From: an uncultured Pelagibacteraceae bacterium
GTDB taxonomy: Bacteria; Pseudomonadota; Alphaproteobacteria; Pelagibacterales; Pelagibacteraceae
Length of the DNA stretch: 44,902 bases
Assembly (NCBI GenBank): GCA_902599605.1
Contig: CACKFV010000009.1
Span: 1 to 44,902, forward strand
Direction: 5' to 3'
This document shows positions 1 through 44,902 of the stretch, one piece after another (position 1 is the stretch's first letter; each line of letters starts with the position of its first letter). Below the pieces are notes generated by a model. It did no database searches, was not told where the DNA came from, and saw only the letters and a program-made list of their open reading frames with translations. The position numbers and the translations under genes were made by a program.

Positions 1-1772
1 CCTTGGCTTGGAACATTCCATTCAATCTGTGCAAAGATATTAAGAAAACATGCCAAAGCTGCTAATCTAACACAAAATTTTACTATAATAGACCAAGATG
101 ATCAGCAAAAATTAATTAAAAATATTTGTAAAAGTAAAAATATTGATATCAAAAAAATTTCTCCAAATTTTGTTATAGCTTTAATTAATAAATGGAAAAA
201 TTCTGGCTGGTATCCAAATGATGTGAAAATTTCTAGAGGGCAAATTTTAGAGAAAAATATGTTGGAGGTTTATAAAGTTTATCAAGAAAAACTTACTGAT
301 CTTAATGCATGTGATTTTGGAGACTTAATTCTTCATTGTGTCAAAATTTTTGAAGAAAATCAGGATATTAACAGAATGTATTCAAAAAAGTTTAGATATA
401 TTCTTGTCGATGAATACCAAGACACTAATTATATCCAAAGCAAGTGGTTAAAACAACTAACTTTATTGCATAATAATATTTGTTGTGTTGGTGATGATGA
501 TCAGTCAATTTACAGTTGGAGGGGTGCAGAGATCAAAAATTTTTTAGAATTTGATAAGGTTTATGAAAACACCAAAATTATAAGACTAGAAGATAATTAT
601 AGATCAACTCAAAATATTTTAAATGTAGCCTCCCATTTGATTTCTAATAATGAAAACAGATTAGGAAAAAAATTAAATTCAAATAAAACTGAGGGTGAAA
701 AAATTAGGTTAAACTGTTTTAGAAACGGAAAAGATGAAGCTATAGGTGTATCCGATATAATTGAAAACGAGCTTAAAAAAAAATATTCATATAATAACAT
801 TGCTATTCTTGTTAGAGCGATATTTCAGACGAGGGAGTTTGAGGAAAGATTTTTAAAAATAGGCCTTCCATACAGAATACTAGGTGGAACAAAATTCTAT
901 GAAAGGGCTGAAATTAAAAACTGTATTGCTTATTTACGCATTATTCAACATGAGAAAGATGATCTTGCTTTTGAAAGAATAGCAAATGTTCCTAAAAGAT
1001 CTATAGGTGATAGTTCGTTCAAACAAATAAATGAATATGCAAGAGAAAATAAAGTATCATTAGAAACTGCTTCACAAAATTTAATAGCTCAAAATTTGAT
1101 TAAACCTAAGACTAAATTAGGACTTTTATCTTTTTTAAATATGCTCAAGAAATGGAGAAATGATCACATTATAAAAAAAATTAATCATGTAAAACTTCTG
1201 CAAATTATATTAGATGAGTCTGGTTATTCGGCCTCCTTAAAAGATAAAAAAGATTTAGAAAACGAAAATAGACTTGAAAACATTAAAGAACTTTTAAGTG
1301 CAATGAAAGAATTTGATAACTTAGAAAGTTTTCTTGAACATGTTTCTTTAGCAACATCTATTGATGAACAGTGGGAGGGCGAAAAGATCAACTTAATGAC
1401 TATGCATGCATCAAAGGGTTTAGAATTTGACGCTGTGTTCTTACCTTGTTGGGAAGAAGGTATGTTTCCTCATCAGAAATCTATAGATGAGAAAGGTCAA
1501 AGCGGTCTTGAGGAAGAAAGACGTCTTGCTTATGTGGGTATCACGAGAGCAAAAGATTTAAGTTTTATATCATTTTCTTTAAATAGATTTTACCAAGGTG
1601 ATTGGATAGATAGTTTGTCGTCAAGGTTTGTTGATGAGCTTCCCGAAAAATTTGTTGAAAAAAATAATAATTTAGAGAGAGATGATCAAGATTTCGAATT
1701 TAATCAAGATATAGATAATGATAATGAGAATTTCAGAAGCCCTGGATGGATCAGATATCAAAAAAGATTAAA

Positions 1773-1776
<4 letters not shown>
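1..1776 (+). CDS. uvrD: UvrD/PcrA-type superfamily 1 DNA helicase (5' truncated by window edge)
   Basis: An ATP-dependent 3'-5' DNA helicase of the UvrD/Rep/PcrA family, acting in excision repair and clearing of replication blocks. The reading frame is open from base 1, and its first residues (TFHSICAKILRKH) match helicase motif Ib, so the Walker A motif lies before the window. Visible motifs in order are DEYQD (motif II), GDDDQSIYSWRG (III), NYRSTQNIL (IV), MTMHASKGLEFD (V) and RRLAYVGITRAKD (VI). The C-terminal tail is acidic. The GTG at 223 is internal, not the true start. The stop overlaps the start of the next gene in an ATGA. Family assignment is firm; UvrD versus PcrA cannot be settled from the fragment. 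Confidence 0.93.
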
Positions 1777-6315
<4,539 letters not shown>

Positions 6316-6354
6316 AAATTAAATAATTTTGAAGATTACTTAAAAAAATTAATC

Positions 6355-7275
6355 TTATGCGATAGATTTTAGAATATTCTTGTTCAAAAAGGAATGCGGA
6401 ATATTTTTTTCTTTTAGCTCGATAATTGAGAAATTTTCGTTATTGCTTAACAATTTTCTCAAACCTTGATTAGTAATTTTGTGGCCACCTTGACAAGAGG
6501 TGATTTTGCCGACCATTTTAAATCCCGATAAATATAAGTCCCCAAGACAATCTAGTATTTTATGATTTACAAATTCTTTTTCATTTCTTAATTTTTCTTT
6601 GTTTAAAACTTTATTTTGTTTAACAACAATCGCATTATCTAAAGAGCCACCTTTTGCAAGATTCAAATTTTTAAGTTTTTCTATATCCTCATACAAGCAA
6701 AATGTTCTTGAACTAAGCATATCTTTTAAATCATCCATATAAATGTTAATATTGTTTTTTTGGGTACTTATTAATTCGTTTTTAAAATTTATCTCAAAAT
6801 CAATTTCTAAACTTATTTTACTTGGCTTAAAGGAAATAAATTTTTCACCATCTTTGTAACTTATTTCTTTATCTATAGTTATAATTTTAATTGGTTGCTC
6901 GCTTATTTCTAAATCAACTAAGTCAATTGCCTCTACAAAATTTTTTGAAGATCCATCAAGTATTGGCACTTCTTCAGAATCTATTTCTATTAGTAAGTTA
7001 TCTACACCTTTTCCATACAATGCTGCCATTAAATGCTCAATAGTTGAGACAGATACACCATATTCATTTGAAATCTTCGTACAGTAAGATGCGCTTGAAA
7101 CATTAAATACACTTGGATAAATAATGTTATTGGAAGATAAGTCAGTTCTTTTAAAATATATTCCGATATTTGGTTTTTGAGGAACTAAAGTAATATTGAC
7201 CTCTTTTCCAGAGTGAAGACCGATACCAGATAGGGTAATTTTTTTTTTTAGAGTTTTTTGTTTTAAAATTGACAT
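6355..7275 (-). CDS. lpxC: UDP-3-O-acyl-N-acetylglucosamine deacetylase LpxC
   Basis: The zinc deacetylase that commits UDP-acyl-GlcNAc to lipid A synthesis, so the cell makes lipid A. Visible family motifs are GIGLHSGK near the N-terminus, the zinc-ligand region STIEHLMAALYG, the second zinc region VNHKILDCLGDLYL (His and Asp), and GGHKITNQGLRKLL, which carries the catalytic histidine. The 306-residue length is typical. In most dcw clusters ftsZ separates ftsA from lpxC; here only 67 bases separate the short ftsA from lpxC. Confidence 0.96.
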   Translation of the reverse strand: MSILKQKTLKKKITLSGIGLHSGKEVNITLVPQKPNIGIYFKRTDLSSNNIIYPSVFNVSSASYCTKISNEYGVSVSTIEHLMAALYGKGVDNLLIEIDSEEVPILDGSSKNFVEAIDLVDLEISEQPIKIITIDKEISYKDGEKFISFKPSKISLEIDFEINFKNELISTQKNNINIYMDDLKDMLSSRTFCLYEDIEKLKNLNLAKGGSLDNAIVVKQNKVLNKEKLRNEKEFVNHKILDCLGDLYLSGFKMVGKITSCQGGHKITNQGLRKLLSNNENFSIIELKEKNIPHSFLNKNILKSIA

Positions 7276-7342
7276 TAGGTGAACTTATATTCATCTGAGA
7301 AATCAAAGAAAAAACAAGTTATGTTACAAAACAATACAAGAT

Positions 7343-8047
7343 TTAATCAAAAAAATTGAACATTTTTTCAAAAAAACCTTGTTTTTTATTATAAAGTCTA
7401 TGGGATATTACCTCCAATGGGTTTATTCCATCAATCACTCTCTTAGCAGCAATACAAGGGCTTATATCGCTTTTTTCTGCAAACCTGCTTGAATATTGAT
7501 GACTGACAATTTTTTTTACCTCAATATTACAATCTTTAAAAATTTTATTTAATGTTTTTACAATTGAGTTATGAACTGTGATAAAACTAATCTCGAGAAT
7601 AAATTCACTGTATATTACGTCCTCTGGAAACTGTAAATATTCTTCACCATTAACTATGTATTTATCAACTAATAAATGAAGTATAACACAATCTTTATTG
7701 TTTCTTATAATTTGTTGTTTAGCATCACTAATTAGTCTTACTATATCAGTCTCTTTTGTTTTATTTGAATTGAATTTATTTTTTAAACTTAAAGAAAATC
7801 GATCATATTTAGCATCGGTAATTAAATAAACTTTTTCGATAAAACTTCCAGCATCCTTTTCAAAATCTTTGATTTTTTCTAAAATAAATTTTGTCAGTAT
7901 GATAAGATTTAGATTATCACCAAGGGTATCTGGCATTAAGTAACTTTTTTGAAAACTAGAGCTAGTGTCTTTGGAGTTAAAACAATCTATATGAAGGTTT
8001 TGACCTACTATTGAAATATAAAAAGATTGATTATCATTTTTAATCAT
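7343..8047 (-). CDS. ftsA: short FtsA-like division protein lacking the ATPase subdomains 2A/2B
   Basis: Position (directly after ftsQ, before lpxC) and sequence point to FtsA, the actin-like protein that ties FtsZ to the membrane. Only 234 residues are present, where FtsA is usually about 410-430. Residues 8-95 resemble the first part of subdomain 1A but lack the GxExGTxK phosphate loop. Residues 101-192 align well with subdomain 1C (DAKQQIIRNNKDCVILHLL, FITVHNSIVKTLNKIF). Residues 193-223 are a short linker and 224-234 (GFFEKMFNFFD) look like the amphipathic membrane-targeting helix. No remainder of the gene exists downstream, because lpxC starts at 7275. The open frame is intact and overlaps ftsQ by 8 bp, so it is probably functional. 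Family homology is inferred by eye. Confidence 0.75.
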   Translation of the reverse strand: MIKNDNQSFYISIVGQNLHIDCFNSKDTSSSFQKSYLMPDTLGDNLNLIILTKFILEKIKDFEKDAGSFIEKVYLITDAKYDRFSLSLKNKFNSNKTKETDIVRLISDAKQQIIRNNKDCVILHLLVDKYIVNGEEYLQFPEDVIYSEFILEISFITVHNSIVKTLNKIFKDCNIEVKKIVSHQYSSRFAEKSDISPCIAAKRVIDGINPLEVISHRLYNKKQGFFEKMFNFFD

Positions 8048-8714
8048 AAGTTATTACCTTATTAGGGACTCTTAAATCTATAGTTATGGATTGATTGAAT
8101 TTTTCGTCATTAATAACTCTATAGCCAAAATTTAAATCATCAATTGCAAAATTAATCGGAAATCTAATTTTTTTTTTATTTTTTAATTCAATGTCTATTC
8201 TTTTACTAGGAAAAAAAATAATTTTTTTGATATTCTTAATGTCAAAGTTAGATTTATTAATAATTTCTATTGTTTGAAATATTTTTTCTATGTCATTAGT
8301 TCCTGTAATTTCAGGAACGTTTTTTGGAAAAGATTCTAAGTTAATAATTTTGCCGTTATCTCCTAAAATAATAAATCCATTTGAATTTTTTACAACACCT
8401 ATGGCCACAGCTGATTCAAGGTAAACTTTGACCTGATTTGGATATATCTTTTTTATATTATAACTTTTAATTGAGTTTATGGAATAAATAAGTTGAAAGG
8501 AATTTTTATTTAGCGCAAAAATATTTGATCCGACTAGATCTGTAAAGTTATTTTCCAAAAAATAATAACCTGCATTATTTAAATCAATTACCTCTATTTT
8601 TTTAATAGAAAAAAAATTATTATGTTTAAAATTCGAGTTATGTATTGAGGACAAAATTAAAAAAATAATTAAATAGAAAAAAATATAGTTTTTCTTATCT
8701 ATTTTTTGAAGCAT
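8040..8714 (-). CDS. ftsQ: cell division protein FtsQ (POTRA domain)
   Basis: A bitopic inner-membrane divisome protein that links FtsB/FtsL and early and late division proteins. The N-terminus has a short cytoplasmic part and one membrane segment (about residues 10-25). A POTRA-type domain follows (FFSIKKIEVIDL to YPNQVKVYLES), then the FtsQ beta domain (GVVKNSNGFIILGDNGKII and later ITIDLRVPNKVI). At 224 residues it is slightly short. It overlaps ddl by 20 bp and ftsA by 8 bp, implying translational coupling. Sequence similarity in this family is low, so the call rests largely on topology, the POTRA pattern and gene order. Confidence 0.85.
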   Translation of the reverse strand: MLQKIDKKNYIFFYLIIFLILSSIHNSNFKHNNFFSIKKIEVIDLNNAGYYFLENNFTDLVGSNIFALNKNSFQLIYSINSIKSYNIKKIYPNQVKVYLESAVAIGVVKNSNGFIILGDNGKIINLESFPKNVPEITGTNDIEKIFQTIEIINKSNFDIKNIKKIIFFPSKRIDIELKNKKKIRFPINFAIDDLNFGYRVINDEKFNQSITIDLRVPNKVITYD

Positions 8715-9606
8715 CTTTTATAATCCAGTCTATTAATGAGAAGAAATTCATTCCACAATGTAATGCTATTTCCGGGACTAATGAAAGATTTGTCATTCCT
8801 GGTTGAGTATTAATTTCCAAAAGATAAAACTTTCCATTATTAAATCTAAAATCAGATCTAGTAACCCCTCTGCACTTTAAAATTTCGTGAGCTTTCAACG
8901 CAATATTCATCACATTTTGATATTCTTTTGGTTTAATATTTACTGGAATAATATGTTTTGTTTTTGCCTTAGAACTGTACTTAGCCTTATAGTCGTAAAA
9001 CTTTCTTTTAGGTTTTAACTCTATTGCTCCTAATTTTTTTTTGCCAAGAATCGCAACTTGAATCTCTCTTCCAGGTATAAATTCTTCAACTAAAATTTCA
9101 TCATAATCTTTAAGTTTTTTTAAATTATTAATAATATTTTTTTCATCACAAATATAAACACCTAAACTTGATCCCTCATTTATAGGTTTAATAACTACAG
9201 GAAACTTAATTTTCTTTTTTAATAATTTTATAACTTCTTTTTTATTAAAATTTGTTCTTAATTTATAAAATTTTGGTGTTAAAATTTTATTTTTTATAAA
9301 TAATTTTTTTGAAATTTCTTTATCCATTGCCATCATAGAAGATAAAACGCCTGAATGAGTGTACTTAACACCTTTACTCTCTAAATAAGTCTGTATAAAA
9401 CCGTCTTCACCAAATCTTCCATGTAAAGCGTTAAAAACAACATGTGGAGAAAATCTATCAATATTTTTTGTTAAATTTTCATCAGGTTCAACTATTCTAC
9501 AGTTATATTTTTTTTTAATGCAATTCTTCACTGCTTTTGCAGTTTTGAGACTAATTGATCTTTCTCCTGAGATACCACCTCCAAGAATAAGAATTCGTTT
9601 TTTCAT
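8695..9606 (-). CDS. ddl: D-alanine--D-alanine ligase
   Basis: Makes the D-Ala-D-Ala dipeptide used by MurF. It is an ATP-grasp enzyme in the cytosol. Seen in order are the N-terminal GGGISGERSISLKTA, the NALHGRFGEDGFIQ motif, the ATP-grasp region MMAMDKEISKKLF, KPINEGSSLGV and EEFIPGREIQVAIL, then the metal/substrate motifs RSDFRFNNGKFYLLEINTQP and GMTNLSLVPEIA. The length of 303 is normal. It sits between murB and ftsQ, the standard dcw position. Confidence 0.96.
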   Translation of the reverse strand: MKKRILILGGGISGERSISLKTAKAVKNCIKKKYNCRIVEPDENLTKNIDRFSPHVVFNALHGRFGEDGFIQTYLESKGVKYTHSGVLSSMMAMDKEISKKLFIKNKILTPKFYKLRTNFNKKEVIKLLKKKIKFPVVIKPINEGSSLGVYICDEKNIINNLKKLKDYDEILVEEFIPGREIQVAILGKKKLGAIELKPKRKFYDYKAKYSSKAKTKHIIPVNIKPKEYQNVMNIALKAHEILKCRGVTRSDFRFNNGKFYLLEINTQPGMTNLSLVPEIALHCGMNFFSLIDWIIKDASKNR

Positions 9607-10512
9607 CTATTCTATTATTTCTATCTCAAGATCTAAAGATATGCCTGTTTTTTTTTTAACTTCTTCTCTCACAAAATTAATTAACTTGTTCATTTCAGAA
9701 AAAGATGCATTTTTTGAATTAACAAAGAAATTGCTATGTTTTGATGAAATCTTTGCATCTCCAAAAGTAATATCTTCAGGTACACTTTCACGAATAAGTT
9801 CCCAAACTTTCCTTTCAGTGCTTTTGACTGGATTTTTAAAAGTGCTTCCTCCAGTTTTGACTCTAAGAGGTTGAGATGATTCTTTTAGTTTTTTTAATCT
9901 TTCAGTTTCTTTTCTTATTAATTCTTTACTGCTCTTTTTGCATTCAAATGTTGCACTTAAGAAGATTAAGTCATTAGGCAAATTGCACTCTCTATAACCA
10001 AAAATAATATCCTTTGTTTTAATCGAACTTACTTTTCCTTCAAAATCTACTACCTGAATTGAAACTAAAAAGTCTTTAAATTCAGATCCAAAACACCCAG
10101 AATTCATTCTAATCCCGCCTCCTACGGAGCCTGGTATACAGGATAAAAATTCTAAACCAGATAAACCATTTTCGCAGGCAAAGTCAGAAACATTTTTATC
10201 TAAAGATGAACAACCAGCAATTAATTTATTATCATCAATCAACGATATATTGCTAAAATTTTTACCTAACTTAATAAAAATTTTTTCCCCCAAATTTTCA
10301 CTAATTAAAAGATTAGAACCTGCTCCTAAAACATGTTTTTTATATTTTGGTACTATTTTTAAAAAACTTATTAGCTCTTTTAAATTTTCTGGTTTAAAAA
10401 AAACCTTTGCTGTGCCACCAATATTCATCCAATTCAAATTTTTAAGAGAAAAATCAAATTTTAGATTAGAATTGTTTTGAGCTTTGAAGTTTTTAAATTC
10501 TTGCATGTTCAT
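9607..10512 (-). CDS. murB: UDP-N-acetylenolpyruvoylglucosamine reductase MurB
   Basis: Reduces UDP-GlcNAc-enolpyruvate to UDP-MurNAc using FAD and NADPH. FAD-binding motifs are visible: WMNIGGTAKVFF, LGAGSNLLI and CIPGSVGGGIRMNSGCFG. The catalytic Ser is in KTGGSTFKNP, and the C-terminal Glu region is near FSEMNKLINFV. The 301-residue length and the lack of the extra loop fit type II MurB. It abuts ddl (start codon directly after) and follows murC by 2 bp. Confidence 0.95.
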   Translation of the reverse strand: MNMQEFKNFKAQNNSNLKFDFSLKNLNWMNIGGTAKVFFKPENLKELISFLKIVPKYKKHVLGAGSNLLISENLGEKIFIKLGKNFSNISLIDDNKLIAGCSSLDKNVSDFACENGLSGLEFLSCIPGSVGGGIRMNSGCFGSEFKDFLVSIQVVDFEGKVSSIKTKDIIFGYRECNLPNDLIFLSATFECKKSSKELIRKETERLKKLKESSQPLRVKTGGSTFKNPVKSTERKVWELIRESVPEDITFGDAKISSKHSNFFVNSKNASFSEMNKLINFVREEVKKKTGISLDLEIEIIE

Positions 10513-10514
10513 TG

Positions 10515-11915
10515 TTATTGTTTAAGAAAATTTTTAAGTTCTTTTAACCATCCAGATATTGATCCAGCACCCATTCCAATTACAATTTCGTTTCCTTTTA
10601 AATTGTTTTTAAAGAAATTTACAAGGTCTTGTTTTTGATTAACCATAATTACTAAAGCTTTTGAATTTTTTGATATACTTCTAGCAAATTTTTCATATTT
10701 AAATTTTAATTTAATTTTTTCGCCTGCCTTAAAAATAGGGCATAACAATACTTGATCTGAATTTTTAAATGATTTGCTAAAGTCGTTACTTAAATCATTT
10801 AATCTTGAAATTCTGTGTGGTTGAAAAATTGATATGACTTTTTTGTTTGAATAGCTTTTTTTTACACCATTTAAAACTTCTTTAATTTCAGTTGGATGAT
10901 GAGCATAATCATCGAAAAAAGTTACACCATTAAAATCAAAAACTTTGTTAAACCTTCTTTCGACCCCTTGAAAATCTTTGAGGCTTTTTTTTATTAAGCT
11001 TGTAGATATTCCTATATGAGAAGTTAATGCAAATGCTGCAGCCGCATTACTTATATTATGAAATCCAATCAAAGGAATTTCTATATTTTTAATACTTATT
11101 TTTTTTTTATTTGGTATCTTAATAACTAGATCAAAAATTGATCTATTTAATTTGTACTTTATATTTGAAATTCTAAAATTAGAACTTTTATTAACACCAT
11201 AAGTAAAATAGTTTTTAACAAGATTCTTTTTAAGTAAACTTCTATTATTGACATCATCGATACACAAAAATGTTTTACCAAAAGATGGAACGTTTGAAAT
11301 AAATTTTTCAAAATATTTTTTTAAATTATCCTCAGATTTATAAAAATCCATATGTTCTCTATCAATATTAGTAATAATAGAATAAGTGAATGGAACTTTT
11401 ATAAAACTACCGTCAGATTCATCAGACTCGAGCACACACCATTCGCTCCTTCCTAGTTTAGCTGAATTATTAATTGAATTTATCACACCTCCATTTATTA
11501 TTGTAGGATCTAATTTTGCTTTTGAAAAAACACTTGCAATTAATGACGTTGTAGTAGTTTTTCCATGAGAACCTGCCACAACAATATTTTTTTTTAACGA
11601 GGTCATGTGTGCAAGCATGTCCCCTCTTTTATAAATTGGTAAATTTTTTTTCTTAGCTGAGTTTAACTCAATATTATTGTTTTTGATTGCTGAGGATATG
11701 ACTACAATATTAGCTTTATCTAGATTGGAAATTTTGTGTTTTGTAAAAATTTTAATCTTATTTTTTTTCAATCTTTCTATATTTTTATTTATTGAGATAT
11801 CACTTCCTTGTATTTTAAAACCAAGTTGTTTCATTATTAATGCTAATCCACTCATACCAATGCCTCCTATACCAATGAAATGGATTAATTCTTTTTTTCC
11901 TAGATTAATTTTCAT
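10515..11915 (-). CDS. murC: UDP-N-acetylmuramate--L-alanine ligase MurC
   Basis: Adds L-Ala to UDP-MurNAc, the first amino acid of the peptide stem. The N-terminal Rossmann motif is HFIGIGGIGMSGLA, the ATP P-loop is GSHGKTTTTS, the central motif ESDESDGSF and the substrate His/Asn region GFHNISNAAAA follow. The C-terminal domain has DDYAHHPTEI and FQPHRISR. Length 466 is typical. It overlaps the end of murG by 11 bp. Confidence 0.96.
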   Translation of the reverse strand: MKINLGKKELIHFIGIGGIGMSGLALIMKQLGFKIQGSDISINKNIERLKKNKIKIFTKHKISNLDKANIVVISSAIKNNNIELNSAKKKNLPIYKRGDMLAHMTSLKKNIVVAGSHGKTTTTSLIASVFSKAKLDPTIINGGVINSINNSAKLGRSEWCVLESDESDGSFIKVPFTYSIITNIDREHMDFYKSEDNLKKYFEKFISNVPSFGKTFLCIDDVNNRSLLKKNLVKNYFTYGVNKSSNFRISNIKYKLNRSIFDLVIKIPNKKKISIKNIEIPLIGFHNISNAAAAFALTSHIGISTSLIKKSLKDFQGVERRFNKVFDFNGVTFFDDYAHHPTEIKEVLNGVKKSYSNKKVISIFQPHRISRLNDLSNDFSKSFKNSDQVLLCPIFKAGEKIKLKFKYEKFARSISKNSKALVIMVNQKQDLVNFFKNNLKGNEIVIGMGAGSISGWLKELKNFLKQ

Positions 11916-12969
11916 AAAAAGTTCGCTCTATCATATTAAAGTTTTCGGACCATGATTCTTCAAAAATAAAATTGTTCATATTTTCTACCTTGTTTTTTAA
12001 CAATTTTTTGTTCTGAATATTTTTCATATAAAATTGATAGAAATAGTTCTCAAAAATTTTATGTTCACTAATAAGCCAACCAAAATTTTTATCCACATAA
12101 AACTTTGCATTAAAATATTGATGATCGTCTTTTGAAAATGGAAATGGAATTGCTAAAAATGGGATTTTTAAAGAAACAAGTTCTGATAAAGTTGATGCCC
12201 CCGCACGTGTAATTGCAAAATCACATAATGACATAATTTCACTTAATTTATCTTCAAAAGTAAAAACCTTATTTGCAATACTGTTCTCTTGATAAAAATT
12301 TTTAATATATTCATGGTTAGATTTGCTAGTCTGGTGATATATAGTTAAGTTTATGATCTTTGAGATTTTTAAAACATCTTTAAGAAAAATAGTGTCTAAT
12401 TTTTTTGCTGTTTGACTTCCTCCAATAATTAAAACTTTGAAATCTTTATTAGATGATGTAGTTTTTTTTTGTTTCAAAAATTCTTTTCTGACTATGGGTT
12501 TTATTACTATAAGTTTATGTGAGAACTTTGAGGGTAAATTCTTTAAATTATTTTCATACGCAAATATTTTTTTGCAAAATCTTAACAATAATAGATTAGA
12601 TCTTCCAATTACTAAATTTGGTTCAAAAAGGAATATTTTAATATTTAAAATTTTTGCTGCGAGGCAGTGTGGAATACTCATATATCCACCTGTAGATAGT
12701 AGCAATTTTGGATTTTCCTTTTTTAGTAAAAGTAAGGATTTTAAAAATGAAATAATTAAAAAAAAAGGAAAAATTAAAATACTTAAATTTTTTTTTAATT
12801 GCGGAATATGAATTTCACTTACATTGTAATTTTCTTTTTCAATGAAGTTTAGACCTCTTTTATCTGAAATTATCATTACTTTAAATTTTTCCTTAAAATA
12901 ATCATAAAATACTTTAGCTGGAATAACGTGCCCTCCTGTCCCGCCAGTGCTTATTATCATAGAGCTCAT
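11905..12969 (-). CDS. murG: lipid II synthase MurG (GT28)
   Basis: A peripheral inner-membrane glycosyltransferase that adds GlcNAc to lipid I to give lipid II. The N-terminal motif STGGTGGHVIPA, the GGYMSIPHCLAA loop, and the donor-site motifs IIGGSQTAKKLD, ITRAGASTLSELVSLKIPFLAIPFP and DDHQYFNA are all present. Length 354 is typical. The start forms a 4-bp overlap with the ftsW stop. Confidence 0.95.
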   Translation of the reverse strand: MSSMIISTGGTGGHVIPAKVFYDYFKEKFKVMIISDKRGLNFIEKENYNVSEIHIPQLKKNLSILIFPFFLIISFLKSLLLLKKENPKLLLSTGGYMSIPHCLAAKILNIKIFLFEPNLVIGRSNLLLLRFCKKIFAYENNLKNLPSKFSHKLIVIKPIVRKEFLKQKKTTSSNKDFKVLIIGGSQTAKKLDTIFLKDVLKISKIINLTIYHQTSKSNHEYIKNFYQENSIANKVFTFEDKLSEIMSLCDFAITRAGASTLSELVSLKIPFLAIPFPFSKDDHQYFNAKFYVDKNFGWLISEHKIFENYFYQFYMKNIQNKKLLKNKVENMNNFIFEESWSENFNMIERTFYEN

Positions 12970-14072
12970 TTATTTATTTTTCTTTTAGTTAAATTTAAAA
13001 TTATTCCTATTAATATTGAAGAGCCAATTATAGAAGAACCTCCATAACTAAGAAATGGCAAAGTCATTCCAGTTGTGGGTAAAAATCTAATATTTACTCC
13101 AATATGAACTAAAACTTGAAAAAGAATTAACATTACGGAGCCTACAAGTATTAATTTGAAACATTCATTTTCTATGGATGATACTTTTTTGAAAACTCTA
13201 AAAATAAGACATAGAAAGATTAGAATAATTCCTATTATTGATATTATTCCAAATTCCTCGGCTATTACGGCAATAACGTAATCTGTGTGAGCCTCAGGCA
13301 CTCTTATATTAAGAGTGCCCTCTCCAATACCTTTTCCAAAAAAGCCCCCGTTCATAATTGCTTCTGATGCTCTCTCTGACTGATAATTTCCTTTTGAGGT
13401 TACATCAAAAAATGATTCAATCCTAAATTTTATATAGTTCAATTTCGGGATAAAATTAATCATCAGAAACAGAGTGCATAAACCAACTACTATAAAAAGT
13501 GTTAAAAATATAAGATTTATACCTGAAACAAATATGAGACTTAACCAAAGACATAGTACTAGTAATGTTTGACCAATATCTGGCTGCAAGAATAATAAAA
13601 TGATAATTGGTATGATTGGAATCAAACTAAAAAGATATCTTGCATACTTATTAGAATATTTATCAGATGTTAGTATCATTGATAGTATGATTATTAAAAA
13701 TGGTTTAAGGATTTCGATTGGTTGAAACCTTGGAAAAAAGAATATATCTAACCATCTTTTGGAACCTTTCACTTCCACACCAATAATTGGGACTAAAATT
13801 AAGGTGCAAAATATTATTAAAAAGAAAACTAATGAAAGTTTGTAAAAAGTTTTTTCTTCAAGTAAGGAAAAAAAGAAAATTGTGAATATTCCGAGTAAAG
13901 TGTAAATAAATTGTTTAAAAAAAAAATAATAACTTGTTGTTTCAAGTTTAGTCGATGCAATCCAAGAAGTTGAAACAAGTGAAAAGAAAATACCTAAAAA
14001 AATTAATAAGATTATTAAAAAAAATAAAAATTTATCTATGTCTTTCCACCAATTATACAACGAAAAATTCAT
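12966..14072 (-). CDS. ftsW: septal peptidoglycan glycosyltransferase FtsW (SEDS)
   Basis: A polytopic SEDS-family enzyme that polymerises lipid II at the septum with its partner FtsI. About ten hydrophobic segments cover the 368 residues. Family motifs seen are GSKRWLD, FQPIEILKPFLI, QPDIGQTLLV, a central extracytoplasmic loop with SEAIMNGGFFGKG, and the C-terminal PFLSYGGSS. It lies 3 bp after murD and overlaps murG. RodA is the alternative paralogue, but position in the dcw cluster favours FtsW. Confidence 0.95.
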   Translation of the reverse strand: MNFSLYNWWKDIDKFLFFLIILLIFLGIFFSLVSTSWIASTKLETTSYYFFFKQFIYTLLGIFTIFFFSLLEEKTFYKLSLVFFLIIFCTLILVPIIGVEVKGSKRWLDIFFFPRFQPIEILKPFLIIILSMILTSDKYSNKYARYLFSLIPIIPIIILLFLQPDIGQTLLVLCLWLSLIFVSGINLIFLTLFIVVGLCTLFLMINFIPKLNYIKFRIESFFDVTSKGNYQSERASEAIMNGGFFGKGIGEGTLNIRVPEAHTDYVIAVIAEEFGIISIIGIILIFLCLIFRVFKKVSSIENECFKLILVGSVMLILFQVLVHIGVNIRFLPTTGMTLPFLSYGGSSIIGSSILIGIILNLTKRKINK

Positions 14073-14075
14073 ATT

Positions 14076-15383
14076 TTATTTTTTTCCATTAATACCAATT
14101 TTTCTTAATTGGGAATTGAAATATCTTCCTCTTTCCTCGAAATTTTTGAAATTGTCAAAAGAAGCTGAAGCAGGACTAAAAAGAATGATTTTATCCTTTG
14201 GCTCTTGTTCTTTTTTAAGGTCAGTTTTGATTTTCTTTATTGCAGAAATCATATTATTAAATTTTTGATAACGGACTTTATCCTTAAGTTTTTTTGCAAA
14301 AAAATCAGAATTTTTTCCAAATATATATGCTCTTAAATTAAAACAACATTTTCTACTTAAAGTAAATTTATCTCCTTTTTTTGGTAATCCTCCTAAAATC
14401 CAGAAAGTTTTCTTTTTGGTGTCTATAAGTTCTTGCGTAGAGGAAAAGGAGGTCGATTTTGAGTCATTAATTACTTTAATTTTTTTATAATTAATCACAA
14501 TTTCATTTCTAAATCTTAAAGCCTTAAATTTATTTAATGTAGGTATAATCTTACTCAAGTTAATTTTTAAAAAATTGCAAATATTAAAAATAAATACAAG
14601 ATTTTTTTGATTAACACTATTATTTAGGTAATTATTTTTAATTAATTTCTGAAACTTCAAATAAATTTTTTTATCAACTCTTAAAATTTTTGAATTAATT
14701 TTTTTTTTATTTAATAGTTTATCAATAATTTTATTTTTATTTTCTATAAAAGCGCAAGAACTTTTATTTTGCATTGCAATAAGTTTTATTTTGCTTTTGA
14801 CATAATTTTTGAAATTACCATGTCTTTCTAGATGATCGATCGAAACATTTAAAATCGCTGCCAAATTGGTTTTATAAAATTTGCTATATTCGATTTGATA
14901 AGAAGATGCCTCAACTACAAATAATGTTTTTTTTGAAAAATGATAGCTTGATAAAATCGATTTTCCGATGTTGCCTACCAATTTTGTATGAATTCCTTGA
15001 GACTTAAGAACTTGATATAAAAGTTTGCAAGTAGTTGATTTTCCATTTGTTCCTGTGATTGTAATAAAAAAATTTTTTGGAAAACTTTTATAAAATATAT
15101 CCAAGTCAGAGATGATCTTTTTTTTATTCTTTATTACTTCATTCGATAATAAACATTTTCTATAATTTATCCCAGGGCTTAATAAGATATAGTCAAAGTT
15201 GCTTACTCTATCACTTCCTCTGATAAACTTTTTGTTAAAAGGAAGATTTGTTAAAGGTAAATTATCGTCAAACACTTTTAAGTTATTTTTTTTTTTTAAA
15301 AAGTTAAAGGCTGATTTGCCAGTTTTACCATATCCATAAATTAGAATTTTTTTATTTTGAAAGAATACCTTTGTAGATTTCAT
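14076..15383 (-). CDS. murD: UDP-N-acetylmuramoyl-L-alanine--D-glutamate ligase MurD
   Basis: Adds D-Glu to UDP-MurNAc-L-Ala. Motifs are IYGYGKTGKSAF, LLSPGI, the P-loop TGTNGKSTTCKL, NVSIDHLERHG and NDSKSTSF, with the C-terminal domain carrying GGLPKKGD. The frame extends upstream to 15437, but that would overlap mraY by 58 bp. The ATG at 15383 overlaps the mraY stop as ATGA and gives 435 residues, the normal MurD length, so I chose it. Lys is very frequent throughout. Confidence 0.94.
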   Translation of the reverse strand: MKSTKVFFQNKKILIYGYGKTGKSAFNFLKKKNNLKVFDDNLPLTNLPFNKKFIRGSDRVSNFDYILLSPGINYRKCLLSNEVIKNKKKIISDLDIFYKSFPKNFFITITGTNGKSTTCKLLYQVLKSQGIHTKLVGNIGKSILSSYHFSKKTLFVVEASSYQIEYSKFYKTNLAAILNVSIDHLERHGNFKNYVKSKIKLIAMQNKSSCAFIENKNKIIDKLLNKKKINSKILRVDKKIYLKFQKLIKNNYLNNSVNQKNLVFIFNICNFLKINLSKIIPTLNKFKALRFRNEIVINYKKIKVINDSKSTSFSSTQELIDTKKKTFWILGGLPKKGDKFTLSRKCCFNLRAYIFGKNSDFFAKKLKDKVRYQKFNNMISAIKKIKTDLKKEQEPKDKIILFSPASASFDNFKNFEERGRYFNSQLRKIGINGKK

Positions 15384-16465
15384 CTTAGTTTTAAAGTGGC
15401 TAAACCAATCATCGCCAAAATAAGAGATATAATCCAAAATCTTATTACTATTGTAGACTCAGCCCAACCTTTTTTCTCAAAGTGATGATGAATTGGTGCC
15501 ATCATAAAAATTCTTTTGCCTGTTAGTTTGAATGAAACAACTTGCACAATTACTGAAATTGCTTCTAAAACAAAAAGTCCACCAGTAATGGCTAGGACTA
15601 TCTCATGTTTTGTTACTACACCAACCGCACCTAAAGATCCGCCTAATGCCAATGAGCCTGTATCTCCCATGAATATTTTGGCCGGTGGTGCGTTAAACCA
15701 TAAAAATCCAATAGAAGCTCCAATAATTGCTCCACAAAAAACTGCTACTTCACCAACATCCTCAATATAAGGAATTAATAAATAGTCTGCAAAAATAATA
15801 TTTCCTGATACATAACTTATAAAACCAAAACAACCCGCAACTAATATAACAGGAACTGTAGCTAATCCATCCAAACCATCCGTTAGATTTACTGCGTTCG
15901 AAGATCCAACAATTACAAATAAATAAAAAGGTATAAAAAACCACCCTAAGTTAATTACTAAATTTTTAAAAAATGGAAAATATAAATTAGTTTTAATATC
16001 AGAATCTATAAATTTATAAAAAATAATTAGTGAAATTAGACAAAGAAAAATTTGGACTAAAATTTTTAATTTCGAAGAAATTCCCCTTGAGTTATTATTT
16101 TTAATTTTTTTGTAATCATCGAATGCTCCTAAAATTCCAAAGGATAAAGTTATAAAAATCAATAACCAGTTATATGGATTTAATAGATCGGCCCACAAAA
16201 AAACACCTATAAACAAACCTATCAAAATTAAAACCCCACCCATAGTAGGGGTTCCAATTTTTTTAATTAAATGATCTTCAGGCCCATCAGAGCGAATAGG
16301 ATTTGTAATTTGTTTTGATGAAAAAAAGTTTATAAACTTATCTCCTATCAGAAAAACTATGATCATTGCTGTAATCACAGCTAGTCCTGTTCTCACAGTT
16401 AAAAAATTGAAAAAGTTCAAGAATGAATATGTGTCCGAATAGCTTGTAAGTATATTATATAACAT
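15380..16465 (-). CDS. mraY: phospho-MurNAc-pentapeptide transferase MraY
   Basis: An integral membrane enzyme that transfers phospho-MurNAc-pentapeptide to undecaprenyl phosphate, making lipid I. About ten membrane segments are visible. Diagnostic motifs are GTPTMGG, the Asp pair in FDDYKK, NAVNLTDGLDGLA, FMGDTGSLALGG and the histidine loop MAPIHHHFEKKGW. Length 361 matches the E. coli enzyme. It lies 2 bp after the murE-murF fusion gene and overlaps murD. Confidence 0.97.
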   Translation of the reverse strand: MLYNILTSYSDTYSFLNFFNFLTVRTGLAVITAMIIVFLIGDKFINFFSSKQITNPIRSDGPEDHLIKKIGTPTMGGVLILIGLFIGVFLWADLLNPYNWLLIFITLSFGILGAFDDYKKIKNNNSRGISSKLKILVQIFLCLISLIIFYKFIDSDIKTNLYFPFFKNLVINLGWFFIPFYLFVIVGSSNAVNLTDGLDGLATVPVILVAGCFGFISYVSGNIIFADYLLIPYIEDVGEVAVFCGAIIGASIGFLWFNAPPAKIFMGDTGSLALGGSLGAVGVVTKHEIVLAITGGLFVLEAISVIVQVVSFKLTGKRIFMMAPIHHHFEKKGWAESTIVIRFWIISLILAMIGLATLKLR

Positions 16466-16467
16466 TG

Positions 16468-19290
16468 TTACAAATTTTTTATTACTTTATTTAATCCAGT
16501 TGAGTTAGATCCTTTTATCATTAAATAACTGTTATTAGGTAATTGTTTTTTTATCAAATTCAAAATCTCTAATTTATTGTTTAATATTTTGCCTCTCATT
16601 TGTGGTTTTAATTTGTTAAATGTATGTTTTGTATAACTGCCATAAACATGAGTTTTATTTATGTTAGATTTATTAATATATTTCGCAATTTTAATATGAA
16701 GTTTTTTTGAAAATTTTCCTAATTCAAGCATGTTTCCAATCAAAATAAATTTTTTCTTACTATCTTTATAGTTTTTGTCAAATCTTTCTAATGCAAATTT
16801 AAATGAAAGGGGATTTGAATTATAGCTTTCATCAATAATAGTTAAGTTTTTTTTTCCACTTTTATACTTTATTATAGTGCCTCTACTCTGGGAAATTTTG
16901 AAATTTAAAAATAAATTTACAGGTAATGCATCTATATTAAAATAAATAATAATAATACTCAGTGTAGATAAAATATTTTCTTTGAAATCTATTAAATAAT
17001 TAGGAATTAGAAAAAATTTTATTTTCCCTTTTATTAAAAATTTACATAAAAATTTATTTTTATTTTTTCTTTCCCCTAGGTAAACAACATCAGCTAATTT
17101 ATTTTTTTTACTGAATGTAGTAATATTTAGATTTCTCGCTTTTGCTTTTGAAATAAAATAATTGCAGTATTTATCGTCCTTATTTATAATCATAACTCCC
17201 ATGGGAAAAATATTATTTATTATTTCGCTTTTAGCTTTTGCAATCTCATCTAGATTCTTAAAATTCTTAATATGAGCATATGAGATATTTGTAATTAGAC
17301 CAAGATTAGGTCTTATTAGCTTTGTTAAAGTGTCTATTTCTCCTTTTTTATCCATTCCTACTTCTAAAACTGAGAACTTTGTCGATTGAGGTGCATTAAT
17401 AATACTTAAAGGCACACCATATTTATTATTAAAGGAATTTTTTGAATAATATGTTTTATCTAATTTATTTAAACAAAATCCAGTTAAGTCTTTAACTGAA
17501 GTTTTTCCAGCAGATCCGGTTATTGCAATATTATTACTGTCTAATGACTTTCTATAAACTGAGCTAAATTTATTTAGTTCCCCAAAAGGATTTTTACTAA
17601 ATATATTTTTGGAATTTTTTGATTTTTTATTAGTAATTGCTAAAATTGCATTATTTTTTATCGCCTCAATTCCAAATTTATTTCCATCAAATTTTGGACC
17701 CCTCACCCCAAAAAATACTGAATTTTTTTTAATATCTTTAGAGTTTAAAGACACTGAGTTTATTAGAGTTCTTTTATTTAAAATTTTATTATTAAAAGTT
17801 TCAGTTAAGATATTTGTTTTGAGAGAATTCGATAATAAATTATTCTTTTTTCTAATAGCTTTAATAATCTCTAATTTATCCGAGAAAAAAGATCTTTTTT
17901 TATATTCTTGATAATTTTCGTGTCCTTTTCCAGCAACAATTAAAACATCACCTGAATTTAATTCACTAACAGCTTTTGAAATAGCATCAGCTCGTGAAGA
18001 AATTTCAACATAGTTTTTTTTCTTAATTTTCCTCTTTATCTGGTTTCTTATTACCTTGGGGCTTTCAAACCTTGGATTGTCGTCAGTTAAATATATTTTA
18101 TCACAATACCTGTTAGCAATACCCCCCATTAAAGGTCTTTTGCTTTTATCTCTATCCCCTCCACATCCAAATACTAATGAAATTTTACTTAAAGGGTAAT
18201 CTTCTTTTATATTTAATATAACTGTTTTTAAAGCATCTGGAGTATGTGCATAATCAAGTATTACTCTTGATTTATTTTTTAGTTTACCAATCTGCTCTAA
18301 TCTTCCATTGACAGGTTTAATCTTACTTAAATTCCTTAGAATGGAGTCAATTTTAATGCCTGATAGATATGCAGCCAAAACTGCAAAAAGTAAATTTTTT
18401 ATCTGAATGCTACCAATTAGATAAGAATTGAATGAATAATCTTTATTTAAAAGACTAAAACTAATTTTTTTTTTATCGTTGATTTTTTGAATTTTTTTCA
18501 AATTAATGAAAGAATTTTCGCTGCCTATTTTATAAGTCTTCAGTTTCTTTTTCTTTGAAATCTTTTTAAGATCTTTTTCTTGAGGTATTCCATTTTCAAA
18601 AATTATATTTCCTTTATTCAGCAATAATTTATCAAAAAGAATGAGTTTTGAATTCAAATAATCTTTAAATGTTTTATGATAATCTAGATGATCCCTAGAC
18701 AAGTTTGTAAACAATGCGGTTTTTAAATTTAATCCATCTAATCTATGTTGTTTTAAACCATGACTTGATGCTTCTATAATTACGTTATCAATATTTAAAT
18801 TTTTTAATTTCTGTAAAATTTGATGCATTTTAATTGGATCTATTGATGTATTGTTCGTCTTTAACTTAATTTTTTTTGATAAAATACCTAAAGTTCCTAT
18901 GGCAGCAACTTTTTTTTTATTTAAAGACAATATTTGATAAAAAAAATTTGCAATTGAGGTTTTGCCATTTGTGCCAGTTAAGGCGATGATATTTTTAGGT
19001 TTTTTTTTATAAAAATTGCTTGCAGCCTCTGCTAATGCTTTTCTTGGATTTTTATTTTTAATAAATAAAATTTTTTTTTTATTAAATCCCTCAAAATTTA
19101 GGTTTGAAATAATAATTTTTGAGCCATTTTTTATAGCGTCATTAATATAATTATTCCCTTTTAATTTATTTCCTTGGATAGAAAAAAAAATATCGTTCTT
19201 TTTGCAATCCTTGCTGTTAAATCTAATACTATTAAATTTTATAGATTTATATGCTGGTTTTATATTTTTAATTAATTTACCCAATAACAT
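16468..19290 (-). CDS. murEF: fused MurE-MurF ligase (meso-DAP-adding and D-Ala-D-Ala-adding)
   Basis: One uninterrupted 940-residue frame holds two Mur ligases that act in consecutive steps. Residues 1 to about 480 are MurE: P-loop TGTNGKTS (105-112), ASSHGLKQHR, DYAHTPDAL and the DNPR motif (DDNPRFESP), which marks a meso-diaminopimelate enzyme. Residues from about 490 are MurF: substrate domain (NSVFFGVRGPKFDG), P-loop GSAGKTS (592-598), EVGMDKKGEID, DESYNSNPLS and GNMLELG near the C-terminus. Both halves look complete and the linker is short. It replaces the usual separate murE and murF genes. MurE-MurF fusions are known elsewhere, for example in Bordetella. Confidence 0.93.
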   Translation of the reverse strand: MLLGKLIKNIKPAYKSIKFNSIRFNSKDCKKNDIFFSIQGNKLKGNNYINDAIKNGSKIIISNLNFEGFNKKKILFIKNKNPRKALAEAASNFYKKKPKNIIALTGTNGKTSIANFFYQILSLNKKKVAAIGTLGILSKKIKLKTNNTSIDPIKMHQILQKLKNLNIDNVIIEASSHGLKQHRLDGLNLKTALFTNLSRDHLDYHKTFKDYLNSKLILFDKLLLNKGNIIFENGIPQEKDLKKISKKKKLKTYKIGSENSFINLKKIQKINDKKKISFSLLNKDYSFNSYLIGSIQIKNLLFAVLAAYLSGIKIDSILRNLSKIKPVNGRLEQIGKLKNKSRVILDYAHTPDALKTVILNIKEDYPLSKISLVFGCGGDRDKSKRPLMGGIANRYCDKIYLTDDNPRFESPKVIRNQIKRKIKKKNYVEISSRADAISKAVSELNSGDVLIVAGKGHENYQEYKKRSFFSDKLEIIKAIRKKNNLLSNSLKTNILTETFNNKILNKRTLINSVSLNSKDIKKNSVFFGVRGPKFDGNKFGIEAIKNNAILAITNKKSKNSKNIFSKNPFGELNKFSSVYRKSLDSNNIAITGSAGKTSVKDLTGFCLNKLDKTYYSKNSFNNKYGVPLSIINAPQSTKFSVLEVGMDKKGEIDTLTKLIRPNLGLITNISYAHIKNFKNLDEIAKAKSEIINNIFPMGVMIINKDDKYCNYFISKAKARNLNITTFSKKNKLADVVYLGERKNKNKFLCKFLIKGKIKFFLIPNYLIDFKENILSTLSIIIIYFNIDALPVNLFLNFKISQSRGTIIKYKSGKKNLTIIDESYNSNPLSFKFALERFDKNYKDSKKKFILIGNMLELGKFSKKLHIKIAKYINKSNINKTHVYGSYTKHTFNKLKPQMRGKILNNKLEILNLIKKQLPNNSYLMIKGSNSTGLNKVIKNL

Positions 19291-19302
19291 TTTTTTAAAT
19301 TC

Positions 19303-20961
19303 TTAGTATTTTGTGGCTAAAATAGGTCCTATTTTTTCTATTATTTTTGCTGCTACTTCTACTGAAGTCCATCCAGCAGTATTGAAAGGTGTGCCTACAA
19401 ATGAGCCAGGTTTGTTTCGATAATTATAAACATAACTTTTGGATAATTTAGTATCTTCCAACATAACAACAAAAACATACTTTGGTTCATTTATTGGAAA
19501 AATTGATGCAAAAGTATTTATTTTTTTTTTTGTATATTTTCCGTTTTCAACAATAAGTGCAGTACCTGTTTTTCCCCCAACATTATATCCATTCACATCA
19601 GCCAAACTTGCTGTTCCCTCTGTCACGACTTTTCTTAAAATTTGATTTATTTTGAAACTTACATCTTTACTTAAAACTCTCTTTTTTTTTGCATAACCAA
19701 TATTTTTATCTTTGACTAAAGTTGGTGTAATATCATATCCACCGTTTGATATTATCGCATAGCCTTTTGCAAGCTGTATAAGTGTAGTTGTAATACCATG
19801 ACCAAAAGAAACAGTTAATAGTTTACACTTTCCCCAATTAAAAGGTATAGGTTTTCCAATCTCTGGAATATCAAATTCAATATCACTTAGAATACCAATT
19901 CGAATTAAAAAATCTTTAATCTTATCAACTCCTAATTTTTGGCCTATTTTTACAGAACCTATATTTCCAGAATTAATCAAAATCTCTTCAACTGATAAAT
20001 TTTGCGGTAAATCTTCATCATATTCAGAGATAGTTCTGCTTCCACAATTAATTTTTTTTTCAAGATTATTGAACATATCTTTTGGTTCAATTAATTTTTC
20101 ATTAAATCCTGCTGCTATTGTAAATGTTTTAAAAACTGATCCAAATTCATAAACTCCTTTAGTTGCTCTATTGATATACTTTTTATCAGAAATATTATTA
20201 CGTTTATTAATGTCAAAGTCAGGTAAAGATACTAATGATAATATTTCTCCACTATTAATATTCATTAAAATACTTGCACTTCCAACATTTTTGAAAATTT
20301 TTTCAAAATTGAGAAGTTCTTGTCTCACAAGAAATTGAATTTCTTTATCCAAAGTCATAGTAAGTGGCTCGGTATTTGTTTTGAGATAGTTATTGAATTT
20401 TTTTTCAATACCTGACACTCCAAAATTTTCGTCATCTATCTGACCTATCGTGTGAGAAAACAAATTGTTATCGGGATAAATTCTTGTAATTTTTGGTTCA
20501 AGAATTAAAGACTTTTCACCTAATAATTTTATTTCTTCTGATTTTTGAGGTGTAAGTTTTTTTTTTAAATAGAAGAACTTTTTCTTATCAATTTCATTTT
20601 CTATTTTATTCAAATCCAATTCAGGAAATGAATATTTTAATTTTAATAAAAATTTTTTTTTATCTTTAATTAAGTTCGGTTTTACTCCGATATTATAAGT
20701 AATCACCGATTTAGCAATGAACTTACCATCTACATCAATAATATCAGCGCGATGGTTCTTAATTTTGTTTATTGTTTGATATTTTTGTTTTGGACTACTT
20801 GATCCTAAATATACAATCTTAGTTGAATAGAGTAAAAATATGAAAAGAATAAAAAAGAATAAAAATGCAACTCTATTAAAGGAAACTATTCTTTTTTTTT
20901 CTGAAAATTTAAAACCATCTTCATTTTCAATAATATATATTCTTTTTTTTTTATTATTCAT
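19303..20961 (-). CDS. ftsI: septal penicillin-binding protein FtsI (PBP3)
   Basis: The divisome class B transpeptidase that crosslinks septal peptidoglycan together with FtsW. A single membrane anchor spans about residues 31-47. A pedestal domain with NHRADIIDVDGK follows, then the transpeptidase domain with SVFK (Ser275-Lys278), the SxN motif in NSGNIGSVK and GGKTGTA. At 552 residues it is close to the usual size. It overlaps ftsL by 8 bp. Confidence 0.95.
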   Translation of the reverse strand: MNNKKKRIYIIENEDGFKFSEKKRIVSFNRVAFLFFFILFIFLLYSTKIVYLGSSSPKQKYQTINKIKNHRADIIDVDGKFIAKSVITYNIGVKPNLIKDKKKFLLKLKYSFPELDLNKIENEIDKKKFFYLKKKLTPQKSEEIKLLGEKSLILEPKITRIYPDNNLFSHTIGQIDDENFGVSGIEKKFNNYLKTNTEPLTMTLDKEIQFLVRQELLNFEKIFKNVGSASILMNINSGEILSLVSLPDFDINKRNNISDKKYINRATKGVYEFGSVFKTFTIAAGFNEKLIEPKDMFNNLEKKINCGSRTISEYDEDLPQNLSVEEILINSGNIGSVKIGQKLGVDKIKDFLIRIGILSDIEFDIPEIGKPIPFNWGKCKLLTVSFGHGITTTLIQLAKGYAIISNGGYDITPTLVKDKNIGYAKKKRVLSKDVSFKINQILRKVVTEGTASLADVNGYNVGGKTGTALIVENGKYTKKKINTFASIFPINEPKYVFVVMLEDTKLSKSYVYNYRNKPGSFVGTPFNTAGWTSVEVAAKIIEKIGPILATKY

Positions 20962-21220
20962 TATAATCTATCTTTTTTATATCCTTCGGGTTTATTGGAA
21001 AAAATTTGTTTTTAAATATTTTTTCTTTTAATCCAATCAATCTTTCAGGTGTGGTTAAATAATCATTTTCCAAAAGGAAAAAATCGTATTTCTCTTCTAA
21101 AATTTTCACTTCCTCCTCCAGTATAAAAATTTTTTTTTCTAATTGCCTTGTAGACGATTTGACAATTGATGTTGTAATAATTAGAAAAATAATGCCAAAA
21201 AGAATTATGTATTTTTTCAT
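20954..21220 (-). CDS. ftsL: cell division protein FtsL
   Basis: A small bitopic divisome protein that binds FtsB and FtsQ. The 88 residues show one N-terminal membrane segment (about 4-20), a heptad-like coiled coil (QLEKKIFILEEEVKILEE) and the alphaproteobacterial-type tail LLENDYLTTPERL. The call rests on this layout plus the slot between rsmH and ftsI. It overlaps rsmH by 4 bp and ftsI by 8 bp. Confidence 0.82.
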   Translation of the reverse strand: MKKYIILFGIIFLIITTSIVKSSTRQLEKKIFILEEEVKILEEKYDFFLLENDYLTTPERLIGLKEKIFKNKFFPINPKDIKKIDYNE

Positions 21221-22221
21221 AATTTCTCAGAAAAGTTTTCAATGTTTAATAAATTTTCGTATTTTAAAAAAACGTTAATATTAGTTTCATATGTACCAAT
21301 TTTTTTTATTGCTCTTAATTTTGCAGATCTAGATGATAGATTTAATTTCAGTTCCTGAGAACTGGGTGTGATGGGTTTTTTAGTTATAAGACTGAATGAT
21401 TTTTTTATCGTTTTTTTCTCTGGTAAATATCTAGAAACCTTATCTTGTTTTGAAAGATAATTAAAAAAAAATTTACAAATCTTGTCTTCTAACGAATGAA
21501 ACGATACTGTTAATATAATTCCATTTTGACTAACAATGCTCGCAGATGCTTCTAAACTCTTTGAGAGTTCACTTATTTCTTTGTTTACAAAAATCCTTAA
21601 AGCTTGGAAGACTTTTGTTGCCGGATTAGTTTTTGTATAATGCTTTTTTTTTGCTCTTTTGACTATATTAACTAAATCCTGAGTATTTAAACTTTTTTTT
21701 TGTCGCTCAAGAACAATTTTTTTGGATATTAGTTTTGAATTTTTTTCATCACCGAAATACTTAAAAATTTGATCCAATTCTTTTTGATCTAACTTGTTTA
21801 TTACGTCTTTAGCAGAAAAATCATTTAGTCCCATCTTCATATTAAGTTCACCTTTACTATCAAATGATAAGCCTGTTGAGAGATCTTTGATTTGGTTTAT
21901 AGAATAACCTAAATCAAAAATTATTCCTTTAACTTCATCATCAATTTTTAAGTCATTTATTTGGCTAAACTTTATATTGTAAAAAAAAAATCTATCTTCA
22001 AATTTTTTTTTTAAATCTGATGCAATGTTTAGAGAGTTTTTATCCCTATCAATAGCTATTACTTTGGTATTAGGATATTCCAATATTTTTTTTGAGTAAC
22101 CACCCTGACCAAAGGTACAATCTATGAAAGTGCCACCATTTTGAGGGGTTATGATATTTATTACTTCATTAAGAAGTACCGGATAATGTAAATTTTTTTC
22201 CGGTGAAATAGTGGCACTCAT
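21217..22221 (-). CDS. rsmH: 16S rRNA (cytosine-1402 N4)-methyltransferase RsmH
   Basis: A SAM-dependent methyltransferase (formerly MraW) acting on C1402 of 16S rRNA. Motifs include HYPVLLNEVI, the SAM-binding DCTFGQGGYSKKIL, IIFDLGYSINQIKD, NPATKVFQALRIFVNKE and SFHSLEDKICKFFF. The 334-residue length is normal. It is directly downstream of ftsZ, whereas mraZ normally precedes it. Confidence 0.95.
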   Translation of the reverse strand: MSATISPEKNLHYPVLLNEVINIITPQNGGTFIDCTFGQGGYSKKILEYPNTKVIAIDRDKNSLNIASDLKKKFEDRFFFYNIKFSQINDLKIDDEVKGIIFDLGYSINQIKDLSTGLSFDSKGELNMKMGLNDFSAKDVINKLDQKELDQIFKYFGDEKNSKLISKKIVLERQKKSLNTQDLVNIVKRAKKKHYTKTNPATKVFQALRIFVNKEISELSKSLEASASIVSQNGIILTVSFHSLEDKICKFFFNYLSKQDKVSRYLPEKKTIKKSFSLITKKPITPSSQELKLNLSSRSAKLRAIKKIGTYETNINVFLKYENLLNIENFSEKL

Positions 22222-22239
22222 TTATTTTTTCGAAGACCA

Positions 22240-23679
22240 TTAATTTTTTTGTCTTCTTAAAAATGCTGGTATTTCTAATTCATCTTCTTCATTAGTATCA
22301 TCATCCCCATTAATATTTGTTTCGTGATCAGAGTTTACATTTTGACTCTCATCAAATAATTGAGGATCTTGCGCATCCAAATTGAAGTTTTCAAGTCCAT
22401 TAGACTCGTCGCTTGAAATATTTGAATCATTATCGTTTAAAATCAGTTTTTCATCGAGAGAGTTCTCTTCGTTTTCAGACTCACTTGAAATAGTATTTTC
22501 TACTGCCATTTTTTCGTCCACCATAGATGAAATCAAATCGTTTTCTGAAACTTTAATATCATTCGTTTCTATTTTTAATGCATTAGCACCACTTGTGGAC
22601 AATCCTTTGTTCATTTCAAAAGAGTAATTAGGTTTCATATTTGAGAAATCCGAATAACCGGGATTTCGATTTTGAATTCTATGTACCATATTAATTACTG
22701 ATTTTGATTCAGGTTGTTGTCCATCTAATGAAGTTGCAACAATAGATACCCTAAATTTTTCCTCTAATGACGGATCAATTATACAGCCCTTAATAAATTC
22801 AACTTCCGCATCAACTTCAGAGGTAATTTTTTTGACAACATCATCTACCTCAAAAAGTGTAGGGTTTTTTGCCGTTATATTAATAAGTAAGCCTTTTGCA
22901 CTTTTCAACGAATAGTCATCGATAAGAGGATTAGTCATAGCTTGCTCTGCGGCTTTCAAAGCTCTGCCCTCACCTTCGGCTTCTCCGGTACCCATCATTG
23001 CTTTGCCCATAGAGCTCATGATAGTTTCAACATCAGCATAATCTAAATTTACTAGACCAGGACGTACCATTAAATCTGTAACACTTTGAACACCTTGTAA
23101 AAGAACATCATTTGAAAGTTCAAATGCTTCTTCAAAACCCGTTTGCTCATTAGCAATTTTAAATAAGTTTTGATTAGGAACTACTATAATAGTATCTACG
23201 TGTTTCCTTAACTCTTCTAAGCCTTGTTGTGCTCTTCTCATTTTAGATGACCCTTCATATAAGAAAGGCAAAGTTACCACGCCTACTGTTAAGATATTAA
23301 GTTCCTTTGCAGCTCTAGCAATTACGTGAGCAGAACCAGTACCCGTTCCACCGCCCATTCCTGCAGTTATAAAAACCATATTTGCTCCTTGTAAACAATT
23401 TACTATTTCATTCAAAGATTCTTCGGCTGCAGCGTGGCCAATATCAATTTTTGATCCAGCCCCAAGACCTTTCGTTAAATTTAAACCAATTTGTATTTTT
23501 GCTTTTGCTTTACTGTGAATTAAATCTTGTGCATCAGTATTTACTGCAACAAACTCAACACCCTGTAATCCACTTTCGATCATCTTATTTATTGCATTTC
23601 CTCCGGCACCACCTACACCTAAAACCAGTATTCTAGGTTTCAGCTCCTTTATCTCTGGTGTTTTAAAATTAATTGTCAT
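22240..23679 (-). CDS. ftsZ: cell division GTPase FtsZ, relocated next to mraZ
   Basis: The tubulin-like GTPase that forms the division ring. The GTPase domain has GVGGAGGNAINKM (21-33), NTDAQDL (48-53), the tubulin signature GGGTGTGS (109-116) and the catalytic T7-loop region NLDYADVETIM. A long acidic Asn/Ser/Asp-rich linker (about 380-465) follows, and the protein ends with the conserved partner-binding peptide IPAFLRRQ. It is preceded by an unusually strong Shine-Dalgarno site. It lies between mraZ and rsmH; in most bacteria it follows ftsA. Length 479 is on the long side because of the linker. Confidence 0.98.
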   Translation of the reverse strand: MTINFKTPEIKELKPRILVLGVGGAGGNAINKMIESGLQGVEFVAVNTDAQDLIHSKAKAKIQIGLNLTKGLGAGSKIDIGHAAAEESLNEIVNCLQGANMVFITAGMGGGTGTGSAHVIARAAKELNILTVGVVTLPFLYEGSSKMRRAQQGLEELRKHVDTIIVVPNQNLFKIANEQTGFEEAFELSNDVLLQGVQSVTDLMVRPGLVNLDYADVETIMSSMGKAMMGTGEAEGEGRALKAAEQAMTNPLIDDYSLKSAKGLLINITAKNPTLFEVDDVVKKITSEVDAEVEFIKGCIIDPSLEEKFRVSIVATSLDGQQPESKSVINMVHRIQNRNPGYSDFSNMKPNYSFEMNKGLSTSGANALKIETNDIKVSENDLISSMVDEKMAVENTISSESENEENSLDEKLILNDNDSNISSDESNGLENFNLDAQDPQLFDESQNVNSDHETNINGDDDTNEEDELEIPAFLRRQKN

Positions 23680-23683
23680 TATT

Positions 23684-23690
23684 CCCCCTC
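23684..23690 (-). promoter_or_regulatory. strong ribosome binding site of ftsZ
   Basis: On the minus strand the bases before the ftsZ ATG read GAGGGGG followed by AATA and ATG, a strong match to the anti-Shine-Dalgarno sequence with a 4-base spacer. Most genes of this window have no such G-rich site and overlap their upstream neighbour. It suggests independent, high-level translation of FtsZ. Confidence 0.7.
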
Positions 23691-23697
23691 TATATTA

Positions 23698-24150
23698 TTA
23701 GTTTATTTTTTTTTCCCATTTAAGACTTGATCTATTTAGATTTGATTTTTTAATAGCTTTTGTCTTAAATTTTTCAAATAAAGTTGGTTCCCAAATTTGG
23801 AAAGTTTTTCCTAAGCCAACAAATAAAATTCTCGTTTTTATTTTTGAATGTTGAAGAAGTTTTTTTGTTAAAGATATCCTGCCCTCTGTGTCAAAAATTA
23901 AATTTACACTCTCTGATAAAATTGAAGTAGCAAAATAGTCTTTTTTTTCCTCAAAAGGATTTAGATTATCAATTGTATCTGATATTTTTTCAATTCTGTC
24001 TTGAGGCCAAGCCTCTAAACATTGTTGATTAAAAGAGGGGAAACAAATAATACTATTAAAACCTAAGCTGGACAAATGTGATCTAAACTGTGCAGGCACA
24101 GACACCCTTCCTTTTTTGTCTATATTGTTTTCGTAAGTCGATAAAAACAT
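23698..24150 (-). CDS. mraZ: MraZ transcriptional regulator
   Basis: An AbrB/SpoVT-like DNA-binding protein that represses its own dcw promoter. Two tandem MraZ domains are visible. The first has NIDKKGRVSVPAQFR near the N-terminus, and the second has FDTEGRISLTKKLLQHSKI at about residues 84-102. Length 150 is typical. It is the first gene of the dcw run and has a promoter with TGGGN boxes just upstream. The last 20 residues are basic. Confidence 0.95.
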   Translation of the reverse strand: MFLSTYENNIDKKGRVSVPAQFRSHLSSLGFNSIICFPSFNQQCLEAWPQDRIEKISDTIDNLNPFEEKKDYFATSILSESVNLIFDTEGRISLTKKLLQHSKIKTRILFVGLGKTFQIWEPTLFEKFKTKAIKKSNLNRSSLKWEKKIN

Positions 24151-24162
24151 AATCCATAATTA

Positions 24163-24194
24163 ACCCATTTGGGTATTTATGGGAATATATGGGT
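24163..24194. promoter_or_regulatory. MraZ-box operator (TGGGN repeats)
   Basis: On the plus strand three TGGGN pentamers stand at 24170, 24180 and 24190, each separated by exactly five bases. A fourth TGGGT lies on the minus strand at 24167-24163, making the palindrome CCCATTTGGG. E. coli MraZ is known to bind TGGGN repeats with 5-base spacers. The boxes cover the -10 element and likely transcription start of mraZ, so binding would repress the cluster. The assignment is by pattern. Confidence 0.75.
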
Positions 24195-24212
24195 TTTTAA
24201 TGCAACCGTCAA
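24184..24212 (-). promoter_or_regulatory. sigma70-type promoter of mraZ/dcw cluster
   Basis: On the minus strand TTGACG (24212-24207) and TATATT (24189-24184) are separated by 17 bases, a near-consensus promoter. Transcription would start near 24177, some 25-30 bases before the mraZ ATG. It overlaps the TGGGN boxes. Confidence 0.7.
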
Positions 24213-24273
24213 TACCTATAATTTAAGCCCATTCTTTAGGAAGAACATTAATGAAACAAAATTTTTAGTGATT

Positions 24274-24625
24274 TGCTAGACAAGCTATAAGCCGGGTTCT
24301 GTCATTTAAACTTATCATTTATCTAGGCCTTAAGTTGCCTTAAGGCTCAAGCAACTAACCCTGATGACTAGCCAAAGACTGCTTTTAGTTTTCACAATGT
24401 CATCTCTACTCAGTCTTGCTCTCAGTGGGGTTTTCCATGCGTTATCTGTTACCAAATAACCGGTGTGCTCTTACCACACCTTTTCACCCTTGCCTTGATG
24501 AGGCGGTTTATTTTCTGTGGCACTATCCCTAGGGTTTCCCCCGCCAGTCGTTAACTGGCACTGTGTCTTTGTAGAGCCCGGACTTTCCTCTTTAAAAATT
24601 AAAGCGATAAGTCACTTATCTAGCA
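24274..24625 (-). ncRNA. rnpB: RNase P RNA (bacterial class A)
   Basis: The catalytic RNA that trims tRNA 5' leaders. On the minus strand the hallmark GAGGAAAGTCCGGGCTC lies near the 5' end (about 24591-24575), and the matching 3' motif ACAGAACCCGGCTTA is near 24302-24288. The ends form helix P1: TGCTAGA (24625-24619) pairs with TCTAGCA (24280-24274), which sets the boundaries and gives about 352 nt. A TATAAT-like -10 (24656-24651) lies just upstream, so the primary transcript may begin near 24644 before trimming. It fills the gap between mraZ and the amidase gene. Confidence 0.95.
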
Positions 24626-24661
24626 CATAGTTTTTTACAGTAATTTTGTGATTATACAATC

Positions 24662-25390
24662 TTAATTTAATCCTCGTTTTATGAGGTTTTTTGCTATTTC
24701 TAAACACTCATTATCAATTTTTCCATTAATTGCTTTTGATCTAAATCTTCTTTGAAAAGCTTTAATAACAGACTTTGAATATTTGGTCTTTTTATTTATT
24801 TGGCAATAACCTATTTTTTTAAGATAAAGATTGAAAAGGCTTTTATTTTTTTTTGAAACTCCAATATCTTTAAATTTTAGATATTTTTTAGGCAAATTAT
24901 ACCAAATACCTATTTTATGTTTAGCTAGATATTTCCATGGAAATTTTTCTCCAGGGTCTTTTTTTCTATTTGGCGCAATATCAGAATGACCTAAGAAATT
25001 CTTGCTTTTAATGTTATATTTTTTTTTTAAAATTTTTGATAGTAATAAAAGACTTTTGATCTGTTTTGTTGAAAATTTTCCATATTTATTAGTGTGGCCA
25101 GAGTTTTGAATCTCAATACCTATTGATCTACTATTTAAATTTTTATGACACTTCCAACACGACAAACCCGCATGCCAGGCAACAAATTTATCAGGGATCA
25201 TATTAATGATTGTTCCATCTCTTTTGATAAAATAGTGGCAACTTACCTTTGAGCTTCTATTTGCCAATCTCTCAATTGCTTTTTTTTCAGATACCATTCC
25301 AGTATAATGAAAAATAACGTAAATAATTCTCTTTGATGATCTCTTAAATTCGTCAAAATTTATTGAATAATTTTGTTTTAAAATTTTCAT
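24662..25390 (-). CDS. N-acetylmuramoyl-L-alanine amidase (AmpD/AmiD family, amidase_2 plus C-terminal peptidoglycan-binding-like domain)
   Basis: A zinc amidase that cuts MurNAc from the peptide stem. The amidase_2 domain spans residues 20 to 160: IFHYTGM has the first zinc His, FLGHSDIAP the second, and DPGEKFPW the Asp/Lys catalytic region; AWHAG and SIGIEIQNSG are also typical. The last 60 residues (VIKAFQRRFR, INGKIDNECL) resemble a peptidoglycan-binding domain. No signal peptide is visible, which suggests a cytoplasmic recycling role like AmpD, though AmiD-type proteins share this layout. It is divergent from mlaA. Confidence 0.9.
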   Translation of the reverse strand: MKILKQNYSINFDEFKRSSKRIIYVIFHYTGMVSEKKAIERLANRSSKVSCHYFIKRDGTIINMIPDKFVAWHAGLSCWKCHKNLNSRSIGIEIQNSGHTNKYGKFSTKQIKSLLLLSKILKKKYNIKSKNFLGHSDIAPNRKKDPGEKFPWKYLAKHKIGIWYNLPKKYLKFKDIGVSKKNKSLFNLYLKKIGYCQINKKTKYSKSVIKAFQRRFRSKAINGKIDNECLEIAKNLIKRGLN

Positions 25391-25446
25391 TAATGCCTAT
25401 TTATCGAGGTTTTTTCGACAAATTTCTGATTTACTTTGCACTAAGA

Positions 25447-25452
25447 TATAAT
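25447..25452 (+). promoter_or_regulatory. putative -10 element of the mlaA-mlaC promoter
   Basis: A perfect TATAAT stands 13 bases before the mlaA ATG in the 75-base divergent gap. No good -35 hexamer is seen at 17 bases. The leader would be very short (about 7 nt), perhaps nearly leaderless. Confidence 0.35.
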
Positions 25453-25465
25453 ATACAGGATTTAA

Positions 25466-26239
25466 ATGAATAGAATAATAGTAACTCTGTTTACAATTTT
25501 TATAATTCAATTACTGGTTGTAAAGAAAACATACGGTAATGAAGGTGAGGTTAGAGATTGTTTTGAAAACCTTAATAGAGCTACATTTGCCTTAAATATG
25601 AGTTTAGATAAAGTGATTTTCAAACCTATATCAAAAGGGTATAGAAAGCTTCCATCTTCAATAAGAACAGGAACTGGTAATGCTTTAAATAATTTATCAA
25701 ATTTAATCACAATACCAAATAACTTATTACAGGGCGATTTTGGATCCGCCGCAAATAATAGTGCTAGACTTATAATCAATACCACACTTGGTATAGCTGG
25801 TATTTTTGATCCAGCTAATTCATTTGGATTTGAAAAAAGAGATAAAGAAGATTTTGGACAAACGCTTGGGGTAATGGGAGTTGGAGAAGGTTGTTATCTA
25901 GTTTTGCCAGTATTAGGTCCAACTACTGTAAGAGATACTGTTGGATCATTCATTGCAATGAATGGTGGAGATGTATGGCATAATATTACTGTGCGAGACG
26001 ATGAGGAATATGTTAAGGAGTTTAAAGAGTCAGACTATTGGGCTTCTAGAGTTACGTCAGGCGTAGATTTCAGGGCCAAAAATTTAGAGGCATTTAATGC
26101 TATTGAAAAAAACTCGGTTGATTTATATGCAACAGTAAGAAGTTTGTATTTGCAAGATAGAAAGAAAAAAATTAATAATTCGAGTGACAAAACTGAAGCC
26201 ATGGAAGATGGTGACTGGGACACTCTAGAAAATCAATAA
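25466..26239 (+). CDS. mlaA: MlaA (VacJ) outer-membrane lipid-asymmetry protein
   Basis: Extracts mislocalised phospholipids from the outer leaflet of the outer membrane and passes them to MlaC. Matches to the family include FENLNRATFALNMSLD, PISKGYRKLPSSIRTG, NNLLQGDFGSAANNSARLIINTT, DFGQTLGVMGVGEG and YLVLPVLGPTTVRD. An N-terminal hydrophobic signal (about 3-22) is present, but there is no lipobox Cys directly after it; the only early Cys is residue 32 inside the domain. Length 257 is usual. mlaC follows 11 bp downstream. Confidence 0.9.
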   Translation: MNRIIVTLFTIFIIQLLVVKKTYGNEGEVRDCFENLNRATFALNMSLDKVIFKPISKGYRKLPSSIRTGTGNALNNLSNLITIPNNLLQGDFGSAANNSARLIINTTLGIAGIFDPANSFGFEKRDKEDFGQTLGVMGVGEGCYLVLPVLGPTTVRDTVGSFIAMNGGDVWHNITVRDDEEYVKEFKESDYWASRVTSGVDFRAKNLEAFNAIEKNSVDLYATVRSLYLQDRKKKINNSSDKTEAMEDGDWDTLENQ

Positions 26240-26250
26240 AATTCTAAAGC

Positions 26251-26844
26251 ATGAAGGTTTTGAAAAACATTTTTGGTTCAATATTAATTCTGTTTTTTCT
26301 GATAAATAACTCCTGGTCAAAAAGTGCTACAGAATTTATTAGTTCATTGTCTTCTGAAGCGTCTAACATTTTGTCTAGCAAACTTTCAGAAGACGAAAAA
26401 ATTATAAGATTAAAAGAAATCGGAGAAAAATCTGTTGATATAGATGGAGTAGGTTTATATACTTTGGGCAAATACAGAAAAGCACTTAACGATAGCCAAA
26501 AAGAACAATATAAAGAACTTTTCAGAAATTATTTTTTAAAGAGTTTTTCAGGTCGTCTAGTAGGTTATACTGATGCTAAAATAGCTGTCTTGTCTGAAGA
26601 AATCAAAAATGAGAAATATACAATTGTTTATTCGAAATTAATTGGAACTTCGGATAGACCAGAGGTTAAAATAGATTGGAGAGTTTATACCAAAGATCCC
26701 GAAAACCTTTTAATCAGAGATTTAGTTATTGAAGGATTGAGTCTAGCACGCACACAAAAAGAAGAATTTAATTCTATAATAGCTAATAACGATGGTAATA
26801 TTGAAGCTTTATTTGAGAATTTAAACAAATTTTTAGAAAATTAA
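26251..26844 (+). CDS. mlaC: MlaC-like periplasmic phospholipid carrier
   Basis: A soluble periplasmic protein that shuttles phospholipid between MlaA and the inner-membrane MlaFEDB transporter. The N-terminus is a signal peptide (about 1-23, ending near NSWSKS). The mature part has LGKYRKALNDSQKEQYKELF, a typical Ttg2D/MlaC helix, then KIDWRVYTKD and IRDLVIEGLSLARTQKEEF near the C-terminus. Length 197 is normal. It follows mlaA closely. No mlaFED genes are in the window. Confidence 0.9.
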   Translation: MKVLKNIFGSILILFFLINNSWSKSATEFISSLSSEASNILSSKLSEDEKIIRLKEIGEKSVDIDGVGLYTLGKYRKALNDSQKEQYKELFRNYFLKSFSGRLVGYTDAKIAVLSEEIKNEKYTIVYSKLIGTSDRPEVKIDWRVYTKDPENLLIRDLVIEGLSLARTQKEEFNSIIANNDGNIEALFENLNKFLEN

Positions 26845-26921
26845 TAATCATTTTATTTTAAAAGATATTGTCAATTTAATTTTATTATAACGTATTAAGG
26901 TTTATTATACGGTTTTAAAAT

Positions 26922-27623
26922 ATGGATAAATTTACAATAGTAATCCCTGTTTATAATGAAGCAAAAAATTTAGGAATTCTTATCCCAAAGATTTACAAAG
27001 AACTTATAAATATAAAATTTGAACTAATTATTGTAGATGATAGTTCTAATGACGGGACATCTAAAGTTTTAAAAAAATTTAAAAAAAAAAATTTTAAACA
27101 TATAATTAGGAAAAAAGAGAGAGATTTATCAAAATCTTGCATAGATGGATTTAAAAAAGCAAGTTCTAAAAACATAATTGTTATGGATGGTGATTTACAA
27201 CATAAACCTAGTGATATTAAAAAATTTTTAAATGTTTTTTATAAAAATAGACCAGACTTTGTTGTTGGTACTCGTGATTTATTTAAGAATAAGAAACATA
27301 ACCTGAACTTCTTTAGACTTTTTGCCTCAAGAATATTAATTTTAGTTGTCAGTTCTCTATTAGGAAATAAAACCTCTGATCCTATGAGTGGTTTTTTTAT
27401 GTTTAAAAAAAGTGTGTTTAAAAAATCTCAAAAAAAATTAATAAAAAAGGGTTATAAAATATTACTAGATCTACTTTATATTAGAGATCAAAGAGTTCGA
27501 GTTATCGACGTTAACATCAATTTTGATAACAGGATGAAGGGCAAAAGCAAAATGAATTTGAAGATTCTATTTAATCTAATTTCAATGATTTCAAAGAAAT
27601 TTTTTAGCAGAGTCTTTCTATGA
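26922..27623 (+). CDS. GT2 glycosyltransferase, dolichyl/polyprenyl-phosphate mannose synthase type
   Basis: A membrane-associated GT2 transferase, likely moving a sugar from a nucleotide donor to polyprenyl phosphate. Family motifs are VIPVYNEAKNLGILI, IIVDDSSNDGTS, the DxD-like MDGDLQHKP and DPMSGFFMFKK. The 233 residues correspond to the catalytic domain with a short hydrophobic C-terminal stretch (ILFNLISMI) and no multi-span tail. The stop is 1 bp from the end of a tRNA gene on the other strand. The sugar is unknown. Confidence 0.85.
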   Translation: MDKFTIVIPVYNEAKNLGILIPKIYKELINIKFELIIVDDSSNDGTSKVLKKFKKKNFKHIIRKKERDLSKSCIDGFKKASSKNIIVMDGDLQHKPSDIKKFLNVFYKNRPDFVVGTRDLFKNKKHNLNFFRLFASRILILVVSSLLGNKTSDPMSGFFMFKKSVFKKSQKKLIKKGYKILLDLLYIRDQRVRVIDVNINFDNRMKGKSKMNLKILFNLISMISKKFFSRVFL

Positions 27624-27624
27624 T

Positions 27625-27701
27625 TGGTGGGCCCGCCAGGACTCGAACCTGGGACCAATACATTATGAGTGTACTGCTCTAACCAACTGAGCTACAGGCC
27701 C
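27625..27701 (-). tRNA. tRNA-Ile2 (CAT anticodon, lysidine type)
   Basis: A 77-nt cloverleaf with all stems paired, canonical D-loop (AGTTGGTTA) and T-loop (TTCGAGT), and encoded CCA. The anticodon loop is CTCATAA. The CAT anticodon could be Met or Ile2. The acceptor pairs C4-G69 and C5-G68 are known TilS determinants of Ile2 and are absent from E. coli elongator tRNA-Met, so Ile2 is favoured. Confidence 0.85.
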
Positions 27702-27751
27702 TTTGCAACATCTGTATATCTTTTTTTTATTCTATTCAAGAGCGATTAAAA

Positions 27752-27826
27752 TGGTGGGCCGTGTTGGTTACGCTCCAACTACCCCTGCAATGTCAATGCA
27801 GTACTCTACTATTGAGCTAACGGCCC
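27752..27826 (-). tRNA. tRNA-Val (GAC) with non-canonical D- and T-loops
   Basis: A 75-nt cloverleaf: acceptor GGGCCGT/ACGGCCC, D-stem GCTC/GAGT, anticodon stem CTGCA/TGCAG, T-stem GTTGG/CCAAC and encoded CCA. The anticodon loop TTGACAT gives GAC (Val). The T-loop is AGCGTAA instead of the usual TTCRANN, and the D-loop AATAGTA lacks GG. All stems are intact, so it is more likely an unusual working tRNA than a pseudogene. Confidence 0.85.
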
Positions 27827-27845
27827 GAAATAAAATTAAACTATT

Positions 27846-29096
27846 TTAATCATTTTTTTTTGAAAAAATATTTGTTTTTTTATTTACTGCATACATTAAT
27901 GAAAAATTAATCATAAATAAAGTTAAGTTATAATTATTAAAAAAAGGACCACTAGGCAACACTGGGATAAAGTTAATCAGTAAGAAAACAAGACAACCTA
28001 CTTGAATATAATTTTTGCTATCAATTATTTTTCTGATAATACGAAAAGCAAGGTAAAAGAATATGGACATTATAATTATCGTTCCAATAATTCCATGCTC
28101 GGATAACATCTCAATATATATTTGATGAGGATGAGTTAAGCACCGATACTCCTTTTGGATTGAATTTTTTTTTGGATCACATGTCTCAATTCTGTAATTC
28201 TTGTTTCCTACACCAAACCAAGGATTATTTTTAAAAACATAAAAACCAGATTTGTAGAGAGTTATATATATACTTTTATCTAAAAACTCTTTTCTCTCAT
28301 CCTTTAATTTAATCTTACTATAAATTAGATCTATGTATCTAAATTTAAGATAATCCGAAAAGTTGATTGCAAAAAAGAAAATTGCAAAAATTGATATAAA
28401 AATTAAAATTTTTTGTTTAAGTTTAACATAATCAATCATAGATATAAAAATTATAATACCTATTAAAGCCTTTAAACTATTTGACCTCTCGCCCGTCAAC
28501 ATTATTCCTATTAGACAAAATAAGATTATAAGTAATCCTAATGCTTTATATTTTTTTTTTGTTTTAAAAAAACTTAAAATATAGCCAAAGATTATAAAAG
28601 AAAATCCGCAAATAAATGATCCAGCTATCGGTTCATTTCTAAAAAAACTTATAATTCTATCACCGTAAATTTGATCAATTTTTCCAAAACCAAAAATGTT
28701 ACTTCCTGTAAATCTTTCAATATAAATGTCAACTAAAACTATAAAAAAAATAGTCATCCAAATTTTCAAAACATCTAAATTTTTTTCGTTAATTGAAAAA
28801 AGATAATTTACCATTACAAAGAATAAAATAAAACGTACAAAACCAAAGTTTCTAAAAATTCCCGACATCATATCAACTGAGATTAACGAGTTAAATAAAA
28901 GATAAATATTTAAAATTATTAAAAAGAGAACTGGTTTAAAGTCATAGATCTTAATATAATTTTTAGAAAAATAAATGAATGCAAAACATAAAATTAATAA
29001 TACGATATTTAGTAAAGAAACACTTGAACCTATAATAATTGAAATAGGTAAAATAGAAAACAATACTTTCAGTATATTTGTTTTAATATTATTCAT
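27846..29096 (-). CDS. O-antigen ligase / polymerase-like membrane protein (Wzy_C family)
   Basis: A polytopic membrane protein of 416 residues with about ten to twelve hydrophobic segments. The large periplasmic loop is at about residues 250-325 and contains NPWFGVGNKNYR and the family hallmark THPHQIYIEMLSEHGIIG. It would join O-antigen or capsule to lipid A-core (WaaL) or polymerise repeat units (Wzy); the sequence does not decide which. An Arg-containing loop (GERSNSLKALIG) is also typical. It is the first island gene past the tRNAs. Confidence 0.82.
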   Translation of the reverse strand: MNNIKTNILKVLFSILPISIIIGSSVSLLNIVLLILCFAFIYFSKNYIKIYDFKPVLFLIILNIYLLFNSLISVDMMSGIFRNFGFVRFILFFVMVNYLFSINEKNLDVLKIWMTIFFIVLVDIYIERFTGSNIFGFGKIDQIYGDRIISFFRNEPIAGSFICGFSFIIFGYILSFFKTKKKYKALGLLIILFCLIGIMLTGERSNSLKALIGIIIFISMIDYVKLKQKILIFISIFAIFFFAINFSDYLKFRYIDLIYSKIKLKDERKEFLDKSIYITLYKSGFYVFKNNPWFGVGNKNYRIETCDPKKNSIQKEYRCLTHPHQIYIEMLSEHGIIGTIIIMSIFFYLAFRIIRKIIDSKNYIQVGCLVFLLINFIPVLPSGPFFNNYNLTLFMINFSLMYAVNKKTNIFSKKND

Positions 29097-29190
29097 TTTT
29101 TCTTCTTAAAATAAGTTAATTCATGTTTTTCATTGGTTTTTTTTGTTTATATATTAAAAATTATTACATTAAATAATATAAAAAAAAAAT

Positions 29191-29949
29191 ATGGATAAAA
29201 TAAGTTCTCCTCTTTTCTCAATTATTACACCCGTTTTGAATAATAAAGGTGGTTTATTAGAAACAATAAAAAGTATAAAAAAACAAAATTTTGGTAACTA
29301 TGAATATATAGTAATAGATGGCGGCTCTACAGACGGGACTTTGGAGGTTATAAAAAATGAAAAGTTTATAACTAAATGGATATCAGAAAAGGACGAGGGT
29401 ATATACGACGCTATTAATAAAGGTCTAAGATTTTCAAAGGGAAAAATCATAAATACAATAAATTCCGGGGATCGTTACTATTCAAAAAAATCTTTAGAAA
29501 TTATAAAAAAATATTTTGATGAGAATAATGTATCTTTTGTTTTTGGTGCTGTCTTAAAAAAAAAAATACTTTATAAATATCAACCTAGAAAAATATTTTG
29601 GACATTTAATTTTTATCCCGCTCACTCAAGTGGTTTTTTTGTTAAAAAAGAAGTTCATGATAAAATAGGTAATTATAGTCTCAAGTTTCCTTGTTCATCA
29701 GATTATGATTTTTTTTGGAGATTAATTAAAAAAAACAATTATAAGGGAATATCAACAAAGGAAGATGAAATTATTGGAATTTTTGAACGAGGTGGATTTT
29801 CATCAAAGTATGGTGTTTTTAAACATATTTGGGAAGAAACACTAATTAGACTAAACAACAGACAAAACGTGTTTGTTGTCTTAACAATTTTAATACTTAG
29901 GTTACTTAAAAATTTTTACAAGTTATTCATTAAGACTGATAAGATTTAA
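29191..29949 (+). CDS. GT2 family glycosyltransferase
   Basis: A GT-A fold transferase for surface-polysaccharide assembly. Motifs are FSIITPVLNNKGGLLETIKS, VIDGGSTDGTLEVI, EKDEGIYDAINKGL (WcaE-like) and the metal-site region INSGDRYY. HSSGFFVKKEV and CSSDYDFFWRLI mark the acceptor half. Length 252. Its 3' end overlaps the convergent epimerase gene by 20 bp. Donor and acceptor are unknown. Confidence 0.88.
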   Translation: MDKISSPLFSIITPVLNNKGGLLETIKSIKKQNFGNYEYIVIDGGSTDGTLEVIKNEKFITKWISEKDEGIYDAINKGLRFSKGKIINTINSGDRYYSKKSLEIIKKYFDENNVSFVFGAVLKKKILYKYQPRKIFWTFNFYPAHSSGFFVKKEVHDKIGNYSLKFPCSSDYDFFWRLIKKNNYKGISTKEDEIIGIFERGGFSSKYGVFKHIWEETLIRLNNRQNVFVVLTILILRLLKNFYKLFIKTDKI

Positions 29950-30898
29950 ACCATTTCACTGTATTTAGTAAACCTTCATTATAATTTATAAATTTTGTTT
30001 TTTTGACAAGTTTTTTAATCTTTGTATTTGACCCATGAGTTTTGAGTATTTCAATTTTCTGTTTTGCAACTTTTTTAATTTTACACTTTTTTCCATAGTT
30101 TTTTTCTAAACATTTTATAAATGAAAGTAAATTGGTTGGACGTCCTGAACAAATATTAAAAATATTGTTTTGGAAATATTTTTTTTTTTTAATTAGCAAA
30201 ATCTTATATAATATTTCGATAACATCTTTAATATAAGTAAAATCACGTGTATGTTTTCCAAAATTATATAAATCAATAACTTTCCCTTTTTTGATTGCAT
30301 TAAGGTATTTTAGGTATAACATATCTGGTCTGCCCCACTCACCGTAAACTGTGAATAATCTCAAACCCATAACGGGGATGTCAAAATTTTTATAATATAA
30401 ATTTGCAAGCTGCTCATTAAGTGCTTTTGTTGATGCATACAAATTTTTTTGAATTCCATTTGATCTTTCAGAAATTGGAAATTTTTTTTGATCTCCATAG
30501 ATTGAACTTGATGAGGCATAAATTAACCTAGCTTTTTTTATCTTAGCTAATTCTAATATGTTTAAAAAACCTTTTAAATTGCTCCTTATATAACTTTCAG
30601 GATTTATTAAAGAATATCTTACTCCTGCCTGAGCAGCAAAATTAAAAATGATATCGATATTTTTATTTAAAAAAAACTTTTTAAGAGAATTCATCTCAGA
30701 AATATCAATTTTTGAAAAGGTAAAATTTATGTTTTTTTTAAGGATATTAAGTCTATCCTTTTTAAGTTTAACTGAATAATAATTATTTAAATTATCAATA
30801 CCAAAAACCTTGTAATTTTTAACTGATAGAATTTTTTTGCAGAAATGGAAACCAATAAAACCGGCAGCTCCTGTGACTAGTATATTTTTCTTTTTCAT
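29930..30898 (-). CDS. NAD-dependent nucleotide-sugar epimerase (UDP-glucuronate 4-epimerase-like)
   Basis: An extended SDR enzyme acting on a UDP-sugar. NAD-binding VTGAAGFIGFHFCKK, IDNLNNYY (typical of UDP-glucuronate/galacturonate epimerases), FAAQAGVRYSLINPE, the catalytic YASTK and GLRLFTVYGEWGRPDM are visible. Length 322 is typical. It is the last gene of a minus-strand operon (34640 to 29930) with 4-bp ATGA overlaps. UDP-galacturonate production is plausible, but the exact substrate is inferred. Confidence 0.88.
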   Translation of the reverse strand: MKKKNILVTGAAGFIGFHFCKKILSVKNYKVFGIDNLNNYYSVKLKKDRLNILKKNINFTFSKIDISEMNSLKKFFLNKNIDIIFNFAAQAGVRYSLINPESYIRSNLKGFLNILELAKIKKARLIYASSSSIYGDQKKFPISERSNGIQKNLYASTKALNEQLANLYYKNFDIPVMGLRLFTVYGEWGRPDMLYLKYLNAIKKGKVIDLYNFGKHTRDFTYIKDVIEILYKILLIKKKKYFQNNIFNICSGRPTNLLSFIKCLEKNYGKKCKIKKVAKQKIEILKTHGSNTKIKKLVKKTKFINYNEGLLNTVKWFKSYQS

Positions 30899-31620
30899 TT
30901 ACTACTTTTTTCCATTTTTAATTTAATAATTTCTAAAATTTTAGATATTTTAAGCGATTTTTCTAAATTTTTTTTTGTATTGAATTTATTTTTTAGAAAA
31001 TCTTTTATCATAATCTTTAAATTATCTCTATTTGAATAAATTTTTTTATTATTAAAAGTATAGGTTTTTTTTTTATTAGTAACATATTTAAAATTAAAAA
31101 ATCTGTCTTTTATATAAAAATTTAATTCCAGATATTCTTTTGAATTAATTATTTTTAATTTGTCAATGTCTATATTTCTAATTTTTTTAATTAAATAACC
31201 AATATCGTGGTAAAGAAATCTGTATAAAAGATCGAATCTCTTTTTTGACTTATTTGACTTATTTACATCTAATTTGCTTCTATAAATAAAATTTTTATTT
31301 TTCAAATTTAAGTTTGGATAATAATTAGAAATATCTGATATAAAGATATTTTTAAATTTTAATTTTTTCATTTGTTCCAGTTCATTTTTTTTTCTAGAAA
31401 TTGGTTTTTCGCAAAAAATTTTTTTATCAGTATTTTTTAATAATTTTAAAAATTTGAAGTGAGATTTATCATCTGTAACAATAAAAAAAGTATTAAATTT
31501 ATCTTTTTCCTTTTTAAAATTGTCTCTTCTACTAATAATTTTAACGGAATAATTTAGCTCCCTTAATTTTTTAATAATTTTTTTACCCCAATTTCCTGAT
31601 CCTATTACTCCTATTTTCAT
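30895..31620 (-). CDS. short Gfo/Idh/MocA-type oxidoreductase
   Basis: The N-terminal Rossmann motif (GVIGSGNWGKKIIKKL) and the CEKPIS motif identify a Gfo/Idh/MocA NAD(P)-dependent dehydrogenase. At 241 residues it is about 80-100 shorter than usual, mostly in the C-terminal substrate domain. It probably acts on a sugar or sugar nucleotide in polysaccharide synthesis. It is coupled by 4-bp overlaps to the FAD oxidoreductase before it and the epimerase after it. Confidence 0.72.
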   Translation of the reverse strand: MKIGVIGSGNWGKKIIKKLRELNYSVKIISRRDNFKKEKDKFNTFFIVTDDKSHFKFLKLLKNTDKKIFCEKPISRKKNELEQMKKLKFKNIFISDISNYYPNLNLKNKNFIYRSKLDVNKSNKSKKRFDLLYRFLYHDIGYLIKKIRNIDIDKLKIINSKEYLELNFYIKDRFFNFKYVTNKKKTYTFNNKKIYSNRDNLKIMIKDFLKNKFNTKKNLEKSLKISKILEIIKLKMEKSSK

Positions 31621-32672
31621 GATAGTCTTCTCAAAATTTCATTTGATAATGAAACTGCTGTATTCCATTTTCCGCTTAATATTGTAAAGATTTTTTTATT
31701 AATTCTTTTAACTTGATTTGTTCTATCATCGTCGATCATTGAGTTAATGTTCAAAGTTCTTATAAGATAAAAGGATTTGATATATTTTGCCTTAGATAAA
31801 AATGGCAAATATTTTTGTCCTGATTTTACAATTTTAGAAAACTGTGAAATTTTAATGTTTTTAATTACTTCCTTTTTGAGTAGAAATTTTTTTTTATCGA
31901 AATTGTAAACCTTTTTATTTTGTACAGCAATTTTTGAGAATTTAACGTGACTTAATAAATGCAAATTTGTACCGATATATGGGTCTATACATAAAAATTT
32001 GCCATCAATCACAACGCAACTTAATTTTTGATATTTTTTTGGAAGTTTTACCAATATTTTTTCAACTAATTCATATCTAAGCTGTTTAGTATTTTTAAAT
32101 CCAAAATCATTAAGTATTCTATTATTATTCCTATAAGTGCATAAAAATAAATAATCAAAATCATTTATGTATTTTTTCTGAAACTGTGTCCCAAAATTAA
32201 TTTTAATTTTCTTAATCTTTAAAAGTTTCAACATTTTCCTCTTAAAAGAAAAATAATTTAAAATTTTTTCAGATGTTTTTATAATACCTTCTACACCTTT
32301 CCCACAAATCGTAGGCTTTTTAACGATTTTAAATTTAAGTTTATTTCTTTTAAGAGTTTTTAAGTATTCTTTAAACTTAGTTTTACTATTAGTTTTTGAA
32401 ACTAAATAATAATTGTCCGTATTTCCATAGACCTTCCCTCCGTAGAAGTTAACAAAATCTTTATAATCTTTTTGTATTTCTTTAATTGTTTTTTCAGATC
32501 TGGGATAATGAAAACCTAAATGAAATCTAAATTGATTCATTTTTGATGCTTCATTAAGAATGCTCTTTTTTTTTTCAAAAATTTGGACATCAAACTTCTT
32601 TGATAAAATTATTGCTAAAGTACAGCCAAAAATACCAGCCCCGATTATCGCAATTTTTTTTTTAGGTTTCAT
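31617..32672 (-). CDS. FAD-dependent oxidoreductase (DAO superfamily)
   Basis: The dinucleotide-binding motif IAIIGAGIFGCTLAIIL followed by an acidic position (VQIFEKK) shows an FAD Rossmann fold. FRFHLGFHYPRSEKTI and DNYYLVSK continue the domain. Length 351 is like the D-amino-acid-oxidase superfamily. Homologues are often seen in surface-polysaccharide clusters, but the substrate is not known to me. It overlaps the glycosyltransferase gene before it by 11 bp and the next gene by 4 bp. Confidence 0.75.
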   Translation of the reverse strand: MKPKKKIAIIGAGIFGCTLAIILSKKFDVQIFEKKKSILNEASKMNQFRFHLGFHYPRSEKTIKEIQKDYKDFVNFYGGKVYGNTDNYYLVSKTNSKTKFKEYLKTLKRNKLKFKIVKKPTICGKGVEGIIKTSEKILNYFSFKRKMLKLLKIKKIKINFGTQFQKKYINDFDYLFLCTYRNNNRILNDFGFKNTKQLRYELVEKILVKLPKKYQKLSCVVIDGKFLCIDPYIGTNLHLLSHVKFSKIAVQNKKVYNFDKKKFLLKKEVIKNIKISQFSKIVKSGQKYLPFLSKAKYIKSFYLIRTLNINSMIDDDRTNQVKRINKKIFTILSGKWNTAVSLSNEILRRLS

Positions 32673-33867
32673 TTAAAATTTCTTTATAAAGTTCGATATA
32701 TTTTTTTGCAATTTCGTTTGCTCCAAATTCTTTGATTTTTATTTTGGCATTAATACCTTTTAAATTATTATTTTTCTTTTCATCGATAATCCAATCGATA
32801 CCACTTTTTAGTTTCTCAGGATCAAAATTTTCAACTATAAATCCATTAATTTTGTGATCAACAATTTCGGCTATACTAGTTTTTGCAAAACATATAACTG
32901 GTGTTTCACAGTACATTGCCTCAGCAAATGTTTTTGGCCACCCGTCCTCAATTGATGATGCAACAAATAAATCTGCACAGGAATAAACTGCATTTAAAAT
33001 TTTAAAATCATTAATATAACCAAGACTCTTATATTCAACACCAACTTCATCTAAGGTTTTTTGTGACCAAAAGTTACCAAATACGAGTAAAAAATATTTT
33101 GATTTATCTAATTTTTTTAGAGTTTCTACGAATATATTCCAACCTTTTCTTTTGCTTTGAGGATTATTTGCTCCATAAAGAATAATATTTTTTTTGGTCG
33201 TAATTTTTAACAAGTTTTTACTTTCATCTTTTGATATTTTGTTAAATTTTTTTAGATCAATATTGTTGTATATTCGTTTAACATTAAATTCTCTAAGAAC
33301 CTCGCTTTCTTGGGCTTTATCTTTAAGCCAATCACTTATAGCAACAAAGTTAAAATTTTTTTTATAAATTTTTTTTTTAAATTTCTTTATCGATCTAGAT
33401 ATTTGACCTTTTTCATATTTTTCAAAATCCATCGTATAATGCGAACCGCCTGTAAAAGCCCACATATCTCTAAGAGTCCAAACAACAGGTTTTTCAATTT
33501 TTGATAAGGATTTTAATTTTATAAAACCTTGGCTTAGCCAATGAATATGAATAATGTCCGCTTTTTTGTACTCTTTAAATTTAGTAATGTCTCTGCCTAA
33601 AATACTCAAGGTAAATGTTTCTCTTGGAGAATGTAAAAATAATGATTTTAATAATTTTTCTACTATTACTGCGACAGAATAAAGAAATTTTTTTAATGGT
33701 GTGTTATTAATAAATAATATTTTTTTTTTAATTTCTTTTGAATTTGAGGGTGTATCATTTATAAATAAAGAATCTATTTTTTGTTCTAATAAGGCTTCAT
33801 GTAAAATTTTCGCTCCTTTGACAGCACCGTTATTTAGTTTGCCTCCTACTATATGTAAAACTTTCAT
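32662..33867 (-). CDS. GT4 (group 1) glycosyltransferase
   Basis: A GT-B fold transferase for polysaccharide assembly. The N-terminal domain has HIVGGKLNNGAVKGAKIL, IIHIHWLSQGF and WTLRDMWAFTGGSHY, as in WcaC-like enzymes. The C-terminal donor domain has LYGANNPQSKRKG and the E-x7-E region in SSIEDGWPKTFAEAMYCE. Length 401 is normal. It is the second gene of the minus-strand operon and begins 1 bp into the stop of the preceding gene. Confidence 0.88.
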   Translation of the reverse strand: MKVLHIVGGKLNNGAVKGAKILHEALLEQKIDSLFINDTPSNSKEIKKKILFINNTPLKKFLYSVAVIVEKLLKSLFLHSPRETFTLSILGRDITKFKEYKKADIIHIHWLSQGFIKLKSLSKIEKPVVWTLRDMWAFTGGSHYTMDFEKYEKGQISRSIKKFKKKIYKKNFNFVAISDWLKDKAQESEVLREFNVKRIYNNIDLKKFNKISKDESKNLLKITTKKNIILYGANNPQSKRKGWNIFVETLKKLDKSKYFLLVFGNFWSQKTLDEVGVEYKSLGYINDFKILNAVYSCADLFVASSIEDGWPKTFAEAMYCETPVICFAKTSIAEIVDHKINGFIVENFDPEKLKSGIDWIIDEKKNNNLKGINAKIKIKEFGANEIAKKYIELYKEILNET

Positions 33868-34640
33868 TAAAGTATATTTTTTGTTAGTATATTTATGTCT
33901 TTCAAATAATTGGTATCATTAATATTGATAACCTTGTATTTATATTTTTTTTTAATTAAGCTGATTAAATAAAGATAGTTGTTTTTGAAATCTTCATAAT
34001 CCATATCAGATTTTCTTAAATACAAGAATTCACGTATAAGTTCATTTTCTATTTTTTTATTTCTCAAAATAATTATTAAATCTAATTTTGGAAAAAAATC
34101 TAAAATTTTTTTTATCTGGATTTTACTTAAGTTGTTCCTGACTATTAAACCTATGATTCTTTGGAAGATACCTTCGGAGTTCAGACAAATATACTTTGTC
34201 CTATATCTTTGGTAAAGTCTTAATCCAGTCATTTCCTCTTTTATCCAAAAAATAATTTTATTTAAATTTTTTTTTTTACTTAAGCCAATTTTTTTTATAT
34301 ATGAAAAAAAACCTTTATTTTTTTTTTCAGTCTCTCTGATTAAAATATTTAATTCCTTTCTTAATTTAGTTTTGTTTATAGGTAAAATTAAAAAAAATAG
34401 ATTTTTACTATAGATTTTTATTACATTAATTGGATTTTTATTACGAGAATTTTCTCTACAGTACTCAACATGATTTAAAAAACTTAGTTCTGTAAAACTA
34501 ATCTTTTTTTTATCATACAGATATTTAGCAATAACTGATCTATAATTTAAAAAATTTGCATAAGAAGATTGAGATAAAATATAAGATTTTATTAATGACT
34601 TTCCTATTCTAGGAACCCCAAAAAACTCAATTGTTTCCAT
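33867..34640 (-). CDS. P-loop kinase-like protein of unknown substrate
   Basis: Residues 5-15 form a Walker A motif (FFGVPRIGKS). A later stretch, CLNSEGIFQR, resembles the motif after the second strand in nucleotide/nucleoside kinases. LDLIIILRNKKIENELIREFLYLRKS follows like an Arg-rich lid (residues about 180-215). This pattern suggests a kinase- or sulfotransferase-like P-loop enzyme of 257 residues. Lys and Ile dominate the rest. It is the first gene of the operon that continues with the GT4 transferase. Function is inferred only. Confidence 0.5.
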   Translation of the reverse strand: METIEFFGVPRIGKSLIKSYILSQSSYANFLNYRSVIAKYLYDKKKISFTELSFLNHVEYCRENSRNKNPINVIKIYSKNLFFLILPINKTKLRKELNILIRETEKKNKGFFSYIKKIGLSKKKNLNKIIFWIKEEMTGLRLYQRYRTKYICLNSEGIFQRIIGLIVRNNLSKIQIKKILDFFPKLDLIIILRNKKIENELIREFLYLRKSDMDYEDFKNNYLYLISLIKKKYKYKVININDTNYLKDINILTKNIL

Positions 34641-34776
34641 AAATTATCTTTTAAAATTACAATTTCTCATAGAGTGATATTTAATTTTTTCGTTATCTAA
34701 TGATTTGTCTGATATTATCGGAATAAAACATATTGTTTTTAAAAAGATCTTGAGCATTAATTAAGTTTAATTTTTT

Positions 34777-35469
34777 TCAATTTTCATAATAATTTACTTT
34801 AGCGAGGTTTGCGAAGTTTTTATTGTTTGAAAAAATTCTTTTCTTATATTCGTTTTTTAGGAGTTTGATAAGGAATTTATCTACTTTGTATCTTGTCATC
34901 ACACGCCTTGATTTTTGCGATAATTTGTAAAAGTGGTCACTGTTTTCCATAGTAATTCCACTCACATATATTTCGCTATTTTGATTTTCATCTAGGGCTA
35001 AAAGAATTGCAAAAAAACCAGTTGAGACACCAAGAAATTTTTTTTTTTTAAAATAAAAAGCATTTAAAAAATTTTTTATCTTATCTTTGAAATTGCTTCC
35101 ATAAAAAAGTTCTGACAAAAACAAAGAAATCCTACCAAAATGAAAAAATTTTTTTTGATACTCCCATTGACTAAATTTATCGAAATTTTTCAAATCACAC
35201 TTAAAATCAATTTTTATTTCATTATTTCCGCTACCTCTTCTCAATATAATTTTTCCAGGCTTAATTTTATTAATATTTTTTTTTGTGGGCTCATCAAATA
35301 AAATACTATCCAAAGTGGTTACTGATATTATTTCAATATTATTGTTCAATTTCGAAAAATTTTCACATTTTATAATAGATGCATTTGAAGCATAAATTTT
35401 TTCAAATTTTACATTTTTGGGTGCCTCCTGTGGGCTTGAGCCGAAAACTAAAATCCTATTATTTTCCAT
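34777..35469 (-). CDS. unknown protein, possible GT29 (sialyltransferase)-like transferase
   Basis: Not clearly recognised. Residues 5-35 (ILVFGSSPQEAP to YASNAS) recall the L-motif of sialyltransferases. Residues 146-175 (LGVSTGFFAILLALDEN to IYVSGITM) recall the S-motif, and DHFYKL at 178 recalls the later His-Tyr motif. These are eye matches and could be chance. The 230-residue length is short for GT29. It overlaps the shikimate-dehydrogenase-like gene by 11 bp. A gap of 136 bp separates it from the next gene; I saw nothing in that gap. Confidence 0.4.
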   Translation of the reverse strand: MENNRILVFGSSPQEAPKNVKFEKIYASNASIIKCENFSKLNNNIEIISVTTLDSILFDEPTKKNINKIKPGKIILRRGSGNNEIKIDFKCDLKNFDKFSQWEYQKKFFHFGRISLFLSELFYGSNFKDKIKNFLNAFYFKKKKFLGVSTGFFAILLALDENQNSEIYVSGITMENSDHFYKLSQKSRRVMTRYKVDKFLIKLLKNEYKKRIFSNNKNFANLAKVNYYEN

Positions 35470-36238
35470 AATTTCTATAAACCTTTGAAATAATCATTAA
35501 TGCTTTTAACGCTTGAAATGAATTCATCTTTAAACCATTTACATATTTTATTGAAAAGTTTTTACATTGATAAGACAATTTGGTTCTTTTTGGTTTATAG
35601 ACTATATCAAAAATTAAAATATTTTTGTTTATATTCTGAAATTGGTCTGTTGTTAAAGGTGATTTTTTCAAATATTTTTTTTTTAGATTACTACCTAAAG
35701 GAGAGCAATTTATAAAAATATCGGCGGACAGTAGGCTATCTTTTTCTAATTTTTTTACAAATTTCACCCTCTTTTTATTAAATTCCAAAATTTTTTTTTT
35801 TGAAACTACTATAAAAGAACTTTTTTTATAAGTTTTATAAAAAGTCCTTAAAATTGCCTCACCAGCTCCTCCATAACCATAAATAATAATTTTTTTTTTT
35901 TTGAAATTTTTAATGGTTTCAATTGCTCCAAATATATCGGTATTATATCCCAAAAAAGAACTATTTTTCCTTATTACAAAATTTATAGATTTTGCTGACT
36001 TTGTTAATTTATCTTTAATCTTAACGTACTTAGTAAGTTCTTTTTTATATGGCATTGTAATTGCGGCTGCTAAAAATTTTGGGTCTTTAAAAATTTTTAG
36101 AATTTCCATTTTAAAGTTTTTTTGTTTTATGTCCTTTTCAAACATTTTAACCTTCATCTTTTTCTTCTTAAAAAAATTATTCCATAATGGGACTGATCTA
36201 GGCTTTTTGAGGGGGGTTCCAATAATTAAACAATACAT
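35459..36238 (-). CDS. shikimate/quinate dehydrogenase-like protein
   Basis: An AroE-family protein of 259 residues. Conserved: Lys65 in TMPYK and Asp101 in GYNTD (the catalytic pair), Asn86, the NAD(P) loop YGYGGAGEA and Gln in NGLKMNSFQALKAL. The N-terminal shikimate-binding motif (normally SxS before P-x-x-HN) is altered to KKPRSVPLWN. The substrate may thus differ from shikimate. It lies in a glycan island rather than with housekeeping aro genes. Its start is near the divergent radical SAM gene, with 125 bp between. Confidence 0.7.
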   Translation of the reverse strand: MYCLIIGTPLKKPRSVPLWNNFFKKKKMKVKMFEKDIKQKNFKMEILKIFKDPKFLAAAITMPYKKELTKYVKIKDKLTKSAKSINFVIRKNSSFLGYNTDIFGAIETIKNFKKKKIIIYGYGGAGEAILRTFYKTYKKSSFIVVSKKKILEFNKKRVKFVKKLEKDSLLSADIFINCSPLGSNLKKKYLKKSPLTTDQFQNINKNILIFDIVYKPKRTKLSYQCKNFSIKYVNGLKMNSFQALKALMIISKVYRNYGK

Positions 36239-36363
36239 ATTTTTTATTTTTTATCAGATTTAAGGATATAATAAATATTTATGAGTTATAATTGTGATCA
36301 TATTATGAAACATCTTGTATTATCACTTAAGATCATTATAAAAATACTAAATAATAAAGATAT

Positions 36364-37260
36364 ATGGAAACAAGTGATTTAAAAAAAAAACATGTAGATG
36401 ATTTTAATACAGAATATATTAAAAAATTTTCTAATTCTCCTTATCCGCTCTTTTCTCTAATGGAGTTCAACTTGCATGGATCTTGCAGTAGAAGATGTGC
36501 TTTTTGTCCAAGAGTTGATGAAAGTATTTGGCCAAATTTGGATGAAGAATTCGATATGAAATTATTTGAAAATATTTTAGATCAATTACGAGAATTAAAC
36601 TATTCAGGTAGATTGGCGTTTTCAGGATTTAGTGAACCTTTTATGCACAGCAGAATTGAAGATATTATTGAAAAGATTTCTAAGACATTGCCTAAAGCTC
36701 GAAGTGAAATAATTACAAACGGTGATTATTTAAAGCTTGAAAACACTAAAAGAATTTTTGAATTAGGTTTAGATCATCTTTTTGTGAGTTTATATACTAA
36801 TAAAAAAACACATGATTACTTAACAACCTTAAAAAATAGTTTAAATCTTGATGACTCAAAATTTAGGATAAGACCAAGAAATCTTGGTAGAAAAATGAAC
36901 TTTGGCCTAAATATAAATAATAGAGCTGGATCTGTTGATTATGAGAGATTTGGGTTAAAACAAACAAAAACTTTGCCCCTTAAAAGAGGCTGTAATTATC
37001 CACTATACACAATATTTGTTGATTATAATGGTGATTGTTTGATTTGTCCGGATGACTGGAAAAAAAAGAAAGTTGTTGGGAATGTTTATAAAGAAAAAGT
37101 AATTGATATTTGGAATAAAGAAACTTTTCATGACGTTAGAAAAAGTTTGATAAAAGGTGATAGAACAAAAGCACCATGTAACGAGTGTGATGTTGACGGA
37201 TTGCTAAGTGGTAATGAATTTAAAGAAAAATGGCAAACGTACTATCAAGACAAAAATTAA
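36364..37260 (+). CDS. radical SAM protein with SPASM-like C-terminal cluster domain
   Basis: The radical SAM motif CSRRCAFC (Cx3Cx2C) is at about residues 41-48, within FNLHGSCSRR. SGFSEPFMH and SEIITNGDYL follow the TIM-barrel pattern. The C-terminus has a Cys-rich region: GCNYP, DCLICPDDW and CNECD, consistent with a SPASM or twitch domain binding extra Fe-S. Length 298. Such proteins modify sugars or peptides; the target is unknown. It overlaps the next gene by 31 bp. Confidence 0.82.
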   Translation: METSDLKKKHVDDFNTEYIKKFSNSPYPLFSLMEFNLHGSCSRRCAFCPRVDESIWPNLDEEFDMKLFENILDQLRELNYSGRLAFSGFSEPFMHSRIEDIIEKISKTLPKARSEIITNGDYLKLENTKRIFELGLDHLFVSLYTNKKTHDYLTTLKNSLNLDDSKFRIRPRNLGRKMNFGLNINNRAGSVDYERFGLKQTKTLPLKRGCNYPLYTIFVDYNGDCLICPDDWKKKKVVGNVYKEKVIDIWNKETFHDVRKSLIKGDRTKAPCNECDVDGLLSGNEFKEKWQTYYQDKN

Positions 37261-38150
37261 AGCCTTTATTTATTGGTTTTGGTAAACAAGCTAATGAATA
37301 CGCGAAAGTTTTAAGTTTTTTAAAAATTCAAATTTCTGCTGTATGTGTAAGAAATCTTAATAAAGATAAAAGTAAAATTGATCGGTTTAAAATAAAACAC
37401 AGGTTTTCTTCTATTAATAAAGCGCTATCAACAAACACTTATAATTGTGTTTTTGTATTTTTACCTTGGTACACAATAGATAAAAAAATAATTCAAATTC
37501 TTAAAAAAACTAAAAAAATTATTTTTTGTGAGAAACCAATTGCTCTTTCATATCAAAAAATAAAAAAAATTCATTTGATATCAAACAAATATAATAGAAA
37601 TTTATTTATTCTCTATAATCGTAGATTTTATTTCACTTTACAGTTTTTAGAAAAAAACATTGAGAACAATATGGAAACAGAAATTTTTATACCCGAAAAA
37701 GTTAAAACACTTATTAAGTCGTTAGGTAAAAAAATTGATGGAAAAATTAAATATCACTACTCCTCACATTGGATTGATTTTTTTAAATTTTTATTTAGAT
37801 CAAAAATAATTAAGATTGTAAAAAAAAAAGAAAATTATCTGGTTTTATTAAATAAAACTTTCAAGAAAAAAAAAATAAAAATCAATTTTTTTTACTCAGA
37901 GGAAGGTAGAATTTCAGCATTATTCAGATCGAAAAAAAAAATTTTTAAACTAAATTCTCTTGAAAAATTATATGAATTTAACAATAGGAAAAGTATGTTT
38001 ATTAAAAAAATAGATGAGACAACAATGAATAAATTTAAACCTGGCGTGTTTAATTTGGTAAAAGATATTTTGAATAAAAAATTTCATAGGTTTATGAAGA
38101 TTGATCAATTATTAAATGATTACTTTCACCTTAGGAAACTTCCTCACTAA
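37230..38150 (+). CDS. Gfo/Idh/MocA-like oxidoreductase
   Basis: The N-terminus has a Rossmann-like stretch (LFIGFGKQANEYAKVL) and the family motif CEKPIALSY, so a NAD(P)-dependent sugar oxidoreductase fold is likely. At 306 residues the C-terminal domain is Lys-rich and diverged. The only ATG in the expected place lies inside the radical SAM gene (31-bp overlap), implying coupling and a joint job with it. It ends convergently, 7 bp from the DAHP-synthase-like gene. Confidence 0.7.
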   Translation: MANVLSRQKLKPLFIGFGKQANEYAKVLSFLKIQISAVCVRNLNKDKSKIDRFKIKHRFSSINKALSTNTYNCVFVFLPWYTIDKKIIQILKKTKKIIFCEKPIALSYQKIKKIHLISNKYNRNLFILYNRRFYFTLQFLEKNIENNMETEIFIPEKVKTLIKSLGKKIDGKIKYHYSSHWIDFFKFLFRSKIIKIVKKKENYLVLLNKTFKKKKIKINFFYSEEGRISALFRSKKKIFKLNSLEKLYEFNNRKSMFIKKIDETTMNKFKPGVFNLVKDILNKKFHRFMKIDQLLNDYFHLRKLPH

Positions 38151-38157
38151 ATAAAAA

Positions 38158-39066
38158 TCAAACTATTTTTCTATTAAATACCTTTGAAATTTGCCGACTT
38201 TTTTTTATTAAAGCCTTAAATTGTTTAAAATTTAATGGTTGCAATGGATCCACTGCTGATTTTTTTGGGTTTGGATGCATTTCAATAATCAATCCATCAC
38301 ACCCAGCTGAAATAGACGCAAAAGTTAAAGATGGTACCCATGGAGCCCAGAATGAAGCATGACTTGGATCAGATATTATTGGAAATTTCGTAATCTCTTT
38401 TAATGCCGGTATTGCTTGTATATCAAGTGCAAATCTTGAGGTTGATCGATGGGTATGAGGCATTGACACACCTCTCTCACACAAAATTAAATTTTGATTA
38501 CCATTAACTAAAATGTGTTCAGCTGCTCCTAAAAAATCCCTCAAACTTGCCCCAAAATGTCTTTTCAAAATAATTGGAAATTTGGTATTAGAAACTTCTT
38601 TTAGTAGTTCAAGATTTTGCATATTCCTTGAACCAATTTGTAGAATATCAGCTGTTTTGGTAATTCTACCAAGATACCTTATTTCTGTGACCTCAGTGAC
38701 CACTTTTAAACTAAATTCTTTTTTTATTTCATCCATAATATCCATCCCTGATGATTTACTCTCTTTGTACATTTTGGATCTATAGGGAAAAGTAAGTGGT
38801 TTGTAAGCATGACCTCTTATTATTTTAATTTTATTTTTTTTTAGTTGTTTTGCAACTTTTACCATTAATTCAAAGCTTTCTACCCCATTAGGACCAGCAA
38901 TTATCGGAACCTGATTAGAGCCAAAAATAATGTCCTTTGAAATTTTTACTTTCTTTAAGTTTTTGGAGGCAACAAGTGGTATTTTATTTTTTATATCATC
39001 TTTGCTAATATCTTTTGAAGGTTCCTTATTAGAAAGACTACTTTTTTTAATAATTTTTTTTTCCAT
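38158..39066 (-). CDS. DAHP synthase (type I-beta)-like 3-deoxy-ulosonate synthase, Cys-to-Asn metal site
   Basis: A PEP-aldose aldol enzyme of the AroF/KdsA superfamily. VPIIAGPNGVES, GHAYKP, ILQIGSRNMQNLELL, ILCERG, SDPSHASF and IIEMHPNPKKSAVDPLQ align with type I-beta DAHP synthase. The metal-binding Cys (IAGPC in homologues) is Asn60; His236, Glu262 and Asp273 are kept with homologue-like spacing. KPRTS is KPLTF (89-93). No ferredoxin-like or ACT regulatory domain is present; the first 50 residues are a Lys-rich leader. It is the last gene of a seven-gene operon. The aldehyde substrate is probably not erythrose-4-phosphate, though that is inference. Confidence 0.85.
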   Translation of the reverse strand: MEKKIIKKSSLSNKEPSKDISKDDIKNKIPLVASKNLKKVKISKDIIFGSNQVPIIAGPNGVESFELMVKVAKQLKKNKIKIIRGHAYKPLTFPYRSKMYKESKSSGMDIMDEIKKEFSLKVVTEVTEIRYLGRITKTADILQIGSRNMQNLELLKEVSNTKFPIILKRHFGASLRDFLGAAEHILVNGNQNLILCERGVSMPHTHRSTSRFALDIQAIPALKEITKFPIISDPSHASFWAPWVPSLTFASISAGCDGLIIEMHPNPKKSAVDPLQPLNFKQFKALIKKSRQISKVFNRKIV

Positions 39067-39067
39067 C

Positions 39068-40090
39068 CTATATTCCTAACTTGCTCTGTTTATTTTTTAT
39101 TTTTTCAAGCTTGTTATTTTTTGAGAGATTATAGACTGAATGAATAACCTCTAAACAATGTAAATTTTTTTTTATTTCTAGATCATATGAAGATTGATAA
39201 GTTCTCTTATCTAAGAATTCTCTCAAAATTTTTTCATGTCCATTACCCATAGCCCCTTTTGGTCCTGACCCTGTTTGAAATTTTTCTGAGTTTATTTTAT
39301 CTATTTTCATTTTATTATTTGTAAAGGTGATAAAATTATTTAAGCTAATTCCATTTACTATTACTCTACCTTTTTCTCCGAGTATGTCCATTGAAGAACT
39401 ATAATTTGTATCTGCTCTTGTAGTAGCTTTAAAATTTGTGATAACCCCATTTTCATGTTCAAAGTTTAAGGAAATTAAATCTTCTGCTTCAAGTTTTTTT
39501 TTATAAAATTTCACAACACCGTTGAATTTATTTATTTTACCAAGAACATAAATTACTGCATCTAGAAGATGTATTGCCTGATTAGTCAATACACCTCCAT
39601 CACTCTTGTATTTACCTCGCCAAGAAACTTTATAATATTTAAAATCCCTTTTCCAAAACAAACTGCAATTTGCCATAAAAATTTTACCAAGTTTTTTTCT
39701 TTTAATAATTTTTTTTGTTTTTTGCATAGCTAAATTGCACCTATTTTGGAAAGACACCCAGCATTTAATCTTTCTCTTATTTGAAATTTTTATTAAATCA
39801 TTGGCGTGTTTAATTTGTAAAACGAAAGGTTTTTCTATTAACAAATTTATCGAATTGAGCGCTAAAATTTTTGAAAACTTAAAATGTAAATTAGAAGGAG
39901 TGCAAATAATTGCAGAGTCTATTTTTGATTCTTTAATTTTTTTTAAATTAAAGGGAATTTGGTTATATTTCTTATTCCCTCGCAATTTTTTGTCATTACA
40001 AATAAATATTTTTTTTATTTTTTTGTTCTTCGATAGAATATCAAAGTAGTACTTCCCTACATTTCCAAAACCTATAATCAAAATATTCAT
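39068..40090 (-). CDS. Gfo/Idh/MocA family sugar(-nucleotide) oxidoreductase
   Basis: A full-length member at 340 residues. It has ILIIGFGNVGKYYFDIL, ICTPSNLHF, the IEKPF motif and the substrate-domain signature GGVLTNQAIHLLD, which carries the catalytic His/Asp. Homologues include UDP-GlcNAc(A) 3-dehydrogenases of the WlbA/WbpB type. It starts on the last base of the glycosyltransferase gene and ends 1 bp before the DAHP-synthase-like gene. Its exact sugar is not known. Confidence 0.85.
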   Translation of the reverse strand: MNILIIGFGNVGKYYFDILSKNKKIKKIFICNDKKLRGNKKYNQIPFNLKKIKESKIDSAIICTPSNLHFKFSKILALNSINLLIEKPFVLQIKHANDLIKISNKRKIKCWVSFQNRCNLAMQKTKKIIKRKKLGKIFMANCSLFWKRDFKYYKVSWRGKYKSDGGVLTNQAIHLLDAVIYVLGKINKFNGVVKFYKKKLEAEDLISLNFEHENGVITNFKATTRADTNYSSSMDILGEKGRVIVNGISLNNFITFTNNKMKIDKINSEKFQTGSGPKGAMGNGHEKILREFLDKRTYQSSYDLEIKKNLHCLEVIHSVYNLSKNNKLEKIKNKQSKLGI

Positions 40091-40926
40091 TAAAAAAAAT
40101 ACTTTACACTTTCAAGCAAAATTTTTTTTTGTTTTTTTTGCAATTTATTATTTTGTTTAAAATTCATAATTAATCTTTTTGTGGATGATTTGGAATAAAT
40201 TGTATTAAATCTATCTGTAATTGATGAATTTATTCCACTCCCATCAAACCCAATATTTTTAATTAGGGATTTGTTTGGAAAAATAATTTTTTTGTTAGCG
40301 ATTAGGTTAAACTCTATAAATTTTTTTGACCAAATAGATTTGTTTTCCTTTTTTAGACATATTTTTGAAATTTTATTTACTAAATTATCATTGGTTTTTT
40401 GACTTTTTTTCTTTGAATAAGCTAAATATTTTGACCATAGTTTAGCATTAACACACCATCCCCATGGAATAAAATAATCCAGAATTAACGTGCTTAATTT
40501 ATTTTCTTTTGAGTGAAGTTGCGGAAACTGGTATCCACAAATAGGATTGAGATTTTTTTTAAAATAATTGCTAGATTTTACTCTGTTTATAAATAGAAAA
40601 AACTCTTTTCTTGGCACACAGTCATCTTCTAAAATAATTATATTTTCAAATTTTTTTGATAAATAATTTATCCCTAACATTATGGACTTAGCGAGTCCTT
40701 TATTTTTACTACTACGTATAAGTTTTAAATCTATAAATGGGTTATATTTAACTTGAAAGATAATCTCTTTTTGTAAAATCTTATCTTTTTTATTTCTTGG
40801 ACCGTCAAGAAATATATGTGCCTTGGGAATTTTGTAGTTTTCCAAACTTATTAATACCCGTCTTAAATGCGATGGTCTATTATAGGCAAAAATAGCCACT
40901 GTGTCTGTTTTTGAAATTTTGATCAT
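40090..40926 (-). CDS. GT-A glycosyltransferase, GNT-I/GT2-like
   Basis: A 278-residue transferase with AIFAYNRPSHLRRVL at the N-terminus, IFLDGP, SSKNKGLAKSIMLGINYL, the metal-site motif ILEDDCVPRKEFF and PWGWCVNAKLW. The EDD plus F-F pattern resembles GNT-I-like and GT2 enzymes. It lies between the CMP-sugar-synthetase-like gene and a Gfo/Idh gene, overlapping the former by 4 bp, so it may transfer the sugar those enzymes make, or another unit of the same repeat. Confidence 0.75.
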   Translation of the reverse strand: MIKISKTDTVAIFAYNRPSHLRRVLISLENYKIPKAHIFLDGPRNKKDKILQKEIIFQVKYNPFIDLKLIRSSKNKGLAKSIMLGINYLSKKFENIIILEDDCVPRKEFFLFINRVKSSNYFKKNLNPICGYQFPQLHSKENKLSTLILDYFIPWGWCVNAKLWSKYLAYSKKKSQKTNDNLVNKISKICLKKENKSIWSKKFIEFNLIANKKIIFPNKSLIKNIGFDGSGINSSITDRFNTIYSKSSTKRLIMNFKQNNKLQKKQKKILLESVKYFF

Positions 40927-41648
40927 GTAATCATGTCTTTATTTAATTTTTTCTTTACAAGATACTTGATTGCAAAATTTGCCAGATCTAAATCTTTTTT
41001 TTCATGAATATCTATTCCGGTAAAACTGTCATTATTAATTATTAGTTTAACTTTTTTTCCAATTCTTTTTCCTCTTCTCCATAAACTTGATCTTGACGCT
41101 GATGCTAAACCTGTGTCTTCCCTGAATAGTTGTGGTGCTATTTGACGTGAGGTATATCTATTCATCCATTTTGCAACTTTAGTCAATTTTTTGTCGTCTA
41201 AATGCCAAAAATGTTTGTACATTCTGTGAACTGAAAAAGCACTGTCATACTTTTTATTTTTTTTTAAAATTTTTACTGCTTTTTTTATCCAACTAATTTT
41301 TCTAAAAATATTTGTGGATGTTAGAAAAACACAAATATCAAATTTTATTTTGTAGAAATTTTCGAATTCATGAAGTGCATTTTTCAAAGTTTGTTCAGTG
41401 GTAGTAAAATCACCTGCAAACTTTTTTTTTCGCAACATAGGGACTTCAGCCCCATATTTTTTTGATATTTTAGCAATTTGTAAAGAATCAGTTGACACAC
41501 ACACTTTATCACATACCCCACTTTTAAGAGCAGCTTGAATAGGAAAATAAATTAAAGGCTTATTATTTACTTTTTGCAAGTTTTTTAGTTTAATCCCCTT
41601 TGAGCCACCTCTCGCAGGTATTATGCATATTACTTTTTGTTTTTTCAT
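40923..41648 (-). CDS. CMP-sugar synthetase-like (acylneuraminate cytidylyltransferase family)
   Basis: A NeuA/KdsB-type cytidylyltransferase of 241 residues. The N-terminal CTP-binding motif is IIPARGGSKGIKLKNLQ, followed by KPLIYFPIQAAL and VCVSTDSLQIAKISKKYGAEV. ASRSSLWRRGKRIG and the C-terminal metal/sugar motif FTGIDIHEKKDLDLA are present. The usual LLQPTSP motif is changed to FLTSTNIFR, so the sugar specificity is uncertain. It overlaps the FMN enzyme gene and the glycosyltransferase gene by 4 bp each. Confidence 0.85.
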   Translation of the reverse strand: MKKQKVICIIPARGGSKGIKLKNLQKVNNKPLIYFPIQAALKSGVCDKVCVSTDSLQIAKISKKYGAEVPMLRKKKFAGDFTTTEQTLKNALHEFENFYKIKFDICVFLTSTNIFRKISWIKKAVKILKKNKKYDSAFSVHRMYKHFWHLDDKKLTKVAKWMNRYTSRQIAPQLFREDTGLASASRSSLWRRGKRIGKKVKLIINNDSFTGIDIHEKKDLDLANFAIKYLVKKKLNKDMIT

Positions 41649-42694
41649 TTAAATTTAATCCTACTAATTTTACATTCTGAAAAATCTCTAAAACCACCAT
41701 TCGTCATTGCAGTAAGTAATTCACTATTGAGAATATCAAAAATATTTTTTACACCCTCTTTACCGTTGCAAATTAACCCGTGTATCGCTGGTCTACCTAC
41801 CCCTACAAAATCAGCTCCTAAACATAAGAGTTTAAGTATGTCAGAGCCTCTTCTCACGCCGCCGTCGACAAATATTTTAATTTTTTTATTTGAAATTTCC
41901 TTTTTTATTTCCCTTAATGCTTCTACTCCGCTTATTCCAGAATTGAACATTCTTCCCCCGTGATTAGAAATCCATAATCCATCACATTTTAATCTTATGC
42001 AGTTCAAAGCATCCTCGGTTGACAATATTCCTTTTGCTATAACTGGCAGTTTTGTCTTTTTTTTAATAAATCTTATTAATTCCCAGTCATAAAATAAAGC
42101 TGCCTTTTGGTTCGGTGGATTTGGATTTGTTCTTTTACCTACTGTACGAGCATCATATCTAGTTTCTCGGTCAAGATATCTATGAGATCTTATATTCGCA
42201 TCAATACACACTACAATTGCTAAACACTTATGTTTTTCGGCACTCTTAATTTGTGTATGAATCCACTTAAGAGGACCAAAAGGGAAAATTGTCCAGCATA
42301 AATTTGTTTTTTTATTATTTTTCCTAATATCGGCAAGGCTCATTCTACCTTGAGTCCCAAAAACACCCACTGAATTCATAGTTGAAATACCTTTCGCTGT
42401 TTCAATTTCTCCATCTTTATGAAATTGTGTTTGATGTCCCATTGGAGATAATATTAATGGAGAGGAAATTTTGATCCCAAAAAAATTAGTAGATAAATTA
42501 ATTTTTTTTACTTTTTTTAAATGAAATGGTTTGATTTGAGTGTTGTTTAAATCAAGAATATTTTTGGATGTAGTATAGTTGTCTTCGGCACCTGACTGCA
42601 ACCAATTAAAAATTTTTTTATTGACTTTTTTTTTTGCAAGACTTTCAGCTTCTCTGAGAGTAACAAATTTTTTGATAGATTTTGAACTTATCAT
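41645..42694 (-). CDS. FMN-dependent alpha-hydroxy-acid dehydrogenase/oxidase
   Basis: A TIM-barrel flavoenzyme of the lactate dehydrogenase/glycolate oxidase family, 349 residues. Seen are FNWLQSGAEDNYT, SPLILSPMGHQ, VIAKGI (Lys), ISNHGGR (catalytic His and Arg) and VDGGVRRGSDILKLLCLGADFVGVGRP. It is embedded in the surface-sugar operon rather than with respiratory lactate genes, so it may oxidise a hydroxy-acid intermediate or sugar acid. Gap to the unknown gene before it: 19 bp. Confidence 0.88.
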   Translation of the reverse strand: MISSKSIKKFVTLREAESLAKKKVNKKIFNWLQSGAEDNYTTSKNILDLNNTQIKPFHLKKVKKINLSTNFFGIKISSPLILSPMGHQTQFHKDGEIETAKGISTMNSVGVFGTQGRMSLADIRKNNKKTNLCWTIFPFGPLKWIHTQIKSAEKHKCLAIVVCIDANIRSHRYLDRETRYDARTVGKRTNPNPPNQKAALFYDWELIRFIKKKTKLPVIAKGILSTEDALNCIRLKCDGLWISNHGGRMFNSGISGVEALREIKKEISNKKIKIFVDGGVRRGSDILKLLCLGADFVGVGRPAIHGLICNGKEGVKNIFDILNSELLTAMTNGGFRDFSECKISRIKFK

Positions 42695-42713
42695 TTTTAT
42701 CTTTTTCTAAAAT

Positions 42714-43481
42714 TTAACAATGGTGCACATCATAATAATTTTCTTTAAATGTAAAAACCAAAGGTCTCAAACGAGTACAATTAGATGTAATTTCAATTTT
42801 TTCTACTTTGTTCATTTTTACCATTATGTCATTATCAGGTTCGATAGTATAATTTTTATTATTTACACTAAGTTTTACTAATTTATTTGTTGGGTTATTA
42901 AAAAAAAGTTCCAATTTGTCAACTTCAGAAAAATCTTCCTGTATAAAATATTTATAATTTTTTAGAAATGAAGTTTTAACAAAATTGGATACGATTTTTC
43001 CGTCAATAAAATTTTTTCCTTTTACAAAACTGTTTCCATGAACAAAAGATGGGTTTTTCCCTTTTTTTGAAAATCCAAGATAACATCTGTTACTCAATAA
43101 TAAATTATTCAAATCTTCTTGTTTGTGGTCATGAAATATATAAAAGTGACCATAAATTTCTTTGTTATTCATAAATTTTCTATCTATACAGATTTCATTC
43201 AGTTTTTGTATTTTGTCTAAATTAATTTTTTTGATAAAATTATTTTGATTATCATAGAAAATTAATTCCACCTTTGAGTTTTTTATGTTGTAAAAAATAT
43301 TTAGAATGTCACTAAATCTAAAATAAGTTGAATAATCTTGGTCGGTTCTAAATAAAAAGGCATCAGAAATAGAAGTGTTCGGAGATGAATTTCTATTCAT
43401 TTGAATAGGTTTTACCTTGAAACTATTTCTTAAAGTTACAATTTTATCACTTGAAAAGAGTTTATTTACTAATGATTTCAT
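42714..43481 (-). CDS. unknown protein, second of a tandem pair
   Basis: Not recognised. 255 residues, no signal peptide or membrane segment. Aromatic and charged beta-strand-like stretches (STYFRFSDILNIF, VELIFYDNQNNFIKKINL, IYGHFYIFHDHK) suggest a beta-sandwich. FVHGNSFVKGKNFIDG is a possible loop. Start overlaps the gene before by 20 bp. Because it shares an operon with a CMP-sugar synthetase-like gene, a role in surface-glycan synthesis or decoration is plausible, but unsupported by motif. Confidence 0.55.
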   Translation of the reverse strand: MKSLVNKLFSSDKIVTLRNSFKVKPIQMNRNSSPNTSISDAFLFRTDQDYSTYFRFSDILNIFYNIKNSKVELIFYDNQNNFIKKINLDKIQKLNEICIDRKFMNNKEIYGHFYIFHDHKQEDLNNLLLSNRCYLGFSKKGKNPSFVHGNSFVKGKNFIDGKIVSNFVKTSFLKNYKYFIQEDFSEVDKLELFFNNPTNKLVKLSVNNKNYTIEPDNDIMVKMNKVEKIEITSNCTRLRPLVFTFKENYYDVHHC

Positions 43482-44235
43482 TTATTTTCTTTTTTAAGTT
43501 TCCTACAATTTCGTATTTATTTTTATTAAGAATATATGTATGTGGTGGATGAGTATGCTCAAAAGATAAGTCTCCATTTTTTTCTGACAAATAAATTGGG
43601 ATACCGAGATAGTCTGAGGTAAATATATAAAAGTTTTTATTAATAAATTTATTATCAATTTTTATTAGATTGGAATAATTTGATTTTAGGTTTTCTTCAA
43701 ATATAACTTTTTGATTTTCTACATCTACTATATAAAACTTAAATGCATCGTTTGTTGGCATATGAAATATATTTCTAATTAAAACATAATTGTTTTCAGC
43801 ATTCTTATTAGTCAACAAATATAAAGAAGATAATATATTTCCCTTTTTTTTGGTCATAATAAAAGGGTATTCTGATTGATAAGAAGAATAACCATTTTTT
43901 TTTTTGAAAACTTTTAAATTACATCTAAAAGATGGAGATGTATCGGAAAACGTATTCAGGTCCTCCAACTTTTCACCCAAGTTATTTGAAAAGTATCTTG
44001 AGACTTCTTGCTTGGTCGCTATAAAAAAAATTTTATGATTATCAATTTCATTGGCTTTAAGTTTAAAAAAACTTAATGTTTCTTCAGTGTTTTCTCTCTT
44101 TATAAACCATTTTGAGTTAACTATACTTGCTGAATAAAGTAGATTATCTTTGTTAAACTTTCCTGAATTTTGAAATTTTGGTATTGAGATTTTTGACTGG
44201 ATATCACCTTGATTTACCCCAAAGAAAAAGTTCAT
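43462..44235 (-). CDS. unknown protein, first of a tandem pair and of the operon
   Basis: Not recognised. 257 residues, no signal peptide. The C-terminal half is beta-like: FKFYIVDVENQKVIFEEN, NKNFYIFTSDYLGIPIYL and the His-rich FEHTHPPHTYIL. Length and the FYIF pattern resemble the next gene, so the two may be distant paralogues. It heads the minus-strand operon and is divergent from asnB, with 142 bp between; I did not identify a clear promoter there. Confidence 0.55.
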   Translation of the reverse strand: MNFFFGVNQGDIQSKISIPKFQNSGKFNKDNLLYSASIVNSKWFIKRENTEETLSFFKLKANEIDNHKIFFIATKQEVSRYFSNNLGEKLEDLNTFSDTSPSFRCNLKVFKKKNGYSSYQSEYPFIMTKKKGNILSSLYLLTNKNAENNYVLIRNIFHMPTNDAFKFYIVDVENQKVIFEENLKSNYSNLIKIDNKFINKNFYIFTSDYLGIPIYLSEKNGDLSFEHTHPPHTYILNKNKYEIVGNLKKKINEIISK

Positions 44236-44377
44236 AAACTATTTTTTATTATTTATTCAATGCTAATTCAAACATATTTATTGATTATTGACCATTTGAG
44301 TATAAAAGCAATTATCGATATTTAATAAATATAAATATTGTCCTAAAAAAGACAAATTAAAATACAAGTATTCTTAA

Positions 44378-44902
44378 ATGTGCGGAATTGCAGGAATTTT
44401 ACCCTTTGATGGATTCTTTGACAAAAAGAAATTGCATGAAATGGTAAGTTCAATTGCGCATAGGGGACCAGATCAAAAAAATATTTTTAAAAATAAATTA
44501 GGTATTTTTGGTTTTTTAAGGTTAAAGATTATAGATTTAAGTAATAAATCTAATCAACCTTTGATGTCTAAAGACAAAAATATTCAGGTAATTTATAATG
44601 GTGAAATTTATAATTACAAAACTTTAAAGACAAAATATTTTCCTAGGATCAATTTTTTTTCTGATGGTGACGGTGAAATAATAATTCATTTATATGAAAA
44701 GTTCGGTATTTCTTTTTTGGAAAAGATTAAGGGTATGTACTCAATTTGTATTATTGATAAAAAAAAAAATAAAGTTTTTCTAATTAGAGATAGATTTGGT
44801 ATTAAGCCGCTTTATTTTAAAAAAAAAAATCAAAAAATTTATTTTAGTTCAGAAATAAAAGGTCTTGCTGAAAAAAAGGGAGAAAATATTAATTCAAAAG
44901 AA
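44378..44902 (+). CDS. asnB: asparagine synthase (glutamine-hydrolysing), 3' cut by window edge
   Basis: The frame starts ATGTGCGGAATTGCAGG, giving the N-terminal Cys2 nucleophile (MCGIAGILPF) of the class II glutamine amidotransferase domain. Further motifs are IAHRGPDQKN, FLRLKIIDLS, YNGEIYNY, DGDGEIIIHLYEKFG and RDRFGIKPLYF, all glutaminase-domain signatures. 175 residues are visible without a stop; the synthetase domain lies outside. In glycan islands AsnB homologues often amidate sugars or precursors; the role here is open. Confidence 0.92.
   Translation, partial: MCGIAGILPFDGFFDKKKLHEMVSSIAHRGPDQKNIFKNKLGIFGFLRLKIIDLSNKSNQPLMSKDKNIQVIYNGEIYNYKTLKTKYFPRINFFSDGDGEIIIHLYEKFGISFLEKIKGMYSICIIDKKKNKVFLIRDRFGIKPLYFKKKNQKIYFSSEIKGLAEKKGENINSKE

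Follow-up and report, generated by a model that had tools for sequence, protein, structure and literature searches.

What can FtsA do in cell division once it has been cut to 234 residues? No FtsZ anchor is more widely conserved than FtsA, which is modelled as an actin-like polymer dependent on ATP. Pelagibacter, in which the short gene recurs, is among the most abundant genera on Earth. We analysed a 44,902-nucleotide stretch of DNA from an uncultured Pelagibacteraceae bacterium (the window), starting from an earlier note that had described the gene in the ftsA slot as FtsA reduced to subdomain 1C plus a membrane tail.

Short ftsA in the dcw Cluster

The window carries a dcw cluster comprising ligA, bamD, lpxC, ftsA, ftsQ, ddl, murB, murC, murG, ftsW, murD, mraY, murE-murF, ftsI, mraW, ftsZ and mraZ, with gene names read from the ORF list and its translations and several of them backed by Pfam. 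A 940-aa ORF (16468-19290) contains the Mur ligase middle and C-terminal domains twice each and represents a murE-murF fusion. The ftsA slot and its neighbours are:

6355..7275, minus strand: lpxC, the downstream neighbour used for synteny (ORF and Pfam)
7343..8047, minus strand: short ftsA (domain II-less FtsA), 234 aa (ORF, profile match and predicted structure)
8040..8714, minus strand: ftsQ (weak Pfam match and synteny)

The 234-residue gene was confirmed to occupy the ftsA slot, directly after ftsQ and ahead of lpxC, with an 8-base overlap with ftsQ and 67 bases between the end of the ORF and lpxC. The top NCBIfam family of its product was FtsA (TIGR01174; E = 1.9e-13), with protein residues 51-188 matched to profile positions 49-185 of 371. 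The score of 50.3 bits lies below the curated cut-off of 175.85 bits, and the long Pelagibacter FtsA forms likewise score under it. The protein also matched FtsA chains in a profile comparison (E = 1.1e-6) and displayed a weak match to SHS2_FTSA, the 1C domain (E = 0.0011). A 233-aa short FtsA from another genome (L204) had no NCBIfam match at E 1 and would therefore probably escape automatic annotation.

The window genome is 86% complete and consists of 33 contigs. We weighed whether the short gene could stem from a misassembly or a frame error in the window, or whether another gene supplies domain II. An FtsA-profile search of this genome returned, besides the slot protein, MreB (344 aa) and a protein of 642 aa, about the size of DnaK, and TIGR01174 searches of 16 near-complete genomes returned nothing beyond the slot protein and proteins the size of MreB and DnaK; no second FtsA or free-standing domain II was found in the window genome or in complete genomes. 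The same short length was seen in dozens of independent assemblies, single-contig genomes included. An error or a domain II acting in trans is thus refuted by recurrence, the profile searches and the 67-base gap to lpxC, and we put its probability at next to nil. The earlier note had warned of a full-length FtsA elsewhere in the genome and of full-length relatives betraying a misassembly; the former did not turn up among the profile matches, and the long forms of the same genus form a separate allele class.

Domain Architecture and Predicted Structure

An AlphaFold2 model of the window protein was built with 57 sequences (pLDDT 83.4, pTM 0.78). The parts of the protein were assigned as follows:

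7808..8047, minus strand: residues 1-80, N-terminal part of subdomain 1A (b1-b3, a1, b4), with the phosphate-1 DxG lost
7571..7807, minus strand: residues 81-159, subdomain 1C (SHS2-like)
7472..7570, minus strand: residues 160-192, helix, b5 and a2, which lead back into subdomain 1A and after which domain II would begin
7430..7462, minus strand: residues 196-206, last 1A helix, which follows domain II in long relatives
7412..7429, minus strand: residues 207-212, GxNxxE motif, nearly fixed among short forms but not among long ones
7346..7381, minus strand: residues 223-234, amphipathic C-terminal tail (QGFFEKMFNFFD), F226/F230/F233 conserved (sequence)

In the model, 1A begins with b1-b3, a1 and b4 (residues 7-77) and is followed by 1C (81-159); the chain then runs through the helix, b5 and a2 (160-189) to the last 1A helix (197-205), and the tail holds one more helix (225-230). 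The top 19 chains in a Foldseek search with the model were all FtsA (E = 6.6e-12 to 6.8e-9). VIA-align placed residues 5-208 on V. maritimus FtsA 7-389 over 200 residues (rmsd 2.3 Å; Z 14.5), so that the start and end match those of FtsA itself and domain II is skipped. The model, Foldseek and the superposition thus all recover subdomain 1A with an FtsA-type 1C insertion, and alignment to long relatives and to FtsA structures shows 2A and 2B to be absent; none of the phosphate-1, phosphate-2 and adenosine motifs is present. As predicted by the model, the window protein is a folded FtsA domain I (1A+1C) followed by a short linker and the tail, with domain II cleanly absent.

The C-terminal amphipathic membrane-targeting helix is recognised by sequence only. 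F226, F230 and F233 are conserved in 94-100% of short forms, the helical moment of the window tail is suggestive only (shuffle p = 0.06), and p < 0.05 was reached in 56% of 91 tails. E63 and H124 are invariant residues of the family, and Y185 is kept together with the tail phenylalanines. The three fixed positions of GxNxxE are occupied in 94, 97 and 100% of short forms vs 36, 50 and 59% of long forms.

The earlier picture of the protein held in part. The phosphate loop, 2A and 2B are indeed missing (motif check and alignments) and the amphipathic tail remains in the sequence. A reduction to 1C plus tail is not what was found, since the 1A elements b1-b3, a1, b4, b5, a2 and the last helix are also present, and 1C, which had been placed at about 101-192, actually lies at about 81-159. 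A predicted structure with no 1C fold would have spoken against the note, and a 1C fold is seen in the AlphaFold model; in the comparison with FtsA structures that it had called for, domain I superposes and domain II is absent. Its expectation that the protein binds neither ATP nor, through 2B, FtsZ in the known way is supported at the sequence level by the absence of the ATP site and of the 2B FtsZ site.

Excision of Domain II

When short and long forms were aligned, the match broke after the 1A helix 'SSYAKS' and restarted at 'ICxxGLxLxxGLNKQEV..KQGFFEKLFHFF', which is the last 1A helix plus the tail; across this junction the short form L104 reads ...SNYAKSFTKNKSFANICESGLKLMQGINKQEVVIVPRKLEKKGFFERLFHFFK. 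Long relatives of the same genus show an exact excision in the alignment, and the event is the removal of domain II (2A+2B) from its place between two 1A helices, the one that follows 1C and the last one. A long relative of 369 aa (L112) models as full FtsA (pLDDT 85), with Z 31.4 over 333 residues against 7q6f. The long forms carry the phosphate-1 motif (D in 95%, G in 100%) and retain the phosphate-2 and adenosine motifs, and the short forms have lost phosphate-1 too. The half-size form is a variant of known FtsA.

Two other Pelagibacteraceae genera (L181-L184 and L185, L187-L189) have full-length FtsA of 390-398 aa, matching TIGR01174 with E = 2e-35 and 1e-27, in which the phosphate-1, phosphate-2 and adenosine motifs are all lost. 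With short forms on one side and full-length motif-free forms on the other, the ATP site of FtsA appears, from its motifs, to have been dismantled by two different routes in Pelagibacteraceae.

Distribution Across Genomes

A search model built from six short proteins matched 274 of 399 genus genomes and 52 of the 57 that are at least 90% complete, counts that also take in long forms, whose match covers the part shared with the short ones. All named matching relatives were Pelagibacteraceae/Candidatus Pelagibacter. At 84 genus loci that were read whole, the ORF in the slot was 222-237 aa long in 62 and 363-398 aa in 22, with none between; a long FtsA of 369 aa (L203, genome G433) and the 233-aa short FtsA mentioned above (L204, genome G400) represent the two classes. 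Chance does not account for a short ORF that recurs in this position across dozens of species. In a family-wide scan, long frames of 370-401 aa were present in 51 of about 176 matched Pelagibacter genomes (a hand count from the scan table). FtsA was full length in the sampled genera outside Pelagibacter (390-411 aa) and measured 393-396 aa in the other family sampled, so that the comparison across Pelagibacterales proposed by the earlier note gives a short form recurrent in Pelagibacter and full-length forms in the other genera sampled. An even sample of 386 genomes of the class yielded short frames in Pelagibacter only; the search model is Pelagibacter-built and weak at that distance, and this result is therefore no proof of restriction to the genus.

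Some genomes gave no FtsA match. Absence of ftsA was rejected as the explanation, because seven of nine such near-complete genomes that were checked also gave no LpxC match and the other two had LpxC at or near a contig end, indicating that the ftsA contig is missing or cut. Among the papers searched, none deals with SAR11 FtsA.

Selection on Short ftsA

In close pairs, dN/dS of short ftsA was 0.10-0.32, compared to 0.04-0.17 for ddl, lpxC, bamD and murB. Short ftsA is under purifying selection, somewhat relaxed, as indicated by a dN/dS above that of the neighbouring mur and lpxC genes. Three observations lean towards a decaying remnant with no essential role: dN/dS exceeds that of most neighbouring genes, the short ftsA of a complete single-contig genome (L200, G012) is broken in two by a frameshift within an A/T run, and a long ftsA (L022, G010) contains an in-frame TAA stop. 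The last two may reflect either sequencing error or real decay. Against decay, open frames of 222-237 aa are kept at 62 sampled loci, dN/dS is far below 1, E63 and H124 are invariant and the tail is conserved. Purifying selection already disfavours the remnant reading, which we regard as very improbable.

History of the ftsA Locus

The genealogy of ftsA conflicts with that of its neighbours. In the FtsA tree built on shared columns, short forms make up one clade within the long ones (SH-aLRT 97). In the tree of ddl, lpxC, bamD and murB they do not, and a single short clade is rejected (delta lnL 202; AU p = 6e-6); a murC, murB and ddl tree needs four changes, with long L125 beside short L102 and long L094 beside short L116. 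This conflict between FtsA and neighbour genes points to allele exchange.

Divergence along the locus was uneven, with dS between the window and L071 rising from 0.31 in ddl to 0.45 in ftsA, 0.64 in lpxC and 1.32 in bamD. Jumps in dS over ddl-ftsQ-ftsA-lpxC-bamD were also seen in close-relative pairs (window 5482-9606 and matching loci). Such rises and jumps indicate frequent recombination at the ftsA locus, and together these sequence comparisons suggest that ftsA alleles have been exchanged between lineages.

Repeated parallel loss of domain II, rather than one loss followed by ftsA exchange, is a possibility that we hold to be doubtful. It accommodates the rejection of a single short clade by neighbour genes and the four changes on the murC-murB-ddl tree, and a grouping of short L116 with long L094 was not rejected in the FtsA tree (p = 0.077). 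It is opposed by the single short clade in the FtsA tree, by the rejection (p = 0.004) of a constraint that unites the long group of 369 aa with the short group of L204 type, and by the dS jumps that indicate recombination. One deletion with exchange of ftsA between lineages explains most of the tree conflict. If alleles were exchanged in this way, half and full FtsA would be interchangeable in the same divisome.

FtsZ and Its Membrane Anchor

22240..23679, minus strand: ftsZ, 479 aa, between mraZ and mraW
22243..22275, minus strand: FtsZ C-terminal peptide EIPAFLRRQKN, retained alongside short and long FtsA alike

The FtsZ C-terminal peptide, which the earlier note had also reported as kept, was found as EIPAFLRRQKN, and in all 24 Pelagibacter genomes read, whether FtsA is short or long, the FtsZ C-terminus is EIPAFLRRQK followed by a single further residue. 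The ftsZ gene lies about 15 kb from ftsA and does not adjoin it, with a similar spacing in two further genomes (G433 and G418). FtsZ binds subdomain 2B of FtsA (PDB 4A2A). An invariant peptide implies that it still has a partner, and in short-FtsA genomes this partner cannot be FtsA-2B.

Profile searches for other anchors gave no SepF match above cut-off and only sub-threshold matches to MinC. ZapA, present in 19 of 20 genomes, was rejected as a membrane anchor, as it is a bundler in known systems.

Two arrangements could hold FtsZ at the membrane. Short FtsA may still be the tether, an ATP-free anchor and adaptor in one, with the peptide on a relocated site in domain I or the GxNxxE linker; the invariance of the peptide in short-FtsA genomes, the SepF and MinC results and the near-invariance of GxNxxE in short forms only are all consistent with this. 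The known FtsZ site sits in the missing 2B, though, and conservation of the peptide is explicable by other partners, and we consider such a relocated contact unlikely, if far from negligible. Alternatively, the Z-ring in most sampled Pelagibacter would be held at the membrane without FtsA-2B by another anchor of the FtsZ peptide, half FtsA would serve solely as a nucleotide-free hub for late proteins, and full and half alleles would have been exchanged and hence be interchangeable. We put this fuller scenario forward tentatively, as possible rather than probable.

Proposed Role and Comparison With Known Systems

The best explanation, to which we give somewhat better than even chances, is that the short gene descends from ftsA through loss of domain II by an internal in-frame deletion, that 1A, 1C and the tail were kept, and that the product acts as a nucleotide-independent membrane adaptor. 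The deletion would have removed 2A and 2B while domain I and the membrane tail stayed. Missing domain II, short FtsA should be unable to bind ATP, to form FtsA protofilaments or to hold FtsZ through 2B, and it would sit on the membrane via its tail. FtsZ would reach the membrane by a new contact with short FtsA or by another anchor.

FtsN docks in the 1A-1C cleft of known FtsA, longitudinal filament contacts are made by 2A-2B and the lateral contacts of double filaments use 1C (PMC7613929). Since the FtsN cleft, the 1C lateral surface and the tail are kept and the other surfaces lost, we infer a nucleotide-free adaptor for later proteins, in which the 1A-1C cleft or 1C surface, the known FtsN site, would bring in or activate the proteins that act later in division. 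The best reading is thus still the one proposed by the earlier note, a membrane adaptor for other components of the divisome; the note's restriction to 1C does not stand, as 1A is present and the FtsN site is the cleft between 1A and 1C (PMC7613929). Counting against the adaptor explanation, the helical moment of the window tail is no more than suggestive, constraint on short ftsA is relaxed relative to the neighbouring mur and lpxC genes, and the invariant FtsZ peptide could reflect a persisting FtsA-FtsZ contact.

The short form would be a natural, selected FtsA that has neither ATP site, filament interface nor FtsZ site. Evolution would thereby have separated the two jobs of FtsA, tether of FtsZ and adaptor of the late divisome, and the occurrence of full and half forms in close relatives makes the need of FtsA for ATP and polymerisation directly testable.

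Among known systems, short FtsA shares with FtsA (TIGR01174; 7Q6D/7Q6F/7Q6I, 1E4G, 4A2A) the slot after ftsQ, the 1A/1C order, the last 1A helix, the amphipathic tail and sequence descent via long relatives in the same genus. It differs in lacking domain II and all three ATP motifs, and therefore has no known site for ATP, filament formation or the FtsZ peptide. PilM, the type IV pilus adaptor, shares the actin-like fold with 1C (Z 12.0 to the model), and its 1A-1C cleft binds the short cytoplasmic tail of a bitopic membrane protein (PMC7613929). However, PilM has domain II, binds ATP and belongs to another operon, and the full actin-like fold in a pil operon is not what the window holds. The cytoplasmic domain of GspL/EpsL (type II secretion) is likewise actin-like, comprises 224-229 residues and is a membrane adaptor, and so offers a precedent in kind, although the TM-score is just 0.35-0.40 and a transmembrane helix takes the place of the amphipathic tail. 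The subdomain set of GspL/EpsL also differs from that of short FtsA.
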